Shown one piece after another: positions 1 to 64,000 of a stretch of 64,000 nt of DNA (position 1 is its first letter; every line of letters starts with the position of its first letter). A program made the position numbers and the translations under genes. Below the pieces are notes generated by a model that was not told the DNA's origin, did not search any database, and saw only the letters and a list, made by a program, of their open reading frames with translations. Source of the stretch: Terriglobia bacterium (GTDB taxonomy: Bacteria > Acidobacteriota > Terriglobia > Bryobacterales > UBA6623); the NCBI GenBank assembly GCA_009838515.1, contig VXRL01000025.1:1-64000 (forward strand). Direction: 5' to 3'.

Positions 1-819
1 CCCTCCCCCGCCCAGCCCAACTATCGGCCGCTGCCGACGTTCTCCGACATCAACCTGATCGCGTCCGGGTTCGACTCGGTCTACCACAGCCTGCAAGCGC
101 AGTTTCAGTGCCGCCTGCAGACCGGGCTGACCGGCTTATTCACGTACACATGGTCGAAGTCGCTAGACAACGCGTCGAACTTCTTCGCCTCGGCCGGTGA
201 CGCGAACTACCCGCAGGACAGCAACAACATCGCAGCCGAGCGAGCGCGCTCGAGCTTCGACGTGCCGCACCGCTTCACAGGCGCCTTCGTCTACCAGCTG
301 CCCTTCGGGCCCGGTCGGGCGCTGGGCGGCGGCCAGACAGGAGCCGCCGCCCGGCTGCTTGGCGGCTGGCAACTGAACGGCATCGTCAGTCTGCAGTCGG
401 GCCAGCCGTACACAGTCGCCCTGCCGGGCGAACTCGACAATTCCAACACCGGGCGCTCGAGCTACGGATTCGGTGCGGGCGACCGCCCGAACGTCAACTC
501 CAACCCCAACCTTGCCAGCCCGGATCCGCAGCAGTGGTTCGATCCGGGAGCGTTCTCGATGCCGGAGTACGGCAGCTTCGGGAATGCTGGTCGCAACATC
601 GTCAGCGGCCCCGGCCTTGCCAACGTGGACTTCTCGGTGCTGAAGGACATCCGGATCGCCGAGGCAGCCACGCTGCAGTTGCGCGCCGAGTTGTTCAACC
701 TGCTCAACACGCCGAACTTCCTCAATCCGAACATCTTCTTCGGAACGCCCGGGTTCGGGCGGGTGCTCGCGGCCCGCGACGGGCGCGAGGTCCAGTTCGG
801 CATGAAGCTGATCTTCTAG
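1..819 (+). CDS. TonB-dependent receptor, C-terminal part (truncated by window start)
   Basis: The reading frame is open from base 1, so only the last 272 residues are present. It would be an outer-membrane beta-barrel that imports a substrate with energy from TonB. The fragment shows barrel-strand style sequence: YHSLQAQFQ, then LFTYTWSKSLDN, and DVPHRFTGAFVYQLPFGPG, and it ends with LQLRAELFNLLNTPNFLNPN. That NLLNTPNF segment near the end is typical of the large carboxypeptidase-regulatory-domain TonB receptors that acidobacteria encode in many copies. The plug domain, TonB box and signal peptide lie outside the window, so the substrate cannot be inferred. The gene converges on dapB with only about 15 bases between the stops. 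Confidence 0.85.
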   Translation, partial: PSPAQPNYRPLPTFSDINLIASGFDSVYHSLQAQFQCRLQTGLTGLFTYTWSKSLDNASNFFASAGDANYPQDSNNIAAERARSSFDVPHRFTGAFVYQLPFGPGRALGGGQTGAAARLLGGWQLNGIVSLQSGQPYTVALPGELDNSNTGRSSYGFGAGDRPNVNSNPNLASPDPQQWFDPGAFSMPEYGSFGNAGRNIVSGPGLANVDFSVLKDIRIAEAATLQLRAELFNLLNTPNFLNPNIFFGTPGFGRVLAARDGREVQFGMKLIF

Positions 820-834
820 CGCCGGCCGGCGGCC

Positions 835-1545
835 TCAGTCGAGGCGATCCCAAACCTGCGAGAACTCGTGGATGCCCCGCTGGCCCATGATCCAGCGGGC
901 GGCCTTCAGCGCCCCGCTGGCAAAGCCTACGCGGTTGCGGGCGGTGTGGCTAATGCGGATAGTGTCGGCAGCGGAATCGAACCCTATCTCGTGGATCCCG
1001 GGGAACTGCCCGCTGCGTTGCGTCGCAACATCAACTGGGCCGGCATATCCGGCCTCCCGCACCGCCTCCAGCAGGCGCAGCGCCGTGCCGGACGGGGCGT
1101 CCTTCTTGTACTTGTGGTGCGCCTCGTAGAGAAACGCATCGTAGTCCGGCTGGGCAGCAAACGCCTTCGCCGCCGCCGTCGCGATGCGGTAGAAGGCGTT
1201 AACTCCGATCGAAAAGTTCGCCCCGTACACCAAGGCTGCGTCATGGCGCTCCACCGCGGCTCGAACGCGGTCGAGCTGATCTAGCCATCCCGTCGTGCCG
1301 ATGGCAAGCGGCACGCCAAGCTCGGCGATGCGGACTGCGTTCTCGGCTACCACCTCGGGCGTCGAGAAGTCGATGGCCACGTCCACGCCGGCGAAATTCT
1401 CCCCGGTAACACCCGCGGCCCCTTGATTGTTGAACTCGTCTAGCTTGAGCACGACCTCGAAGCCGTGCGCCGGGGCCAACTCCTCGACGAGCCGCCCCAT
1501 TCGCCCGTAGCCGACCAATGCCAGCGCGCTGGGGTTCGAACTCAC
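835..1545 (-). CDS. dapB: 4-hydroxy-tetrahydrodipicolinate reductase
   Basis: Cytoplasmic enzyme of the diaminopimelate/lysine pathway that reduces the dehydrated product of DapA with NAD(P)H. The 236-residue protein starts with a Rossmann motif, VGYGRMGRLV, followed by DVAIDFSTPE and IGTTGW. The catalytic block EAHHKYKKDAPSGTAL carries the His-His-Lys signature of the family. Length is slightly short of the common 240-270 residues. The start is GTG and overlaps the lysC stop in a GTGA tetranucleotide, so the two are translationally coupled. DapD lies far away at 15771, so lysine genes are scattered in this genome. Confidence 0.95.
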   Translation of the reverse strand: MSSNPSALALVGYGRMGRLVEELAPAHGFEVVLKLDEFNNQGAAGVTGENFAGVDVAIDFSTPEVVAENAVRIAELGVPLAIGTTGWLDQLDRVRAAVERHDAALVYGANFSIGVNAFYRIATAAAKAFAAQPDYDAFLYEAHHKYKKDAPSGTALRLLEAVREAGYAGPVDVATQRSGQFPGIHEIGFDSAADTIRISHTARNRVGFASGALKAARWIMGQRGIHEFSQVWDRLD

Positions 1546-2912
1546 TGCTGCGACGCTCCCGGCGGCCGAGAAAGTTCGGGGAAGAAGGCCGCGTGGACCC
1601 GCCCCACGGCGGCCGCAAGATGATCCTCGTCCACGACGAATCCGACGTTCACACGCGAGGCGCCCAGCGAGATCATGCGGATGTGTATGCCTTCGAGCGC
1701 TTGGAAAACCCTGGCCGCGATGCCCAGAGTATAGCGGATGCGTTCGCCCACCACGCAGACGATCGCCTTGCCGGGAGTTGCCTTGACCTGGGCGAACTCG
1801 CCGAGGTCTGACAGGATCTGGGACAGCTTGTCGCTGCGGTCCACGGTCAGCGAGACACTGACTTCGGAGGTCGAGACCATGTCGACAGACGTCTTGTGGC
1901 GTTCGAAGATGGCGAAGATCCTGGCCAAGAAGCCGTGGGCCATCAACATGCGGGTGGAGTAGATGTCGATCAGCGTGATGTTCTCCTTGTAGACGACCGA
2001 CTTGACGACTTGCGCGGACTCGGGGGGGTGCTTGACGATCAAGGTGCCGCGCCCGCCGGGACGCGTCGAGTTGAGGACCCGGATCGGAATGCCGTGCTCA
2101 ATCGCCGGATGCATGGTCGCCGGATGCAGCACGCGCCCGCCGAAGTACGCCAGCTCGGAAGCCTCCAGCAGAGACAGAACATCGAGGCTTCGCGCCGAGC
2201 TGATCAGCGACGGATCGGCGGTCATCACGCCGTCGACGTCAGTCCAGATCTGCACCTCTTCCGCATCCAGGGCAGCTCCGGCCAGCGATGCCGTGAAGTC
2301 CGACCCGCCGCGGCCGAGAGTCGTCGCGGAGCCATCGTCGGCTGTCGCTATGAATCCGCCCATGACGGGCACAGCTCCGGCAGCCAGCACCGGAGGCACG
2401 GCGGCTCGCAGCCGTTGCTTGGTGACCTCGAAAAGAGCGTCGGCGCCGCCGTGCCTCGAATCGGTGACGAACAGCTTCCGCGCGTCCAAGTGGGTGGCCG
2501 TCACGCCCCGCTTGCGCAAGGCGAAGGCTGTGACCTCGCTCGAGATTCGCTCCCCGCAAGCCAGCAGGGCGTCTAGCTCGGCCGACTGCTCCAGCCCGCT
2601 GGAGCCCGCCCTCCCAACGAGCTCTGCCGCATCTTCAAAGACTGCGCGCACACGGGCAACTAGCCCGTCGGCGTCGGCTTCCGAAACCAGGGCCCGGGCT
2701 GTTGCTTCGGTTGCGTTCCGCAGGTCTGCGAGAATCGCGCGGCCGCGCTCCAGATCGGAATCAGCGGCCGCAGCAAGCTGATCAGTCGTGTCACCGATGG
2801 CCGAGACCACGACCACAGGATCGCGCTGGCGCGCGCGCTCGACGATCGCGCAAGCGCGCTCAATCGCCCCGGCAGTGGCAAGCGAGGTACCGCCGAACTT
2901 CATCACCAGCAT
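1542..2912 (-). CDS. lysC: Aspartate kinase
   Basis: Phosphorylates aspartate, the first step to lysine, threonine, methionine and diaminopimelate. The 456-residue protein begins MLVMKFGGTS, the aspartokinase nucleotide-binding start, and has LLACGERISSE and RGGSDFTASL in the kinase domain. The C-terminal third has the layout of tandem ACT domains (ITLIDIYSTRML, then IVCVVGERIR and IRMISLGASRVN), the usual site of feedback inhibition by lysine or threonine. GAGGA lies 7 bases before ATG at 2912. The gene is first in a lysC-dapB pair and is divergent from the VWFA-related gene, with a perfect 10-base inverted repeat in the shared spacer. There is no fused homoserine dehydrogenase. Confidence 0.95.
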   Translation of the reverse strand: MLVMKFGGTSLATAGAIERACAIVERARQRDPVVVVSAIGDTTDQLAAAADSDLERGRAILADLRNATEATARALVSEADADGLVARVRAVFEDAAELVGRAGSSGLEQSAELDALLACGERISSEVTAFALRKRGVTATHLDARKLFVTDSRHGGADALFEVTKQRLRAAVPPVLAAGAVPVMGGFIATADDGSATTLGRGGSDFTASLAGAALDAEEVQIWTDVDGVMTADPSLISSARSLDVLSLLEASELAYFGGRVLHPATMHPAIEHGIPIRVLNSTRPGGRGTLIVKHPPESAQVVKSVVYKENITLIDIYSTRMLMAHGFLARIFAIFERHKTSVDMVSTSEVSVSLTVDRSDKLSQILSDLGEFAQVKATPGKAIVCVVGERIRYTLGIAARVFQALEGIHIRMISLGASRVNVGFVVDEDHLAAAVGRVHAAFFPELSRPPGASQQ

Positions 2913-2931
2913 GGATGCTTCCTCAATTCCG

Positions 2932-2965
2932 CTCGAGAGTCCTAGGACGACAGCCGACTCTCGAG
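2932..2965. promoter_or_regulatory. Perfect inverted repeat between divergent lysC and VWFA genes
   Basis: CTCGAGAGTC at 2932-2941 is exactly mirrored by GACTCTCGAG at 2956-2965 with a 14-base spacer. It lies about 20 bases upstream of the lysC ATG and about 18 bases upstream of the proposed VWFA start. It could be a regulator operator shared by both genes, or a hairpin in the leader of one of them. It is too short for a lysine riboswitch. Confidence 0.5.
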
Positions 2966-2983
2966 AAGCGCCAGACGCGGCCT

Positions 2984-5233
2984 ATGTCTCATTATGTTGG
3001 CAGCCCGCGAAGTCTCGATCTTTGCATCGCAACCGAGACCGTCCCCTCCGTCCGTGCGAAGCTAGCGGCTAGCAACGGGTTCGCGCCAGCGCCCGTCAGA
3101 TCAAGAGTGAAGCCGACCTGCGCTACAACCGACCCCATCCGCAATGCTCGCTGGCGCGGCGTGGCGGCAGCGGCCACGCTGGTCAGCTGGGCAGTGCCCC
3201 TGCTGGGGCAGCCCGCCCCTGTGTTCCGGTCCGAAACGGCTTTGCTCGAACTCGAAGTTCGTGTGACGAACAGGCGCGGCCAACCGGTGGCGGGGCTGTC
3301 CAAAGACGATTTCGAACTGCGAGAGAACGGCCACCCGCAAGCTATTGCGACGTTCGAATTCGTCCCCGGCCTAGGGGCCGTGGAAGCGACGACCGCCGCC
3401 AGGATTGCACAAGGGCGCCCCGGTCAACCGGGCACAGATGCCGCTGACCAGCTGCGGCGCAGCACGTTCGTCTACATCGCAACCCGGGGACGCCGCGAGG
3501 ACCGGCCCCAGATCTACGATGCAGTCCGGGACTTCGTGGACAACGACCTGCAGCCCGGCATGCTAGTCTCCATCCAGGGCTCGCCTTTCACGTCGCGACG
3601 CAGCGAGCTCCACGAACGACTTGACGCTATGAGGCAAGGCGTCGGCAACAGCCCCGGCGGCTTTGTCGATACGCTGGCGGTCGACCTAGCCCGGGACATC
3701 ACGTACAGCGACGCATTCGAGGGCTTGATCGAGGAGTCGAACGAGGAGTTCGGGGAGGCGCTTGAGGAGATCGCGGACCGCAGCGCCTTCTATAACCGCC
3801 TGCGCATGTACGAGTACATCGACCTGATACGGGCCTTGAGCATTTACCCGGGGAAGAAGCTGGTCGTGCTGTTCGCCACCGGGCTGCCCGTTGAAGAAGA
3901 CAACCTCGACATTATCAAGGTCTTGGAGGACGAGGCGATGAAGGCGCGGGTTCGCTTCTACGTCTCGGACGTGCGGCGCCTCGACGCCACTCCTCTCTAC
4001 GGCGACGCGGAAACATCCGGCGGCTTTGCCGCCGCTGGTGGCGTCGCAGCCGTTGAGGGACTCACCGCCGCGATCGAGCAGCGCCAAGACAGCCAAGACG
4101 GCCTATGGGAACTGGCGCAGCGGACGGGCGGTAAGGCAATCCTGAACAGCAACGATTTCGGCGAGGTCTTCAAGGTCGTCAATCAAGAGAACAGCGGCTA
4201 CTACCTGCTCGGCTACTATCCCGAAGATCGCGAGCAGCGCGGACGGCTGCGCCGCCTCAGGGTTCGCGTGAACGATTCGAGCCTGCGAATCAGCCACCAG
4301 CGAGGCTACTACGAAGAGCGCCCGTTCAGGCAAATGTCACGCTCGGAGAGGAACCTGCGCATGCATCAGGCCCTCACGTTCGATACTCCCTACACGGACC
4401 TGCCCATCTTGGTCGACCACGAGTTCTTTCGAAACTCCAACGGCAGTCCGACACTGATCTACAGCGTCGGGCTCCACGCGCGCGACATCCCCACCGAAAC
4501 AGTGAAAAAGGGCAAGACGGTCAAGCTCACGGTGATCGCGCAAGCCATGTCACGGTCATCCGAGGGAGGCGGGCGACAGCCGCCAGTGCTGGACGAGCGG
4601 CGCTTCACGATGACGGTGGAACCCGCAGCCTTGGAGCGTCTCAGCGGCGATCCGGCGTCTTGGCTGCACTACGGCTCGCAGATGCCGCTTGCGCCGGGAG
4701 AATACGACTGGAAGGTCGTCGTGCGCGACGACCTGTCTGGCTCGCTAGGCAGTTACCAGACTCGCCTGCGCATTCCGAAACACTCGGCGGGGACAGCGGG
4801 CAGTTCGCTGCTGCTGACAAGCCGCATCGACGATGTCGGCCGGGCCAAGACCGGGAAGCAGTCCCGCAAGGCTCCCGAGGATGTCTTGCTCGTCGACGGC
4901 AGCCGGTTCTTCGCAACGGCGGTGAAGGCGTTCCGGCGCGGCACGCCCATCTACCTGCTCTACGACGTCTACAATCTCGGGCCGGGCAGCTACGACGATC
5001 CGCCCGGGCCGCGGCTCGCGCTGTACCGCGGGCGCGTGAGCGTGCCGCGACTGCCAGTCAAGAGCTACCAGACCGTGGCACAGCCCGAAGCGCACCGCGT
5101 GCGCCATCTCGCGGCACTTACCACGAGCGGCCTACGCGCCGGGGAGTACATCTTGGCGGCGATGCTGCCGCCTTCGTCGGGCGAGGCGGATGTTATCTAC
5201 CAGAAGTTCCAAATCGTCGACAGTGACGACTGA
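2984..5233 (+). CDS. VWFA-related secreted protein (acidobacterial type)
   Basis: Matches the acidobacterial VWFA-related domain family (TIGR03436 type), predicted to be exported; the biological role of the family is not established. From the proposed ATG the protein has 749 residues. A positively charged stretch and hydrophobic run (WRGVAAAATLVSWAVPLLG) form the signal peptide. LELEVRVTNRRGQPVAGL with KDDFELRENG follows, then a VWA-like fold (KLVVLFATGLP) and the family hallmark GYYLLGYYPED. The C-terminal half is beta-rich. The start is uncertain: ATG 2984 gives a long n-region, and an in-frame GTG at 3107 sits closer to the signal peptide. Upstream in-frame codons overlap lysC and are not used. 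The stop is 22 bases from the convergent DJ-1 gene. Confidence 0.85.
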   Translation: MSHYVGSPRSLDLCIATETVPSVRAKLAASNGFAPAPVRSRVKPTCATTDPIRNARWRGVAAAATLVSWAVPLLGQPAPVFRSETALLELEVRVTNRRGQPVAGLSKDDFELRENGHPQAIATFEFVPGLGAVEATTAARIAQGRPGQPGTDAADQLRRSTFVYIATRGRREDRPQIYDAVRDFVDNDLQPGMLVSIQGSPFTSRRSELHERLDAMRQGVGNSPGGFVDTLAVDLARDITYSDAFEGLIEESNEEFGEALEEIADRSAFYNRLRMYEYIDLIRALSIYPGKKLVVLFATGLPVEEDNLDIIKVLEDEAMKARVRFYVSDVRRLDATPLYGDAETSGGFAAAGGVAAVEGLTAAIEQRQDSQDGLWELAQRTGGKAILNSNDFGEVFKVVNQENSGYYLLGYYPEDREQRGRLRRLRVRVNDSSLRISHQRGYYEERPFRQMSRSERNLRMHQALTFDTPYTDLPILVDHEFFRNSNGSPTLIYSVGLHARDIPTETVKKGKTVKLTVIAQAMSRSSEGGGRQPPVLDERRFTMTVEPAALERLSGDPASWLHYGSQMPLAPGEYDWKVVVRDDLSGSLGSYQTRLRIPKHSAGTAGSSLLLTSRIDDVGRAKTGKQSRKAPEDVLLVDGSRFFATAVKAFRRGTPIYLLYDVYNLGPGSYDDPPGPRLALYRGRVSVPRLPVKSYQTVAQPEAHRVRHLAALTTSGLRAGEYILAAMLPPSSGEADVIYQKFQIVDSDD

Positions 5234-5254
5234 TAGGCTCGCCGCGGGCTGGCG

Positions 5255-5806
5255 TTAGCCTTCCAAGCAGGCGAAGACCTCCCGGTAGAACTCCGGATGG
5301 GACTCCCAAGTCTGGGCGCTAACGAGATTGCCGTCGCGCACAGCCTGCTGCTCCGAGTAACAGGCACCTGCCCGCTCGGCTTCCGAACGGACGTGCTCGT
5401 AGCAGGTCACGGTCCTGCCATCAACTACGTCTGCGGCCACCAAGATCTGGATCCCGTGGCAGATCGAGAACACCGGCTTGCCCTGCGCGACAAACTCCCG
5501 CACGATGTCCACCAGCCGCCGGATGTGCCGCAAGAATTCCGGCGCCCTGCCGCCGAGCAGCAGCACCGCTACATACCCGTCCACTTCCACTTCGTCAAAC
5601 GCGATGTTGGCGTCGAGCCCATAGCCCTGGCGCTCGATGTAGGTGTCCCAGCCGGGCTCGAAATCGTGCATGACCAGATGGAGCCGGCGGGCTGACGGCG
5701 CAGCCACGACGGGTTCGTAGCCTGCCTCCTGAAAGCGGTGCAGCGCAAACAGCGCCTCGTAGCTCTCGCCGGCGTCTCCGGTGACGAGCAAGATCCTCTT
5801 CGCCAT
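5255..5806 (-). CDS. DJ-1/PfpI family protein
   Basis: 183-residue protein of the class I glutamine amidotransferase-like superfamily, DJ-1/PfpI branch. It has the N-terminal strand KRILLVTGDAGES with the conserved acidic residue, the LLLGGRAPEFLR segment, and the nucleophile elbow FSICHGIQIL with the reactive cysteine. Members include intracellular proteases, glyoxalase III and deglycase-like enzymes, and the exact activity cannot be read from sequence. It is followed on the same strand by a metallo-beta-lactamase hydrolase about 45 bases away. Pairing with a glyoxalase-II-like enzyme would suit handling of reactive aldehydes, but that is only contextual. Confidence 0.85.
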   Translation of the reverse strand: MAKRILLVTGDAGESYEALFALHRFQEAGYEPVVAAPSARRLHLVMHDFEPGWDTYIERQGYGLDANIAFDEVEVDGYVAVLLLGGRAPEFLRHIRRLVDIVREFVAQGKPVFSICHGIQILVAADVVDGRTVTCYEHVRSEAERAGACYSEQQAVRDGNLVSAQTWESHPEFYREVFACLEG

Positions 5807-5852
5807 ATGCCACGATTCTACCGACCGGCGGCGCGGCTGCCCGAGAGGCGTC

Positions 5853-6485
5853 CTAGAGATTCCGCAGGAAGTAGTTGTGCAACCGCTCGCGCCCGATCGT
5901 CGTGGCCTGTCCGTGGCCGCAGACGACGCTGATTTCGTCGTCGAGCGGGAGCAGCTTGGTCTTGATCGAGCGGAGAATCTGGCCGTAGTCGCCGCCCGGG
6001 AGATCGGTCCGCCCGATCGAGTCTCGGAACAGCGTGTCCCCGGCGATCAGCTTGTTCTGGGCGGCAAGCAAGAGGCACACGCTTCCCTGCGTGTGCCCGG
6101 GGGTATGGAACACCTCGAAGCTGACTCCAGCCATCTTGAGCGAATCCCCGTCATTGAGCACGACATCGATGGAAGTCGAATCCGGCTCCGGCATGCCCAG
6201 CCAGCTGGCCTGGTCCGGTAGGGCTTTGACGAGCCCGTAGTCGGCCTCGTTCATGTAGATCGGCGCCCCGGTCAGGGCCCGGAGCCTGCCGGCAGCTCCG
6301 ATGTGATCGATGTGCGCATGAGTGATGACGATCCACTTGACCGTTAGCCCGTGCCTCCGCAACACCGATTGAATGCGGCCGATTTCGTCGCCTGGATCGA
6401 TCACGACCGCCTCCCGGGTGCTCTCGTCGCCGAAGATCGAACAGTTGCACTGCAGCATGCCGACGGGCATGGTTTCGTGGATCAT
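5853..6485 (-). CDS. Metallo-beta-lactamase fold hydrolase (glyoxalase II-like)
   Basis: Binuclear metal hydrolase of 210 residues. The metal-binding motif is ITHAHIDHIGAAG (HxHxDH), followed by HTPGHTQGSVC, IAGDTLF and the final VVCGHG histidine. The size and motif order match the YcbL/glyoxalase-II-like group that hydrolyses thioesters such as S-lactoylglutathione, but the real substrate is unknown. ATG 6485 is preferred; ATG 6470 (protein starting MPVGM) is possible, and the longer frame to 6533 would run into ygfZ. It is divergent from ygfZ with starts about 25 bases apart, so both promoters must overlap. Confidence 0.88.
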   Translation of the reverse strand: MIHETMPVGMLQCNCSIFGDESTREAVVIDPGDEIGRIQSVLRRHGLTVKWIVITHAHIDHIGAAGRLRALTGAPIYMNEADYGLVKALPDQASWLGMPEPDSTSIDVVLNDGDSLKMAGVSFEVFHTPGHTQGSVCLLLAAQNKLIAGDTLFRDSIGRTDLPGGDYGQILRSIKTKLLPLDDEISVVCGHGQATTIGRERLHNYFLRNL

Positions 6486-6512
6486 CGCTGGTATGCTAAC
6501 AACTTTCCAGTG
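6483..6512. promoter_or_regulatory. Compact divergent promoter between MBL hydrolase and ygfZ
   Basis: The two start codons (6485 minus, 6510 plus) leave only 24 bases. TATGCT at 6492-6497 can serve as a -10 hexamer for ygfZ, and the same bases read TAGCAT on the minus strand. Neither gene has a Shine-Dalgarno sequence. Short or absent 5' leaders are the simplest reading. Confidence 0.35.
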
Positions 6513-7448
6513 ACGGCCAGCGAAGCGTTCCACCAGCGCGCGGCGTGGAGCGATCTCTCGGCGCGCGGCAGGCTCCGCGCGACCGGCGACGATCGGACCC
6601 GGCTACTGCACGCAATCTGCAGCAATGACATCGAGGGCTTGGCTCCGGGGCAAGGAGCCTATGCGTTCTTCCTGAACGCCCAAGGCAGAATCCAAGCCGA
6701 CAGCCACATCTATGTCGACCACGATCATGCCGTGATCGACTGCGAGCCGGAAGCCGCGAAAGCGCTGAGGCAGCACATCGAGAACTACATCATCATGGAC
6801 GATGTCGTCCTCGAAGGGGTCTCGGCCGAGACCGCTCGATTCGGCGTCGCCGGGCCGGACGCAGCCGGCATTGTCGCCGCCATGGGACTGCCGGCTCCCG
6901 CAGGGCGCCTGACGTTCGCATGGAACGGCACGACCTGCGTGCGCCAGGGCTTGGTGGCGGGCAGAGACGGCTTTTGGATCGAAGTCCCGGCACGCGAGGG
7001 TCCGGCCATGGCCGACCAGCTCCTGGCCGCAGGGGCACACCATGCAACCGCCGAAGAGTGCGAGGCACATCGCGTGCTGATGGGCGTCCCTCGCTTCGGT
7101 GCGGACTTCGGCCCCAAGAACATTCCTCATGAGACCCAGCAGTTCTGCGCCGTCTCGTTCACGAAGGGCTGCTACACCGGCCAAGAGATCGTCGAGCGGG
7201 TGCGGTCGCAAGGCCAAGTGCGCCGCCTGTTGGTCGGAATCGAGCTCGACTCCGCAGCCGTGCCGGCCGAGGCGGTGGTGCAGCATCAGGGCAGCGCAGT
7301 GGGGGACATGACTTCGGCGACACCGGGATGCGGGCCCGGGGGCAAGGCCCGTGGATTCTCGATCGTCCGGCGCGCAGCGGGGGGCGCGGGCACGGCAGTC
7401 CGTGTCGGCGATACACCGGGGGTGGTGATCGACGTCTCCCGAGACTGA
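6510..7448 (+). CDS. ygfZ: Folate-binding YgfZ/GcvT-like protein
   Basis: Tetrahydrofolate-binding protein related to the glycine-cleavage T protein, which in bacteria supports maturation or repair of iron-sulfur enzymes such as MiaB. The 312-residue protein has WSDLSARGRLRATGDDR at the start, as in the family, and the signature KGCYTGQEIVER with the conserved cysteine near residue 220. The start is a GTG at 6510; the frame extends upstream, but that part is antisense to the MBL gene. No Shine-Dalgarno is visible. The gene is followed by a small GC hairpin and then a PP2C phosphatase. Confidence 0.9.
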   Translation: MTASEAFHQRAAWSDLSARGRLRATGDDRTRLLHAICSNDIEGLAPGQGAYAFFLNAQGRIQADSHIYVDHDHAVIDCEPEAAKALRQHIENYIIMDDVVLEGVSAETARFGVAGPDAAGIVAAMGLPAPAGRLTFAWNGTTCVRQGLVAGRDGFWIEVPAREGPAMADQLLAAGAHHATAEECEAHRVLMGVPRFGADFGPKNIPHETQQFCAVSFTKGCYTGQEIVERVRSQGQVRRLLVGIELDSAAVPAEAVVQHQGSAVGDMTSATPGCGPGGKARGFSIVRRAAGGAGTAVRVGDTPGVVIDVSRD

Positions 7449-7468
7449 ACCGAGCGGGACGTCGAAAA

Positions 7469-7492
7469 GCCGGGCAGGCAGAGCTTGCCGGC
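7469..7492. terminator. GC-rich hairpin after ygfZ
   Basis: GCCGGGCA at 7469-7476 pairs with TGCCGGC at 7486-7492 with one bulged base and a 9-base loop, 20 bases after the ygfZ stop. No U-tract follows, so it would be an atypical terminator or an RNA 3'-end stabiliser. Confidence 0.35.
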
Positions 7493-7587
7493 GGACCTGC
7501 GGCGATTCCGGCACTCGGCCTCCAGGGCACGGAACCGGCTCTGGCACCGGTCGCGGCCGGGGTCGTGATACGCTCTAGTCGCAGTTC

Positions 7588-8313
7588 ATGTTTGATTCCT
7601 GCGGAGCGAGCCACGCCGGGAACGTCCGGGCGAACAACGAAGATCGCTTCGACTCCGTGCCTGAGCTGGGTTTCTTCGTCGTGGCCGACGGCCTCGGCGG
7701 CGCGGCGGGCGGCGAGCGCGCCTCGGCGCTCACCGTCAAGACGCTGGTCGAAGAAGTGCGCAGCGCACAGGCGGCGCCGACCGCAGCCACGGTCGCGCAG
7801 GCGATCGAACTGGCCAATAAGAGAGTCCGCTGGGAGGCTGAGAACGATCCCTGCCTCGAGGGCATGGGCTGCACGGTCACGGCTGCGATCGCGCAGCGCG
7901 ACAGGGTTGAGATCGTCAACGCCGGCGATAGCCGCGCTTATCGCTTCTCGCGCGGGAAGCTGGAGCAGCTGACAGCGGACCACACCTGGGTCACCGCGAT
8001 CGCCAAGGCCTCCGGTCTGAGCGAAGCTGAGCTGAAGAACCATCCGAAGCGCCACGTGCTGACCAAGGCCGTCGGGGCGGAGTACAACGTGGCCGCTGAC
8101 ACAGTGGCGTCGGACTTCGACGCCGGTGACATCCTGCTGCTGTGCAGCGACGGCCTGCATGGGGTCGCCTCGCACGAGGTGATCGCCGGCACGCTCGACC
8201 GCGACGGATCGCTGCAAGACAAAGCCCAGTGGCTCATCGACGCAACGCTCGGGCTGGGAGCTCCCGACAACGTGACCGTGGTGCTGGTGCGCCACGCAGA
8301 CGCTGCGCGATGA
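7588..8313 (+). CDS. PP2C-family protein serine/threonine phosphatase
   Basis: Metal-dependent phosphatase of 241 residues, close to the bacterial Stp/PrpC type that opposes Hanks-type kinases. Motifs in order: GNVRANNEDRF, VVADGLGGAAGGERAS, VEIVNAGDSRAYRF, LLLCSDGLHG and PDNVTVVLV, which supply the conserved metal-binding aspartates. There is no membrane segment or sensor domain, so it is cytoplasmic. No partner kinase lies in the window. It converges on the MenC-like gene with 15 bases between stops. Confidence 0.92.
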   Translation: MFDSCGASHAGNVRANNEDRFDSVPELGFFVVADGLGGAAGGERASALTVKTLVEEVRSAQAAPTAATVAQAIELANKRVRWEAENDPCLEGMGCTVTAAIAQRDRVEIVNAGDSRAYRFSRGKLEQLTADHTWVTAIAKASGLSEAELKNHPKRHVLTKAVGAEYNVAADTVASDFDAGDILLLCSDGLHGVASHEVIAGTLDRDGSLQDKAQWLIDATLGLGAPDNVTVVLVRHADAAR

Positions 8314-8328
8314 CCCGACTGCGGCGGC

Positions 8329-9438
8329 CTAGCGCAGGTCTTGCCGACGTTCTGTGAGCGATTCGATGCGCTCTTCGTCCAAGCCATAGCCCAGGCCGGG
8401 AGCGTCGCTGACGGCGATCGTTCCCTGTGGGCTGACCTGCACCTGCGGATCGATCACGTCTTGAGTCCAGTAGCGCTGCGAAGCCGATACATCTCCTGGC
8501 AGCACGAATCCCGGCAGGGTCGACAGAGCGATGTTGTGCGCCCGGCCGATGCCCGCCTCCAACATCCCCCCGCACCACACCGGCACGGCCGCCTCGCGAC
8601 AGATATCGTGGATGCGCAACGCTTCGGCGAACCCGCCGACGCGGCCGAGCTTGACGTTGATGATGCGGCAAGCCCCGAGCCGGATCGCCTGCCGGGCATG
8701 ATGAGCCGTGCGGATGCACTCGTCTAGGCAAACCGGAGTCTTCAGCTGGGCTTGCAACTCGGCGTGATCGATCAACTCGTCGTGCCCCAGCGGTTGTTCC
8801 AGCATCATCAGGTCGAATTCGTCCAGCCCCTGCAGGGTCTCGAGATCATCGAGCGTGTAGGCAGAGTTGGCGTCTGCCATCAGCCGGATATCGGGAAACT
8901 GCCTCCGCACCGCCCGCACGACGTCGGCGTCCCGCCCCGGCTTGATCTTGATCTTGATGCGCTGGTAGCCAGCGTCGACCTCGGCTGCGATCAGCTCCAG
9001 CAGCTCGCTCACGGAGTTCTGAATGCCGATCGAGACTCCACATGCGACGTCGCGCCTAACGCCGCCGATGTGCTGCCACAAAGGCCGACCCAGCTTGCGC
9101 GCCTCCAATTCCCAGCAGGCAGCCTCCAGACCGGCGCGGGCCATTCGATGCCCGCGGATCGCGAGGCTGAGGCCCCCGACCTCGGCCGCCGACCGAAGCT
9201 CCCTGCCAAGGACTCGCGGAGCGACGAAATCGCGCAGCACGAGCCAGGCCGCGCCGACCCACTCCTCGTTGTAGAACGGACGCTCGCCGCACGTGACCTC
9301 GCCCCAGCCGATGGCGCCGTCGGAGTCTTCCACCTGCACTAGCAGGATCTGCCGTTCCGTGGTGCGACCGAAGCTGGTCTCGAACGGGCGCACCAAGGGC
9401 ATGCGGATCTTGCGCAGGCCGATCCTAGTCAGGCGCAT
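8329..9438 (-). CDS. menC: o-Succinylbenzoate synthase / N-acylamino acid racemase-like enolase-superfamily enzyme
   Basis: 369-residue enolase-superfamily protein of the OSBS/NAAAR type. The acid-base and metal residues are all present: the KxK lysines in [11 protein letters not shown], the metal ligands in [17 protein letters not shown] and CLDECIR, and the second lysine in [24 protein letters not shown] is typical of the group in which menaquinone OSBS and N-acylamino-acid racemases overlap. No other men genes are nearby, so the menaquinone role is likely but not proven. ATG 9438 (MRLTRI) matches family starts; ATG 9444 is two codons earlier. It lies directly behind mutM and is probably co-transcribed. 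Confidence 0.85.
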
Positions 9439-9449
9439 GGGCATCCCGG

Positions 9450-10256
9450 CTAGCGCCTTTGGCAGCGCGGGCAATAGTGCGTGCTGCGTTGCGCTACGAT
9501 GATGCGCCGCAGCGGCGCGCGACAACTCGCGCACGGCTGGCCGGTCTTGCCATAGACCTGCGTGCGCAGTTGGAAGTAGCCGGGGCTGCCCTGGCCGTCC
9601 ACATAGTTGTGGATGCTGGTCCCGCCGGCCGAGATTGACTCCTGCAGCACGTCGCGTATCGCCTTGTGCAGCGCGCGCGCCTTGCGAGGGCTGACGCTGG
9701 CCGCGCTGCGCTCGGGGTGCAGCCTGGCGCGGAACAGGGCCTCGTCGGCGTAGATGTTGCCCAAGCCCCGCACGAACTCTTGGTTCAACAGCAATGCCTT
9801 CAGCCGCGTGGAACGCCCCGAGAGGCGCTTGGCGAAATCGCGCGAGTCAATCTCTAACGGCTCCGGCCCCAGCTGGGCCAGTCGCTCGGGGAAGCCCGGC
9901 GACCACTGCCACTTGCCGAACTTGCGGATGTCGTGGAAAACAACGTTGGTGCCGCCGCAGAGGAACATCTCGGCGCGGGTGTAGGGACCTGGCAGGGCAT
10001 TTAGCAAGAGATTTCCGGTCATGCGCAAGTGGATCCACAGAAACGAGCCCCGGCCGTGCTTGCTCAGCCGGAACAGCAGGTACTTGCCGTATCTGCCAAC
10101 TTCGTCAATGCGCTGGCCGGCCAGTCGCGCACTCGTCTCGTCGGGATCCCCCGCGCACGTGCGCGGCCAATGAAAAACGACCCTTTCGATCGTCCTGCCC
10201 TGGAGATGCGGGGCCAGCGAGCGCTTGACCGTCTCAACTTCTGGAAGTTCCGGCAT
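9450..10256 (-). CDS. mutM: Formamidopyrimidine-DNA glycosylase
   Basis: Base-excision repair enzyme that removes 8-oxoguanine and formamidopyrimidines and nicks the abasic site. The 268-residue protein begins [10 protein letters not shown], so after methionine removal Pro1 is the nucleophile and Glu2 the catalytic acid. RYGKYLLF provides the conserved lysine. The C terminus has the helix-two-turn-helix ([12 protein letters not shown]) and a zinc finger with CASCRAPL and YCPRCQR. All active residues look intact. It sits 34 bases downstream of the sirtuin gene on the same strand. Confidence 0.96.
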
Positions 10257-10290
10257 CCCTCATTCCGTGGCGGGCGCGAGCCACACCCGA

Positions 10291-11046
10291 TCAATCGGCC
10301 TGATCCACCATCGCAGGCAGCACGCTGCCGATCTCACCATGCACAACCAAGTCGGCGATGTCATCCAAGGCTGTCCTGTCTCGATTGACGATCACCAGCC
10401 GCGCGCCGGCGCGCTTGGCCAGGCGGGGGATTGACGCCGCAGGCTCGACGACCAGCGACGAACCCACTGCCAGCAGCAGGTCACAATTCTCGGCAGCGGC
10501 TTGTGCCTCCTGCATGACGTCCAGCGGCATGGACTGACCGAATGAAATCGTGGCGGGCTTGAGCAAGCCGCCGCAGAGCCGACAGCGCGGCGCCTTCTCG
10601 CCAGCCTCGACCCGTTCGCAAGCCTCGTCGGACGTGATCCGATCCCCGCACGACAGGCAGACCGCCTCGGTCGTGGTGCCATGCAATTCCAACACCTTGT
10701 CGGCTGGCAGGCCCGCCTTCTGGTGCAGCCGCTCGATATTCTGCGTGACCAGCGCGGTTAGCTTGCCCCTGCGGTGCAGGTCGACGAACGCTTGATGGCC
10801 GGCGTTGGGGCGCGCCAGCCGCATGGCGGGCCAAGCTTCCACTTTCTGCCGCCAATACTCGATCCGTCCCTCTTCGCTCGTCACGAACTCTTGGAAGTCG
10901 ATGATCCGGTTGCGCGCCCAGACACCGTTCGGGCTGCGGAAGTCGGGTATGCCCGACTCGGTCGAAATCCCGGCCCCCGTGAAGCCCACGATGCGCGACG
11001 CGGCGGCGATCCAATCCCGGGGCTCGCGCAGGTCCACCTCGGGCAT
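10291..11046 (-). CDS. cobB: NAD-dependent protein deacylase (sirtuin)
   Basis: Removes acyl groups from lysines using NAD. The 251-residue protein has GFTGAGISTESGIPDFRS (residues 21-38), TQNIERLHQKAG around 101-112, and the catalytic His122 in LHGTTTEA. Four zinc cysteines (130, 133, 155, 158) lie in CLSCGD and CRLCGG. GVNRDxT-type ends are replaced by LVIVNRDRTALDD. The start is ATG 11046: residues before it in the open frame are antisense to the neighbouring acyl-CoA dehydrogenase. The two divergent starts are about 63 bases apart; linking a sirtuin with an acyl-CoA enzyme is contextually attractive because acyl-CoAs drive lysine acylation. Confidence 0.93.
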   Translation of the reverse strand: MPEVDLREPRDWIAAASRIVGFTGAGISTESGIPDFRSPNGVWARNRIIDFQEFVTSEEGRIEYWRQKVEAWPAMRLARPNAGHQAFVDLHRRGKLTALVTQNIERLHQKAGLPADKVLELHGTTTEAVCLSCGDRITSDEACERVEAGEKAPRCRLCGGLLKPATISFGQSMPLDVMQEAQAAAENCDLLLAVGSSLVVEPAASIPRLAKRAGARLVIVNRDRTALDDIADLVVHGEIGSVLPAMVDQAD

Positions 11047-11109
11047 CCTAGCACGCAGCGCGAAAGCGCCAGGGGCCCGCGCTACCATGGTGCCGATGCG
11101 GAGGCATTG

Positions 11110-12285
11110 ATGTTCGAGTTTCGAGGCGTCGACTTCATGGAGTTCGACTCGCTGCTGAGCGAGGAAGAGTTGCTGGTGCGGCAGACTGCGCGCCAATTCG
11201 TCGAGGATCAATTCATCCCGTTGATCACGCAGCACTTCCGCGACGGCACGTTCCCCAACGAACTGACGGCGCCGATCGCCGGTCTCGGGTTCTTCGGCGC
11301 GAACCTTGACGGCTACGGCTGCGCCGGCCTGAGCAATGTCGAGTACGGGCTGGTGATGCAGGAACTCGAGCGCGGCGACACCTCGCTGCGCAGCTTTGTC
11401 TCGGTGCAGAGCAGCCTGTCGATGTACGCGATCCATTCGTACGCGACCGACGAGCAGAAGCAGCGCTGGCTGCCGGGCATGCAGCAGGGCAAGGCGATGG
11501 GCTGCTTCGCGCTAACGGAGCCTAACTTCGGCTCGAATCCGGCGGGCATGCTCACGCGGGCAGTGCGCGACGGCGACGAGTACGTGATCAATGGCGAGAA
11601 AACTTGGATTACCAACGGCAGCGTGGCTGACATCGCGGTCGTCTGGGCCAAGGTCGACGATACCGACAAGATCCACGGCTTCCTGGTGGAAACGGACCGG
11701 CCCGGCTTCAGCGCCGTCGACTTGCACAACAAGCTCTCCATGCGGGCCTCGACAACCTCCAGCGTCGGGTTTTCCAATGTCCGCATTCCGGCAGCCAACA
11801 TCCTGCCGGGGGCGAAGGGCCTCAAGGCTGCCCTGGGCTGCCTCACCAACGCCCGCTTGGGAATCGCCTGGGGCGCGATCGGGGCGGCCATGGCGTGCTA
11901 CGACTGCGCCCGGCAGTACACGATCCTGCGCAAGCAGTTCGACGATCGCCCGATCGCCTCGCACCAGCTCGTTCAGAGCGAACTGGCGTGGATGATCAGC
12001 GAGATCACGAAGGCTCAGTTCATCACGCTGCACGCCACCCGGCTCAAGGACGAAGGACGGCTGAGCCATGTTCACGTGTCTATGATCAAGCGCGGCAACG
12101 CCGAGATGGCCCTAGAGGTGGCGCGCCGGGCGCGCGACCTGCTTGGAGCCAACGGGATTACCGACGAGTACCCGATCTTCCGCCACATGTGCAATCTTGA
12201 GACCGTCAAGACATACGAAGGCACGCATAACATCCACACGCTGATCCTCGGCTCGCACGTTACCGGGATACCGGCCTTCACGTAG
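11110..12285 (+). CDS. Glutaryl-CoA dehydrogenase-like acyl-CoA dehydrogenase
   Basis: FAD enzyme of 391 residues. GCFALTEPNFGSNPAGM, INGEKTWITNGSVAD and RKQFDDRPIASHQLVQ are standard acyl-CoA dehydrogenase blocks. The catalytic glutamate lies in KTYEGTHNIHTLILG, the arrangement of glutaryl-CoA dehydrogenase, which oxidises and decarboxylates glutaryl-CoA to crotonyl-CoA in lysine and aromatic degradation. Substrate assignment rests on that overall resemblance. GGAGG ends 5 bases before ATG 11110, fixing the start; the open frame upstream overlaps the sirtuin and is not coding. The stop overlaps the stop of the convergent HAD gene by 8 bases. Confidence 0.9.
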   Translation: MFEFRGVDFMEFDSLLSEEELLVRQTARQFVEDQFIPLITQHFRDGTFPNELTAPIAGLGFFGANLDGYGCAGLSNVEYGLVMQELERGDTSLRSFVSVQSSLSMYAIHSYATDEQKQRWLPGMQQGKAMGCFALTEPNFGSNPAGMLTRAVRDGDEYVINGEKTWITNGSVADIAVVWAKVDDTDKIHGFLVETDRPGFSAVDLHNKLSMRASTTSSVGFSNVRIPAANILPGAKGLKAALGCLTNARLGIAWGAIGAAMACYDCARQYTILRKQFDDRPIASHQLVQSELAWMISEITKAQFITLHATRLKDEGRLSHVHVSMIKRGNAEMALEVARRARDLLGANGITDEYPIFRHMCNLETVKTYEGTHNIHTLILGSHVTGIPAFT

Positions 12286-12961
12286 ATACGGGAGCAGACC
12301 GCTCGCCAGCGCCAACGACAGCGGCGAGTTCGCGCATGTCGTCGACCAAGATGTCCGGTGGATGCCGGTCGAAGTCCTCCGGACGCAAGCCATAGCGGAC
12401 GCCCGCGCAGTCCGTGCCCGCGTTGCGCGCGGTCAGCACGTCCACCGAACTGTCGCCGATCATCAGCGTCCCCGCGGGGCTGATGCCGAGTTCGCGCATG
12501 ATTCGACGGAGCCCGTGCGGATCGGGCTTCTTGGTGCGGAAGCTGTTGCCGCCGTAAACCCTCGCGAAGACCTCGCCCAGTCCCAGCCCGGCGACCAGAT
12601 CGCGGCTGAAGCGCTCGGGCTTGTTCGTCAGCACGGCCATGGCCAGCCCCGCCGCCTGCCACGCAGCGAGAGCATCCCGCACGCCTGTGTAGAGGACCGT
12701 GTGGTCCAGCATGTGCTCGCGGTAATACTGTAGGAAGTAGGCTAGGCCCCGGGCTACCTGGGCGTCCGAAGCACCGGCCCCGAGCGCCCGTCGGATCAAC
12801 ATCTCGGCCCCGTCGCCAACGTACGAGGCGACGGCGGCAGTCGGCAGAGCCGGCAGGCCGGCGTCCGCCCTGGTCGCGTTGACAGACTGTGCCAGATCCT
12901 CCGTCGAGTCGATCAGCGTCCCGTCCAGGTCGAAGACGAGCAGTTCGTACGCTGGCTTCAC
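12278..12961 (-). CDS. gph: HAD-family phosphoglycolate phosphatase-like protein
   Basis: 227-residue HAD hydrolase. Motif I is VFDLDGTLIDS with the two catalytic aspartates, motif II LTNKPE, motif III the lysine in RTKKPDPHGL and motif IV MIGDSSVDVLTARNAG. This set and the helical cap fit the Gph subfamily, which removes 2-phosphoglycolate made during DNA repair or oxygenase reactions; other small phosphate esters are possible. The start is a GTG at 12961. It sits 14 bases downstream of the thymidylate-kinase-like pair and probably shares their transcript. Confidence 0.85.
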   Translation of the reverse strand: MKPAYELLVFDLDGTLIDSTEDLAQSVNATRADAGLPALPTAAVASYVGDGAEMLIRRALGAGASDAQVARGLAYFLQYYREHMLDHTVLYTGVRDALAAWQAAGLAMAVLTNKPERFSRDLVAGLGLGEVFARVYGGNSFRTKKPDPHGLRRIMRELGISPAGTLMIGDSSVDVLTARNAGTDCAGVRYGLRPEDFDRHPPDILVDDMRELAAVVGAGERSAPVST

Positions 12962-12975
12962 AAGGAATCCGCCCG

Positions 12976-13680
12976 CTAGATTTCTAGCAGGTCCGCAATG
13001 CGCTGGCGCAGGTCGACGAAGATCTGGTCCGGCGGCCGGTTGGCGTCGATTACGGTGAAACCGTAGCGCTCGGAAAGCGAATCGAGAATCTCGACCAGCC
13101 TGCTTTGGTAGCCGCGGAAGCTCTCGTATCGATTGGGACCGTAAGGCACGTCCATGCCGCTCTCCCAGTAGTCGAAGTACCGTCGACCGCGCGCGGTGCG
13201 CGCCACGATCTCGTCGACCGAGGCTCGCAAGTAGAACGTGGCATGGGGGACAAGGGCGCACCCGGCCACCCGCTCGAGCCATTCAGAATCCTGATGACGG
13301 GCCACGGAGCGGGCGACGACCGAGTAGAAATAGCGGTCCGTCAGGACCACGAAACCGGCCCGCAGGGCTGGCACGACGACGCGCTCCAAGCGATCGGCGA
13401 AGTCGGCCATGTAGAACAGGCCCATGGTGAGGGGCCCGAGCGTGTGGCCGTTCTTGGCCTCTTGCAGGCCCTCCTTGGTGAGCGTGGAGCGGGTCATGCC
13501 AGTGTCGACCACGGCGTGGCCATTGGCCTCGAGCCAGGCGCGCAGGCGCTCGACCTGCGTGGTGCGGCCCACGGAATCGGGCCCCTCGATGACGAAGAGC
13601 TTCCCTTGCAGCTCCGTCAGGTCAACGTTCGGCAGCGGGTCAGCGTAGAAATCAAGCGGCTTGAGGTTGTCGCTGGTCAT
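12976..13680 (-). CDS. Thymidylate kinase-like protein with Lys-to-Arg change in the P-loop
   Basis: 234-residue P-loop nucleotide-kinase family protein. It resembles dTMP kinases: FVIEGPDSVGRTTQVERL, ADFADRLERVVVPAL, LTDRYFYS and a C-terminal VIDANRP. Two features differ from classical Tmk. The invariant Walker A lysine is Arg39 (GPDSVGRTT), and the usual AYQG segment after the DRY motif is absent. There is an N-terminal extension of about 25 residues. The start codon overlaps the stop of the next TMK-like gene (ATGA), so the two are a coupled tandem pair. It may have lost or altered catalysis, or form a heteromer with its neighbour. Confidence 0.85.
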   Translation of the reverse strand: MTSDNLKPLDFYADPLPNVDLTELQGKLFVIEGPDSVGRTTQVERLRAWLEANGHAVVDTGMTRSTLTKEGLQEAKNGHTLGPLTMGLFYMADFADRLERVVVPALRAGFVVLTDRYFYSVVARSVARHQDSEWLERVAGCALVPHATFYLRASVDEIVARTARGRRYFDYWESGMDVPYGPNRYESFRGYQSRLVEILDSLSERYGFTVIDANRPPDQIFVDLRQRIADLLEI

Positions 13681-14384
13681 GCTCGGCGCTCGCTTCTGGG
13701 CTGGCGCAGGATGTCCTTCTCGAGGGCATCACCGATGGTGTTCATCACGATCTCTCGCACCTGCCGCTGCTGCTCCTTGATCGTGCCGGTCGCGTCGATG
13801 ACATGAAAGCCCATCTCCTCCGCCATCGAGTCGTACTCGCGGAGGATGCGCTCCTGGAATAGCGCGAAACTCTCCTGGATGTCGGAGCTGAGATTGAGAT
13901 CCATGCCGGCCTCGTAATACTTAAGGGCGGCGCGCCCGCCTAGGATGCGGTCGAGCGCGACATTGAGGGGCACCCGGAAATAGAACGCCAAGTCTGGCTT
14001 GATGGCCATGCGGTAGAGGTTGCGGACCCACTGGGGACGCACGCCGCGGGCGACGTCGCGGGCGAAGGCCGTGAAGGCGTAGCGATCCGCGCAGACCACG
14101 GCGCCCGCTTCCAGCATCGGCAGGATGTGGCGCTCGAGCCGATCTGCGAAGTCGGTCGCGTGGATCAGGCTGAAAGTGGTTGGCGTGAACATCTGCTTGC
14201 GCTTGCCCTGGCGTGTCGTGCCGCGGACGATCGAAGACGAGTTCCACTCGCTGAACGAGACTACGAGGCGCTTGGACCTGAGCCACTGGCTCAGCAGCGA
14301 GAGCTGGGTGGACTTGCCGGAGCCATCGATGCCTTCGACGATGATCAGCTTTCCAGAGTACGAATTGGGACGAAAGCCATCCAT
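13677..14384 (-). CDS. Thymidylate kinase-like protein with intact P-loop
   Basis: 235-residue paralogue of the gene that follows it. Walker A is canonical, IIVEGIDGSGKSTQLSLL with Lys24, followed by TDFADRLERHILPMLEAG, CADRYAFTAFARDV and a C-terminal VIDATGT. Like its partner it lacks the AYQG signature of standard dTMP kinase and has the segment KYYEAGMDLNLSS where the lid is expected, so phosphorylation of dTMP is plausible rather than certain. It is first in the run of two TMK-like genes and gph. GGAAG lies directly in front of ATG 14384. Confidence 0.87.
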   Translation of the reverse strand: MDGFRPNSYSGKLIIVEGIDGSGKSTQLSLLSQWLRSKRLVVSFSEWNSSSIVRGTTRQGKRKQMFTPTTFSLIHATDFADRLERHILPMLEAGAVVCADRYAFTAFARDVARGVRPQWVRNLYRMAIKPDLAFYFRVPLNVALDRILGGRAALKYYEAGMDLNLSSDIQESFALFQERILREYDSMAEEMGFHVIDATGTIKEQQRQVREIVMNTIGDALEKDILRQPRSERRA

Positions 14385-14580
14385 CTTCCGTGAGCGTCAA
14401 GTCTATCACCGGCACGCAGGGTCGTGCGAAAGAATGTGGACGGAATCGCAGCGAGTCGCGGCTGGCAACGGCGGCCGTCGCCGTCTAGCCAAGACGGGCC
14501 CCTGCCGCGACCCCTCAGGCGAAATCAGCCCGCACACGCGTGGCCGACGTCCTCGCCAGCTGGCGACCCTGACCCCGCGG

Positions 14581-15435
14581 CTAGTCGTGCCGATGACGCT
14601 TCAGGTACCGCGCCACGGCTTCGACAGTCTCGAACCAAATCCGGTTGTTCGGATCCTGCAGAAAGGGAACGAGGCTCTCGAGCATTTCGATTCGGGTGGT
14701 CTGAGACCCGGAGTGGCCGATCTCGTGACCTGCCAGCACCAGCCACTGCCCTGCCTCGCGGGCATTCTCGACGAGGGCCTTGGCATCCGGAAAGTCGATG
14801 CCGTCCATCGACATGCCGCTGACTTGGGCAGGATCGTGGAAGATTGGGTCGTTCGGCGTCTCGTCAAGCCAGCCGCGGCCAGCGAGGAAGAGTTCGGCAA
14901 CCAACGGGACATAGCTTTGGGTGGCGCGGCCGCGTCCTACGAAGGTCTGCCCGCATGGATAGGCAAACGTGACCGGAATGACGCCCAGCATCTGCTCGAG
15001 GCGCCGATTGCCCTCAAGAAGCTCCTGCCGCATGCGTTCGAGCGTGTAGTTCTCCAAGGCGGCTTCGCGCGACCATGCGAAATTACCCGTGCAGGGGTGT
15101 CGCACCGAGTGGTTGCCGATCTCATGGCCTGCCGCTACCAGCCTCTTCCAGCCCGAGAGCTTGGCCTCGACATGCACCGGGACGACATAGAACGTCGCCC
15201 GGGCACCCAAGCGGGCCAGCACCGCGAGCCCAGTATCGACCTGTGACGGGCGGGCATCGTCGAAGCTCAGGCTTACAGCCGCGCGCTTGCCATCGGGCCA
15301 CTGAAACGCAGCTTCCGCAGACTGTGCCCAGCTTGCAACAGGTCCCAACACGCAAGCCGGGAGCAAGAGAAGGATGGCGACGACAGGCACTGGCCGAGTC
15401 GCGCGCCGACTGCTTCTGATTCGATTGCGGATCAC
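14581..15435 (-). CDS. Secreted polysaccharide deacetylase (NodB/CE4 family)
   Basis: Exported carbohydrate esterase of about 284 residues that would remove acetyl groups from N-acetylated polysaccharides. The signal peptide is VVAILLLLPACVLGPVASWA. The NodB domain has motif 1 SLSFDDARPS (catalytic Asp-Asp), GARATFYVVP, motif 2 GHEIGNHSVRHP (metal histidines), and FAYPCGQTFVG. LVLAGHEIGHSG near the end completes the metal-dependent core. The start is doubtful: GTG 15435 is chosen because it leaves a short basic n-region, and no clear ribosome site exists. It shares a 335-base divergent region with dapD. Confidence 0.85.
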   Translation of the reverse strand: MIRNRIRSSRRATRPVPVVAILLLLPACVLGPVASWAQSAEAAFQWPDGKRAAVSLSFDDARPSQVDTGLAVLARLGARATFYVVPVHVEAKLSGWKRLVAAGHEIGNHSVRHPCTGNFAWSREAALENYTLERMRQELLEGNRRLEQMLGVIPVTFAYPCGQTFVGRGRATQSYVPLVAELFLAGRGWLDETPNDPIFHDPAQVSGMSMDGIDFPDAKALVENAREAGQWLVLAGHEIGHSGSQTTRIEMLESLVPFLQDPNNRIWFETVEAVARYLKRHRHD

Positions 15436-15770
15436 GATGGAACCGGGGGTGCGGCCGAGGCATGTGCTTCGCCCGGCCGCGTCCTGCGGACACCTCGCAC
15501 CGAAAGCCGCTATCGTACCCGAGTCCGGCCTGGTGCGGAAGCAGGGCGGCACAGAAACCAGCGGAGGCATTCCGAAGGCCCCTCGTAACGGGCACACTGC
15601 TGCTGAATTTGGGTCGCGAGCGCCGCGGAGGACGCGAAGTCTCAACCCTGGTCGTTCGGGCACGGCCTCGCGCCCCGGTCGGATGGAGCCTGCAGGGACG
15701 GATCTGGGTGCCGCCGGCTTCGGCGGGCTAGATCGAAGGCTGCGTCCGCAAGCCTTGTACGATTGGATGG
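15436..15770. other. Divergent intergenic region, deacetylase and dapD
   Basis: About 335 bases with no supportable gene. Open frames here run antisense through one another without family resemblance. The right end holds the dapD -10-like hexamer; no clear operator or terminator was seen. Confidence 0.5.
15758..15763 (+). promoter_or_regulatory. -10-like hexamer just before dapD
   Basis: TACGAT ends 7 bases before the dapD ATG at 15771. If it is a -10 element, transcription would begin at or next to the start codon, giving a leaderless mRNA; no Shine-Dalgarno is present. Confidence 0.35.
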
Positions 15771-16613
15771 ATGCTGCGAGCTCGAATCGATGCCATGTAC
15801 GATCAGAATCCCGAATCGTACACGCATCAAGACTTGGAGACATTCTCCGAGTTCAAGGCCGCACTCAACGCCGGCTCGGTACGCGCCGCCGAGCCGGACG
15901 CTTCGGCAACGCCGCACGGCTGGCGCGTGAACGCTTGGGTCAAGCGCGGCATCCTCGTGGGATTCCGCATGGGAAAGAGCGTCGACATGTCCGAGGCTGG
16001 CAGCCGCTTCAAGTTCATCGACAAGTCCACTTATCCACCGCGTGACCTCAATGTGGAAGACAGCGTGCGGCTCGTGCCAGGCGGCTCCAGCTTGCGCGAT
16101 GGCTGCTATATCGGCCGGCGCGTGACGTGCATGCCGCCCATGTACGTCAACGTGGGGGCCTACGTCGACGATGGCTCGATGGTGGATTCGCACGCGCTGG
16201 TCGGCAGTTGCGCCCAGATCGGCAAGAACTGCCATCTCAGCGCCGCCGCCCAGATCGGCGGGGTCCTTGAGCCGGTCGGCGCCCTGCCCGTGATCATCGA
16301 AGACAACGTGCTGGTGGGAGGCAACACGGGAGTCTACGAAGGCACGATCGTCAAGCATTCCGCCGTCCTGGGCGCGGGCACGGTGCTGACCCGCTCCACC
16401 CCGGTGTATGACATCGTGCATGGCGTCGTGCACCGCGCCGCGGGCGACGAGCCGCTGGTGATCCCGCCCGGAGCGGTGGTCGTTCCGGGGTCACGCCCGA
16501 TCGCGTCGGGCAAGGGGCGCGAAATGGGGCTGTCGCTGTACGCCCCAGTAATCGTCAAGTACCGTGACGAGCGCACGGATGCCCGGGTGGAACTGGAATC
16601 CCTATTGCGCTAG
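15771..16613 (+). CDS. dapD: 2,3,4,5-tetrahydropyridine-2,6-dicarboxylate N-succinyltransferase
   Basis: Transfers succinyl from succinyl-CoA to tetrahydrodipicolinate in the succinylase branch of lysine/diaminopimelate synthesis. The 280-residue protein has [19 protein letters not shown], then left-handed beta-helix repeats ([23 protein letters not shown] is one stretch in this part), [17 protein letters not shown], and a C-terminal [17 protein letters not shown]. Size and order match the family. An in-frame ATG at codon 9 is a possible alternative. It is transcribed towards otsA, 38 bases downstream. Confidence 0.95.
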
Positions 16614-16651
16614 GGCACCCTGGCCGAGGCCAGTCCGACGGCTCCCCGTTG

Positions 16652-18169
16652 ATGTCTCCTTCCGATCCATCCCAAGCAAGCAACGCCGGCCTCATGCGGT
16701 CGAAGTCGGACCTCGCCGAGTTGATCCGCAGGCGGGTCGGCAGCCGCCTCTTTGTGAACGTTTCGAACCGCGAGCCTTTCGTGCACAGCTTCGGCCCCGA
16801 CGGCCGGGTTCGAGCCCAAGCGGCCGTGGGGGGCCTGACGCTCGCTCTGAACTCGGTGATGCAAGCGGTCGGGGGCGTCTGGGTGGCCCACGGCTCGGGG
16901 GAGGCCGATCGCGCAAGCGCTGATCCCGAAGGCAGGCTGCGAGTCCCCCCGGACAACCCTGCCTATGATCTCCAGCGCGTCTGGCTGACCAGCGAAGAGA
17001 ACGACGGCTATTACAACGGCTGCGCCAACCAAGCGATCTGGCCAGTCTGCCACCTGGCCTTCACCAAGCCCGTGTTCCGCAACTCCCATTGGGAGGCTTA
17101 TCGCAAGGTCAACGCCAAGTTCGCAGATGCGGTGTCCCGGGTCGTGGGCGATCGGGACGCGATCATCTTCGTCCAGGACTATCATTTCGCGCTGCTCCCG
17201 AGGCTCATCAAGCAGCGCTGTCCCAACGCGGTGTGCGTGCATTTCTGGCACATCCCCTGGCCTCTGCCCGAAGTGCTCGCAATGTGCCCATGGCACGAGC
17301 AGATCCTCGACGGCGTGCTGGGGAACGATGTCTTCGGCGTCCATGTCCCGGAGTACGCCGAGCGCTTCCTGCGGGCGGCGCGGGCACGCGCAGACTGCGC
17401 CACCGCCGACTCGCGAACTCTGCTCCGGAACGGACGCCCGGTGCGAGTGCAGGCCTTTCCGATCTCGATCGACTTCGACCGCGTGTCGCGGAGATCTTCC
17501 GGCGCAGCGTGTGACGAGGCGCTCAGCCGGATTCGCGAACGCTATCGCTTGGACGGCAAGTTTGTCGTGCTCGGCCTTGATCGCATCGACTACACCAAGG
17601 GCGTGCTCGAGCGCCTGCAGGCGTTCGAGCGAATGCTCGCGCAGCACCCGGAGATGCGCCCGAAGACGGCCTACATCCATGCCGGCGCTCCCAGCCGTAC
17701 CGAGATACCGGCCTACCGCGACCTGCACGAGGCGGTCGACGCGATCGAGAAGCGCATCAACGCAGGCAGCAGCGACCGGGACCCCGGCCCGGTCATTTCG
17801 ATCAAGCGGCAGCTCGGGGATGACGACGTATTGGCGCTTTACCGCCTCGCTGACGTGTGCGTGGTGAGTTCGCTGGAAGACGGCATGAATCTGGTTGCCA
17901 AGGAATTCCTGGCCGCCCGCAACGACGAACGCGGGCACCTGCTGCTCAGCGAGTTCACAGGCGCAGCCTGGGAGCTGCCGGGCGCAGACTGCTTCAACCC
18001 CCTCGCAGTCGACGATTTCGCCGAACGCCTGTATGCGCTCAGCCGCCGCGCAGACGCTGACGGCGGACAACGCATGCGGCGCCTGCGCGAGCACGTTCGC
18101 ACGCACAACATCTACGGCTGGATCGGCAGCATTCTCCAAGCCGTGCCTGACCGGCCGGACGCGCAGTGA
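16652..18169 (+). CDS. otsA: Trehalose-6-phosphate synthase (GT20)
   Basis: Makes trehalose 6-phosphate from a nucleotide-glucose and glucose 6-phosphate for osmoprotection. The 505-residue protein has VQDYHFALLPRLIK, FWHIPWPLPEVL, the donor-binding GLDRIDYTKGVLERL and SLEDGMNLVAKEFLAAR near the end. Two segments differ from E. coli OtsA: the N-terminal VSNREPF in place of SNRLP, and NQAIWPVCHLAFTKPVFR, so acceptor or donor preference may differ. ATG 16652 is used; a TTG one codon earlier is less likely. It overlaps otsB in GTGA, a coupled pair whose partner supports the trehalose assignment. Confidence 0.92.
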   Translation: MSPSDPSQASNAGLMRSKSDLAELIRRRVGSRLFVNVSNREPFVHSFGPDGRVRAQAAVGGLTLALNSVMQAVGGVWVAHGSGEADRASADPEGRLRVPPDNPAYDLQRVWLTSEENDGYYNGCANQAIWPVCHLAFTKPVFRNSHWEAYRKVNAKFADAVSRVVGDRDAIIFVQDYHFALLPRLIKQRCPNAVCVHFWHIPWPLPEVLAMCPWHEQILDGVLGNDVFGVHVPEYAERFLRAARARADCATADSRTLLRNGRPVRVQAFPISIDFDRVSRRSSGAACDEALSRIRERYRLDGKFVVLGLDRIDYTKGVLERLQAFERMLAQHPEMRPKTAYIHAGAPSRTEIPAYRDLHEAVDAIEKRINAGSSDRDPGPVISIKRQLGDDDVLALYRLADVCVVSSLEDGMNLVAKEFLAARNDERGHLLLSEFTGAAWELPGADCFNPLAVDDFAERLYALSRRADADGGQRMRRLREHVRTHNIYGWIGSILQAVPDRPDAQ

Positions 18170-18933
18170 TCCACTTACTCGAGCACTGGAACGCGATAGC
18201 CGGTCGCCTGACCCAAGCCGAGCGGCTGTTGCTGATGCTGGATTTTGACGGCACACTCGCACCGATCGTGCCGCGTCCCTCCGATGCACGCATCCCTGAT
18301 GCCGCGCTGTCGACGCTCAGGAAGCTGCAGGCCAGCCCTGGCGTCACTCTGGCGATCATCAGCGGGCGCGGCGCGCGCGACGTGCGGGCGCTGGCGGGCC
18401 TGGCCGACGCTCACTACTTCGGCAGCCACGGTCGAGAGCGCATTCGTCCGGGCAGTACCGAGGTCGAGTCCGACCCGGCGGGCCTGTCGCAAATCCGAGC
18501 ATGCTGCCGACGCCTCGCAGAGGAGCTGGGTCACATCGAGGGATTCCAAGTCGAGGACAAGGGCGCGGCGGCGGCGGCGCACTTTCGCAACGTCGATGCG
18601 CGGCACTGGCAGCGCGTGGAGCGCGCGGTCCGCCAAGCAGCGGCCATCGGATCCCTCGATGTCAGCCAGGGCAAGCGAGTGTTCGACATCACCCCGAACG
18701 ATGGCGTCGACAAAGGCACGGCCGCCCTGGAGCTGCTGGGCGAACTGGGCGGGCTGCCGATCTACTTCGGGGACGACACCACTGACGAGACCGCTTTCGC
18801 CGCCCTGCCGGACGAAGCCATTACCGTGTACGTGGGACCGGAGGCGGGGGATTCCGGGGCGCGTTATCGAGTGGGCGGGCCCGAGGAGGTTGGCCGCGCG
18901 CTAGCCTGGCTGGCCGCCTCCGTCTGCGCGTAG
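18166..18933 (+). CDS. otsB: Trehalose-6-phosphate phosphatase
   Basis: HAD-family phosphatase of 255 residues that releases trehalose. Motif I is LMLDFDGTLAPIVPRPSD, followed by LAIISGRGARDV, FGSHGRERIR and motif IV YFGDDTTDETAF; KGTAALELL contains the motif III lysine. These are the standard OtsB blocks. The GTG start overlaps the otsA stop by four bases, so the two enzymes are made together and complete the OtsAB pathway. Confidence 0.94.
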   Translation: MIHLLEHWNAIAGRLTQAERLLLMLDFDGTLAPIVPRPSDARIPDAALSTLRKLQASPGVTLAIISGRGARDVRALAGLADAHYFGSHGRERIRPGSTEVESDPAGLSQIRACCRRLAEELGHIEGFQVEDKGAAAAAHFRNVDARHWQRVERAVRQAAAIGSLDVSQGKRVFDITPNDGVDKGTAALELLGELGGLPIYFGDDTTDETAFAALPDEAITVYVGPEAGDSGARYRVGGPEEVGRALAWLAASVCA

Positions 18934-19050
18934 GACTCGCCCGTCGAGATATCGCATGCGAAACCGCCCCAGGACGATTCTTGGTACGATGGGATCGGTC
19001 GCCTAGCGTGCTTTGCCGCCACAATCTATCCCCGCGCTTCGGAGAGGTCG

Positions 19051-20358
19051 GTGAAACGGTCGTCTGCTGAAGGAGCGTTGCGCTGTTCTTTCTGCCGCAA
19101 GAGCCACGAAATCGTCACGAAGCTCATCGCCACCCCGGGCGATTACCCCAAATCGTATATCTGCGACGAGTGCGTCGCGATTTGCAGCGCGATCCTAGAG
19201 GAGGAGCGCTCAACGAAGCCGCCTGACGAGGGCTTCACGCTGCTCAAGCCGCACGAGATCAAGGACAAGCTCGATGAATTCGTCATCGGGCAGCAAGCCG
19301 CGAAGAAGCGCCTGTCGGTCGCCGTCTACAACCACTACAAGCGCATCTTCATGCAGCAGAAGCGCCCAGCCACAACGGGGGCGGAGCCGGATGTCGAAGT
19401 CCAGAAATCAAACATCTTGCTGATAGGCCCTACTGGAACGGGCAAGACGCTGCTCGCCCAGACTCTAGCCAAGATCCTCGACGTTCCATTCGCGATCACC
19501 GACGCCACGACTCTGACCGAGGCCGGCTATGTCGGCGAAGATGTCGAGAACATCATCCTCAAGCTGCTGCAAGCAGCCAACGGCGATGTCAGCCGAGCGG
19601 AAAAGGGCATCATCTACATCGACGAGATCGACAAGCTGAGCCGCCGCGACGAGAATCCGTCGATCACCCGCGACGTCTCGGGCGAGGGCGTCCAGCAGGC
19701 GCTGCTGAAAATCCTGGAAGGCAGCGTCGCTAACGTGCCGCCTCAAGGCGGCCGCAAGCACCCGCACCAAGAGTTCACCCCGATCGACACCACGAACATC
19801 CTGTTCATCTGCGGAGGCGCGTTCGTCGGCCTCGACCGAATCGTGGCGCGCCGCGTCGACACGCGGGTCGTGGGCTTCCGCAAGGCTGACTCGATCAGCC
19901 AAGGCCTGCCCTTGCAGCCGGGCGATTCGGAAGGCGACGCCGACCTGGGCCTGCTGGGCCAAGTCCAGCCCCATGACCTGATTCGCTTCGGCTTTATCCC
20001 CGAATTCATCGGGCGGCTGCCCGTTTGCGCCACCCTGAGCGGGCTGGACGAGCAGACGCTGGTGCAGATCCTGACCACGCCGCGCAATTCGCTCGTCAAG
20101 CAATACCAGAAGCTCTTCGAGTACGAAAACATCGAACTGGTGCTGGACCCAGCCGCGATGCAGGCGATTGCCAAGCTGGCGGTGGAGCGGGACTTGGGAG
20201 CGCGCGGGCTGCGCATGATCATGGAAGACCTGATGCTCGAGCTGATGTACTACCTGCCCTCGCAACCAAAGCGGGTCAAGCGGTTCGTGGTCACCGAGCA
20301 GATGGTGCTAGAAGACCAACGGAAGTTCCGCGCCCGCCTGCTGGACAAGGCGGGCTAG
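19051..20358 (+). CDS. clpX: ATP-dependent Clp protease ATP-binding subunit ClpX
   Basis: AAA+ unfoldase that feeds substrates to ClpP. The 435-residue protein starts with a zinc-binding domain (Cys12, 15, 38, 41), then the Walker A motif [15 protein letters not shown] (from residue 126), Walker [10 protein letters not shown], the pore loop GYVGEDVEN and [15 protein letters not shown]. The start is GTG at 19051 with GGAGAGG just upstream. clpP and tig, usually upstream of clpX, are not in the window; otsAB stands there instead. lon follows after 119 bases. Confidence 0.97.
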
Positions 20359-20465
20359 TAACCCGGCCCGGCCCCGACTGCGGCAGTTTCGCGGGGATTG
20401 CTGCCACAACAGCATACTCTGTATCCACCTGTGCCCGCGACTCGCCGCGCATCGGAATCGCAGCA

Positions 20466-20471
20466 TAAAAT
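20466..20471 (+). promoter_or_regulatory. -10-like hexamer immediately upstream of lon
   Basis: TAAAAT lies 7 bases before the lon ATG, so a transcript from it would begin at about the start codon. AT-rich bases are rare around it, which makes it stand out. No consensus -35 or CIRCE/HAIR heat-shock repeat was recognised. It implies lon can be transcribed separately from clpX. Confidence 0.4.
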
Positions 20472-20477
20472 AGAGAC

Positions 20478-22892
20478 ATGCCTAGTGCGACCGTTGCCAA
20501 GACCAGCGCCCGGATGCCGATGATGCCGATCCGGGACGTGGTGATTTTTCCGCACATGATGTCCCCGTTCGTCGTCGGGCGGGCGGCCAGCGTGAAGGCA
20601 CTAGAAGCCTCGCTGGCCCACGACAAGAAGATTTTCCTTGCAACGCAGCATGACGCGTCGGACAACGACCCTACGCCTGCGGACGTTTACGCGGTCGGCA
20701 CGGTCGTCAGCATCGTCCAAAGCCTGAAGCTGCCCGATGGCAACATCAAGGTGCTGGTCGAGGGCCTTGAGCGCGCCAAGCTGCGTAGCGTGCGCATCGA
20801 CGACGGGTTCATGCAGGCGCTGGTCGAAACGGCGCGCTTCCCCGAAATCAGCGATCCGGACCTCGAAAGCCTCGTCTCCCGCGTCACGGCGTCGTTCGAG
20901 CAGTACGTCAAGCAGAGCCAGAGCCTGAACTACGAGACGATGATCGCGGCAGTCCGCGTCGACGACCCGGGCAAGCTCTCTGACACGATCGGTGCCAACC
21001 TCCCGCTGTCCGTCTCCCAGAAGCAAGACCTGCTCGAGATCTTCGATCCTCTCGAGCGGCTGGGGCGCATCGCCGAACTCCTGGACATCGAACTCGAAAA
21101 ACTCGCCGTGGATCGCACCGTGCAGGGCCGCGTCAAGAGACAGATGGAGAAGGCGCAGAAGGAGTACTACCTCAACGAGAAGATCAAGGCCATCCAGAAG
21201 GAGCTGGGCCGCGGCGAAAGAAGCGAGTTCGACGAGTACCGCCGGCGTATCGACGAGTCAGGCATGAGCGCAGACGCCCGCAAGAAGGCGCTGGCGGAAG
21301 TCCAGAAGCTCGAAAACATGCCGCCAATGTCCGCCGAGGGCACGGTCTCGCACAACTACATCGACTGGCTGCTATCGGTGCCTTGGAAGGCCAAGAGCCG
21401 CGAGATCCGCGACCTGTCCAACGCCGAAAAGGTGCTGAACGCGGATCACTACAGCCTCGAGAAGGTCAAGGAGCGCATCCTCGAGTTTCTTGCCGTGCGC
21501 CGCTTGGTCAGCCGCCCGCAAGGGTCCATCCTGTGCTTCGTGGGGCCTCCCGGAGTGGGCAAGACCTCGCTGGGCAAGTCGATCGCCAGGGCGACGGGCC
21601 GCAAGTTCGTCCGCCTGTCGCTGGGCGGCGTGCGGGACGAGGCGGAGATCCGGGGACACCGGCGCACCTACATCGGCGCTCTTCCGGGGCAGATCATCCA
21701 GATGATGAAAAAGGCCGGAACGCGTAATCCGGTCGTGATGCTGGACGAGGTCGACAAGATGTCCGCCGACTTCCGGGGCGACCCGTCCGCGGCGCTGATG
21801 GAGGTGCTGGACCCGGAACAGAACTCTGCCTTCCAAGACCACTACCTCGACGTGGAATTCGACCTGAGCCAGGTCTTTTTCATCGCCACGGCGAACGTGC
21901 TGCACACGCTCCCGGCCCCGCTGCTGGACCGCATGGAGGTGATCCGCATCAGCGGCTACACCGAGGACGAGAAGACTGAGATCGCGAAACGCCACCTGAT
22001 CGCCAAGCAGATCAAGAACGTGGGCCTGAAACAGGGCAAGAACATCGACTTCCGCGAGGATGGCATCCGACTGATCATCGAGCAGTACACCCGCGAAGCC
22101 GGCGTGCGAAACCTAGAGCGAGAGATCGGCAATATCTGCCGCAAGGTTGCCCTCGAAGTCGTGCGCGGCGACAAGCCCAAGCGCGTCAAGAAGGCAATCG
22201 TCAACGCCAAGTCGGTCAAGCAGTACCTCAAGGTGCCCAAGTATCGCGAGCCCGGCACCGATCTCAAGCACGAGATCGGCACCGCCATAGGCCTGGCTTG
22301 GACCGAGCTGGGCGGCACGCTGCTGCATGTGGAGACGACGCTGATGGACGGGCAGGGCAAGCTGACCCTCACCGGCAAGCTGGGCGACGTCATGCAGGAG
22401 TCCGCCCGCGCCGCGATGAGCTACATCCGCTCGCGTTCCGGCGCCTTCGGCCTGCCCAAGGGCTTTTACCAGAACCTCGACATTCACGTCCACGTGCCCG
22501 AAGGCGCAATTCCCAAGGACGGCCCGTCGGCCGGCATCACTCTCACCGCTGCGATCGCAAGCGCCCTCACCAAGGTCCCGGTGCGCGGTGATGTCGCCAT
22601 GACCGGCGAGGTCACGCTGCGCGGCAAGGTGCTTGCGATCGGCGGCCTGAAAGAAAAGCTGCTGGCGGCCAGCCGTCACGGCATCAAGGACGTCGTGCTG
22701 CCGAAGGAAAACGAGAAGGATTTGCCCGACGTGCCCGAGAACGTCCGCGAGAACCTCTCTTTGCGCTTCGTGGAGACGATGGACGACGTGCTGGATCTGG
22801 CTCTCGCCGAGCCGATCGCGGGATTGTCCAAGCATCCGTTCACCGCGGGCGGCGTGCAGGTGATCCAACACGGCGACCGTCCGGCGGTCTAG
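20478..22892 (+). CDS. lon: ATP-dependent protease La
   Basis: Cytosolic AAA+ serine protease that degrades misfolded and regulatory proteins. The 804-residue chain has the N-terminal substrate domain ([20 protein letters not shown]), Walker [16 protein letters not shown] near residue 355, Walker [11 protein letters not shown], and a C-terminal protease domain with Ser684 in [10 protein letters not shown] and Lys725 in [11 protein letters not shown], the catalytic dyad. Length and order are those of bacterial LonA. engB begins 21 bases after its stop. Confidence 0.97.
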
Positions 22893-22913
22893 CCGACCGC
22901 CCGGCGGCGCACC

Positions 22914-23507
22914 ATGGCTGTCGAGTTTGTCCTCAGCGCGCACAACGCCGAGCAATTCCCCCGCGACCGGCTTCCCGAGGTTGCATTCGTCGGGCGCAGC
23001 AATGTGGGCAAGTCGAGCCTGCTGAACGCCCTGCTGCAGCGCAGCCGCAAGCGCAAGTCCGGCACCGAGCGCAAGCAGCTGGCGAAGACCAGCCAGACCC
23101 CGGGGAAGACGCGAGCGATCAACTTCTTTCGCATCGACCGCAGGTTCTACTTCGTCGACTTGCCGGGCTACGGCTTCGCGAAGGCGTCGCATGCCGAGCG
23201 AGATCACTGGAAGCGGCTGGCCGAGTCGTATCTGGTCCGGCGGGAACAACTCAAGCTCGTCGTCGCACTGGTCGACATCCGCCACGGCCCGACCGCGCTT
23301 GACCGGCAGCTGGCCGATTGGCTGGAGGCCAACGAGCAGCCGTTCTGCGTGGCAGCCACCAAATCGGATAAGCTAAAAAGAGCAGCGCGACTGCGCTCGA
23401 TCCGCTCCATCGAGGAGACCTTCGCCCCCCCTGTGGCGTTCTCGGCTGTTTCGGGGGAAGGCGTGCAGCAACTTTGGCGAGCCATCGATTCGGCTCTTGC
23501 CGCATAG
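22914..23507 (+). CDS. engB: Ribosome biogenesis GTP-binding protein
   Basis: YihA/YsxC-type GTPase of 197 residues needed for late 50S subunit assembly. G1 is [16 protein letters not shown], followed by [13 protein letters not shown] (G2), [13 protein letters not shown] (G3), ATKSDKLK (G4) and a C-terminal [12 protein letters not shown] (G5). The short size and lack of accessory domains are typical. It lies between lon and rho, all in one direction with short gaps, which suggests a joint transcript. Confidence 0.95.
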
Positions 23508-23556
23508 TCCCGGCTGGCATCCGCGCCGGGGCTTTGTGGAACACACGAGATCAACC

Positions 23557-25320
23557 ATGCCTTCCAGTTCCAGCGACGGCCCGGACGAGACACCGGTAGC
23601 TAGTGCCACGGCGAAGGCGGCGGAGGCGGCGCCAGCCAAGCAGAAGAAGCCGGCCCGTGCAGCGAAGCCCAAGGGCCGCCGCAAGGAAGAGCCTGCCGAC
23701 GCTCCGCCGGTAGGCTCCGAAAGTGCCGAAGCGGACGGATCCGAATCATCTCGCTCCGCCGAGCAGGAAACATCTGGCGACCAAGAGACTCCCGATGACT
23801 CAGATGCCGAGTCGGGGCAGAGCGGACGACGCAGACGCAGTCGCTTCAGGGAAGCGGCAGGATCCGAAGCAAGCTCCGAAGACAAGACCGACGAGGGCGG
23901 GGCCAGACCGCCCCAAGGGGAGCGCTACGGCCGCAAGCCCGGGCGCAAAGCGCGCTTCCGGCGCGAGGGGGGAGGCCGCGGCAAGCGCCAAGGCCAAAAG
24001 GCCGAGCACGCCGACGAAGAGGCCGAATACCAAGCCATCGTCGAGAGCATGCTTGAAGAGGGCAAGCGTCCACTGGAACTCGCCCCGCTCAAAGCGCTCA
24101 GCATCACCGAACTGTACCGCAAGGCGCGGGAATTGGGCATTGAGACCCGAGCCGGCCTGCGCAAGCAGGAACTGATCTTCAGCATCTTGCAAACGCAGAC
24201 CGACGGCGTGGGGCTGATCCTGGCCGAGGGGGTGCTGCAGGTCATGCAGGAGGGTTACGGATTCCTGCGCTCGCCGGCGTACCACTACCAGCCCGGCCCG
24301 GACGACGTGTACGTCTCGCCGGGCCAGATCCGGCGCTGCAACTTGCGCAGCGGCGACACAGTGGCCGGGCACGTGCGCCCGCCTCATGCCGGAGAGCGCT
24401 ATTTCGCCCTGCTGAAAGTCCTGGCGGTCAACTTCGAACCGCCGACGGTAGCGAAGACCAAGATTCTGTTCGACAACCTGACCGCTCTCTACCCGGAGAG
24501 CAGGTTCAAGCTCGAGACCAATAAGAACAACCTGAGCGGGCGAGTGCTGGACCTGCTGGTTCCCATCGGCAAGGGCCAGCGCGGGCTGATCGTGGCTCCG
24601 CCGCGCACGGGCAAGACGATGTTACTGCAGGCCATCGCCAATTCGATCACCGAGAACCAACCGAACGTCTACCTGATCGTGCTGTTGATCGACGAGCGCC
24701 CGGAAGAGGTCACCGACATGCAACGCTCGGTGCGCGGAGAGGTGGTCAGCTCGACTTTCGACGAGCCGGCCTCCCGGCACGTCAATATCGCTGAGACGGT
24801 GATCGAGAAAGCCAAGCGCTTGGTCGAGCACAAGCGCGACGTGGTGATCTTGCTGGATTCGATCACGCGCCTTGCGCGGGCCTACAACACTATCGCTCCG
24901 CCCTCGGGCAAGGTGCTGTCCGGCGGCGTAGACTCCAACGCGCTCCAGCGCCCCAAGCGATTCTTCGGCGCGGCGCGCAACATCGAGGAGGGCGGTTCGC
25001 TCACCATCGTCGCCACCGCTTTGGTCGAGACCGGAAGCCGCATGGACGAGGTGATCTTCGAGGAGTTCAAGGGCACCGGCAACATGGAAGCCCACCTTGA
25101 TCGCAAGCTCGTGGACAAGCGGATCTTCCCGTCCATCGACACCAACCGCAGCGGGACGCGCAAGGAAGAGCTGCTGCTGGGGCAGGAGACCCTGAACAAG
25201 GTCTGGGTCTTGCGGCGCGTGCTGAGCGGGCTGCAAACGGTCGAAGCAGCCGAGTTGCTCTTGGATCGCATGGTCAAGACCAAGAACAACGAAGAGTTCC
25301 TAGCGTCGATGACCAGCTGA
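23557..25320 (+). CDS. rho: Transcription termination factor Rho
   Basis: Hexameric RNA-dependent ATPase that ends transcription. The protein has 587 residues from ATG 23557. The first about 150 residues are a low-complexity extension rich in Ala, Pro, Lys, Glu and Ser/Asp, likely disordered and RNA-binding, as in other high-GC bacteria. Then come the Rho N-terminal helical domain (LNxKALS-like [16 protein letters not shown]), the cold-shock-like domain ([23 protein letters not shown]) and the ATPase with Walker [15 protein letters not shown] and the Q/R-loop region. Upstream in-frame residues overlap engB and are excluded. A hairpin 74 bases past the stop may end the transcript. Confidence 0.96.
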
Positions 25321-25393
25321 GCCTGGGCCCCGACACATAGCTGGGCGATCTCAGTCGGCTCAAAAGGGGTACTTGGGTGCGGTCCGGTCGAAT

Positions 25394-25425
25394 CCCGCTG
25401 CACGCCAGTAGCCAGTGGCAGCGGG
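25394..25425. terminator. Strong hairpin downstream of rho
   Basis: CCCGCTGCAC (25394-25403) pairs with GTGGCAGCGGG (25415-25425), one bulged base, loop of 11. It is 74 bases after the rho stop and about 97 bases before the next gene. There is no U-tract, so it could be a non-canonical terminator, an mRNA end stabiliser or a leader element. Confidence 0.4.
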
Positions 25426-25521
25426 TAGCGCATGGAAGACTCGCGCTACAGGCCATGGATACTTCCGCACAATCGCATAGCTAGGAGTGCAACACTATGC
25501 ACGAAAGCAGAGGACCAATCG

Positions 25522-26475
25522 ATGATGCCCGGATCAAGAAGATCATTTCTCGCAGCCGCCGCCGGACTCTCGCTCTATAGGTGCTCCGGGCCCGAGGCCG
25601 AGAGACCGGCTGCGGAGCCTTCAGCTGCCGAGGCTCCAATGAAGCTCTCGCTTTCCGTGCGAGTCGCGGAATCGTTTTCCGACAAGCGCAACTCGGAGAT
25701 GACGATCGACGAGCTGATCGATCTCGCGAAGACATTCGGCTACGAAGCGCTCTGCATGAGGGCCTCGCAGCTAGGCACGCACAGTCCGGCCGAACAGATC
25801 GCCGAAGCTCGCGAGAAGATCGACGCGGCCGGCCTGAAGGTGTCGATGGTCACAGGCGATTTCGCGGTGCCTAGCAACAATGAAGAGGGTCCGATGCTCC
25901 TGCGCGATATCACGCCGTACTTGGACCTCGCGGATGCTCTCGACTCCAATCTCATCCGGGTTTGCATGAAGAAGGACGAGGACATCGAATTTGCGCAGAA
26001 GTCGGCTGACGAGGCCGCGGAACGCGGCATCCGCCTGGCTCACCAGTCACACTGCGCCAGCTTGTTCGAGACTGTCAGCGGCTCCCTGCGCGTGCTGGAG
26101 GCGGTCAACAGGCCGAACTTCGGGATCATCTACGAACCAGCCAATTGGTTCATTGCTGGCGAGAACTACGGCATCGACGCGATCCGCAGGATGAAGCCGT
26201 ACCTGTTCAATTTCTACATCCAGAACCACAGTCTGAACCCCGACGGGGAGACAGCCGTCACCACATGGAAGAAGGGACCTGTGACCGTAGACCACATTGG
26301 AGTCTGGCAGGAAGGCGGCATCGACGTCGAAGCAGTGTTTGACGCCATGCACGAGGTGGGATACGAAGGCTACATCACCGTTCACCAAGCGTTCGGCGAC
26401 ATCATGCCGGTCACCGAAGCGGTTCGCAAGAGCTATGAGCACCTCAGGCCCCTGACGATGCCTAGGACCGCCTGA
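25522..26475 (+). CDS. Tat-signal sugar phosphate isomerase/epimerase-like protein (TIM barrel)
   Basis: 317-residue xylose-isomerase-like TIM-barrel protein. The N terminus has a twin-arginine signal, SRRSFLAAAAGLSL, followed by a cysteine that might serve as a weak lipobox. Barrel features include IDELIDLAKTFGYEALCMR, FGIIYEPANWF and YEGYITVHQAF, with Glu/His residues at expected metal positions. The enzymes usually interconvert keto- and aldo-sugars; the substrate is unknown. AGAGGA lies upstream of adjacent ATGs at 25522 and 25525. It starts a three-gene cluster with an oxidoreductase and a second isomerase, all with export signals. Confidence 0.85.
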   Translation: MMPGSRRSFLAAAAGLSLYRCSGPEAERPAAEPSAAEAPMKLSLSVRVAESFSDKRNSEMTIDELIDLAKTFGYEALCMRASQLGTHSPAEQIAEAREKIDAAGLKVSMVTGDFAVPSNNEEGPMLLRDITPYLDLADALDSNLIRVCMKKDEDIEFAQKSADEAAERGIRLAHQSHCASLFETVSGSLRVLEAVNRPNFGIIYEPANWFIAGENYGIDAIRRMKPYLFNFYIQNHSLNPDGETAVTTWKKGPVTVDHIGVWQEGGIDVEAVFDAMHEVGYEGYITVHQAFGDIMPVTEAVRKSYEHLRPLTMPRTA

Positions 26476-26524
26476 GGGACGACTCGGGCTGCGCGATCCC
26501 GCCGGTGCAAGCGGAGGTAATGCA

Positions 26525-27583
26525 ATGCCAATCGATCGAAGAGAGTTCATCGCCTATTCCGCAGCGGCGATTGCTGCGGCAGAGGGCGCTATCGGAGCCG
26601 GAGCCCCGATTCGCGCGGCGGTTCTGGGCACGCAGCACGGACATGTCCGCGGCAAGCTCCAAGCCATGATCGACTCTCCAGACTACGAAGTCGCATGCAT
26701 CTGCGAGCACGATCCCGCAATCCAGAAAAGGCAGGCCGCAGACCCCCTCTTTCAGGACCAGACCTGGGTCTCGGAGAGCGAGCTGCTGGCCGACAAGTCG
26801 ATCGACCTCGTGGTCGTGGAATGCAAGCCGTGGCAGGCCATTCCGTGGGGGCAGAAGGTCATCGCGGCAGGCAAGCACCTCCATTTGGAGAAGCCTGCCG
26901 GAGACACGTACGAACCCTTCAAGGAGCTGGTCGACGAAGCCCGCTCGAAGGGCTTGCTCTTGCAGATGGGGTGGGTCCTGCGCGGCCAGGAGGGTATCAA
27001 CGCCGCCTTGCACGCCGCCAAGCAAGGCTGGCTGGGGAAGGTCCACTTGGTGCGGGGCACTATGAATTCCGACCGCGACCAAGAGCAAAGGGATCTCGAG
27101 GCACGGTATCCCGGCGGAGCGATGTTCGAACTGTTGGGCCACTTGATTGACCGGGTGCTCGAATTCACCGGCCGACCCGACAAGGTCCACACGTGGCTGC
27201 GCCACGATACAGGCGCAGATGACGACCTCAAGGACAACACGCTTGCGGTCTTGGAATACGCTGGCGGCCTCGCGCTGATCTCGACGACGGCCCGCATGTA
27301 CGGATCCGGCGACCACAGGTCGTTCGAAGTCATAGGGACAGACGGCAGCTTCATGGTCCAGCCGCTCGGAGGGCACTCCAAGATGCAGGTCGCCATGCGC
27401 GAGGCGCGGGGGCCATACAAGCAAGGCTGGCAAACCATCGACTTGGGTCCGCAGCCGCGCTACACCGCGGACTTCGTGGAGTTTGCGCGAGCGTTCAAGA
27501 GCAAGAAGCCCTTGCAGCAGTCCTATGATCACGAGCTGCTAGTTCATGAGATGCTGCTGAGAGCATCGGGCATGATGTCCTAG
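26525..27583 (+). CDS. Tat-signal Gfo/Idh/MocA family oxidoreductase
   Basis: 352-residue NAD(P)-dependent sugar oxidoreductase. IDRREFIAYSAAAIAAA is a twin-arginine signal; exported members of this family carry their nucleotide cofactor through the Tat pathway. The Rossmann part has AAVLGTQHGHVRGKL and the family lysine lies in HLHLEKPAGDTYEPF. The C-terminal domain starts near MFELLGHLIDRVLEF. Candidates are oxidation of a sugar hydroxyl (for example at C3) before cleavage or epimerisation. It is 49 bases behind the upstream isomerase gene and 115 ahead of the next. Confidence 0.88.
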   Translation: MPIDRREFIAYSAAAIAAAEGAIGAGAPIRAAVLGTQHGHVRGKLQAMIDSPDYEVACICEHDPAIQKRQAADPLFQDQTWVSESELLADKSIDLVVVECKPWQAIPWGQKVIAAGKHLHLEKPAGDTYEPFKELVDEARSKGLLLQMGWVLRGQEGINAALHAAKQGWLGKVHLVRGTMNSDRDQEQRDLEARYPGGAMFELLGHLIDRVLEFTGRPDKVHTWLRHDTGADDDLKDNTLAVLEYAGGLALISTTARMYGSGDHRSFEVIGTDGSFMVQPLGGHSKMQVAMREARGPYKQGWQTIDLGPQPRYTADFVEFARAFKSKKPLQQSYDHELLVHEMLLRASGMMS

Positions 27584-27698
27584 CCACTGCCCAGCGCACA
27601 AAGTGGCTATGGAAGCGCGCGGCGAGGGGGCCGGACGCGGTGATGGTCGTCTAATGCGGCTGTCGTCGGATAGCCTTACCGCAAGGATTGGAGAAATC

Positions 27699-28646
27699 GT
27701 GCATCGGCGGGAATTCATTGCATCTGTCGCGGCGTCGGCTCCGCTGGCGCTCGCCTGCGATCGGCAGGCCCGGAGAGCCCCGGGCGGTCTCAAGCTCTCG
27801 GTGACGTGCGACATGTTCCAGGGAAGTGAACGCAGGCTGCCAGTCGACACGATTGATCGCACGGACCCGCGCCCAGACCCCGATGTCAAATACACGCCCG
27901 ACGAGGGCCTGGCCTTGGCCAAGAGCCTCGGGTACGACGGTTTCGAGATGTTCGACTGGCGCGATGACCGGGAACGCAGCGCATACGCAGATGCGATGCG
28001 CAAGCACGGCCTAGAAGCCGTCTGCATCACCGCCAACAAGGGCGTGCAGGCGCCTGGATGCAGCTTGACAGACCCGGACGAAAGAGAAGGCTTCTTAAGG
28101 GAGATCGCGGATGCTTCGTCGGTTGCGGCAGAGTTCGCTTGCCAACGACTGGTGGTGCTGACCGGACCCGAGCGCGAGGGCGTGTCGCGCGCAGAGCAGA
28201 TGGACAGCTGCGTGGCAGGCCTGAAGGAGGCCGTGCCGATCCTGGAGCAAGCCGGAACCACGATCGTCGTTGAGCCGATCAACACGCTTGTGACACGACC
28301 GGGATTCTTCCTCGCCGGGGCGCGGGAGGGCTTCGAAATGCTGCGCCAGGTGGACTCGCACCGCGTCAAGCTGCTGTTCGATATCTACCATGTGCAGGTC
28401 ACGGACGGTGACCTGATTCTTCAGATTCGAAACAACATCGACCTAATCGGCCACTTTCAGATCGGGGATCACCCCGGCCGCATGCAGCCGGGCACAGGCG
28501 AGATCAACCACCGCAATGTATTCCGAGCAATCTACGAGCTGCAGGAGGCCGGCAAGTTCGATGGGTATGCGGGATTGGAGTACCACCCGAGCGTGCCCCT
28601 ACCTCAGACCATGGCGGAGGTTCGCCAACTGTCAACCTTCTCTTGA
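27699..28646 (+). CDS. Tat-signal hydroxypyruvate isomerase-like TIM-barrel protein
   Basis: 315-residue protein resembling hydroxypyruvate isomerase and related sugar isomerases. It begins HRREFIASVAASAPLALAC: a twin-arginine motif and a good lipobox (LALAC), so it is probably a Tat-exported lipoprotein. Barrel motifs include LAKSLGYDGFEMFDW, IVVEPINTLVTRPGFFL (metal glutamate), LLFDIYHVQVTDGD and GYAGLEYHPS. GTG 27699 is chosen because GGAG precedes it and it places the RR motif correctly; the longer frame starting at 27603 is unlikely. Its localisation is unusual for a family that is normally cytosolic. Confidence 0.85.
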   Translation: MHRREFIASVAASAPLALACDRQARRAPGGLKLSVTCDMFQGSERRLPVDTIDRTDPRPDPDVKYTPDEGLALAKSLGYDGFEMFDWRDDRERSAYADAMRKHGLEAVCITANKGVQAPGCSLTDPDEREGFLREIADASSVAAEFACQRLVVLTGPEREGVSRAEQMDSCVAGLKEAVPILEQAGTTIVVEPINTLVTRPGFFLAGAREGFEMLRQVDSHRVKLLFDIYHVQVTDGDLILQIRNNIDLIGHFQIGDHPGRMQPGTGEINHRNVFRAIYELQEAGKFDGYAGLEYHPSVPLPQTMAEVRQLSTFS

Positions 28647-28787
28647 CCGTCTCGCGACCACCATCCAGGCTGACCTGCCTGCTCGGCCAAAGGGTCATGC
28701 GTTCACCCAGTCCAGAACATTGCCGTTGCGCAACTCACGAGTCCCGGCTGCGAGAATGATCTCCTTAACTCATCGCTTCGAGGGGGG

Positions 28788-30161
28788 ATGAAGAAACCCG
28801 CGATAGTCGTCTTCCGGCGGGATCTACGCATCGCCGACAACGCTGCCTTGCGCGCGGCTATGGCCTACGGCCCGACCCTCGCACTTTATGTGCTTGATGA
28901 TGCGGCCGACGGGCGCCCGTTGGGCGGTGCGGGGCGCTGGTGGCTACATCACGCTATCGTCCGTCTGCGTGGGCATCTGGCGCACCTCGGCGTGCCGCTG
29001 ATCCTGAGAAGGGGAGACCAGAATACTGCTGTCATCGATGTCGCCATCGCTTCAAGCGCTCGCAGAGTCTATTGGAATCGGCGCTACACCCCTTGGGGCA
29101 TGCGAACTGACGAGGCTCTCAGATCGCAGTTGCAAAGGACTGGGACCGTCTCTGACAGTTTTGAGGGCGCATATTTGCGCGAACCGCACACGCTGCTTAC
29201 AAAGCAAGGCACTTGCTTCAAGGTCTTCACGCCGTTCTACAAGGCTTCTCTCGCAATGGGCGAGCCATCGGCTCCACTACCAACCCCCGGCCCACAGGCA
29301 GCACCCCGAATCTCAGCGGAGTCGGAGTCGCTCGAAGATTGGCGGCTTCTTCCCACCGCCCCGGACTGGGCAAGCGGTCTGCGCGAGGCGTGGGTACCGG
29401 AAGCGCACAACGCCGAGTCGAGACTGCAGGATGTCCTCAACAGCCGGATCGATTCGTACGCGCAGGATCGCGACAGGCCGGATCTGGACGCGACCTCGGC
29501 GCTTTCCCCATACCTAGCCTTCGGCGAGCTATCCCCGCGCCAGCTGTGGAACGCGGCCCGACAGCTCCAGCGCGCCGACCCTGCGGCAGAACCGGGAATC
29601 GCTGCGTTTGTCCGGCAGCTCGTGTGGCGAGACTTCGCTGCAAACCTGCTCCATCACTTCCCCGACCTCGCAAGTCGGCCATTCCAGGAGAAATTCAGCC
29701 GGTTCCCGTGGGCGAACGATCCAGAGTCGCTTCGGGCTTGGCAGCGTGGCAGGACAGGTTATCCATGGATCGACGCGGGGATGCGGCAGCTCTGGGTGAC
29801 GGGCTGGATGCACAATCGGGTCCGGATGGGTGTCGGATCCTTCCTGACCAAGCACTTGCTCCTGCCATGGCAGCACGGCGAGGCTTGGTTCTGGGACACG
29901 CTTGTCGATGCGGACCCGGCCCAGAATATCGCGAACTGGCAGTGGGTGGCGGGCTGCGGGGCGGACGCCGCGCCGTACTTTCGCATCTTTAACCCGATCG
30001 CGCAGGGCGCGAAGTTCGACCGGACAGGCCGCTACCTGCGCAGATGGCAGCCCGCAGCTTCAAGCTACGAGCCCGGCTCGGCCGGTGTCCCGCCGATTAT
30101 TGGGCACAGGCAGGGTCGCGAGAGAGCGCTGGCGGCGTTTCGCTCGCTGTCAGACCGGTAA
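28788..30161 (+). CDS. phrB: Deoxyribodipyrimidine photolyase
   Basis: Light-dependent repair enzyme for cyclobutane pyrimidine dimers, 457 residues. The N-terminal antenna domain starts IVVFRRDLRIADN, with WNRRYTPWG. The FAD domain has SALSPYLAFGELSPRQ, VRQLVWRDF, GYPWIDAGMRQLWVTGWMHN and ANWQWVAGCGADAAPYFRIF, the class I photolyase signature. The Trp triad segments are present. GAGGGGGG lies directly before ATG 28788. It stands alone. Occurrence suggests light exposure at least at times. Confidence 0.95.
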   Translation: MKKPAIVVFRRDLRIADNAALRAAMAYGPTLALYVLDDAADGRPLGGAGRWWLHHAIVRLRGHLAHLGVPLILRRGDQNTAVIDVAIASSARRVYWNRRYTPWGMRTDEALRSQLQRTGTVSDSFEGAYLREPHTLLTKQGTCFKVFTPFYKASLAMGEPSAPLPTPGPQAAPRISAESESLEDWRLLPTAPDWASGLREAWVPEAHNAESRLQDVLNSRIDSYAQDRDRPDLDATSALSPYLAFGELSPRQLWNAARQLQRADPAAEPGIAAFVRQLVWRDFAANLLHHFPDLASRPFQEKFSRFPWANDPESLRAWQRGRTGYPWIDAGMRQLWVTGWMHNRVRMGVGSFLTKHLLLPWQHGEAWFWDTLVDADPAQNIANWQWVAGCGADAAPYFRIFNPIAQGAKFDRTGRYLRRWQPAASSYEPGSAGVPPIIGHRQGRERALAAFRSLSDR

Positions 30162-30395
30162 GGAGCAACCCTCGCTCATCCCGCACGCGACTGGTGCGCG
30201 TGGGCGGTTCGGGAGCTTGGGGATGAGGCGACTTGCGCGCTCGAGTCTCCAGCGGGTATCGATAAATCACTACCGTAAGCTGGCCCAAGCGCTTGGAACA
30301 TGAGTTAGATTCGCCGTGCGGTCGGAGATTGTCAGAGTGATTACCGAGCATGTGCCGGACCAGTGCCACCGAATCCGGCAGACAACAACAACCCC

Positions 30396-30401
30396 TATAA
30401 T
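30396..30401 (+). promoter_or_regulatory. Consensus -10 element before PQQ sugar dehydrogenase
   Basis: A perfect TATAAT in an otherwise GC-rich region, 30 bases upstream of the TTG start at 30431, implying a leader of roughly 20-25 bases. No good -35 is found at 16-18 bases, so activator help is possible. Confidence 0.45.
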
Positions 30402-30430
30402 TCGGACTGGTCGCAACAGGTTCGGGGAAA

Positions 30431-32347
30431 TTGCTTTATTCAATCAAGAGACTCGTCGCTTCCGCGGCCCTGGCGCTTGTCCTTGCTCCTCCAGCGACCG
30501 CCCAGGTCGACTTGGAAGAGCTCACCTTTGTTGAGGTCTTCCGCGGCGTTTCAGGCGCAACCTCGATCACGCATGCGGGTGACGGCACGGGCCGGCTATT
30601 CGTCACTGAGCAAGTCGGCCGGGTCTTGGTCCACGATGGCGAGAGCCTGCTGAGCGCCCCGTTCTTGGATATTCGAGGCCGTGTCCGCGCCGGCGGCGAG
30701 CGAGGGCTCCTCAGCCTGGCGTTCCATCCACAGTACGCCACCAATGGCTACTTCTTCGTCAATTACACCGACCCAGGCGGGGGAACGGTTGTCTCGCGCT
30801 TCGGGGTCAGTCCCGATTCGAACCTAGCCGATCCGGAATCGGAGACGGTTCTCTTTCAGGCCGCGCAGCCCCGACGGAATCACAATGGCGGCCAAATCCA
30901 GTTCGGACCTGATGGCTACCTATACATCGGCATGGGCGATGGCGGAGGGGCGGGAGATCCGCCCAATCTGGCTCAGGACTTGAGCAGCGTGTTGGGGAAA
31001 ATGCTGCGGGTTGACATCGACCAAGGGTCCACTGCTCTGCCACCCGAGTCGAACCCGTTTGTGAATACGCCGAACGCTCGCCCGGAGATATGGGCGTATG
31101 GATTGCGGAACCCGTGGCGATTCAGCTTCGACCGTCTCACCGGTGACATGTTCATCGGAGACGTGGGCCAGAACGCCGTCGAAGAGATCTCGTTTCAGCC
31201 AGCCGGCAGCCAGGGCGGCGAGAACTACGGATGGCGGCTGATGGAGGGCTCTCGTTGCTACAACCCGCCGACCGGCTGCAATGGCGCCGGATCGCTGGTC
31301 CTGCCGATTCTCGAATACGCAAACTCTGGCGGCAATTGCGGAGGCTCCGTCACCGGCGGCTATCGCTACCGCGGAACGAGGCATCCCCAACTATCTGGCA
31401 CGTATTTCTTCGCTGACTATTGCACGGGCGAATTGTTCGCGGCGTATCAGGAAGACAGCGCTTGGGAGCAGCTTGGACCTCGAGAGACTGGGATCACGAT
31501 CAGGACATTTGGCGAGGACGAGGCCGGCGAAATCTACTTTGCCGACTCAGGCGTCGTCTATCGCATCGACGCGCCCCGACCGTTGCCGCAGATTTCCGAG
31601 GGAGGAGTGGTGAACTCAGCGACGCTTGAAGTCGGTTCGGGGCTGGCCCCCGGCAGCCTAGCCACGGCGTTCGGAGTGGGTCTCGCGACTACTACGGCGG
31701 CGGCTGACGGACGACCTCTGCCTCACCAACTCGGCGGCGGGTCGATGTCCTTCAACGAAACGACAGCGGCGCCGCAGATATTCGCCTCGCCGGGACAACG
31801 GAACTTCCAAGTGCCTTGGGAGTTGGCAGGGCTCGCGGAAGCATCGCTCACTGTTACGGTCGAAGACATGACCAGCCCGGCCGCTACGGTGCCCCTCGCC
31901 CGCGTCAGCCCAGGCATTTTCACGCTGAACAGCCTCGGCCAAGCTGCTGCGCTGATCGCCTCCAGCGGAGGGTTGGTGGCTGGGCCGGCAGGAGCGTTCC
32001 CGTGGGCTCGGCCCGCCCGGTCCGGCGAGACTCTGATGATCTTCGCTACGGGTCTGGGGCCAGTGACGAATCCTCCCGGCACGGGCGCGGCGGCTTTGGC
32101 GGATCCCATCTCTGCGACAGTCGAGCCTGTCAGTGCGCTGGTCGGCGGCGAGTCGATGACAGTGGTGCTCGCCGGCCTCGTGCCATCATTCGCTGGCCTA
32201 TACCAAGTCAACGTCGAATTGGCGCAGGAAGCCCCGCCCGGGAACGCTGTCCCCCTAGTCATCCAAGTCGCCGGAGTTGATTCGAACACTACCTATATCG
32301 CCGTGGACGCGCCGGAGGCCAGCCCGACTGCGGAAGCAGAGCCCTGA
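30431..32347 (+). CDS. PQQ-dependent sugar dehydrogenase with Solibacter-type C-terminal domain
   Basis: Exported 638-residue protein. After a signal peptide (LVASAALALVLAPPATAQ) comes a soluble aldose dehydrogenase/HHIP-like six-bladed propeller: GERGLLSLAFHPQYATNG, RNHNGGQIQFGPDGYLYIGMGDGG, EIWAYGLRNPWRFSFD and GENYGWRLMEG are the typical blocks including the catalytic histidine region. From about residue 395 on follows GGVVNSATLEVG...SPGIFTLNSLGQAAAL, the TIGR03437-like domain found chiefly in Solibacter relatives, function unknown. The start is TTG 30431 behind GGGGAAA; no ATG/GTG exists near. It probably oxidises extracellular sugars to lactones. Confidence 0.9.
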   Translation: MLYSIKRLVASAALALVLAPPATAQVDLEELTFVEVFRGVSGATSITHAGDGTGRLFVTEQVGRVLVHDGESLLSAPFLDIRGRVRAGGERGLLSLAFHPQYATNGYFFVNYTDPGGGTVVSRFGVSPDSNLADPESETVLFQAAQPRRNHNGGQIQFGPDGYLYIGMGDGGGAGDPPNLAQDLSSVLGKMLRVDIDQGSTALPPESNPFVNTPNARPEIWAYGLRNPWRFSFDRLTGDMFIGDVGQNAVEEISFQPAGSQGGENYGWRLMEGSRCYNPPTGCNGAGSLVLPILEYANSGGNCGGSVTGGYRYRGTRHPQLSGTYFFADYCTGELFAAYQEDSAWEQLGPRETGITIRTFGEDEAGEIYFADSGVVYRIDAPRPLPQISEGGVVNSATLEVGSGLAPGSLATAFGVGLATTTAAADGRPLPHQLGGGSMSFNETTAAPQIFASPGQRNFQVPWELAGLAEASLTVTVEDMTSPAATVPLARVSPGIFTLNSLGQAAALIASSGGLVAGPAGAFPWARPARSGETLMIFATGLGPVTNPPGTGAAALADPISATVEPVSALVGGESMTVVLAGLVPSFAGLYQVNVELAQEAPPGNAVPLVIQVAGVDSNTTYIAVDAPEASPTAEAEP

Positions 32348-32532
32348 GTAAACGGTCTTTGCGCTCGCAATATGGGCGGTTCTACGCATCGCACCTGAAG
32401 CGGCTCATAGGCCTTGCGCGATGCCTTTCGGCACGCTTGGGGGCGGTTGATCCAGCACCCGAACGGAACGCGTGGCTACAGCTGACGCTACGGTCACGAC
32501 AGCCTGCGAGATCGCTCTCGATTGCCGACCAT

Positions 32533-33210
32533 TTACGCGGGTTTTCGACCGACGACCACGGCTATCGGCCCCTGCCGCCAGACGCAATCCGCGACGAAAC
32601 CCGCCGCCTCGACAGCTTCCAGTTCATCCTCCAACGGGAAGTAGGTGTCCTCCTCTCCCCACCGCTCGAGATGTTCGTAGCCCTCGCTCTCTCCGATTCC
32701 CCAGCTCATCATGTGCTGGACCCACTGCCGCAGCACCTCTTTTCGTGCTGAAGGTTCTGCAGGCACAGCCGCATCGGCGTTGACAAACGTGCCACCCGGT
32801 CTAAGTGCTTCATGAATCCTGCGATACAGGCTTCGCTTGGCGTCCAGTGTTCGTATGTGGTGGAGGGACAGTGAAGCCGACGCCCCATCGCAGGAAGGTA
32901 ACGGCCCGAGGAAGGAAATCCCGGAGAAACGCGCCCGGACTGCGAAGCTGGCCAGTCGTGCACGCGCCTGAGCAAGCATTTCGGGGTCGATGTCGATGAG
33001 GTCTACGGTGACGCCATCATCCGCCGAAAGGACGGCCTCGGCCAAGGCGCCCGTGCCGGCCCCGAGGTCAAGCACCAACGCCGGTCCGTTTCTGACCAAT
33101 TCGCGCGAGGCTGCTTCAAGCATCGCTTCGTATCCCGGAATGAAACGACGAATCGTCTCGTCGTATGACCGGATCTCGATCCCTAGGTGGCTGCGAACGG
33201 AATGACTCAC
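32533..33210 (-). CDS. Class I SAM-dependent methyltransferase
   Basis: 225-residue protein with a Rossmann methyltransferase fold: motif I LVLDLGAGTGALAEAV, the acidic VDLIDIDPEML, and SLSLHHIRTLDAK at motif IV, then LRPGGTFVNADA. The family is broad and no substrate can be given. The protein may methylate a small molecule. It is the last gene of the long minus-strand series but separated from the ceramidase-like gene by 280 bases, so it probably has its own promoter. Confidence 0.85.
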   Translation of the reverse strand: MSHSVRSHLGIEIRSYDETIRRFIPGYEAMLEAASRELVRNGPALVLDLGAGTGALAEAVLSADDGVTVDLIDIDPEMLAQARARLASFAVRARFSGISFLGPLPSCDGASASLSLHHIRTLDAKRSLYRRIHEALRPGGTFVNADAAVPAEPSARKEVLRQWVQHMMSWGIGESEGYEHLERWGEEDTYFPLEDELEAVEAAGFVADCVWRQGPIAVVVGRKPA

Positions 33211-33488
33211 TGAAGCGAACCCACTAGCCCGGTGATGACGAGGACAGCTGCGCCTAGCTCGTACATCCCGAGGTTCGATGGCCGGGGCTGTTCTCTCCTG
33301 ACTGGCCGCGCCATCATCAGCGTAGGCTCAGACGCCCTCTAGACCAGCTTACTCACGAGCGATACTACGCGCCGATCAGCGATCGCGCCGCTCTCCAGTC
33401 GTCCGAATGCACTTGTGGTTTCACCCAACGAAGAGCACCTATGCATTGCCGACAACTACAACCACGACGTCGGAACGGCGCCGGCCCG

Positions 33489-34991
33489 TCAGCGAAGGCT
33501 CGCTAGCAGCGCCGAGGCCGCCTCGACCACTATTTCTGCCGCGCCCGGGTTGTACGGTGTCCTCTCGACTTCGTAGCCCCCGTACTGATACTCGGCGGCG
33601 GTTGGGACGTAGTCGCCTCCGACGCCGTCCGAATAGCCGCAGAACATCGTGAATTCGAAGGGCGATGCCCGCTTGACCGCCACACCGATCTCGGCGAACG
33701 GCTCTCCGGGCATGGCTACGAGCGCGAGTTCTCCAACCCGAAGGGCCTGCACCTCGATCTGCAGCGGGGAGGGATCGACAGGCTGTGTCCACTGTGCCAG
33801 CAGGTCGGCAAAGCGGCGGACTCGAGCGCCAGCCTGATGTCTCTCCAGAGCAGTCGCGCTTTCGGGCAGTTGCCTGAGCCGTTGCTGCGCCCTTTCCAGC
33901 CTCCGCCGCATACTGGCTATTTCGTCCCCGGAGTAGGTCCGACGGGGCACGTCGACGATTCGTGAGGTGAAACGCAAGGTGGCGTCCCGTGGGCCCCGGA
34001 CCCGCCAGTGCTGCTTGGCTTGAAAGGCGGTGGACTCGACGAATCCCTCGAACGTCGGTCCTCTGTCCACCGTTTCGATCTGCATTGCGACCGCCGCAAC
34101 CTGGTGGCCCAAGGTGCGGCCGAGACGGTGGGCAACCGCGAGATCTCCGGAAAATCCCTCGATCGGCCCCTGGTTGCCGGCCGCTCCTTGGAAGAACAGA
34201 GCCAACGCCCCCGGGAACGCCTGCTCGACCGTGGCGCGTGTCATTCCGATCCAGTCCGGGGAAATGAACCGGTTCTCGTATGCCAGGACCGTGCCGTGGC
34301 ACTGGAAGTTGGCCAAGATAGCCATCGCTTGTCCGTGAGCGTCATCGATCCGGAACACCACCAGTTCACGGTCCACGAAGCCGGCTGGGTTGCGGCCCAC
34401 CGCGGGAGGGCTCTCACCATCAGCGCGAACTCGCCGGTTGATGTTGATCGTTCCTTCCCCCCTGCCGCCATGAATGTGCGCAGGCTCGAGACGGCCATTC
34501 GCCTCGGCGATCAGGCCAGCAACCTTGTCAATGACAGACAAGCGGTACCTCTCGGCCATGTCCACCAGCGGAGTCAAGTCGAGGCCTGGCGGGCCTTTGG
34601 CGGGACTGACCATCACGCCGGCGTGAGTGTGGCTTACACCGATGCGGATGTGAGCCTCGGGAATTCCGGTCCGTTTCGCGGCCACCGTGATCGCGGGCTC
34701 CAGGCCCGCACTGAAGATGCGGTCGACGTCGACCATCGCAAATTTCTGGTTGCCGTCCGACAGGACCAGAGCCGTGGCCTTCATTCCGGCCGGGTCAATG
34801 CCTTCGGCCCGCACGTGCGTTTGGGAGCCCCAGTTCATTTGCGCAATGCCGACCGGCGGGGTGATGTCCCCACGGGCCATTCCCGCCAGCAAGCCCGACG
34901 GCGCTGAGTCTCGCGGCCCCTGTTCGACGACGTCTGCGAGCAAGGTCGCGGCCAGCGCCGCCCCAAGTGCGATCCGAAGCGTTGCTGCCAT
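33489..34991 (-). CDS. Neutral/alkaline ceramidase N-terminal-like hydrolase (secreted)
   Basis: About 500 residues, resembling the N-terminal catalytic domain of neutral/alkaline non-lysosomal ceramidases. A signal peptide (MAATLRIALGAALAATLLA) precedes ARGDITPPVGIAQMNWG, HIRIGVSHTHAGVMVSP (metal histidines), ANFQCHGTVL and FFQGAAGNQGP, which correspond to the zinc site and nucleophile regions. Many bacterial members are of unknown specificity and may act on amides or esters other than ceramide. ATG 34991 has GGAGGG 4 bases upstream; ATG 35003 is an alternative. The upstream neighbours are UxuA-like genes on the same strand. Confidence 0.85.
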   Translation of the reverse strand: MAATLRIALGAALAATLLADVVEQGPRDSAPSGLLAGMARGDITPPVGIAQMNWGSQTHVRAEGIDPAGMKATALVLSDGNQKFAMVDVDRIFSAGLEPAITVAAKRTGIPEAHIRIGVSHTHAGVMVSPAKGPPGLDLTPLVDMAERYRLSVIDKVAGLIAEANGRLEPAHIHGGRGEGTININRRVRADGESPPAVGRNPAGFVDRELVVFRIDDAHGQAMAILANFQCHGTVLAYENRFISPDWIGMTRATVEQAFPGALALFFQGAAGNQGPIEGFSGDLAVAHRLGRTLGHQVAAVAMQIETVDRGPTFEGFVESTAFQAKQHWRVRGPRDATLRFTSRIVDVPRRTYSGDEIASMRRRLERAQQRLRQLPESATALERHQAGARVRRFADLLAQWTQPVDPSPLQIEVQALRVGELALVAMPGEPFAEIGVAVKRASPFEFTMFCGYSDGVGGDYVPTAAEYQYGGYEVERTPYNPGAAEIVVEAASALLASLR

Positions 34992-35079
34992 CAAACCCTC
35001 CATCCACCCTGACGTGTTGACTCGTGACACTGCGCGATCTGCGAATCTCTGGGTCCGTTCTCTCGGACGGGAACCGCGA

Positions 35080-36177
35080 CTACGACTCGGCGGCATGTTC
35101 GAGAGCCCTGAGATAGCCGATGGCGAAGGCCCAGCCCATCTGGGATCCGATTGTGTCATCGCTGAATTCCGGGGTGTGGTCCGGAATCACCAGATACCGG
35201 TATCCGACTTCCCTAAAGGCCTTCATGCACGCAAGCATGTCGCAATCGCCGGCATCATGAGGCACTTCGAGGTACTTGTAGTACGGCACCTCAACGCGGA
35301 CGTTACGGAAGTGTACGTGATTGATACGGTCGCGCGATCCGAAGTACCGAATCGCTTCGGCCGCATCCTCGCCCATTTCGGTAGTGACACCGGTGTCCAA
35401 TGTGATCCCGTTTGAGGGGCTGTCGACTAGCTGGATGAGTTCCCGCTGGTCCGCCAGCGAGCGCATCGGCTGCGCCACGCCTCGGAACACCGGAATCGGA
35501 GGATCGTTCGGGTGCATGGCGAGCCGGACTCCTGAGTCTTCAGCAACAGGGATGACTGCTCTCAAGAAGCCGTCCAGGCGTTCCCAAAGCTGCTCTCTGG
35601 AGTGGGTCCCGACGTTGTCCAAGGGTGGCAGCTCGCGCGTTCGGGACTCGTCATAGTCGCGGAGCCCGATCCCTCCTGAGCCGGTCGTCCTCCCGTAGCC
35701 CTCCGAGCCCCTGAGGGCAATGAAGTTGTACTCGATTACGGGGATCCGCAACTCTCCCGCGATCCGGATGTTCGTCTTGACAGCTTCGATCTCAGCCGAG
35801 GCGTCGGGTCGTCCTTGCACCACGCGATGCACTCTGCCGAGATGGAGCATCATCGGAACGAGGCCCTTGTTCTCGATGCGGGACTTGATCCGCCTGAGCT
35901 CCTCAGCGTCCCACGGCTTCATGGGTGCATCAGTGCTGGGACCGGTGTCGGTGGCGGGCACGAGACCCCGTCGGCGCCGCGCCAGCGAGTAGGACGTCGG
36001 CATCACGACATGGCGTATGCCCAGCATCCGGAAGAAGTCGAGCGTCTCGTCCGCGAGGTCCCGCAATCCCTTGCCGACCTTGATCCGGGGGCCCTGGGCA
36101 GCCGCGGATCTAGCAACTGCCGCCGCCGCGGCAAGGGCAGCGCCATCGCGAAGTAGATCTCGGCGCCTTGCCGTCAC
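35080..36177 (-). CDS. UxuA-like mannonate dehydratase homologue with Tat signal
   Basis: 365-residue TIM-barrel protein similar to mannonate dehydratase. ARRRDLLRDGAALAAAAAVA is a twin-arginine signal ending at an Ala-x-Ala site. Barrel features: VIEYNFIALRGSEGYGRT, GVRLAMHPNDPPIPVF, GITLDTGVTTEMGED and INHVHFRNVRVEVP match the UxuA metal and substrate histidines and aspartates. Canonical UxuA is cytoplasmic, so this exported version is probably a divergent sugar-acid enzyme. The GTG start overlaps the stop of the paralogue upstream (GTGA). Confidence 0.85.
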   Translation of the reverse strand: MTARRRDLLRDGAALAAAAAVARSAAAQGPRIKVGKGLRDLADETLDFFRMLGIRHVVMPTSYSLARRRRGLVPATDTGPSTDAPMKPWDAEELRRIKSRIENKGLVPMMLHLGRVHRVVQGRPDASAEIEAVKTNIRIAGELRIPVIEYNFIALRGSEGYGRTTGSGGIGLRDYDESRTRELPPLDNVGTHSREQLWERLDGFLRAVIPVAEDSGVRLAMHPNDPPIPVFRGVAQPMRSLADQRELIQLVDSPSNGITLDTGVTTEMGEDAAEAIRYFGSRDRINHVHFRNVRVEVPYYKYLEVPHDAGDCDMLACMKAFREVGYRYLVIPDHTPEFSDDTIGSQMGWAFAIGYLRALEHAAES

Positions 36178-37259
36178 GCGTTCACCGCCTGCACCAAGCC
36201 GCGGATGTACCCATGAGAGAACGAGCGGCCGATCTTGCGACCCGGCAGGTCCCCCGGAATGCCCGGACTGTGGTCCGAGACGATCGCCAGATCGTAGCCC
36301 ACTTCCTTGTATGCCCGCATGGCGTCCAGCATGTCGACGTCTCCCTCGTCAATGAAGGTTTCCTCGTACCGGGGCACGCTGCCGCGCACTGCCCGGAAGT
36401 GGACGTGGTGAATCCGCCCCCGTCCGCCGATTCGCCGAATGGCGTCGATGACGTCGACACCCATCTCGGCCACTGTTCCCTGACAGAAGGTGAACCCGTT
36501 GGCAGGACTAGGCACCGCATCCAGAAACGCCTCGATCTCCCCGGTCGATGTCAGGATGCGGCTCACGCCTCGCATCGCCTTGACAGGGGGATCCTTAGGA
36601 TGCAATGACATTTTGACGCCGGCTGCTTCGGCAGCATCCATCACACCGTTGGTGAAATAGATCATGCGTTGCCAGAGTTCCTCCCTGGAAATGCCGCCGA
36701 TCTCTTCAAACGGCGGGGCATCGCGAACGCGGTTGAAGTCGAACGCCTTGTAGGTGGCACCGCCACGGCCCGGCTTGTCGTAGTAGCCGACTTCGTCTCC
36801 CCAGCGGAAGTCCGGCGACCAGCGCCATTCGATGACGGCGACGCCAACGGCGCCAGCGGCCGCTATGCTCGTTCGAATGCGCTCGATGTCCTGATCGCGG
36901 CCCGGCCTTCCCAGCATTGAATTCATCAGCCAGCTGATAGGCAGCATGAGGGAGTGCAGGCTCAGGCCATAGCTGGCGCACCGTTCCTGGACCGCTGCTA
37001 CATCCTGCTCGGACCAATGTCCCTTGCCGTCGCGATCAACCGAGTCCGTGCCTTGGAGGACGACCCATTTCAAGCCCAGCTGAGCCATCCAGCGCAGCGT
37101 CGCATCGTCCAGCGAGCCGATGTTCTCCGAAAGTCGTGGAGCCCACCCGGATCCGCTCTCCACGTTGCTCGGTGCATGCTGGCAAGCTCCTGCTAGGAAG
37201 CTTGCGACGGACGGGCCCAGCAGAACGCTGCGACGCGGCAAGCGATGGTCTGGGATCAT
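36174..37259 (-). CDS. Second UxuA-like TIM-barrel protein, Tat lipoprotein
   Basis: 361-residue paralogue of the following gene. LPRRSVLLGPSVASFLAGAC combines a twin-arginine motif with the lipobox LAGAC, so it would be a membrane-anchored lipoprotein. It shares the layout of mannonate dehydratase: VAVIEWRWSP, AGVKMSLHPKDPPVKAM, GFTFCQGTVAEMG and HHVHFRAVRGSVP. The arginine-rich RGSEGYGRT loop of its partner is replaced, so the two may act on different substrates or in sequence. TTGGAG precedes ATG 37259 by 9 bases. The pair is translationally coupled. Confidence 0.83.
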   Translation of the reverse strand: MIPDHRLPRRSVLLGPSVASFLAGACQHAPSNVESGSGWAPRLSENIGSLDDATLRWMAQLGLKWVVLQGTDSVDRDGKGHWSEQDVAAVQERCASYGLSLHSLMLPISWLMNSMLGRPGRDQDIERIRTSIAAAGAVGVAVIEWRWSPDFRWGDEVGYYDKPGRGGATYKAFDFNRVRDAPPFEEIGGISREELWQRMIYFTNGVMDAAEAAGVKMSLHPKDPPVKAMRGVSRILTSTGEIEAFLDAVPSPANGFTFCQGTVAEMGVDVIDAIRRIGGRGRIHHVHFRAVRGSVPRYEETFIDEGDVDMLDAMRAYKEVGYDLAIVSDHSPGIPGDLPGRKIGRSFSHGYIRGLVQAVNA

Positions 37260-37412
37260 GGCGAGATCTCCAAGGGCAGTCCGACCGACCCGGATCTCGC
37301 CGCCAAGTCGAACGCCGGCGACAGCGATACGCGTCTAGTCACTTCCGCCTTCCATGGGACCATTGCTTCGGCACAAGCAATCCGAGTCTCGGAGCCCCAA
37401 ACATCATTGCAG

Positions 37413-39014
37413 CTACGGCGGCTCGGCGTCGCGCGCCGCTTGCCGCGCCTGTAGAAGTCTCGGTCGTTTCTCGAGGAACTTCCGCCACGTTGCCGTCGCT
37501 CTCGAATTCTGGCCTAGATCGCGGTACACCTTCGCCAGCATCCGGTAGCTGGACTCAAGCGTCGGCTCCCGCCGGATAGCCTCTTGGAGCGTAGCCTCAG
37601 CTCGGTCCGCATCTCCCAATGCCCACCATGCAGCCGCCAGCGAATTGAATTGAAGCGCTCCGACCGGTCCGGCGGAGACAGCCTCTCGCAGCTTCTGCAG
37701 GCCTGAGCGGGGAGATCCGGTAAGCACCATAGCGGTTCCTAGGGCGTCCAGCGTGGCAGGATCGTTCCGAAGCGGTCCAGAGACTGATCTCAGCTGCCCA
37801 AGGCCTCGCTGTAGCATTTCTTGGGAACCGCGCTGCTGGCCATAAAGGATGTTCGCAAGTCCCAAGTTTCGGAGGCGCAGGTTGCGAGGGCCCGGCTTCC
37901 ATGGTCGAAGCCGGTCGGGTGGGTCGGGATCCACTGCTGGTAGCGGGTGACGAGTGATCCGATGATCCGTGAATGCGCTGTGGCCGCTGTCGTGCGATTG
38001 CCGTCTCGGCATGTGGCAGGAAACGCAGTCTCCGCTACGCGTCGCATGATCCGGGGGCAAGCCTCCTTCGTGGCATTGCAAGCATCTCTGGCTGAAGTAG
38101 GCCTTCGGCTCAGCAGGAGTTTCGTGGGGATCGTGGCATGTGCCACACCAAAGTGCATCACCGGACTCCACGGCGCAGCGACTCAGGTTCAACTGCTCGA
38201 CGTGGCTGACGACCTGAAAACGGTCCTGCCCTCCTTCGGTCCGTGGCACTCCCACGAACACCGTCCAAGAGTCCTCGAGCAGTCCTCCAGGCTGGAAAGA
38301 ACCGAAATCGCGGTCGGGATGCAGGACGCGAATGATCCCTCCCAGATGGCATTGCTCGCAGACGCTGTCCCGCTCGCGTGGCGAGGCGCGGGCTGGATTG
38401 AATATTGTGGCCGCGCTGGGTTCGGCCAGATGCGGCGCGGGGGGGCCGTGGCAGCGATCGCAGGAAATGGCTTCCACCGCGAGAGCCGGATCCCCGTAGC
38501 GATTCACAGTGTCGGGCGTATGCGCGGGTCTGCCCGCGTGGCACCACAAGCACTCCGCCGTTGCCGGGCGGTTGAAGTCCGGGTTCGCCTCTAGCTCCAT
38601 GCCGGGTGCCATGCCCCATCGGCCGCGCTCCGTGTAGTACGTGATTGGGGACTGGAACAAGGCATCGCCAACACGGACCAAGTATCCGAATGCCGCGTTT
38701 CCGGACCCGATCACGTAGTCGATCGTGTACTTCGCGCTGAGTCCGCCCCTTTCGATCTCCTGAACGAGGCCCGCAGCCGATGCGCTCGTGCGAAACGCTG
38801 TGCCGGAGAACCCGTGTCCGTACGGGCCAACCGGATGGCCGTTGGCCAGCTTGGAGATCGAGCGGCCCATTCCGCTGAGGCGGTACTGGTCAACCTCCAT
38901 TGGGTGGCAGGTCGCGCATTCTTGCCCTGCAGGCGCGGCGGACGCGGTCATCGCTGCAAGCGCCAGCGTGACCGCAATGGCGGCCCTCGTTCCTGCCATG
39001 ACGCGCTGTTGCAT
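37413..39014 (-). CDS. Seven-haem c-type cytochrome with C-terminal TPR region
   Basis: Exported protein of about 533 residues. A signal peptide (AAIAVTLALAAMTASA) is followed by seven CxxCH motifs at residues 33, 155, 185, 219, 290, 311 and 330, so seven covalent haems are expected. Several segments (CHDPHETP, CVSCHMPRRQ, AHLxxxx-like HSDSGH) resemble the cytochrome c-554/multihaem TPR proteins common in acidobacteria and planctomycetes. From about residue 395 the chain turns to tetratricopeptide-like helices (LDALGTAMVLTG, LNSLAAAWWALGDADRAEATL, YRMLAKVYRDLGQ). It may pass electrons from exported oxidoreductases. The start is uncertain: ATG 39014 or 38999. Confidence 0.85.
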   Translation of the reverse strand: MQQRVMAGTRAAIAVTLALAAMTASAAPAGQECATCHPMEVDQYRLSGMGRSISKLANGHPVGPYGHGFSGTAFRTSASAAGLVQEIERGGLSAKYTIDYVIGSGNAAFGYLVRVGDALFQSPITYYTERGRWGMAPGMELEANPDFNRPATAECLWCHAGRPAHTPDTVNRYGDPALAVEAISCDRCHGPPAPHLAEPSAATIFNPARASPRERDSVCEQCHLGGIIRVLHPDRDFGSFQPGGLLEDSWTVFVGVPRTEGGQDRFQVVSHVEQLNLSRCAVESGDALWCGTCHDPHETPAEPKAYFSQRCLQCHEGGLPPDHATRSGDCVSCHMPRRQSHDSGHSAFTDHRITRHPLPAVDPDPPDRLRPWKPGPRNLRLRNLGLANILYGQQRGSQEMLQRGLGQLRSVSGPLRNDPATLDALGTAMVLTGSPRSGLQKLREAVSAGPVGALQFNSLAAAWWALGDADRAEATLQEAIRREPTLESSYRMLAKVYRDLGQNSRATATWRKFLEKRPRLLQARQAARDAEPP

Positions 39015-39869
39015 GCTGCTTGGCGAGACGGCCGGCTGGATCGCTCGAAACCGAGCCGCGCTGCCGCACATATTCTCTTCGATCCTGCACCACGGATCGC
39101 GGGCGAGTCCATAACTAGCGCTCCTCTCGGGCGCCGAGACCATCGACGTACGGCCGCCATCGCTCACTGTGGCAGGGCGGGCAGTTGCACAAGACCTGGG
39201 AGCGGAGCGGTCGGAGCGTCAGAACACCGACGCGAGCTTGACTCTCTTGCAGTGGGCGGCGAGGAACAGGCCGAAGGCCGGCGCGGCGTCTGGTGCCGTG
39301 TGTGCTGAATTCAGTCGGGCCAGGTCGTAGTTGACCGAGCGCACCCGCGAGTAGACGATTCTCGGATGCATGGTGCCGCGGCTTGGCGTCAACCTGCCGG
39401 CGCGTCCGGCTCCCGTTTAGATCAGAGTGATCGCCCACTTGATCCGGAGCAACTTGGCCGGAATCCTCCTTTGAGTTGGAGCCCGAGAACCAAGAACACT
39501 ACTGCGGGGCGCGCTGGGATCCGTTCTGTGAAGGGCGCGAACGAAGTGCCTCGCTCGTTGCACGAGATGCTCCCGGCAGCGACTCCGCTAAGGTCGTTCG
39601 GCGACGCCCGTTCTGGACTTCACACGAGCTCCGAGTCATGGCCTCGAGTGCTTTGTCTGCCTTGGCCCAACGAGACGCGAAGCGTAGCGGTTACCTTGCG
39701 GAACACAGAGGGACAAGCTTATCTGGCAAACGTATCTGCGCTTGCTGAGATCGGAAATCAGGGCAGCATCGAGATTCGGAGGGTTCGCGCCTGGTCCAGT
39801 GGCGCGAAAGCTCAGATTGAGGGCGGCTGGGGTGATGCAAGCGTTTCGTTCTTCGGCCTCACCGTGCCA
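39015..39869. other. Large spacer without a recognised gene
   Basis: About 850 bases between the cytochrome and the Gfo/Idh/MocA gene, both on the minus strand. Open frames here have no family resemblance. One minus-strand frame, 39219-39371, encodes 50 residues with a protein-like end (FGLFLAAHCKRVKLASVF) but no ribosome site; it may be a remnant. The cytochrome promoter must lie at the left end. Confidence 0.45.
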
Positions 39870-41243
39870 TCACACCTGCTCGGGTACCACGTACGGTTCG
39901 CGGTACTCCCTGCGCAACAAGCGGTTCGCCTCCCCGTCTCCGGGGAAGGTCTCGGTCTCCGAGTCGAAGACCAGCTTGCGGCCGGTGCGGTAGGAAATAT
40001 TCGCCAAGTGGCACAGCGATGTCGAGAGATGTCCTTCCTCGATCTCGCAACGCAGGGCGTCGCGGTTGCGTGAACGCACGCAGTCGATGAAGTTCTTGAA
40101 CTGGTTCGTGGGTTGTTCTTGCAGGGTTGGAATCGGCGGACCCGCAGGATACTCCATGTCTGGGAAGCTCAGTCTGCTGGCGCGCATCGAGACCCCCGAT
40201 GGCGAGTCCGGCTCGTCTCTTGGCGAAAACTGCCCGCGCGTAGCAGTCCAGTCGCCGACCGAGGACACATAGCCCTGGTCGGTGTAGAAGAACGTCCCCA
40301 TGCGCGTCCCTCCGAACGTCGGGCTGTATAGCGTCGTCGCGTCGATTTCCGCCAGTGTGCCGTCCGCATACTCGAAAGTGCCGACCTGGACGTTCGGCAC
40401 CTCCGAGTCCGAATCCTCCACGAACTGCCCTCCGGTGCAGTGGATTCGCACAGGATGGACGTCTTTTCCGAGGCCCCACCTCACCACGTCAAGCGCGTGG
40501 ACGCCGTTGTTGCCCACCTCCGTCGTGGAGGTGTCCCAAAAGAAGTGCCAGCCGTAGTGGAACCGATTCAGGGAGAAGGCGCGATACGGAGCGGGGCCAA
40601 GGAAAAGGTCCCAGTTCACTCCCTGGGGAATCGCCGATTCCTGCACTCGGCCGATACTGATCCGACCGCGATAGACGATGGCCCTTGCACGGTAAGCGGT
40701 GCCGAAACTCCCGCCGCGGAGAAACGCAACTGTCGAGCGAGTCCGCAGGCTGCTCCGGCGGTTCAGGCCAACCTGCACCATGCGGTCGTACTTGCGGGCC
40801 GCCTCTACCATCTTGCGGCCTTCCCACAACGTGCAGGAACAGGGCTTCTCGACGTACACGTCCTTGCCGGCCTGGCACCCCCAGATCGTCATCAGCGCAT
40901 GCCAGTGATCAGGTGTGGCAATCGATATCGCGTCCAGATCATCCTTTTCTAGGAGCTTGCGAATATCCGTCTCGGTCTGCGGCGTGTAGCCACCGGTCCG
41001 TTCAACCTCAGCAACGGCACCGGGAAACAGGCGCTCGTCGATGTCGCATAGATAGCCAACCCGCACACCGGGCATCCGCAAGAACTCGCGAATGTGAGAC
41101 CGGCCGCGACTGCGGAATCCAACGACTCCGACATTCACGGTGTCGCTCGGGGCGGATTGAGCTTGTGACCGCCGCGCTGCCACGGCAGCGGCGCTGGCAC
41201 TGATGACGGCTCCCTTCACGAAGCGTCTGCGGCTTGTTGACAT
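39870..41243 (-). CDS. Tat-signal Gfo/Idh/MocA family oxidoreductase
   Basis: 457-residue exported sugar oxidoreductase of the long, planctomycete/acidobacterial type. SRRRFVKGAVISASAAAV is a Tat signal. The NAD part has VGVVGFRSRGRSHIREF, ISIATPDHWHALM and the family lysine in DVYVEKPCSCTLWEG. NNGVHALDVVRWGLG lies in the C-terminal domain with the conserved histidine. A clear GGAG precedes ATG 41243. It is third in the run DUF1080 - beta-propeller - oxidoreductase, the arrangement expected for oxidation of a glycoside to a 3-keto sugar and its cleavage by a DUF1080 enzyme. Confidence 0.9.
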   Translation of the reverse strand: MSTSRRRFVKGAVISASAAAVAARRSQAQSAPSDTVNVGVVGFRSRGRSHIREFLRMPGVRVGYLCDIDERLFPGAVAEVERTGGYTPQTETDIRKLLEKDDLDAISIATPDHWHALMTIWGCQAGKDVYVEKPCSCTLWEGRKMVEAARKYDRMVQVGLNRRSSLRTRSTVAFLRGGSFGTAYRARAIVYRGRISIGRVQESAIPQGVNWDLFLGPAPYRAFSLNRFHYGWHFFWDTSTTEVGNNGVHALDVVRWGLGKDVHPVRIHCTGGQFVEDSDSEVPNVQVGTFEYADGTLAEIDATTLYSPTFGGTRMGTFFYTDQGYVSSVGDWTATRGQFSPRDEPDSPSGVSMRASRLSFPDMEYPAGPPIPTLQEQPTNQFKNFIDCVRSRNRDALRCEIEEGHLSTSLCHLANISYRTGRKLVFDSETETFPGDGEANRLLRREYREPYVVPEQV

Positions 41244-41294
41244 CAGAATTGACTCCTTTCCCTTGAAGGCCGCAGGCCAGTCTCGTGGCCAAGG

Positions 41295-42710
41295 CTAATT
41301 GCTGTCGCCGAAACAGTACAGGGCCTGGCGCGTGCGGACGTAGATCCTGCCCGGTTCGATCGCCGGTGTGGCAAACACGTCGTCGCCCAGGTCGTTCGTG
41401 GAGAGGACGTCCCACTTGGCACCAGCTCGCAGCACGGTCACGCGTCCTTCCTCGCTCGCAACGTACACTTTCCCGTCCGCCGCGACCGGCGATGCCCAAT
41501 ACCGGCCCAGAGCGCCGGGCAGACGTCCCTGCTTGTAGACCGCTCCGCTCTCGGGGTCCAGGCTGGTCAGGATGCCTCCATCCTTCACCAGGTAGAGAAC
41601 ATTTCGGTACAGAAGCGGCGAGGGGACGTTGGGAAGCGCCTTGCGGTACGCCCAGACAATGGCGGATTCCGTCAAGTCTCCCCTGCCGCCCAGCCGAATC
41701 GCCAGCAAGGCGTTCCGGGAGGCCAGCCGCATCTGGGTGTTGTTCCAATCCCCCTCGTCGACGTAGCCGTCGCGGTCGAAATCGAAATAGCTGCGGAACC
41801 GATCGCGCATCATCGGCAGGAAAGCCTCCCCCTCGGAGAACCTCCCGTCGCCGTCGGCATCGTGCTTGGACAGCGCGTCGGCGTAGGGCGGAAGCCGGTC
41901 GTTGACGGCGTTTCCCGTCGAGGACCACCCGTGCACGTAGAGCATCCCGTCGTCCATGACTGCTAGCGATTTCACTTCGAACGCGATCCCACGCGCCCAC
42001 CAGAGCTTCACGCCGTCGTCGAGCGAATACCCGCCGACCTGATATGCCCCGGGCACGATCACCTGAGGCGGGCCGCCAGCCCCCCGATACACGCTCGGCG
42101 TCGCGAACCCCCGCGTATACTCGGGCCGCTCGGCCCGCCAGACGAGATCCCCGGTGTCCCGGTCGACGGCGACCATGAAGGAACCGCTATCTTGGTCGCA
42201 TACGAGCACCACCTTGCCGTCAGCAACGATCGGCGAGGACGCAACGCCCATCCAATTGTCAAACGGGCCCAAGGGCACCCTCCAGCGCTCGTTGCCGTCG
42301 GGGCCATAGGAGAGCAACCCGAAATCGCCAAAGAAGGCGTATACGTTGCTTCCGTCGGTGGCCGGGCTAGGCGAAGCCGGATGATTCACGCGGTTCATCT
42401 CAGACACCCGGGCCCGGGGCGCCTCCCGCCGCCAGAGGACGCTCCCGTCTTCACGGCGCAGGCACACCGTCAGCAGTTTCTCCCCTTCGGCGCCCGTAAC
42501 GAATATACGGTCACCCGCCAGTACGGGAGAGGAGTGCCCGGGAGGCAGGCTCGTCTTCCAGAGAACGTTCCTGCTGACACCGAACTCCACCGGTAGGTTG
42601 ACCGCATCCGATATCCCGGATCCATTGGGCCCGCGGAACTGTGGCCAGTCGGCGGCGTGGGCAGAGGGGATCGACGCGGCGAGCACCAGTGCCGTGGCGA
42701 AGCGAGCCAT
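41295..42710 (-). CDS. Exported PQQ-like beta-propeller protein with two EF-hands
   Basis: 471 residues with a signal peptide (FATALVLAASIPSAHA) and the DWPQFRGPNGSG start common in planctomycete-type propellers. Repeated blades include VADGKVVLVCDQDSG, GDLVWRAERPEY and VAADGKVYVASEEGRV. Two calcium-binding EF-hand loops interrupt the propeller: DADGDGRFSEGE at 284-295 and DFDRDGYVDEGD at 310-321. No catalytic PQQ site can be claimed; the fold may be a binding or scaffolding unit. It starts one base after the DUF1080 stop, so the two are co-translated. Confidence 0.87.
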   Translation of the reverse strand: MARFATALVLAASIPSAHAADWPQFRGPNGSGISDAVNLPVEFGVSRNVLWKTSLPPGHSSPVLAGDRIFVTGAEGEKLLTVCLRREDGSVLWRREAPRARVSEMNRVNHPASPSPATDGSNVYAFFGDFGLLSYGPDGNERWRVPLGPFDNWMGVASSPIVADGKVVLVCDQDSGSFMVAVDRDTGDLVWRAERPEYTRGFATPSVYRGAGGPPQVIVPGAYQVGGYSLDDGVKLWWARGIAFEVKSLAVMDDGMLYVHGWSSTGNAVNDRLPPYADALSKHDADGDGRFSEGEAFLPMMRDRFRSYFDFDRDGYVDEGDWNNTQMRLASRNALLAIRLGGRGDLTESAIVWAYRKALPNVPSPLLYRNVLYLVKDGGILTSLDPESGAVYKQGRLPGALGRYWASPVAADGKVYVASEEGRVTVLRAGAKWDVLSTNDLGDDVFATPAIEPGRIYVRTRQALYCFGDSN

Positions 42711-42711
42711 C

Positions 42712-43407
42712 TCAGGGGGACGGACCGACTTCCCGAATGCGAATGTTGCGAAACATCACGAAGTTGAACTGATCGTGGAGTTGCAAGCCGATCGGTCCAA
42801 CCTTGGGCCTGTCCGGATCGCCGCCATGCTCGGCGGCAATCTCGCCGTTGACCCAGATCCGGATCCCGTCTTTCCTCGACTCAATGTCGAACGAGTTCCA
42901 CTCGCCATCCCGCTGGAGGCCGTTCGTCGCCGTGACGAAGGTGTAGAGACTGCCGCTCGGGCTCCGCGAGCCGCTCGAACCGTTGATCTGCACCTCGTAT
43001 CCGTTGTGGGCCGGAGTCTTCTCATAGTCGGCCGGTTGGACGATGGCGAACTTTGCGCGCGTCGGATCGCGAATCGAGATTCCGCTGTTGCCCGGAACGC
43101 GGATCCAGTATTCGACATGCAGGTCGAACTCACCGTACTCCTGCTTCGTGTAGAGCCATGACTGCACCCTGAACCAGTCCTCGAACTGCTGCTTGGTGAT
43201 CGTCTCGGACTCGCTGAACAGGGCATCGATTGTCGGCCTCCGGTATCCCACCAGTGTGCCTTCGTCAGTGACCCTCCAGATGCCGTCACCGAGCGACTCC
43301 CATGCTTCAAGTCCAGGCGTGATGAGGTCCTGCCAATCGGCGGCGCTGACCATCGGTGCAGCCAGCAGGAGGCCGAGGAGCAAGGCTGCCAATCGACGGG
43401 CTATCAC
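42712..43407 (-). CDS. DUF1080 (3-keto-disaccharide hydrolase) family protein
   Basis: 231-residue exported concanavalin-like protein. Signal peptide LAALLLGLLLAAPMVSA is followed by GIWRVTDEGTLVGY, GEFDLHVEYWIRVPGNSGI and NGYEVQINGS, the hallmark blocks of DUF1080/PF06439. Members have been shown to cleave 3-keto-glycosides made by Gfo/Idh/MocA oxidoreductases; that is knowledge of the family, not of this protein. The GTG start at 43407 is the first gene of the run with the propeller and oxidoreductase. A 6+6 base inverted repeat lies 19 bases upstream. Confidence 0.88.
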   Translation of the reverse strand: MIARRLAALLLGLLLAAPMVSAADWQDLITPGLEAWESLGDGIWRVTDEGTLVGYRRPTIDALFSESETITKQQFEDWFRVQSWLYTKQEYGEFDLHVEYWIRVPGNSGISIRDPTRAKFAIVQPADYEKTPAHNGYEVQINGSSGSRSPSGSLYTFVTATNGLQRDGEWNSFDIESRKDGIRIWVNGEIAAEHGGDPDRPKVGPIGLQLHDQFNFVMFRNIRIREVGPSP

Positions 43408-43810
43408 GGCTCTGTGCGGTCGAAACGTTGTCTTGGTACAACGATTCCACGATCGCCGATGCTATTCTCGCACGTCGAGCTGGCGCGCTTCCCAAGGATT
43501 CAGCCGAAGCGCACTGTGAACGTGTTTGACGACTGGCTGGGGCAGCCCGGATGGCGCGTTTCGGTTTGCGCGATGCGATCAGCCGACGACGACGCCGAAT
43601 TGGATATCTTCACCACTGAAAGGGCGTTGTCCGGCCGCGAGCGGCCGCAAGTTGGCCAAGACCTCGAAGGTAGGCCCCGGCGGCAGGGCCGACTGTCGTG
43701 GACTTCGTCGTCAGAAGCTGGGCTGTGTCAACGCCCAGTCGTGGACTTGAATTCTGCGCCGCACAGCTGGAGCGGTACCGTCTTGACGAGCTGCGTCGCC
43801 GATTCCGGGA
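43408..43810. other. Divergent spacer between DUF1080 operon and ppdK
   Basis: About 400 bases. The left end carries an inverted repeat. A 40-codon plus-strand frame at 43674-43802 ends in a charged helix-like sequence but lacks a start and matches nothing known to me. No gene is supported. Confidence 0.45.
43426..43443. promoter_or_regulatory. Inverted repeat upstream of the DUF1080 operon
   Basis: CGTTGT (43426-43431), six bases, then ACAACG (43438-43443), located 19-36 bases upstream of the DUF1080 GTG. It is a plausible operator half-site pair or leader hairpin. Confidence 0.35.
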
Positions 43811-46468
43811 CTAGTTCGCCGAGATCGCAGCCTGTGCTGCGGCCAAGCGGGCGATGGGCACGCGATACGGCGAGCAGCTGACGTAGTTCAGCCCGGCGCG
43901 CACGCAAAACGTCACGGATTTCGGCTCGCCACCGTGCTCGCCGCAGATTCCCACCTCGAGTCCGGGGCGGGTCTTGCGCCCCTTTTCAAGGGCGATCTCG
44001 ACCAGCTGCCCGACACCGCTGGAATCCAACACTTGGAACGGGTCGTCTTCAAGAATGCCTGCTTCCAAATACGGGCTGATAAAGGTCCCGGAATCATCGC
44101 GGCTGAAGCCGAAAGTGGTCTGGGTCAGGTCGTTCGTGCCAAAGCTGAAGAACTCAGCATGCTGCGCGATCTCGTCGGCTGTCAGCGCTCCGCGCGGCAC
44201 CTCGATCATCGTCCCGACCTTGTAGTGGACCTCCCGCCCGGCAGCGGCAAAGACCTCGTCGGCCGCGTCGACGACCACCTTCTTCTGATTCTCGAGTTCC
44301 TTGTGGCTGCCAACCAGCGGAATCATCACCTCTGGGATCGCGTCGACACCCTTCTCGGCGCATTCCACGGCCGCCTCGAAGATCGCCCGCGCTTGCATCG
44401 CCGTGATCTCGGGGAATGTGATCCCCAGTCGGCAGCCGCGATGTCCCAGCATCGGGTTGAACTCGTGTAGCTCCTCCACGCGTTCCAGCAGCGCCGCGAC
44501 CTCCTTCTGCTTGGCCTCGTCCCCGCCGCTGGCCTGCAACTGGGCCAATTCCACCATCAGCTCCTCCCGCTTGGGCAAGAACTCGTGCAAGGGCGGATCG
44601 AGGGTGCGCACGATGACTGGGAAGCCGTCCATCACCTCGAAGAGTTCGACGAAGTCCTGCCTCTGCATCGGCAACAGCTTGCTCAACGCATCCGCTCGCG
44701 TTTCGGCATCCTCCGCCAGGATCATCTCGCGGACGTGTTCGATTCGGTGAGGCTCGAAAAACATGTGCTCGGTTCGGCAAAGGCCAATGCCCTCGGCGCC
44801 GAAATTCCGGGCCGCGCGAGCGTCGCGCGGCGTCTCGGCGTTGGCCCGCACCCTGGCAGTGCGGTGCTGGTCGACGTACTCCATGAACTGAGCGAAGTCG
44901 CCCGAGGTGGGGTCAGGATCGATCGTCTTGGCCTGGCCGGCGAACACCTCGCCAGTCGAGCCGTCAATGGAAATCCAGTCTCCCTCCCCGAGCGTGTGGC
45001 CCTTGCAGACGATCTGGCCGGCCTTGGCGTCGACATTCACGTCGCCCGCGCCGGCTACGCAGGGCGAGCCCATGCCGCGGGCCACCACCGCAGCGTGCGA
45101 GGTCATGCCGCCCCTGGAGGTGAGGATGCCCTTGGCAGCTTCCATGCCGTGAATGTCCTCCGGAGTGGTCTCCGCCCGCACCAGCACCACGGCGTTACCG
45201 CTCCCGGCCTCTTCTACGGCAGCATCGGCCGTGAAAACGATTCGGCCAACCGCGGCTCCGGGAGAGGCAGGCAGGCCGACCGTCAGGGTGGTGAGCTGGC
45301 CCTTCGACGAGGGCTCGATCACGGGATGCAGCAGCTGGTCCAGATGCTGCGGCTCGACCCGCATGACGGCTTCGCGCACATTGATCAGCCCTTCGTCGAC
45401 CATGTCCACTGCAAACTTCACCGCGGCGGCACCGGTGCGCTTGCCGTTTCGCGTCTGCAGCATGAACAGCTTGCCCTCCTCGATCGTGAACTCGAAGTCC
45501 TGCACGTCGCGGTAGTGCTGCTCCAGCTGGGCCGTGATGGTGCGGAGCTCGCCGTAGGCCTCGGGCAGCACTGCCTCGAGTTCATTGATCGGGCGGGGGG
45601 TGCGGATCCCTGCCACGACATCCTCCCCCTGCGCATTGACCAAGAACTCTCCGTAGAACTCGTTGGCACCCGTGGCGGGATCGCGGGTGAAGCCCACGCC
45701 CGTCGCAGAAGTCTCGCCAAGGTTGCCAAACACCATCGCCTGCACGTTCACGGCTGTGCCGAGGTCGTGCGGGATGTCATTCATGCGCCGGTAGTGGTTG
45801 GCGCGGGGATTGTCCCACGACCGGAAGACCGCGTCACGGGCCATCTTGAGCTGTTGCTGCGCATCCTGCGGGAAGGCCTCGCCGAGTGAATTCTTGTAGT
45901 GGGCCTTGAACGCCTCGACCACCCCCGCCAGCTGCTCGGCATTGAGGTCCATGTCATTTTCGGCACCCGCGGCTTCCTTGATGTCCTCGAGAATCTCCTC
46001 GAACTCTCCCTTGGACACGCCCATGACGACGTCGGCGAACATCATGATGAAGCGCCGGTAGCAGTCTAGGGCGAAAGTCCGCTTGCCGCTCAGGGCGGCG
46101 AGACCTTCTGTCGCGCTGTCGTTAAGGCCGAGGTTGAGGATCGTGTCCATCATGCCCGGCATGGAGAACTTCGCCCCAGATCGCACCGACAGCAGCAGCG
46201 GGTTGGAGGCGTCGCCGAGCTCCTTGCCCATATCGCTCTCAAGGTGCCGCAGGGAGGCGGCCATCTCAGCCTCAACCTCATCGGGAACCCGGTTGCCGCC
46301 TGCGAGATACATGTTGCAGACTTGCGTAGACACGGTGAAGCCCGGCGGGACAGGCACCCCCGCCAAGGCCATTTCGGCGAGATTGGCACCCTTGCCGCCG
46401 AGCGTGTCGCGCATTGACCTGTCGCCATCGGTCTTGGAGCCGCCAAACGAGAACACATGCTTTGCCAT
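43811..46468 (-). CDS. ppdK: Pyruvate, phosphate dikinase
   Basis: Interconverts pyruvate, ATP and phosphate with PEP, AMP and pyrophosphate at the glycolysis/gluconeogenesis branch. From ATG 46468 it has 885 residues, beginning MAKHVFSFGG, then GGKGANLAEMALAGVPVPPG (nucleotide-binding domain), the catalytic phospho-histidine in GGMTSHAAVVARGMGSPCV, and the PEP/pyruvate domain with EVGICGEHGGEPKSV carrying the catalytic cysteine. Length and order match bacterial PPDK. The open frame reaches 46603, but the added residues are low-complexity and not family-like. No regulatory PDRP gene is nearby. Confidence 0.96.
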   Translation of the reverse strand: MAKHVFSFGGSKTDGDRSMRDTLGGKGANLAEMALAGVPVPPGFTVSTQVCNMYLAGGNRVPDEVEAEMAASLRHLESDMGKELGDASNPLLLSVRSGAKFSMPGMMDTILNLGLNDSATEGLAALSGKRTFALDCYRRFIMMFADVVMGVSKGEFEEILEDIKEAAGAENDMDLNAEQLAGVVEAFKAHYKNSLGEAFPQDAQQQLKMARDAVFRSWDNPRANHYRRMNDIPHDLGTAVNVQAMVFGNLGETSATGVGFTRDPATGANEFYGEFLVNAQGEDVVAGIRTPRPINELEAVLPEAYGELRTITAQLEQHYRDVQDFEFTIEEGKLFMLQTRNGKRTGAAAVKFAVDMVDEGLINVREAVMRVEPQHLDQLLHPVIEPSSKGQLTTLTVGLPASPGAAVGRIVFTADAAVEEAGSGNAVVLVRAETTPEDIHGMEAAKGILTSRGGMTSHAAVVARGMGSPCVAGAGDVNVDAKAGQIVCKGHTLGEGDWISIDGSTGEVFAGQAKTIDPDPTSGDFAQFMEYVDQHRTARVRANAETPRDARAARNFGAEGIGLCRTEHMFFEPHRIEHVREMILAEDAETRADALSKLLPMQRQDFVELFEVMDGFPVIVRTLDPPLHEFLPKREELMVELAQLQASGGDEAKQKEVAALLERVEELHEFNPMLGHRGCRLGITFPEITAMQARAIFEAAVECAEKGVDAIPEVMIPLVGSHKELENQKKVVVDAADEVFAAAGREVHYKVGTMIEVPRGALTADEIAQHAEFFSFGTNDLTQTTFGFSRDDSGTFISPYLEAGILEDDPFQVLDSSGVGQLVEIALEKGRKTRPGLEVGICGEHGGEPKSVTFCVRAGLNYVSCSPYRVPIARLAAAQAAISAN

Positions 46469-47000
46469 CTTGGTGATTACCCTCTGTGTCGGATCGCGTT
46501 CCCAAACGCCCTGCGGAGACTCGGCATGCCCGCGCGGAGTGTGCGCGGAACCGGTGTTATTGGACTGGTCGGAGGTTGGACTCGGAGCGTCGCGACCGGA
46601 CACCCCCGAGCCTGCAAGCGTAGGTAACGAAGCCTTGATCTTAGCAAACTTGGCCGCTGGTCGCGTTGACTACGCCCAACAGGTTTGCGGATCTGGAAGA
46701 GATCGTTTCCGGGCTGTGCATGCGGTCCGCCGGGACATGCCCGATCCACTAAGGACATTGCTGAAGGGAGCGATTGCTAGCAAGGGTGAATGGCGGATCG
46801 GTCAGCGCCAGAGTCCGGGAAAAACAGCGTCGCGTTGGGCGAATTTGATCAGGCTGTCGAAGCACGGCCCCGCCCTCAGAGAAGGCGATTTCCAGCTCGC
46901 CAGACCACGCAAGGCAAGGCCCTCGCTGGCAAAGACCGAAGCTGCCCCGACGCCATTGGCCAAATCGCTGGCTACGCCTTCGGCCCCTCTCTGCCGCGCA
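46469..47000. other. Spacer between ppdK and sulfatase remnants
   Basis: About 530 bases with no supportable gene. The right edge borders a sulfatase 3' fragment. Base use appears mixed. The ppdK promoter should lie at its left end. Confidence 0.45.
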
Positions 47001-47273
47001 TCAATAGCTGTCGGCCCGATGGAACATCTCTGCAGCGAAAGCAGGATCAAGCGATGGGTCGTTCGTCTTGCGACACCAGTCGTCCAAGGCCGCCTGCAAT
47101 CGTTCCAGTGTCGCTGTGTGTTCCACGCCGGCGAGATTCCGGAATCCCCAAGAATCTTCGTCCAGATCGTACAGCTCAAACTCCGGAGGACCCGCTAGGA
47201 TCTCAAACGCACGCTGGGCCGGCGTCCCCTCGTAGCGTTGCTCTCGAGCAGTCAGCCGGCCCGTATGCCCCAC
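47001..47273 (-). pseudogene. Sulfatase C-terminal fragment (minus strand)
   Basis: A 90-residue frame that ends with FELYDLDEDSWGFRNLAG and LERLQAALDDWCRKTNDP, the typical last segment of family S1 sulfatases. The catalytic CxPSR region, the metal site and most of the fold are missing because the frame closes at a stop just upstream of 47273. It therefore cannot be active. It stands head-to-head with a second sulfatase fragment on the plus strand. Confidence 0.7.
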
Positions 47274-47289
47274 ATCCTACATCGACTCG

Positions 47290-47883
47290 ATGTTGCTGCG
47301 CTGTGGAGAGAACCCGGCCATTGAGTCCGCTAGGAAACCGATGGAAGACGACACCTTGGTCGTGTTCCTGAGCGACCACGGCACGAACTTTGCAGACAAC
47401 CTCGAGAAGGTGACCGGCAAGCCGGCGGGTGCCCTGTACCCGGGCACGATGCACATCCCTCTGCTGATGCGGCATCCCAATCGGCTGGGCGCGGGCAAGC
47501 GCCTGCGGGAGTTGGTCTACACGCTCGACGTGCCAGCCACGGTTTGTGCTGCGGCCGGAACAGGTCCAGAAGATGGGCTTGAGGGCAAGAACCTCCTGTC
47601 TCTGCTCGAAGGAGGTCATTTCGAAAGCAGGGAGTATCTGACCTGCCGGTACAGCAATTCCGTCTGGTACAGGGATGAGAGGAACTGGTATTTTTCCGAC
47701 GTCCATTGGGACAACATCCGGCTGTTTGATTTGGAATCGAGCGATCCATTCAGCGAGACGATCGCGCGACGCGCTTCAGACAGGGTCAATCTTGCGCAGC
47801 GCCGGATCATGCGAGACCCGGGCGGCGAGCTTCCGCAGTACCCGCTCAAGAACACGGACAAGGTCAAGGCGCCGTTCATCTAG
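47290..47883 (+). pseudogene. Sulfatase C-terminal half (plus strand), N-terminal half lost
   Basis: 197 residues containing EDDTLVVFLSDHG, the second metal-binding block of type I sulfatases, followed by PGTMHIPLLMRHPNRLG, LVYTLDVPATVCAAAG and DNIRLFDLESSD. The formylglycine-generating CxPSR motif and the first metal aspartates, normally 200-250 residues upstream, are absent, and the frame is closed by TAG at 47233. The upstream piece is a different sulfatase end on the other strand. A deletion or inversion has fused two sulfatase 3' ends; either would be inactive. Confidence 0.8.
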
Positions 47884-47901
47884 CACCTCCGGGCGACGCA
47901 C

Positions 47902-47983
47902 GTTCGGTTACCGATACGAGGCCAACGCGGAGTCGCCTGGCCTCAGGCGACTCTCGCCTGCCTACGCTAGTATCGGTACGAAC
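47902..47983. repeat. Nested inverted-repeat element
   Basis: An outer arm GTTCGGTTACCGATAC (47902-47917) pairs with GTATCGGTACGAAC (47970-47983) with two bulged bases. Inside, GAGTCGCCTG (47930-47939) pairs perfectly with CAGGCGACTC (47944-47953) around a 4-base loop. The whole 82 bases can fold into one long stem. It sits 18 bases after the broken sulfatase and 345 bases ahead of the ABC permease. It could be a terminator, a palindromic repeat/MITE-like relic or a structured RNA. Confidence 0.55.
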
Positions 47984-48328
47984 AAGGGCCAGCCTCGAAT
48001 GAACAATCGGAGGCAGGCGGTGAATGACGGCGAGGCCTTCGAGGATCGTCTCGATTCCACTGGACCTGCTCAGTTCGTTGGGCGTGACGATTCCGTCGTT
48101 CTCGGTCCGGTGTTGACGTGCTCGCGCTTCCTGACCTGGTAATGCCGGACCACCGAATGGCGCGTCGGAGAGATCCGGCGGCTCTCGGAAAGACCGTTTC
48201 ACGGGTGCAATCCCATCTGCACAGGGCCGTCAGACCGCACGCCACGGGACTACGCCGACTGCGCCGCCTTGCAACGGCCCGAAACTCCGTCCAGCCCAGG
48301 CAGTTGACAAGAGGAAGCGACACTCTCG
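47984..48328. other. Upstream region of the ABC permease gene
   Basis: About 345 bases without a gene. GAGGA lies 12 bases ahead of the ATG at 48329, slightly far for a Shine-Dalgarno. TTGACA at 48304-48309 has no matching -10 element. No further structure was recognised. Confidence 0.4.
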
Positions 48329-49348
48329 ATGGCTGACGGCAGCGAGGACCACGGCACCCGACCCCGTTCTCGTTCGGGAGCGTTGCGTTCTCGGATCAAG
48401 TCGGGGTACCTGCGCCCGGCGCTGGAGCGGCTTGGACCCAGCACGGGAGTGATTATCGGCTTCCTCCTCATCATCGTGCTCGGTGCGGTGCTATCTCCGA
48501 ACTTCATTTCCGAGCGGAACGTCCTCAACATCCTGCGACAGACCTCAATGCTCGGGGTTGTGACCGTCGGGATGACGTTCGTCATTCTGACGGCAGGCAT
48601 CGACCTCTCGGTGGGCATGACGCTCAGCCTCTACAGCGTGGTCGCCGCCATGCTCTTCGCGGACGGAGCGGGCTATCCACTGGCGATCGTCGTCGTTGCC
48701 ACACTGGTGCTGGGTATCGCCGTGGGCGCGTTCAACGCGGCGATCATCATCTGGCGCGGGGTGGCCCCCTTCATCGTGACCTTGGCCATGATGGCCATCG
48801 CTAGCGGGGCAGCCCTCACGATCTCGGGCGGCAAGCCGATTGGCGGAATCCAGGGAACGTACGCCTGGCTTGGGGCCGGGTCGATTGGGCCGGTTCCGGT
48901 ACCCGTGCTCATCATGCTTGCGGCCTTCGTGCTGGGTGATTTCGTGCTCCGATTCACGCCCTACGGACGCCAGGTGTACGCAGTGGGCGGCAATGAAGAG
49001 GCGGCGCGGCTGTCCGGGATTCCGGTGAACCGGGTAAAGCTCGTCACCTACATGATCAGCAACGCGTCTGCCGCGCTCGGCGGCATCATCTTCAGCGCCC
49101 GCGTCACGGTCGGCGATCCGTGGGCCGGCCGCGGGCTCGAGCTGGACGCTATCGCTTCGGTCGTGCTCGGCGGGACCAGCCTGTTCGGGGGAGTGGGGTC
49201 TCTATGGGGAACGCTGCTGGGCGCGCTGATCATCTCCATGATCAACAATCTGCTGAACTTGCTGAACGTGTCACCCTACACCCAAGGAATCGCCAAGGGC
49301 TGCATCATTCTGGTCGCCGTCGCGCTCTACAAGAAGCGAGAGGCGTGA
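48329..49348 (+). CDS. RbsC-type ABC transporter permease
   Basis: 339-residue membrane protein of the ribose/galactose/autoinducer permease family (PF02653). It has about 8-10 hydrophobic segments, with the signature VTVGMTFVILTAGIDLSVG, APFIVTLAMMAIASG, and ASVVLGGTSLFGGVGSLWGTLLGAL. A hydrophilic N-terminal tail of about 35 residues precedes them. It would form the channel with an RbsA-type ATPase. The binding-protein gene follows after 118 bases; the ATPase is encoded 4 kb away on the other strand at 54753. Confidence 0.92.
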   Translation: MADGSEDHGTRPRSRSGALRSRIKSGYLRPALERLGPSTGVIIGFLLIIVLGAVLSPNFISERNVLNILRQTSMLGVVTVGMTFVILTAGIDLSVGMTLSLYSVVAAMLFADGAGYPLAIVVVATLVLGIAVGAFNAAIIIWRGVAPFIVTLAMMAIASGAALTISGGKPIGGIQGTYAWLGAGSIGPVPVPVLIMLAAFVLGDFVLRFTPYGRQVYAVGGNEEAARLSGIPVNRVKLVTYMISNASAALGGIIFSARVTVGDPWAGRGLELDAIASVVLGGTSLFGGVGSLWGTLLGALIISMINNLLNLLNVSPYTQGIAKGCIILVAVALYKKREA

Positions 49349-49466
49349 ACACTAGGAAGCAGCGGTCCTGCCGGCGCGCGAGCAAATGCGGAATCGTCCG
49401 GAATTGAGGGCCGCGAACTATACTGGCGACCGGGCCAGGCCCTAGGCAAGAGGAGGAAGAGCCATC

Positions 49467-50495
49467 GTGAGGACGGAACAGCGATCCGGTCATCGGCATT
49501 TTGCCTCGTGCCTGGCACTCGCGGGCCTCATTGCCGCCCTCGGTGCCTGCGCGAAGGACAAGGCTCCGGTCGACGCTAGCACGCCGGAGGCCTTCGGGGA
49601 CCGGGATTGGACCATCGGGTTCAGCAACGCGTCGGAGACCAACACCTGGCGCACCGCTCTGCGCGAATCCATCGAATCAGAGGTAGCCAAGTACGACAAC
49701 GTGGAGCTGCTGATTACCGACGCCAACGATTCGCCGGCCAAGCAAGTCTCGGACATGGAGGATCTGCTGACCAAGGGGGTCGACGGACTCATCATCGGCG
49801 CGGCGAATCTGTATGTGGCGAATCCGATCCTGGATGAGTGCGAGAAAGAGGGAATCCCCGTCGTGATCGTCGATCGCAAGGTCTCGAGTGAGAAGTACGA
49901 CACGTTCGTGTCGACGGATCACATGTACGGTGCCGTCAGGGGATTGACGAAGCTCATGGAGTTGATTGGTGGCAAAGGGAAGATCGCCATCCTCGAAGGA
50001 CTCCCGGGGGCGGGTCCGGCTGTGGAGAGGAATGCCGGTTATGACGAAGTGCTCGAGAAGTATCCGGAGGTCGAGGCGGTGCGGCAGGCCGGAGACTGGT
50101 CAAGGGCGAGCGGGCAGCGGGTCATGGAAAACATCATCACGGCCCACCCGGATCTCGACGGCATTCACTTCGACAACGGGGAAATGGCGGTTGGAGGCAT
50201 CCAGGCGCTGCGCGCAGCAGGCATAACCGACGACATGATGAGGGCCAGTCGACCCTGCCTCACCTGGCTCGACGGCTACAACGGGGGCCTGAAGATGATT
50301 AAGGCCGGGCTGGGCAAGTACACCATCCTCCATCCGCCTCGCCTGCACGGCTCGCTCAGCGTGACTTCAATGATCCAGATCTTCAGGGGCGAGACAGTCC
50401 CAATGCGCCAGCCAATTGCGCTGGACGAGATCACCCGGGAGAATGTCGACCAGTTCGTCGCGATGGACGAGCCCGACGACTTCTGGACCCGGTAG
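49467..50495 (+). CDS. Periplasmic sugar-binding-like lipoprotein of ABC transporter
   Basis: 342-residue RbsB/type I periplasmic binding protein. LALAGLIAALGAC is a lipoprotein signal, followed by WTIGFSNASETNTWRTALR, LITDANDSPAKQVSDMEDLL, GVDGLIIGAAN and VVIVDRKV, the classic first-lobe pattern, and IHFDNGEMAVGGIQAL in the second lobe. The ligand could be a sugar, nucleoside or other polar molecule. The start is GTG behind the strong Shine-Dalgarno GAGGAGGAAGAG. It is expressed with the permease gene and converges on the small cysteine protein gene. Confidence 0.9.
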   Translation: MRTEQRSGHRHFASCLALAGLIAALGACAKDKAPVDASTPEAFGDRDWTIGFSNASETNTWRTALRESIESEVAKYDNVELLITDANDSPAKQVSDMEDLLTKGVDGLIIGAANLYVANPILDECEKEGIPVVIVDRKVSSEKYDTFVSTDHMYGAVRGLTKLMELIGGKGKIAILEGLPGAGPAVERNAGYDEVLEKYPEVEAVRQAGDWSRASGQRVMENIITAHPDLDGIHFDNGEMAVGGIQALRAAGITDDMMRASRPCLTWLDGYNGGLKMIKAGLGKYTILHPPRLHGSLSVTSMIQIFRGETVPMRQPIALDEITRENVDQFVAMDEPDDFWTR

Positions 50496-50579
50496 GCCGT
50501 GTCTCGAGTGTCCTTCTCGGGCGGCCGAACCGTGTGAACAGGTCACCGGAGAGAGGATCGCCTTCGCCGAACGGCGAAA

Positions 50580-50771
50580 TCACGCCTCCCGGTCCTGCGA
50601 CGGGACCCAATAGTCGTTGTAGAGCTTCTCGCAGTCCGGATCGCAGAAGACCAGCCGTTCCGCGCCTTCTTCCACGACCCAGAAATTCTTCGGAATGATT
50701 CGCCCGCAAAGATCGCAGTAGATCATCGTTTGCTCGTACCACTCCGCGGTGTTCTCGTCCCAGCGACCCAT
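50580..50771 (-). CDS. Small four-cysteine protein associated with hyuAB
   Basis: 63 residues: MGRWDENTAEWYEQ then Cys19, Cys22, Cys43 and Cys47 in the pattern CxxC-x20-CxxxC, with IYCDLCGRIIPKN and VFCDPDCEKLYNDYW. The pattern suggests a treble-clef or ribbon zinc site. GGAG stands 9 bases before the ATG, and the gene follows hyuB on the same strand after 83 bases, so it is likely the last gene of the hyu unit. I do not recognise the family: it does not look like acetone carboxylase gamma, the small subunit of related enzymes. A third subunit or metallochaperone for HyuAB is an inference. Confidence 0.7.
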   Translation of the reverse strand: MGRWDENTAEWYEQTMIYCDLCGRIIPKNFWVVEEGAERLVFCDPDCEKLYNDYWVPSQDREA

Positions 50772-50854
50772 CCGTTTATGCTCCGTATCGAAACTGCAGG
50801 CTCGTTCCCGGCCCGACCGTCGGGTCGGTCGCTCGCAGGAATCCGAAACGCTTC

Positions 50855-52555
50855 CTAGGGGTCATACCCATAGAGCTCTCGCGCGCCGTCCGGAGAGATC
50901 CATCCCTGGCGCAAATCCCGCTCGATCGCTTCGGGCGATCGCTCCGCTGGCGGACCGTAGCCGCCACCTCCTGGCGAATGGATCATCACCTCGTCGCCCT
51001 CGTTCAGCAGGACCCGCGTGAACTTGGAATCGGAGACCGTGCCGAACGCCTCCGAGAAAGTCCGGAACTGCGTGTCGCCCTTCTTCTTGACAAAGATCCC
51101 GCCACGGCCACCCTTGCCGCCCCCGAAGAGGCCCCACGCGTGGGTCTTGGTGCGGTCCATCAGCGCGCTCACCGTGATCTCGGGGGCCAGAACACGTAGG
51201 ATGCGGGAGCTACCGAGTCCGCCGCGGAACCTGCCGGGCCCGCCCGAGTCCGATCGAAGCCGGTATTCGAGAGTTCTCCAGGGAAACTTGTTCTCCAGCA
51301 CTTCGACCGGGGTGTTGCGGCAGTTTCCGTTCTCTGGGCACATTGCCGAGTTCCCGTCGTGGAATCCCGTGGCACCCCAGCCGCTGCCGTCAATGTGGTA
51401 GTTGGTGTAGTACTCGCCGGTATCGGGGTGAACGCCAGCGAACAGGAAGTTGCAGCCGCTGGCCCCCTCCGCGGCGGCCGCCCGCTCGGGAATCGCCTGG
51501 CTCAGGGCCGCCACGACGACATTCTGGATGTGCGGGTGCGTTTCCGTGTTGCCGCCGACCGAGGGACCCGGGTGTCGCACGTTGACGACCGAACCGGGCT
51601 TGGTCACGACCCGAATCGGCCGGTAGCAGCCGGAATTGCGAGGGATGTCATTGCTCGTCAGGTGAAGGAGGCCGCTGTAGGAGGCGGCGGCCGTGACCAC
51701 GAAGGTGGCGTTTACCGGCCCTCTGGCCTGCGGGTCGGACTGGGTCCAGTCGGCAATCACCTCGTCGTCCCTGACGACGAGCTTGAGCCTGATCCATACC
51801 GGCTGGTCGGTGACTCCGTCGTCCTCCATGCAATCGCTCGCATGGTACTCGCCGTTCGGGATTTCCCGGATCTCCTCCCTCATCCATCGCTCGGAGTAAT
51901 CCAGAAGCCGGTCACTTGCGGCCGTGAGAAACAACCCGCCGTAGCGCTCCAGCATGCCGAGCAGCCGCGTTTCCGCGATGCTCAGCGAACCGATCATCGC
52001 ATGCAGATCCCCCCAGCTCGTCTTCGGGGTGCGGTGATTGCTCAGGATGATCTTCCAGACGTCCTTGACATACTCTCCACGGCTGATGACCTTGACAGGC
52101 GGAAGCCGCAGCCCCTCCTGGTAGACCTCCGTGGCATCGGCCGCGAATGAGCCTGGTGCCATGCCGCCGATTTCCCCGACATGCGCGATGTTGGCAACGA
52201 ATCCCCAAATCTGGCCCTCGAAGAACACCGGCTTGAGCACCATGTGCTCCGGCATGTGGCACTGCCCGCGATACGGGTCGTTGTGAACGACGACGTCACC
52301 CGGCTCGAACGACTCCAGGCCGAGTTCCTCGATGGTCCAGTTGACCGCGTACTGTGCCGAGCCCAGCATGGTCGGACAGAATTCGGCCTGGCCGATCATG
52401 TCGCCCCGCCTGTTGAAAATCACGCACGAGAAGTCCAGGCCCTCGTTGAAGATGGGCGAGTAGCTCGTCCGCATCATCGCCGTCCCCATTTCTCGGCAGA
52501 TGTTGATCAGAGCATTGTTGATCACGCTCAAGGTGACGGTATCGATCGTTTCCAT
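50855..52555 (-). CDS. hyuB: Hydantoinase B/oxoprolinase-type subunit
   Basis: 566-residue subunit of the HyuB/OPLAH C-terminal/acetone-carboxylase-like family. Conserved parts: INNALINICREMGTAMMRTSYS, VVHNDPYRGQCHMPEHMV, HVGEIGGMAPGS, GGNTETHPHIQNVVVAALSQ, and the C-terminal GGGKGGRGG and HSPGGGGYGPP. The family hydrolyses cyclic amides such as hydantoins or 5-oxoproline, or carboxylates ketones, together with the ATP-using HyuA subunit. Which reaction applies is open. It starts 13 bases after hyuA. Confidence 0.9.
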   Translation of the reverse strand: METIDTVTLSVINNALINICREMGTAMMRTSYSPIFNEGLDFSCVIFNRRGDMIGQAEFCPTMLGSAQYAVNWTIEELGLESFEPGDVVVHNDPYRGQCHMPEHMVLKPVFFEGQIWGFVANIAHVGEIGGMAPGSFAADATEVYQEGLRLPPVKVISRGEYVKDVWKIILSNHRTPKTSWGDLHAMIGSLSIAETRLLGMLERYGGLFLTAASDRLLDYSERWMREEIREIPNGEYHASDCMEDDGVTDQPVWIRLKLVVRDDEVIADWTQSDPQARGPVNATFVVTAAASYSGLLHLTSNDIPRNSGCYRPIRVVTKPGSVVNVRHPGPSVGGNTETHPHIQNVVVAALSQAIPERAAAAEGASGCNFLFAGVHPDTGEYYTNYHIDGSGWGATGFHDGNSAMCPENGNCRNTPVEVLENKFPWRTLEYRLRSDSGGPGRFRGGLGSSRILRVLAPEITVSALMDRTKTHAWGLFGGGKGGRGGIFVKKKGDTQFRTFSEAFGTVSDSKFTRVLLNEGDEVMIHSPGGGGYGPPAERSPEAIERDLRQGWISPDGARELYGYDP

Positions 52556-52568
52556 GCTTCGGGCTTTC

Positions 52569-54623
52569 TCACGCGAGGATGCTGATGACGCCGTTGCGGT
52601 CTACCCTGAGCGTGTGCCCGGGGTGAACCGGGATCGTGGAATCGGCTTCCTCGATCATGGCGGGGCCGACGAGCGAGAACTGGCCGGGCAGATCGTCGCG
52701 TCTGTAGACGGGGCACGAGACGAACCCGCTCCGGTCAAAGAAGACCTCGCGGCTTTGCCTGGGACGAGGGTCTCCACCGCTCGGAGGCGCCCTAAGCCGA
52801 GGCTTCCTGGTTCGCCCCACCGCGGTGACGTTGACACGGATCATTTCGATGACCTCGCCGCTGATCGAGTAGCCGTAGAGCTGTTCGTGGAGCCGGTGAA
52901 ACTCGCCGAAGGCCTGCTGCAGACTCTCGGCACTCACGCCACCGCCCTCGAGCGACACGTCGTGCTCGTAGTTCTGTCCCGCGTACCGCATGCTGATCGA
53001 GCGAAGGATCTCCGGAACCGCGGAAAACCCTTCCTCGCGCAACTCGTCGCGAGCAGCGGCCTCCAGATCCCGGAACTGCTCGATGATCAGGTCCCCGTCC
53101 ATGCCGTCGGAGCGATAGTTGGTGCTCCACACCTTGTCCACCTGGAAGTCAGCGAGTGCCGCTCCGAATGCCGAGCAAAGTCCGGGATAGAGGGGAATCA
53201 CGATCCGGGTCATGCCCATCTTTTCGACAATGCCACCGGCGTGCAGCGGCCCGGCCCCGCCGAACGCGACCAGGCTGAAGTCCCGCGGGTCCAGGCCGCG
53301 CTCGATCGAAACAAGGCGAATGGCGTTGGCCATGTTCTCGTTGGCCATGTCGATGACCGCTTGGGCCGCCTCGACGGCACTCAAAGACAGCTCGCTGCCC
53401 AGCTTGGCGAGTCCTTCGCGAGCCCTCGTCGCCTCCAGCTTCATCTTGCCCCCGAGGAAGTACTCCGGATTCAGGCGTCCCAGGGTCAGATTGGCATCGG
53501 TGACAGTCACCTCAGTGCCCCCTCGCCCGTAGCAGAGTGGTCCGGGCATGGCCCCGGCGCTCTGCGGGCCGACTCGAAGGAACCCTCCCTTGTCGATCCA
53601 GGCCACGCTTCCGCCACCCGCCCCGATCGCGGTCAGGTCGACAAATGGAGCGCTGATGGGGAGTCCCCATTCGATCTCGTAGTTCGTGATGTAGGAGAGC
53701 TTGCCTCCCTGTACCACGCCCACGTCGCAGCTCGTGCCTCCCATGTCCACCGTAATGAGGTCCTGCTGCTCGGCGAGGTCCCCGAAGTACTTGCCTCCGA
53801 TGATCCCGCCGCTCTGCCCGGACAGGATGAGGTTGACGGGCTGACCCTCTGCAGCGCTGGCACTCGCGTGGCCACCGTTGGATTTCATGATGGCCCAGGG
53901 ACAGGACAGGCCCAGACTGTCCAGGCTCTCGCGGACGGAGTTCACGTAGCGTTGGAGCAGAGGCTTGACGAAGGCATCCGCGACGACCGTGCTGCCCCGT
54001 TCGTATTCCCTCCAGATCGGCGCAACCTCGTGCGAGATTGACACCGCAACCCCGGGAAACCGCGACTGCAGGAACTCCTTCAGGCGGAGTTCGTGGTCAG
54101 GATTGAGGTACGAGAAAAGGAGGCAGACCGCAATGGCGGAGTCTTCCACGCGGTGTCCTTCCAGCCGTGCCTCGACCTCGCGGGCCAGCTGCTCCATGGA
54201 TTCCCGTTCCAGCGGGACGACGACCTGGCCCTTGGCGTCGATACGCTCCCGCACGCCCACGCAGTTGCGCATCTCGACGAACGGAAGCGGCTTGGTCCAC
54301 TCGTAGGAGTAGTGGTAGCGCCGGTTCATCCGTTGGATATAGAGGACATCCTCGAAGCCCTCGGTGGTGACATAGACCACGTAGGCTCCCCTGCGCTGGA
54401 TCAGCGCGTTCGTTGCTACCGTGGTTCCAAGAATCAGGAAATAGATGCTTTCCGGCGGCAGGCCCGACTCCTTCACGACATTGACGATCGCTTCGACCGG
54501 GTTGTCGTGGGAGGAGGGCCATTTGGACGCAACCAGCTCGCCCGAGGCCTCGTCCACCGCGACGAAATCGGTAAAGGTCCCACCGGTATCGATTCCGCAA
54601 CGAACTCTGGTGTTCGCGTTCAT
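52569..54623 (-). CDS. hyuA: Hydantoinase A/oxoprolinase-type ATP-dependent subunit
   Basis: 684-residue subunit with the sugar-kinase/Hsp70-like ATP site: CGIDTGGTFTDFVAVDE at the start, LILGTTVATNALIQRRG, and TVDMGGTSCDVGVVQGG, followed by GAGGGSVAWIDKGGFLRVGPQSAG. FGGAGPLHAGGIVEKMGM is the usual HyuA segment. It phosphorylates the substrate to activate it for ring opening or carboxylation. The resemblance to acetone/acetophenone carboxylase subunits is as good as to oxoprolinase. It stands between the RbsA-type ATPase (129 bases upstream) and hyuB, all on the minus strand. Confidence 0.92.
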   Translation of the reverse strand: MNANTRVRCGIDTGGTFTDFVAVDEASGELVASKWPSSHDNPVEAIVNVVKESGLPPESIYFLILGTTVATNALIQRRGAYVVYVTTEGFEDVLYIQRMNRRYHYSYEWTKPLPFVEMRNCVGVRERIDAKGQVVVPLERESMEQLAREVEARLEGHRVEDSAIAVCLLFSYLNPDHELRLKEFLQSRFPGVAVSISHEVAPIWREYERGSTVVADAFVKPLLQRYVNSVRESLDSLGLSCPWAIMKSNGGHASASAAEGQPVNLILSGQSGGIIGGKYFGDLAEQQDLITVDMGGTSCDVGVVQGGKLSYITNYEIEWGLPISAPFVDLTAIGAGGGSVAWIDKGGFLRVGPQSAGAMPGPLCYGRGGTEVTVTDANLTLGRLNPEYFLGGKMKLEATRAREGLAKLGSELSLSAVEAAQAVIDMANENMANAIRLVSIERGLDPRDFSLVAFGGAGPLHAGGIVEKMGMTRIVIPLYPGLCSAFGAALADFQVDKVWSTNYRSDGMDGDLIIEQFRDLEAAARDELREEGFSAVPEILRSISMRYAGQNYEHDVSLEGGGVSAESLQQAFGEFHRLHEQLYGYSISGEVIEMIRVNVTAVGRTRKPRLRAPPSGGDPRPRQSREVFFDRSGFVSCPVYRRDDLPGQFSLVGPAMIEEADSTIPVHPGHTLRVDRNGVISILA

Positions 54624-54752
54624 CGTTGGCGAATCATCATAGCCGAGTCCTGAATTCGACGTGAGGCGGGAACCTGGGATCGCTCGGACGCACCTGGCAC
54701 AGCTAGCGTACCGCTACGAAAGCGAAGCCGGAGGGGGCGGGGCGGCCCTCCG

Positions 54753-56237
54753 CTACGTGGCAAGTTGCAAGACGTCTTCCCCCGTAGCGTCCTGGGACCG
54801 GAGATGTCCCGTGATCCGGCCTTTGCTCATCACGAGGACGCGGCTGCACAGGGAGAGTATCTCGGGGATTTCCGAGGAAACCAGCAGGACGGCCGCTCCG
54901 TCTCTCGCCAGTTCGGCGACGAGCTGGTGGATCTGGCTCTTGGCCGCGATGTCGATACCGACAGTCGGTTCGTCGAGCAGGAAAATCCTGGCCCGTGTGC
55001 CGAGGAGCTTCGCCAGCGCAACCTTCTGCTGGTTGCCCCCGCTCAGGTCTGCCGCAAGCTGCCGTCGTCCCGTGGCGCGGACATTCATTCTGGCGAGCAT
55101 TGAATCCACGAACCGATTCTCTCCGCCCAGGTTGAGAAGGCCCCGGTAGGTGAACCGGCGAAGGATCGGCAGCGTGACGTTCCTGCCAATCGGGTGGGAC
55201 AAGATCAGGCCCTCATTGTGGCGATCCTTGGACAGAAAGGCTATTCCACGAGCCATCGCATCGCCCGGGGATTCTATCTGCGAAAGTTTTCCTTCGATAT
55301 AGACCTTTCCGTCATCGTGGGACACAGCTCCGAAGATTGCCTTGCACAGGTCCGTTCGCCCTGCTCCCACCAATCCGGCAAGGCCTAGGATCTCCCCACC
55401 ATGCAGCTCGAAGCTCACGTCCTCGAAGGCGCCCTCGCGAGTCAGTCCCTCGACGCGCAGCAACTCGTCTCCCCTCCGAGCCGGCAGTTCCGGGGATCGC
55501 TCGACCCATCCCGGGCCTACCATCCTGCGGATGAGGAATGCGGAGTCCACCTCGCCGTCAAGAGCGTAGGTGCCGACAGTTCGGCCGTCTTTGAGCACGG
55601 TTGCCCGGTCCGAGATCCGGAAGACCTCCTCCAGGCGATGCGATACGTAGACAATCGACGTGCCCGCCTCCCTGAGCTTGCGAATGATCCGGAACAGCCG
55701 TTCCAGCTCACTGGACCCCAGAGCCGCGGAAGGCTCGTCCATGATCAGGACTTGCGCCGACACCGAGAGAGCGCGCGCAATCTCGGCAATTTGCTGGCCG
55801 GCAGCGTCCAGATCCCCTGCCGGCCGGTGAACATCCAGTTCGAAATCCAGGCGCCTGAGCAGTGCGATTGCGTCTCGGTACAGCTTCTCCCAGTCGACCA
55901 GGCCCAGCTTGGTGCTGGGCATCCGTCCCAGAAAGATGTTCTCCGCAACCGTCAGGCTCGGAACGAGGCCCGAGTGCTGGTGGACGATCGAGATACCCCG
56001 TCGCAAGGCTTGGTGAGGGCTGTCGACGTCAATCGGGGAGCCGTGCAGGTGAATCGTGCCGGAATCCGGCTTGAGGGCGCCGGAGACGATCTTCATCAGC
56101 GTGGATTTGCCCGCTCCGTTCTCGCCGATCAGGGCGTGCACCTCTCCCTTTCGCAAGGAGAAGCTGACCCGGTCCAACGCTCTTGTTCCTCCGAAGGCCT
56201 TGCTGATCTCCCGTGTCTCCAGCATCGTCCCCGACAT
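54753..56237 (-). CDS. RbsA-type ABC transporter ATP-binding protein (two ATPase domains)
   Basis: 494 residues with two ABC domains, as in ribose/galactose importers. Domain 1: Walker A LIGENGAGKSTL at residues 37-47, the Q-loop SIVHQHSGL and Walker B VLIMDEPSAAL, with a degenerate signature (DLDAAGQQIAE). Domain 2 keeps the canonical signature DLSGGNQQKVALAKLL and IFLLDEPTVGID, but its Walker A region (GLVGAGRTDLCKAI) lacks the Lys, again as in RbsA relatives. It should pair with the permease and binding protein at 48329-50495. ATG 56237 is used; the longer frame is unlikely. It heads the hyu gene series. Confidence 0.92.
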   Translation of the reverse strand: MSGTMLETREISKAFGGTRALDRVSFSLRKGEVHALIGENGAGKSTLMKIVSGALKPDSGTIHLHGSPIDVDSPHQALRRGISIVHQHSGLVPSLTVAENIFLGRMPSTKLGLVDWEKLYRDAIALLRRLDFELDVHRPAGDLDAAGQQIAEIARALSVSAQVLIMDEPSAALGSSELERLFRIIRKLREAGTSIVYVSHRLEEVFRISDRATVLKDGRTVGTYALDGEVDSAFLIRRMVGPGWVERSPELPARRGDELLRVEGLTREGAFEDVSFELHGGEILGLAGLVGAGRTDLCKAIFGAVSHDDGKVYIEGKLSQIESPGDAMARGIAFLSKDRHNEGLILSHPIGRNVTLPILRRFTYRGLLNLGGENRFVDSMLARMNVRATGRRQLAADLSGGNQQKVALAKLLGTRARIFLLDEPTVGIDIAAKSQIHQLVAELARDGAAVLLVSSEIPEILSLCSRVLVMSKGRITGHLRSQDATGEDVLQLAT

Positions 56238-56596
56238 GTCTCTGCCCGTTCCCTTGTCTGGTCCGCCCCGGCTCTGCCCTACATTCTGCGGCTTCCCTCG
56301 TAGCGACGGGTCCGGTCCCGCGGGGATGGCCGCTAATTCGGCTACGAAGTCACGGACCGCGCGGGGCACTCCATTCGGATGACCGCGCGAGGCGCATGTC
56401 CCAAGCCATTTGAACCGGGCTGAACGACACTGCGGCGGCCCGACCGCAATTGAGAGTTCAGGACCCTCAATCTGGTCTTCACCGCCAGTACGGCCCATCC
56501 GGCAATTCCCCGCCAACAAGGCGTGCACGCGTACGAGAGGCCACGAATCCGTCCCCGTGATACTATCCGGAAACGGACGCGCAGTGGCTGGGCGTC
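56238..56596. other. Divergent control region of rbsA-hyu series and small membrane gene
   Basis: About 360 bases without a gene. It contains a small inverted repeat ATTGAG (56449-56454) / CTCAAT (56466-56471) about 220 bases upstream of the ATPase gene, and a TACTAT -10-like hexamer at 56561-56566 pointing towards the small gene. Confidence 0.35.
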
Positions 56597-56899
56597 ATGG
56601 TAGCAGCGGCCGCCGTAACGGTTTCACTGGCGGTTCCAATCCTTTCAGGACTCCGGGGGATTCGCGAGGAGGTCCGAAGCCTCTCCAGGCAGCAACGCGA
56701 GGACCGCTCCAGACTGGAAGACGCTATCGCCACCCAGACCCGGCAGCAGCGCGACGACCACGCGAAGGTCACGGAGAAGTTGTCAGAGATTGCGGAGAGG
56801 ACAGCGCGTATCGAAGGGATTCTCGTGAGCCAGGGATTGGCGGAGTTCCGTACAACAGCGGCTCAAGCTGTTCCCGACGAGCCGCCCGACGACGATTGA
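56597..56899 (+). CDS. Small membrane protein with coiled coil
   Basis: 100 residues: an N-terminal hydrophobic segment (MVAAAAVTVSLAVPILSGL) followed by a charged heptad-like stretch (GIREEVRSLSRQQREDRSRL, then KVTEKLSEIAERTARIEGIL) and an acidic tail ending DEPPDDD. It would be anchored in the membrane with a cytoplasmic or periplasmic coiled coil. No family is recognised; short phage-type XhlA-like and cell-division accessory proteins have similar architecture. There is no Shine-Dalgarno, and the frame extends 12 codons upstream without an ATG. Confidence 0.5.
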   Translation: MVAAAAVTVSLAVPILSGLRGIREEVRSLSRQQREDRSRLEDAIATQTRQQRDDHAKVTEKLSEIAERTARIEGILVSQGLAEFRTTAAQAVPDEPPDDD

Positions 56900-56954
56900 G
56901 GCAATCGGACGTCGCCAGATTCCTGCGCGTCGGCATGGTCAACCGGACGAGGAC

Positions 56955-56976
56955 TCCGGGCGAGGGCACACCCGGA
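56955..56976. terminator. Hairpin between convergent genes
   Basis: TCCGGG (56955-56960) pairs with CCCGGA (56971-56976), 10-base loop, in the 189-base gap between the small membrane gene and the DUF1501 gene. It lacks a U-tract and may serve both directions. Confidence 0.3.
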
Positions 56977-57088
56977 CCGGCGATCCGCGGACAGGCGGCT
57001 GCGATGGCTTCAGCGAACCGAGGTGCTGGATCAGCAACACGCGCGCTATGGCTGATGTTGCTGCTGACGCTCGGATCCTGAGTGGCCG

Positions 57089-58519
57089 CTAGGCCAGGAT
57101 TTCCTGCAGCACGCGGGCCGGGTCCACTCCCGAGAGTCTCTCGTCGAGACCGTTTCGCTGGAACACCAGTTGGCTGTGATCCATGCCGAGCTGATGCAGG
57201 ATCGTGGCGTGGAAGTCATGCACGCTCACCGGGTTTTCCACAGCCTTGTAGCCGATCTCGTCGGTCGCACCATAGACCGTGCCGCCCTTGATTCCCCCGC
57301 CGGCCATCCACACGCTGAACCCTCCCTGACCGTGGTCGCGACCGGCATTCTTCTCCCCGGGGCTGACCTGGGACAGCGGCATGCGGCCGAACTCCCCTCC
57401 CCACACGATCAGGGTGCTGTCGAGAAGGCCTCGTTGCTTGAGATCCGTCAGCAGGCCCGCCACGGGCTTGTCGGTCTTGCCGTAGCAGTAACGGAGCTCC
57501 TCTTCCAGATTGAAATGGTTGTCCCAGATCTGTCCCTCGATATAGATCTGGACGAACCGCACCCCTCGCTCCACCAAACGCCGGGCCATGAGGCAGCGCC
57601 GCCCGTACGATGCCGTGACTTCATAGTCCAAGCCGTACATCTCGCGGGTGGCAGCGCTCTCGTCGGAAACGTCCAGGGCGTCAGTGGCCGACAGCTGCAT
57701 GCGTGCGGCGAGCTCGTAGCTGGCGATGCGAGCGTCCAGCTCTGGATAGCCAGGCCTCTTGCGGCGATGGTCTGCATCGAAGTCAGCAAGAATCGAACGG
57801 GCCAGCTGCAGCACGGGACCCGGGAACTCTTCGCGGGGGTGCAAGTTCAGAATCGGGGAACCCTGCGATCGCATCCGGCTCCCCTGGTAGACCGGCGGCA
57901 GCCATCCCGACTGCCAGTTCAGGATCCCGTTGATCGGAAGCCTCTTGGGGTCGTCCAGCACGACGTAGTCGGGCAGGTTCTGGTTCTCCGTGCCCAGCCC
58001 GTAGACGACCCACGAGCCCAGGGACGGGCATCCGGGAATCAATCGGCCCGTCTGCATCAGAAAGAGGGACGGCTCATGGTTGAAATGGCCGCCGAACATG
58101 GAGCGGATCAGGGCGATGTCTTCCACGTGCCCTGAAACGTGAGGCAGCAGTTCCGAGATTTCCATACCCGACTCCCCGTGCCTGACGAAGCGGAAAGGCG
58201 ACGGCATGAGCCCACCCATCTGGTCGGAAAATTCAATATCGTTGGCGAGTTCCCGGCTCGGGGGCTGGCCGCTGTATTTCTCCAGCATGGGCTTGCGGTC
58301 GAACAGATCGATCTGGCTGGGCCCCCCGTTCATGAAGAGGTGGATGACGGCCTTGGCCGCGGGCTCGAAGTGCGGGTTTCGGGACCTCAGGTCGTAGACC
58401 TCGCGACTGCCCGTGGCACCCCGGACGCGGCGCGGCTGGATCAGGTCTGCGGCTAGCAGAGAAGCCAGGGAGGCTCCATAGAAGCCATCCCCGACCCTCG
58501 AGAAGAAGCCCCGTCGCGA
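57089..58519 (-). CDS. DUF1501 family Tat-exported protein
   Basis: 476-residue protein of the DUF1501 family (alkaline-phosphatase/sulfatase-like fold). The Tat signal SRRGFFSRVGDGFYGASLASL opens the chain. Typical blocks: VIHLFMNGGPSQIDLFDRKP (metal site), SMFGGHFNHEPSLFLMQTGR, LDSTLIVWGGEFGRMP and GRDHGQGGFSVWMAGGGIKGG. Such proteins usually accompany DUF1553/1549 cytochrome proteins in planctomycetes and acidobacteria, which are not seen here. GTG 58519 gives the normal length; the frame continues to a TTG at 58684 but would overlap the ICMT gene. Function unknown, probably a hydrolase. Confidence 0.85.
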   Translation of the reverse strand, partial: SRRGFFSRVGDGFYGASLASLLAADLIQPRRVRGATGSREVYDLRSRNPHFEPAAKAVIHLFMNGGPSQIDLFDRKPMLEKYSGQPPSRELANDIEFSDQMGGLMPSPFRFVRHGESGMEISELLPHVSGHVEDIALIRSMFGGHFNHEPSLFLMQTGRLIPGCPSLGSWVVYGLGTENQNLPDYVVLDDPKRLPINGILNWQSGWLPPVYQGSRMRSQGSPILNLHPREEFPGPVLQLARSILADFDADHRRKRPGYPELDARIASYELAARMQLSATDALDVSDESAATREMYGLDYEVTASYGRRCLMARRLVERGVRFVQIYIEGQIWDNHFNLEEELRYCYGKTDKPVAGLLTDLKQRGLLDSTLIVWGGEFGRMPLSQVSPGEKNAGRDHGQGGFSVWMAGGGIKGGTVYGATDEIGYKAVENPVSVHDFHATILHQLGMDHSQLVFQRNGLDERLSGVDPARVLQEILA

Positions 58520-58592
58520 CACGGCCGGGCTTGCGGTCCGAGAAGTCGCATCAGTCGGATAACGATCAGGGGTCTTCTCGCGCCACGCCCCT

Positions 58593-59156
58593 TCAATTTC
58601 CCTGAGAGTCGGAGGCCGGACCTCCTGCGCCGGGTGGCGATGGGCTTGGCTGATCGTAAGCCTTTGCGAGTGCCTCGTTCTCAACGACGAGCCTCTTGCG
58701 AAGCAATAGCAGGTTCAGCGCGGACGCGATCACCGCCAGGGTCCACGCTCCGAACATCAGCGGCACGACGGCGACTTCGCCACAGACGACGAGATAGTTG
58801 GGGTGATCCACGAAGCGGTAAGGGCCGCTACGAATGCGCGTGGCACCGGGAAGCACCATGACCCGGGTCGTCCATCGCGTCCCCAAGGTCGCAATCACCC
58901 AGAATCGCCCGCACTGCAACAGGCCGAAGACAAAGAGCCACGGAATCGATACCGAGGTCCGAGGGTCAATCGCGACAGGAAGCGCCAGCAGCCAGCCAGC
59001 GTGCAGGGCGAGGAAGGCTTTGTAGTGTCGCTCGCCGACTTCGATCGCACCCCGAGCCAGCAACGCCCGGTGGTTGCGGCGCGCCAAGACAAGTTCTGCC
59101 AGCCGCTGGACCACAAGCAAGGCGACGAGCGCATAGAGCGGGCTAATGATATTCAC
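58593..59156 (-). CDS. Isoprenylcysteine carboxyl methyltransferase-family protein
   Basis: 187-residue integral membrane methyltransferase with 4-5 hydrophobic segments. The SAM-binding C-terminal block is GPYRFVDHPNYLVVCGEVAV followed by LLLRKRLVVENEAL, as in the ICMT/BpsB/phospholipid methyltransferase group. It overlaps the type III polyketide synthase stop in GTGA. In Bacillus the similar BpsB methylates alkylpyrones made by the BpsA type III synthase; the arrangement here is the same, so O-methylation of the polyketide product is the best guess. Confidence 0.88.
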   Translation of the reverse strand: MNIISPLYALVALLVVQRLAELVLARRNHRALLARGAIEVGERHYKAFLALHAGWLLALPVAIDPRTSVSIPWLFVFGLLQCGRFWVIATLGTRWTTRVMVLPGATRIRSGPYRFVDHPNYLVVCGEVAVVPLMFGAWTLAVIASALNLLLLRKRLVVENEALAKAYDQPSPSPPGAGGPASDSQGN

Positions 59157-60208
59157 GTTGATTGCAGGACCAGAAACGCAGCCGAAAAACCTGGTCCCAG
59201 GCTCGTGAGCAAATGGCGTTGCGGCACTCTGTGCTCGAGCGCACGCTTGAGAACGAACAAGACGGTTGCGGCGGACATGTTGCCGTAGTCACGAAGGACG
59301 GCTCGAGACTCTTCAAGACCGCCGGGCTGAAGGTTGAACGCAGATTCAAGGGCATCCAGCACCTTGGCACCACCGGGATGGCAAACGAAGCTGTCGATAT
59401 CGTGGAGCCCGAGGCCCTCGGAGGCCAGAAACTCTTCGGTCACACAGCGCATCCGCGTGCGGACTAGCTCGGGAATGCTGCGAGAGAACACCACTGCCAG
59501 CCCGTCGTCCACAACGTCCCACCCCATGATGTCGAGCGACTCTGGCCAAGTGTATTCGCCCCACGCCGAGACCTCCGGTCCCGGACCGTGGTCCGTTAGC
59601 ACAGCCGCGGCGGCACCGTCACGGAAGAGGGCCGTCGCCACAAGGTTTCGAACGGAGCGATCGCGGGATCGGAACGTGAGGGTGCAGAGTTCGACAACGA
59701 GCAACAGGACGCGGCTGCCCGGTCGGGCCCGCACGCATGCGGCGGCACGAGCCAGTCCCAGCACGCCCCCGCCGCATCCCAGCCCGAAGATCGGCAATCT
59801 TTGTACGTCGCGCCGGAACGGCAGCTCGTTCATCAGTCTGGCATCTAGGCTGGGCGTGGCGATTCCAGTGGTCGAAACGGTCACGATCAGGTCGATGTCT
59901 CGCGGTTCCAGACCGCTGGTGGCCAAGCATTCGACGGCGGCCTCCTTCAGCAGTGAAATCGCATTCTCGAGGTACAGACGGTTCTTTTCCTCCAAGCCAT
60001 GTTCGCCGCCTTCGTACCAACTCCGAGGGGCGCAGACATATCCCGCCCCAATGGCGGCATTGCTGAAGATGCCCAAAAGACTCCCAAGACCCGAGACGGC
60101 ACCGGCAAAGAACGAGGAGCTGAAGTTCTTTACCTCGTCCTGGGTCATCCGGTGGCCCGGCACCGCCGTGGCAATCGACCTGATTCTAGGATTGGGTTGA
60201 GCGCCCAT
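59153..60208 (-). CDS. Type III polyketide synthase (chalcone/stilbene synthase-like)
   Basis: 351-residue homodimeric ketosynthase-like enzyme. The catalytic triad is complete: Cys145 in GLGCGGGVLGLARAA, His277 in FVCHPGGAKVLDA and Asn310 in DYGNMSAATVLFVL. DARLMNELPFRRDV and VTVSTTGIATPS are also typical. It would extend a long-chain acyl-CoA with malonyl-CoA to pyrones or resorcinols; chain length is not readable from sequence. It lies first in a two-gene unit with an ICMT-like methyltransferase, like bpsA-bpsB. GGGAAAG precedes ATG 60208. Confidence 0.95.
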   Translation of the reverse strand: MGAQPNPRIRSIATAVPGHRMTQDEVKNFSSSFFAGAVSGLGSLLGIFSNAAIGAGYVCAPRSWYEGGEHGLEEKNRLYLENAISLLKEAAVECLATSGLEPRDIDLIVTVSTTGIATPSLDARLMNELPFRRDVQRLPIFGLGCGGGVLGLARAAACVRARPGSRVLLLVVELCTLTFRSRDRSVRNLVATALFRDGAAAAVLTDHGPGPEVSAWGEYTWPESLDIMGWDVVDDGLAVVFSRSIPELVRTRMRCVTEEFLASEGLGLHDIDSFVCHPGGAKVLDALESAFNLQPGGLEESRAVLRDYGNMSAATVLFVLKRALEHRVPQRHLLTSLGPGFSAAFLVLQST

Positions 60209-60830
60209 GGATCTTTCCCGCCATCGAAGACGCTAGCTCCATGGCGACTGCAATCCGAACGAGGCGATGCCCGCTCGGACGCGGGTGGTTCATGCTGATT
60301 GAATCACAATCTTCCAGAATCGGGCGTCTAGAGTCGGCGAGGCGCGGCCGCGATCAACCCGATTGCGGTATAGATCGTCTGGACAACGAGGAACGAGTGA
60401 CCCGGCAGACAGCTCCAAGCCATTTCTCGGCATTCCCTCGCCCTAGCCCGGTGATACTGCCGTTTCAGTCGCGCAGAGCTTCACAGCAGGCAGCCCGCTC
60501 GCGGTTCAGACCGCATGGTCCACCAAGCCGATCGGCAGTTACAAGAATCGCTCGCCGCCGGCTTCCTAGAGCGTCGCTGCCCCGCTCGTTGAGCCGACTC
60601 CGGCCGTGTTCCGAGTTGAAGGCGTCGTGTAGCGGGCCGAGGCTCCTCCAGCTGGACGGCACGAAATTGATGCTGCGGCCGATGTTCAGGCTGCGCCAGT
60701 TGGCAAGTGTGTGCACGTCTTGCAGCGCTAAGAGAGTGGCATGCGGGTCCAAGTGGAGAGGCTTTGGGTCCGCGTTGGCAGCAACGGAGGAATCGCGAGG
60801 GCACATCCGCTGGACTAGAATAATCCCGCG
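60209..60830. other. Divergent spacer with possible coding remnant
   Basis: About 620 bases. A minus-strand stretch about 60466-60760 reads like real protein for about 95 codons (LANWRSLNIGRSINFVPSSW, GPLHDAFNSEH) with high third-position GC at its start, but it has no start or ribosome site and its end looks decayed. The right end has a -10-like TAGAAT before the DUF3179 gene. Confidence 0.35.
60816..60821 (+). promoter_or_regulatory. -10-like hexamer before DUF3179 gene
   Basis: TAGAAT ends 9 bases before ATG 60831 in a GC-rich region; as for lon and dapD this would give a leaderless or nearly leaderless mRNA. Confidence 0.35.
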
Positions 60831-62279
60831 ATGTTCCGAGTGATGCGATTTGCGTTGCTGCTCGCGGGACTGCTCCTCTTCGGTAACGTCTCTGAACTCG
60901 GTGCCCAATTCCCTGCCCAGGGGCCCAGACTGCCCGGCGACACCTCGGGCAATGCCCCGCTTCGCCGCAGTCCTCCCCAACCGGGAGCCGACATCGCTGC
61001 GACCGTGCGCACCGCGTTGTTCTCCCGGAACTGGGCAGACCGCGACCGAGCGCTGCGCTTCTTGGTCAAACGCAACAAGAAGGACGTCATTCCGGCTCTC
61101 ATCACGGTGCTACGCGCAATGCCCGACTCTGACGGCCGGCTACTCGACGCGCTCCAACGACTCGCCGGAGCCAAGATACCGCGAGACTGGACGGCATGGA
61201 TGGAGTGGCTGGAAGAGCACGCCGAGATCCGCCCCTACCGGGAGTTCGATTCCTTCAAGGCAGACCTCCTCGCCGGGATCGACATCAATTTCCGTGGCTT
61301 CCTCTACCCGGGAGTGAGGCACGAGATCCGTCTCGAGGAGATCGTCTGGGGAGGGGTCAAGAAGGACGGGATCCCCGCGCTGGCGAACGCCAAGCAGATC
61401 CCTGCCGGTGAAGCGACCTACCTCACCGACCGGGAACTGGTCTTCGGGGTCAGCATCAACGGTGACTCGCGCGCCTATCCGCTCCGCATCCTCGACTGGC
61501 ACGAGATGTTTAACGACGTGGTAGGCGGCGTCCCGGTGTCCCTCGCCTATTGCACGCTCTGCGGGTCTGGCATCCTCTTCGACACCCGGGCCCACGACCG
61601 GCGGAAGCCTTTCGTCTTCGGCTCTTCCGGCCTTCTCTATCGGTCGAACAAGCTAATGTACGACACCCAGACGAAGTCGCTCTGGAATCAGTTCACCGGG
61701 CGGCCCGTGGTGGGGAAACTGACCAACTCCGGCATCGAACTCAAGGTCCTGCCGGTGGTGATCGCGAGCTGGCAGGACTGGCTCGCCGCCCATCCGGACA
61801 CCACGGCACTCTCCCTAAACACCGGCTTCGATCGAGACTATCGGCCCGGACGAGCGTACGGAGAGTATTTTGCAAGCCCCGATCTCATGTTTCCGGTGGT
61901 GATCCGAGATCGTCGGCTCGCGCCGAAGGACCGTATCTTCGTTCTGCGGGACGGAGCCAACGAAATGGCCTGGGCCCTCTCGCTCTTCAAAGGCGGCGCC
62001 GTCATCCACGACAGAGTGGGACCGCGTGATGTGGTCCTCATCGGAAACGCCCAGACGGAGACGGTCCGCGCCTACGAATCGGGAGGAAGGACGTTTGTCG
62101 CGACTGAGGAGGATCGATCCCGGGTGACGAGCGACGGGGCGCGATGGACCGTCACCGAGGCCGCCCTTACCGGCCCGGGCGGCGAGAGCCTCGCCCGGCT
62201 CCCCGGGCATGTCGCCTACTGGTTCGCCTGGCAGAGCTACAAGGCCGGAAAGCCGGCGCGCACGACTGCCCGCAAGTGA
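60831..62279 (+). CDS. DUF3179 domain-containing exported protein
   Basis: 482 residues with a signal peptide (FALLLAGLLLFGNVSELGA). The middle and C-terminal parts match DUF3179: LTDRELVFGVSINGDSRAYPL, WHEMFNDVVGGVPVSLAYC with the TLCGSG cysteine motif, FGSSGLLYRSNKLMYD and LWNQFTGRPVVG. Residues 40-130 include HEAT-like helices (ALRFLVKRNKKDVIPALITV). The family is widespread in planctomycetes, proteobacteria and archaea but its activity is unknown. It converges on the truncated cytochrome-HEAT gene. Confidence 0.87.
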   Translation: MFRVMRFALLLAGLLLFGNVSELGAQFPAQGPRLPGDTSGNAPLRRSPPQPGADIAATVRTALFSRNWADRDRALRFLVKRNKKDVIPALITVLRAMPDSDGRLLDALQRLAGAKIPRDWTAWMEWLEEHAEIRPYREFDSFKADLLAGIDINFRGFLYPGVRHEIRLEEIVWGGVKKDGIPALANAKQIPAGEATYLTDRELVFGVSINGDSRAYPLRILDWHEMFNDVVGGVPVSLAYCTLCGSGILFDTRAHDRRKPFVFGSSGLLYRSNKLMYDTQTKSLWNQFTGRPVVGKLTNSGIELKVLPVVIASWQDWLAAHPDTTALSLNTGFDRDYRPGRAYGEYFASPDLMFPVVIRDRRLAPKDRIFVLRDGANEMAWALSLFKGGAVIHDRVGPRDVVLIGNAQTETVRAYESGGRTFVATEEDRSRVTSDGARWTVTEAALTGPGGESLARLPGHVAYWFAWQSYKAGKPARTTARK

Positions 62280-62545
62280 CTGGACTGTGTTTGCAGGGTC
62301 GCGTTGCCTAGGACCGTCCCTAGCTCGGGACAGGGCTCCGCGACGTTAGCGATATCGGTGGGTGTTAGCTGCAGGTACCCCCGTTCTCAGTGGGCCGTCC
62401 GCTGGGGGCGTGACAAGCCGAAAACTCCAGCCAACGCTCGGAGGACGGTTGACCGGGCGGTCGAGTCGCGACGGGCTGCGGGAGAGCAACGCTCCGGTCG
62501 GCCCCGCTGAAGCGGTGCCGCTTGGGGAAGGAGCGCAACGTGACT

Positions 62546-64000
62546 TCATCGAAGCGATTGGGACTGCACGAAACTGAGCAGGTCAGCCATCTCGGCCGGT
62601 CCAATCTCGTCCTCGAGTCCCTCTGGCATCAGCGAAAGGCCCATGGAGGTCAGGGTGTTGATGTCTGATCGCGGGACCACATCCTCAATGCCTTCGCCGC
62701 GACGCAAGGTAACGCTTTGAGGCGTTTCGCGCGCTAGGATTCCCGTGACGACGCTGCCATCCACGGTGTCAAGCCTGTAGTTGACGAAGTTCGACTGCGA
62801 AGACCGGTTCGGATCGAGGATGTCAACGAGCAGTTCCTCTCGTTGAGCGGAAGCCCTCTCGGTCAGGTCCGGGCCCACCTCGTGGCCCTTGCCCCCGAGT
62901 CGATGGCAAGTTGCGCACTCTCGCTCGAAGACCGCCTCGCCACGAGTCGCATCCCCTTCCGCCACGAGGGCGGAGCGATACTCCCGGATTACCTCCTCCG
63001 GGCTGGCCACTTCGGCGCGGGCGAGAATCTGTCGCGCCCGCACGCGAATCTCTTCCCGGGGATGATCCATCAATGCCGCCCTTCGCGCCGGGTCCAGATG
63101 GGCCACCTCCACGGTGCCTGCTTCCAACGCGTCAAGGAAGGGCCGCAGCCGCTCAGTGCGACTGAACAGCACCTCGACTGCCTCGCGGCGCACGGCGGGA
63201 CTGTACGTCCTCCAGGCGAGAACAAGAATCTGCCCCACCTCCGGCCCGCCGTGGGCGGAGAGCGAGCGCACGGCCGCCAGCTGGATCTCGGCCGCCTCGT
63301 CCGGGGACAGCAGCGCATCGAGGGCGCTGAGGGCCGCTTCCGGCGGAGCCCAGGAGAGCAGACGGATCGCCTCAGTCCGCTCCGGCAGATTCCCGCTGTC
63401 CTTGTCTACGGCGGTAAACGGAGCCTCTGCCAGCACCTCGGCGATCGCAGCTCCCAGCTCTGGATTCTCGCCGCTGTCTCGCATTGCGGGCAGCGAACTC
63501 CCCGTCCGCGCCAATCCAGATGCGATACCGGCGGCAGCCGCCATGCGGATCCACTTCCCGTAGGCGCCGGTTGGCTTGTTCGTGGCGGCCAACACGGCCC
63601 GCATGGCATCCGGCGACTCCCTGACCGCCACGTTGTCCGCCAATTGCCTGACGGCAGCCGGGCTAGCCGGGTTTTCCAGGAACGAATCTTCTTGGAGCAG
63701 GAGGCCTAGGAGTGCCAAGGGATTCTCCCGAGCCCCCGAGAGGACGGCTGCACGGATCCACTCGTCCCCCGGATCGGCCCTCAGAATTCGCGCCAAGAGC
63801 ACTGATCCATCGCCACGCTGCATTCCTGGAACCGCAAGAGCAACCTGAAAGCGAACCGCGGGATCCTCGTCCGCGGCCAGTGGCGCGACTCTTTCGGACA
63901 ACGCGGACGAGCCCAGGAGCCGTGTCTCGGAAAGGCGGACTGCGTTCTGGCGAACGGCTGGGTGGGGATCCGCGAGCGCGGCCAGGAGGGCCCCATCGTC
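62546..64000 (-). CDS. HEAT-repeat c-type cytochrome of PVC type, truncated at window end
   Basis: The frame is open to base 64000, so the N terminus is missing; 484 residues are seen. The N-terminal part is a run of HEAT-like helical repeats (ADPHPAVRQNAVRL, ADEDPAVRFQVALAV). Near the end, EAVFERECATCHRLGGKGHEVGPDLTE is one c-type haem site (CATCH), followed by ELLVDILDPNRSSQSNF and VTGILARETPQSVTLRRGEG, the Pirellula/Verrucomicrobium-type haem-binding module (TIGR02603-like). Such proteins often begin with a PQQ-like or membrane-bound dehydrogenase domain, which would lie beyond the window. Confidence 0.88.
   Translation of the reverse strand, partial: DDGALLAALADPHPAVRQNAVRLSETRLLGSSALSERVAPLAADEDPAVRFQVALAVPGMQRGDGSVLLARILRADPGDEWIRAAVLSGARENPLALLGLLLQEDSFLENPASPAAVRQLADNVAVRESPDAMRAVLAATNKPTGAYGKWIRMAAAAGIASGLARTGSSLPAMRDSGENPELGAAIAEVLAEAPFTAVDKDSGNLPERTEAIRLLSWAPPEAALSALDALLSPDEAAEIQLAAVRSLSAHGGPEVGQILVLAWRTYSPAVRREAVEVLFSRTERLRPFLDALEAGTVEVAHLDPARRAALMDHPREEIRVRARQILARAEVASPEEVIREYRSALVAEGDATRGEAVFERECATCHRLGGKGHEVGPDLTERASAQREELLVDILDPNRSSQSNFVNYRLDTVDGSVVTGILARETPQSVTLRRGEGIEDVVPRSDINTLTSMGLSLMPEGLEDEIGPAEMADLLSFVQSQSLR

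Follow-up and report, generated by a model that had tools for sequence, protein, structure and literature searches.

A small four-cysteine protein encoded with hyuAB is a probable third subunit of one clade of ATP-dependent hydantoinase/lactamase enzymes

A gene next to hyuAB in a member of the Acidobacteriota encodes a small four-cysteine protein of 63 amino acids that is probably a zinc-finger subunit belonging to a separate subclass of the ATP-dependent hydantoinase/lactamase enzymes (HyuAB). We put the probability of this reading, which includes the prediction that the protein binds zinc and docks on HyuB, at about 0.7. The protein, hereafter the finger, travels with one branch of HyuAB in bacteria and in one archaeon and is sometimes fused to one part of the enzyme, and for these reasons we consider it a third subunit that has probably been overlooked. 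The DNA analysed, here called the window, is a stretch of 64,000 nucleotides from a Terriglobia bacterium (positions 1 to 64,000 of contig VXRL01000025.1).

The finger gene occupies 50580..50771 on the minus strand, where the list of open reading frames of the window gives it an ATG start and a product of 63 amino acids. Its cysteines C19, C22, C43 and C47 form the pattern CxxC-x20-CxxxC in a core of codons 19-47 (C19-x2-C22-x20-C43-x3-C47; 50631..50717, minus strand), as delimited on an alignment of 13 finger sequences. A Shine-Dalgarno-like GGAG (50781..50784, minus strand) lies 9 nt before the ATG, and a purine-rich site is found upstream of most relatives too; a scan for promoters and terminators gave nothing exceeding chance. 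The gene follows hyuB after a gap of 83 nt, and since the nearest convergent plus-strand gene stops at 50495, no likely gene overlaps the reading frame. Frame, length (62-65 aa) and motif are kept in the window gene and in seven distinct relatives from the same bacterial family. For these eight sequences pN/pS was below 1 in all 28 pairs (0.06-0.66, several dS values being saturated), with a range of 0.06-0.32 in the ten within-genus pairs, and their invariant columns include the four cysteines as well as W4, W11, W31, P27 and D46. Across the 13 aligned sequences C19, C22, G23 and C43 are invariant, and C47 is present in 12. These results confirm that the frame is a real gene and no chance open reading frame, and they agree with a first-pass annotation of the window, which had remarked on the Shine-Dalgarno sequence, the place at the end of the hyu unit and a cysteine spacing that looked conserved. 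One copy of the finger, in genome G010, is 100% identical to that of the window. The finger of a more distant genome, G194 (L034:9166-9450), has Val at the fourth cysteine, retains the Asp before it and ends in a longer C-terminal extension.

Upstream of the finger gene on the minus strand are hyuB (50855..52555; PF02538, E 5.9e-176), which encodes the beta subunit with the metal site and aligns with CapB over 1-563, and hyuA (52569..54623; PF05378, PF01968 and PF19278), which encodes the ATP-binding alpha subunit. The best NCBIfam scores of the pair are 516 bits for CapA and 326 bits for CapB, both under the equivalog cut-offs, and because this best match is caprolactamase we regard the window hyuAB as hydrolase-type (Hyd) rather than a carboxylase. 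Three conserved neighbours complete the picture: the double-ABC ATPase of a ribose-type importer (54753..56528, minus strand; PF00005 in two stretches), its substrate-binding protein, convergent with the finger gene (49467..50495, plus strand; PF13407, E 1.3e-51), and its permease (48329..49348, plus strand; PF02653, E 1.4e-38). The conserved unit around the window consists of the importer, hyuAB and the finger only. Homology of the ATPase frame begins at about residue 91-103 in all relatives except a near-identical one, which suggests that its mechanically assigned GTG start is probably some 90-100 codons too early. The arrangement also varies within the set of loci L020 and L022: in G011 the permease and binding protein are on the far side of the ATPase and divergent from it, not converging on the finger gene, and the 19.5 kb fetched for G017 contain neither of the two.

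Convincing homologues of the finger occur in 11 Acidobacteriota genomes and 20 plasmid records, near-copies included, and all 31 sit in hyuAB clusters. A profile search and a test of linkage to hyuAB had been proposed in the first-pass annotation; homologues were found beyond the window genome, and none of the convincing ones was unlinked. The finger gene is present in nine of the 18 genomes of the family, and in all nine it is on the same strand and directly 3' of hyuB, the placement in G010 being taken through its copy L005. In 21 relatives, the scope of a survey for the codon pattern NDPYRGxxHxPEH of HyuB, this pattern, the finger and a HyuB at E<=1e-100 co-occur in the same seven genomes. 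An eight-row profile was searched over 396 genomes of the phylum and, among the nine genomes listed, gave convincing matches in the window genome and G194 only; the finger gene of G194 lies 3' of a hyuB whose product is 53% identical to that of the window. As a held-out check, a 13-row profile searched over 193 genomes of the class of G194 yielded a new match in G563, the surroundings of which were not known beforehand, and directly upstream of this finger is a HyuB with 45.6% identity over the 399 residues present on the contig.

The 20 plasmid records listed nearest to the window HyuB (45-54% identity), from Alphaproteobacteria and a haloarchaeon, all hold a small CxxC..CxxxC protein or domain. 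Nineteen were found via a search with the Shinella protein and that of the archaeon Halalkalicoccus by inspection; eight records were read as regions and the remainder judged by coordinates. The finger is encoded directly 3' of hyuB in Shinella, Sulfitobacter and Sinorhizobium, between hyuA and hyuB in Rhizobium, directly before hyuA in Halalkalicoccus, and 8 kb before hyuB within one co-oriented cluster in Methylobacterium, where the finger gene and the 3' end of a GntR regulator gene overlap. In Shinella and Sulfitobacter the intergenic gap is down to 3 nt and AGGAGG precedes the finger start. Free plasmid fingers are annotated as "hypothetical protein" where they are annotated at all. The Methylobacterium aquaticum plasmid (L079:1-1142) carries a second hydantoinase B gene, about 1 kb ahead of the finger gene, and either HyuB may be the partner.

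The finger forms the N-terminal part of the annotated HyuB in R. leguminosarum RCAM2802 and in all seven Agrobacterium vitis/A. ampelinum records, and the fusion was confirmed as a single open frame in two of these eight records, one of A. vitis and RCAM2802; among the five Rhizobium records it is restricted to one. The "Hydantoinase B" annotations of A. vitis (L076:4773-6695) and of one R. leguminosarum strain (L080:4001-5902) conceal this N-terminal domain, and in the fused A. vitis protein the Pfam Hydantoinase_B match begins only at residue 78. Identity between window-type fingers and those of the Alphaproteobacteria and the archaeon is only 17-23%, so that common descent of the two groups rests on position, cysteine frame and a common HyuB clade, and independent recruitment is possible. 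A search of plasmids with the window protein gave one weak match, in Monoglobus (E 0.3), and a scan of viral contigs found none.

The finger is strictly associated with one clade of HyuB. A six-frame motif search found no credible finger near 28 further HyuBs of Acidobacteriota (36-42% identity; the ones with loci returned below G194 in the HyuB search), within flanks of 1.5 kb and for L059 without downstream DNA, or around five plasmid HyuBs (34-40%), within flanks of 4-5 kb; because of the 1.5 kb flanks, a finger before hyuA could escape notice among the 28. Four regex matches near finger-less HyuBs were dropped as Arg/Cys-rich or very short frames. In a maximum-likelihood tree of 50 HyuBs, the 17 with a finger and the 33 without are split by a branch with 100/100 support, and one change of label is enough. 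Finger-bearing plasmids are represented in this tree by eight of the 20 records (the rest being near-copies or unfetched), G010 (identical) and G563 (partial) were excluded, and the HyuB segments of L051 and L054 contain a stop, entered as X. In the plasmid listing, identity to the Shinella HyuB falls from 50.9% to 41.2% at the point where the finger disappears.

The same clade is set apart at its metal site. Twenty-five alignment columns are fixed in at least 16 of the 17 finger HyuBs and rare elsewhere, and three of them cluster: E103 (17/17; Asp in all 33 others), H104 (17/17; Ile, Val or Leu in the others) and E128 (17/17; Asp in 32 of the 33 others). In the window, H100, E103 and H104 belong to the motif NDPYRGQCHMPEH (52244..52282, minus strand), where alignments and the codon pattern place the clade-specific change from Asp to Glu at a metal-ligand position. 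Alignment with solved structures equates H100, E103 and H125 of HyuB with H99, D102 and H124 of CapB, and E103 with an Asp found in the chains of Apc, acetone carboxylase and N-methylhydantoinase; at the E128 position Apc has Glu as well. The metal of caprolactamase is bound by the tetrad D41-H99-D102-H124, and replacing any one of these residues with Ala gives an inactive enzyme (PMC8453981). Asp41-His99-Asp102-His124 in CapB (PMC8453981) stands against Asp41-His100-Glu103-His125 in the window HyuB, with His104 extra. As E103 falls on CapB D102, whose Ala mutant is inactive, the finger clade has an altered residue in the catalytic metal site, and the finger may be functionally linked to this change. 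More tentatively, and on balance we would not expect it, the finger subunit and the Asp-to-Glu, extra-His centre could be one functional innovation, with the finger shaping or gating the site for another metal or another second step, in which case the "hydantoinase B" labels in this clade would name the wrong reaction.

If the finger is a subunit, its four cysteines would most likely bind one zinc in a treble-clef-like finger, which would dock stoichiometrically on HyuB near the N-terminal domain that is expected to hold the catalytic metal and to face HyuA. Docking would stabilise or position this domain, as has been suggested for gamma in acetone/acetophenone carboxylase. HyuA would then use ATP to phosphorylate an amide or lactam carbonyl, and hydrolysis of the phosphorylated intermediate would follow at the metal site of HyuB with its Glu for the usual Asp ligand and its extra His. 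An AlphaFold model of the finger has four strands and then a helix near CxxxC at low confidence (mean pLDDT 49.5). The fusions suggest that finger and HyuB are in contact. Of the two roles offered in the first-pass annotation, an undescribed third subunit or a chaperone, the former has gained from the linkage to hyuAB at 31 of 31 loci and from the fusions, and it is favoured over the latter because a single gene annotated as HyuB covers both proteins in eight plasmid records.

A dedicated metal chaperone would be equally compatible with the strict pairing of the finger and a HyuB clade of altered metal site, and factors that insert the metal of HyuB or help the complex to fold, remaining outside the mature enzyme, can be cluster-encoded too. 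We nevertheless consider such an assembly or metallation factor unlikely, since the fusion in eight plasmid records implies a permanent 1:1 relation with HyuB and the two cysteine pairs appear to resemble a structural site, not a labile metal carrier. Nucleic-acid binding is common in small treble-clef-like fingers, which, together with the overlap of the Methylobacterium gene with a GntR regulator gene, would be in keeping with a small RNA- or DNA-binding regulator of the hyu operon. Against this, the finger is fused to HyuB, its gene shifts from after hyuB to between hyuA and hyuB or before hyuA with HyuAB always as the partner, and several clusters already have separate GntR or LacI regulators, all of which make a regulator very improbable.

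We give least credence to true but divergent homology between the finger and the gamma subunit of the carboxylases (AcxC/ApcB, PF08882), which would make the enzyme one of the acetone-carboxylase-like three-subunit type, even though the finger occupies the same gene-order slot, third after beta as in acxABC (PMC5214803), and has a single four-cysteine site in a small protein. Neither the eight aligned family members nor four alphaproteobacterial/archaeal members matched PF08882 up to E 1, CxxC-x20-CxxxC differs from the Cys22/25/75/78 arrangement of the Apc gamma subunit, and the window HyuA and HyuB score highest against caprolactamase models. A real PF08882 protein, found in one of 199 genomes of the phylum (L102, G208:C62:27515-27766), has CxxC..CxxC and adjoins a different HyuB (31% identity); this locus is perhaps a carboxylase-type cluster. 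The comparison with multi-subunit carboxylases drawn in the first-pass annotation therefore holds as an analogy between small subunits, but not as to carboxylase identity, the best NCBIfam match being caprolactamase, or homology to gamma, for want of PF08882.

The finger clusters contain gabT and succinate-semialdehyde dehydrogenase in Shinella, an aminotransferase and succinate-semialdehyde dehydrogenase in Sulfitobacter, aminotransferases in A. vitis and Methylobacterium, a D-serine dehydratase-like protein (Pfam) in G194 and an amine oxidase in Halalkalicoccus. Judged from these genes, the pathway may be the opening of a lactam or hydantoin ring to an amino acid, followed by transamination. 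Hydantoinases are described as two-subunit enzymes that lack the zinc subunit present in the carboxylases, a subunit of unclear role itself (PMC5214803), and in titles and abstract openings of open-licence PMC articles we found no description of a HyuAB-type hydrolase with a small zinc subunit. If our reading is true, the same catalytic core acquired a small zinc subunit on at least two occasions, as the finger is apparently unrelated to gamma, and its free, fused and absent states are a natural experiment on the role of such subunits. HyuAB of the finger clade expressed alone might be an incomplete enzyme. Reannotation can be immediate, because the clade is recognisable by one residue (HxPEH vs HxxD) and by a "hypothetical protein" gene where the finger is separately annotated.

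The cysteine spacing of the finger recurs in several known families. The TRASH motif has the spacing C-x(19-22)-C-x3-C, which C22-x20-C43-x3-C47 fits, and the finger scores 15.9 bits against TRASH (PF08394), short of the Pfam cut-off of 27. The small treble-clef fingers TRASH, DUF7576 (PF24461), ribosomal L24e and NCBIfam PP0621 are alike in CxxC-x(about 20)-CxxxC, and all gave sub-threshold matches, none at the family cut-off; L24e was among the best PDB profile matches (E 0.0022). Taken together, the spacing and these weak matches point towards the treble-clef group. Small Acidobacteriota frames of 84-248 aa with CxxCG..FCSxxC (L087, L089-L093, L095, L096) look PP0621-like by eye. Such PP0621-like fingers were excluded as homologues, having no hyuAB within 1.5 kb flanks, and matches in large frames (372-836 aa; also G003, G006 and G000:C40) were dropped; those inspected are a P-type ATPase-like and a heterodisulfide-reductase-like protein, named by reading the sequence, and the others were judged by their short partial match.

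The closest known systems are the Hyd and carboxylase enzymes themselves. Like the Hyd branch and CapAB, the window pair has Hydantoinase_A and Hydantoinase_B domains and its HyuB aligns with CapB along the length given above; unlike the two-gene Hyd enzymes, all 31 finger loci have an extra gene or domain. According to PMC5214803, Acx is alpha-beta-gamma with acxC after acxB and Hyd is alpha-beta without gamma, and gamma is a four-cysteine, probably zinc-binding protein that is embraced by the beta subunit and probably has a structural role. The gamma of acetone carboxylase is Yippee-like (PMC5543143), and both papers describe AcxC/ApcB gamma as beta-associated with no catalytic role assigned. 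The finger resembles this gamma in being small, in having one four-cysteine site, with zinc in gamma, and in the place of its gene beside the alpha and beta genes (PMC5214803 and PMC5543143). The gamma-like slot directly after the beta gene is taken in the nine family genomes, G194, G563, Shinella and Sulfitobacter, and other positions are found elsewhere. It differs in size (about 7 kDa vs 15-20 kDa), in its Hyd-type partner enzyme, and in its CxxC-x20-CxxxC pattern, whereas the two CxxC pairs of gamma are about 47-50 residues apart (Apc Cys22/25/75/78; PMC5214803). The best reading of this comparison is that the finger would function like the carboxylase gamma subunit, with no detectable relatedness between the two.
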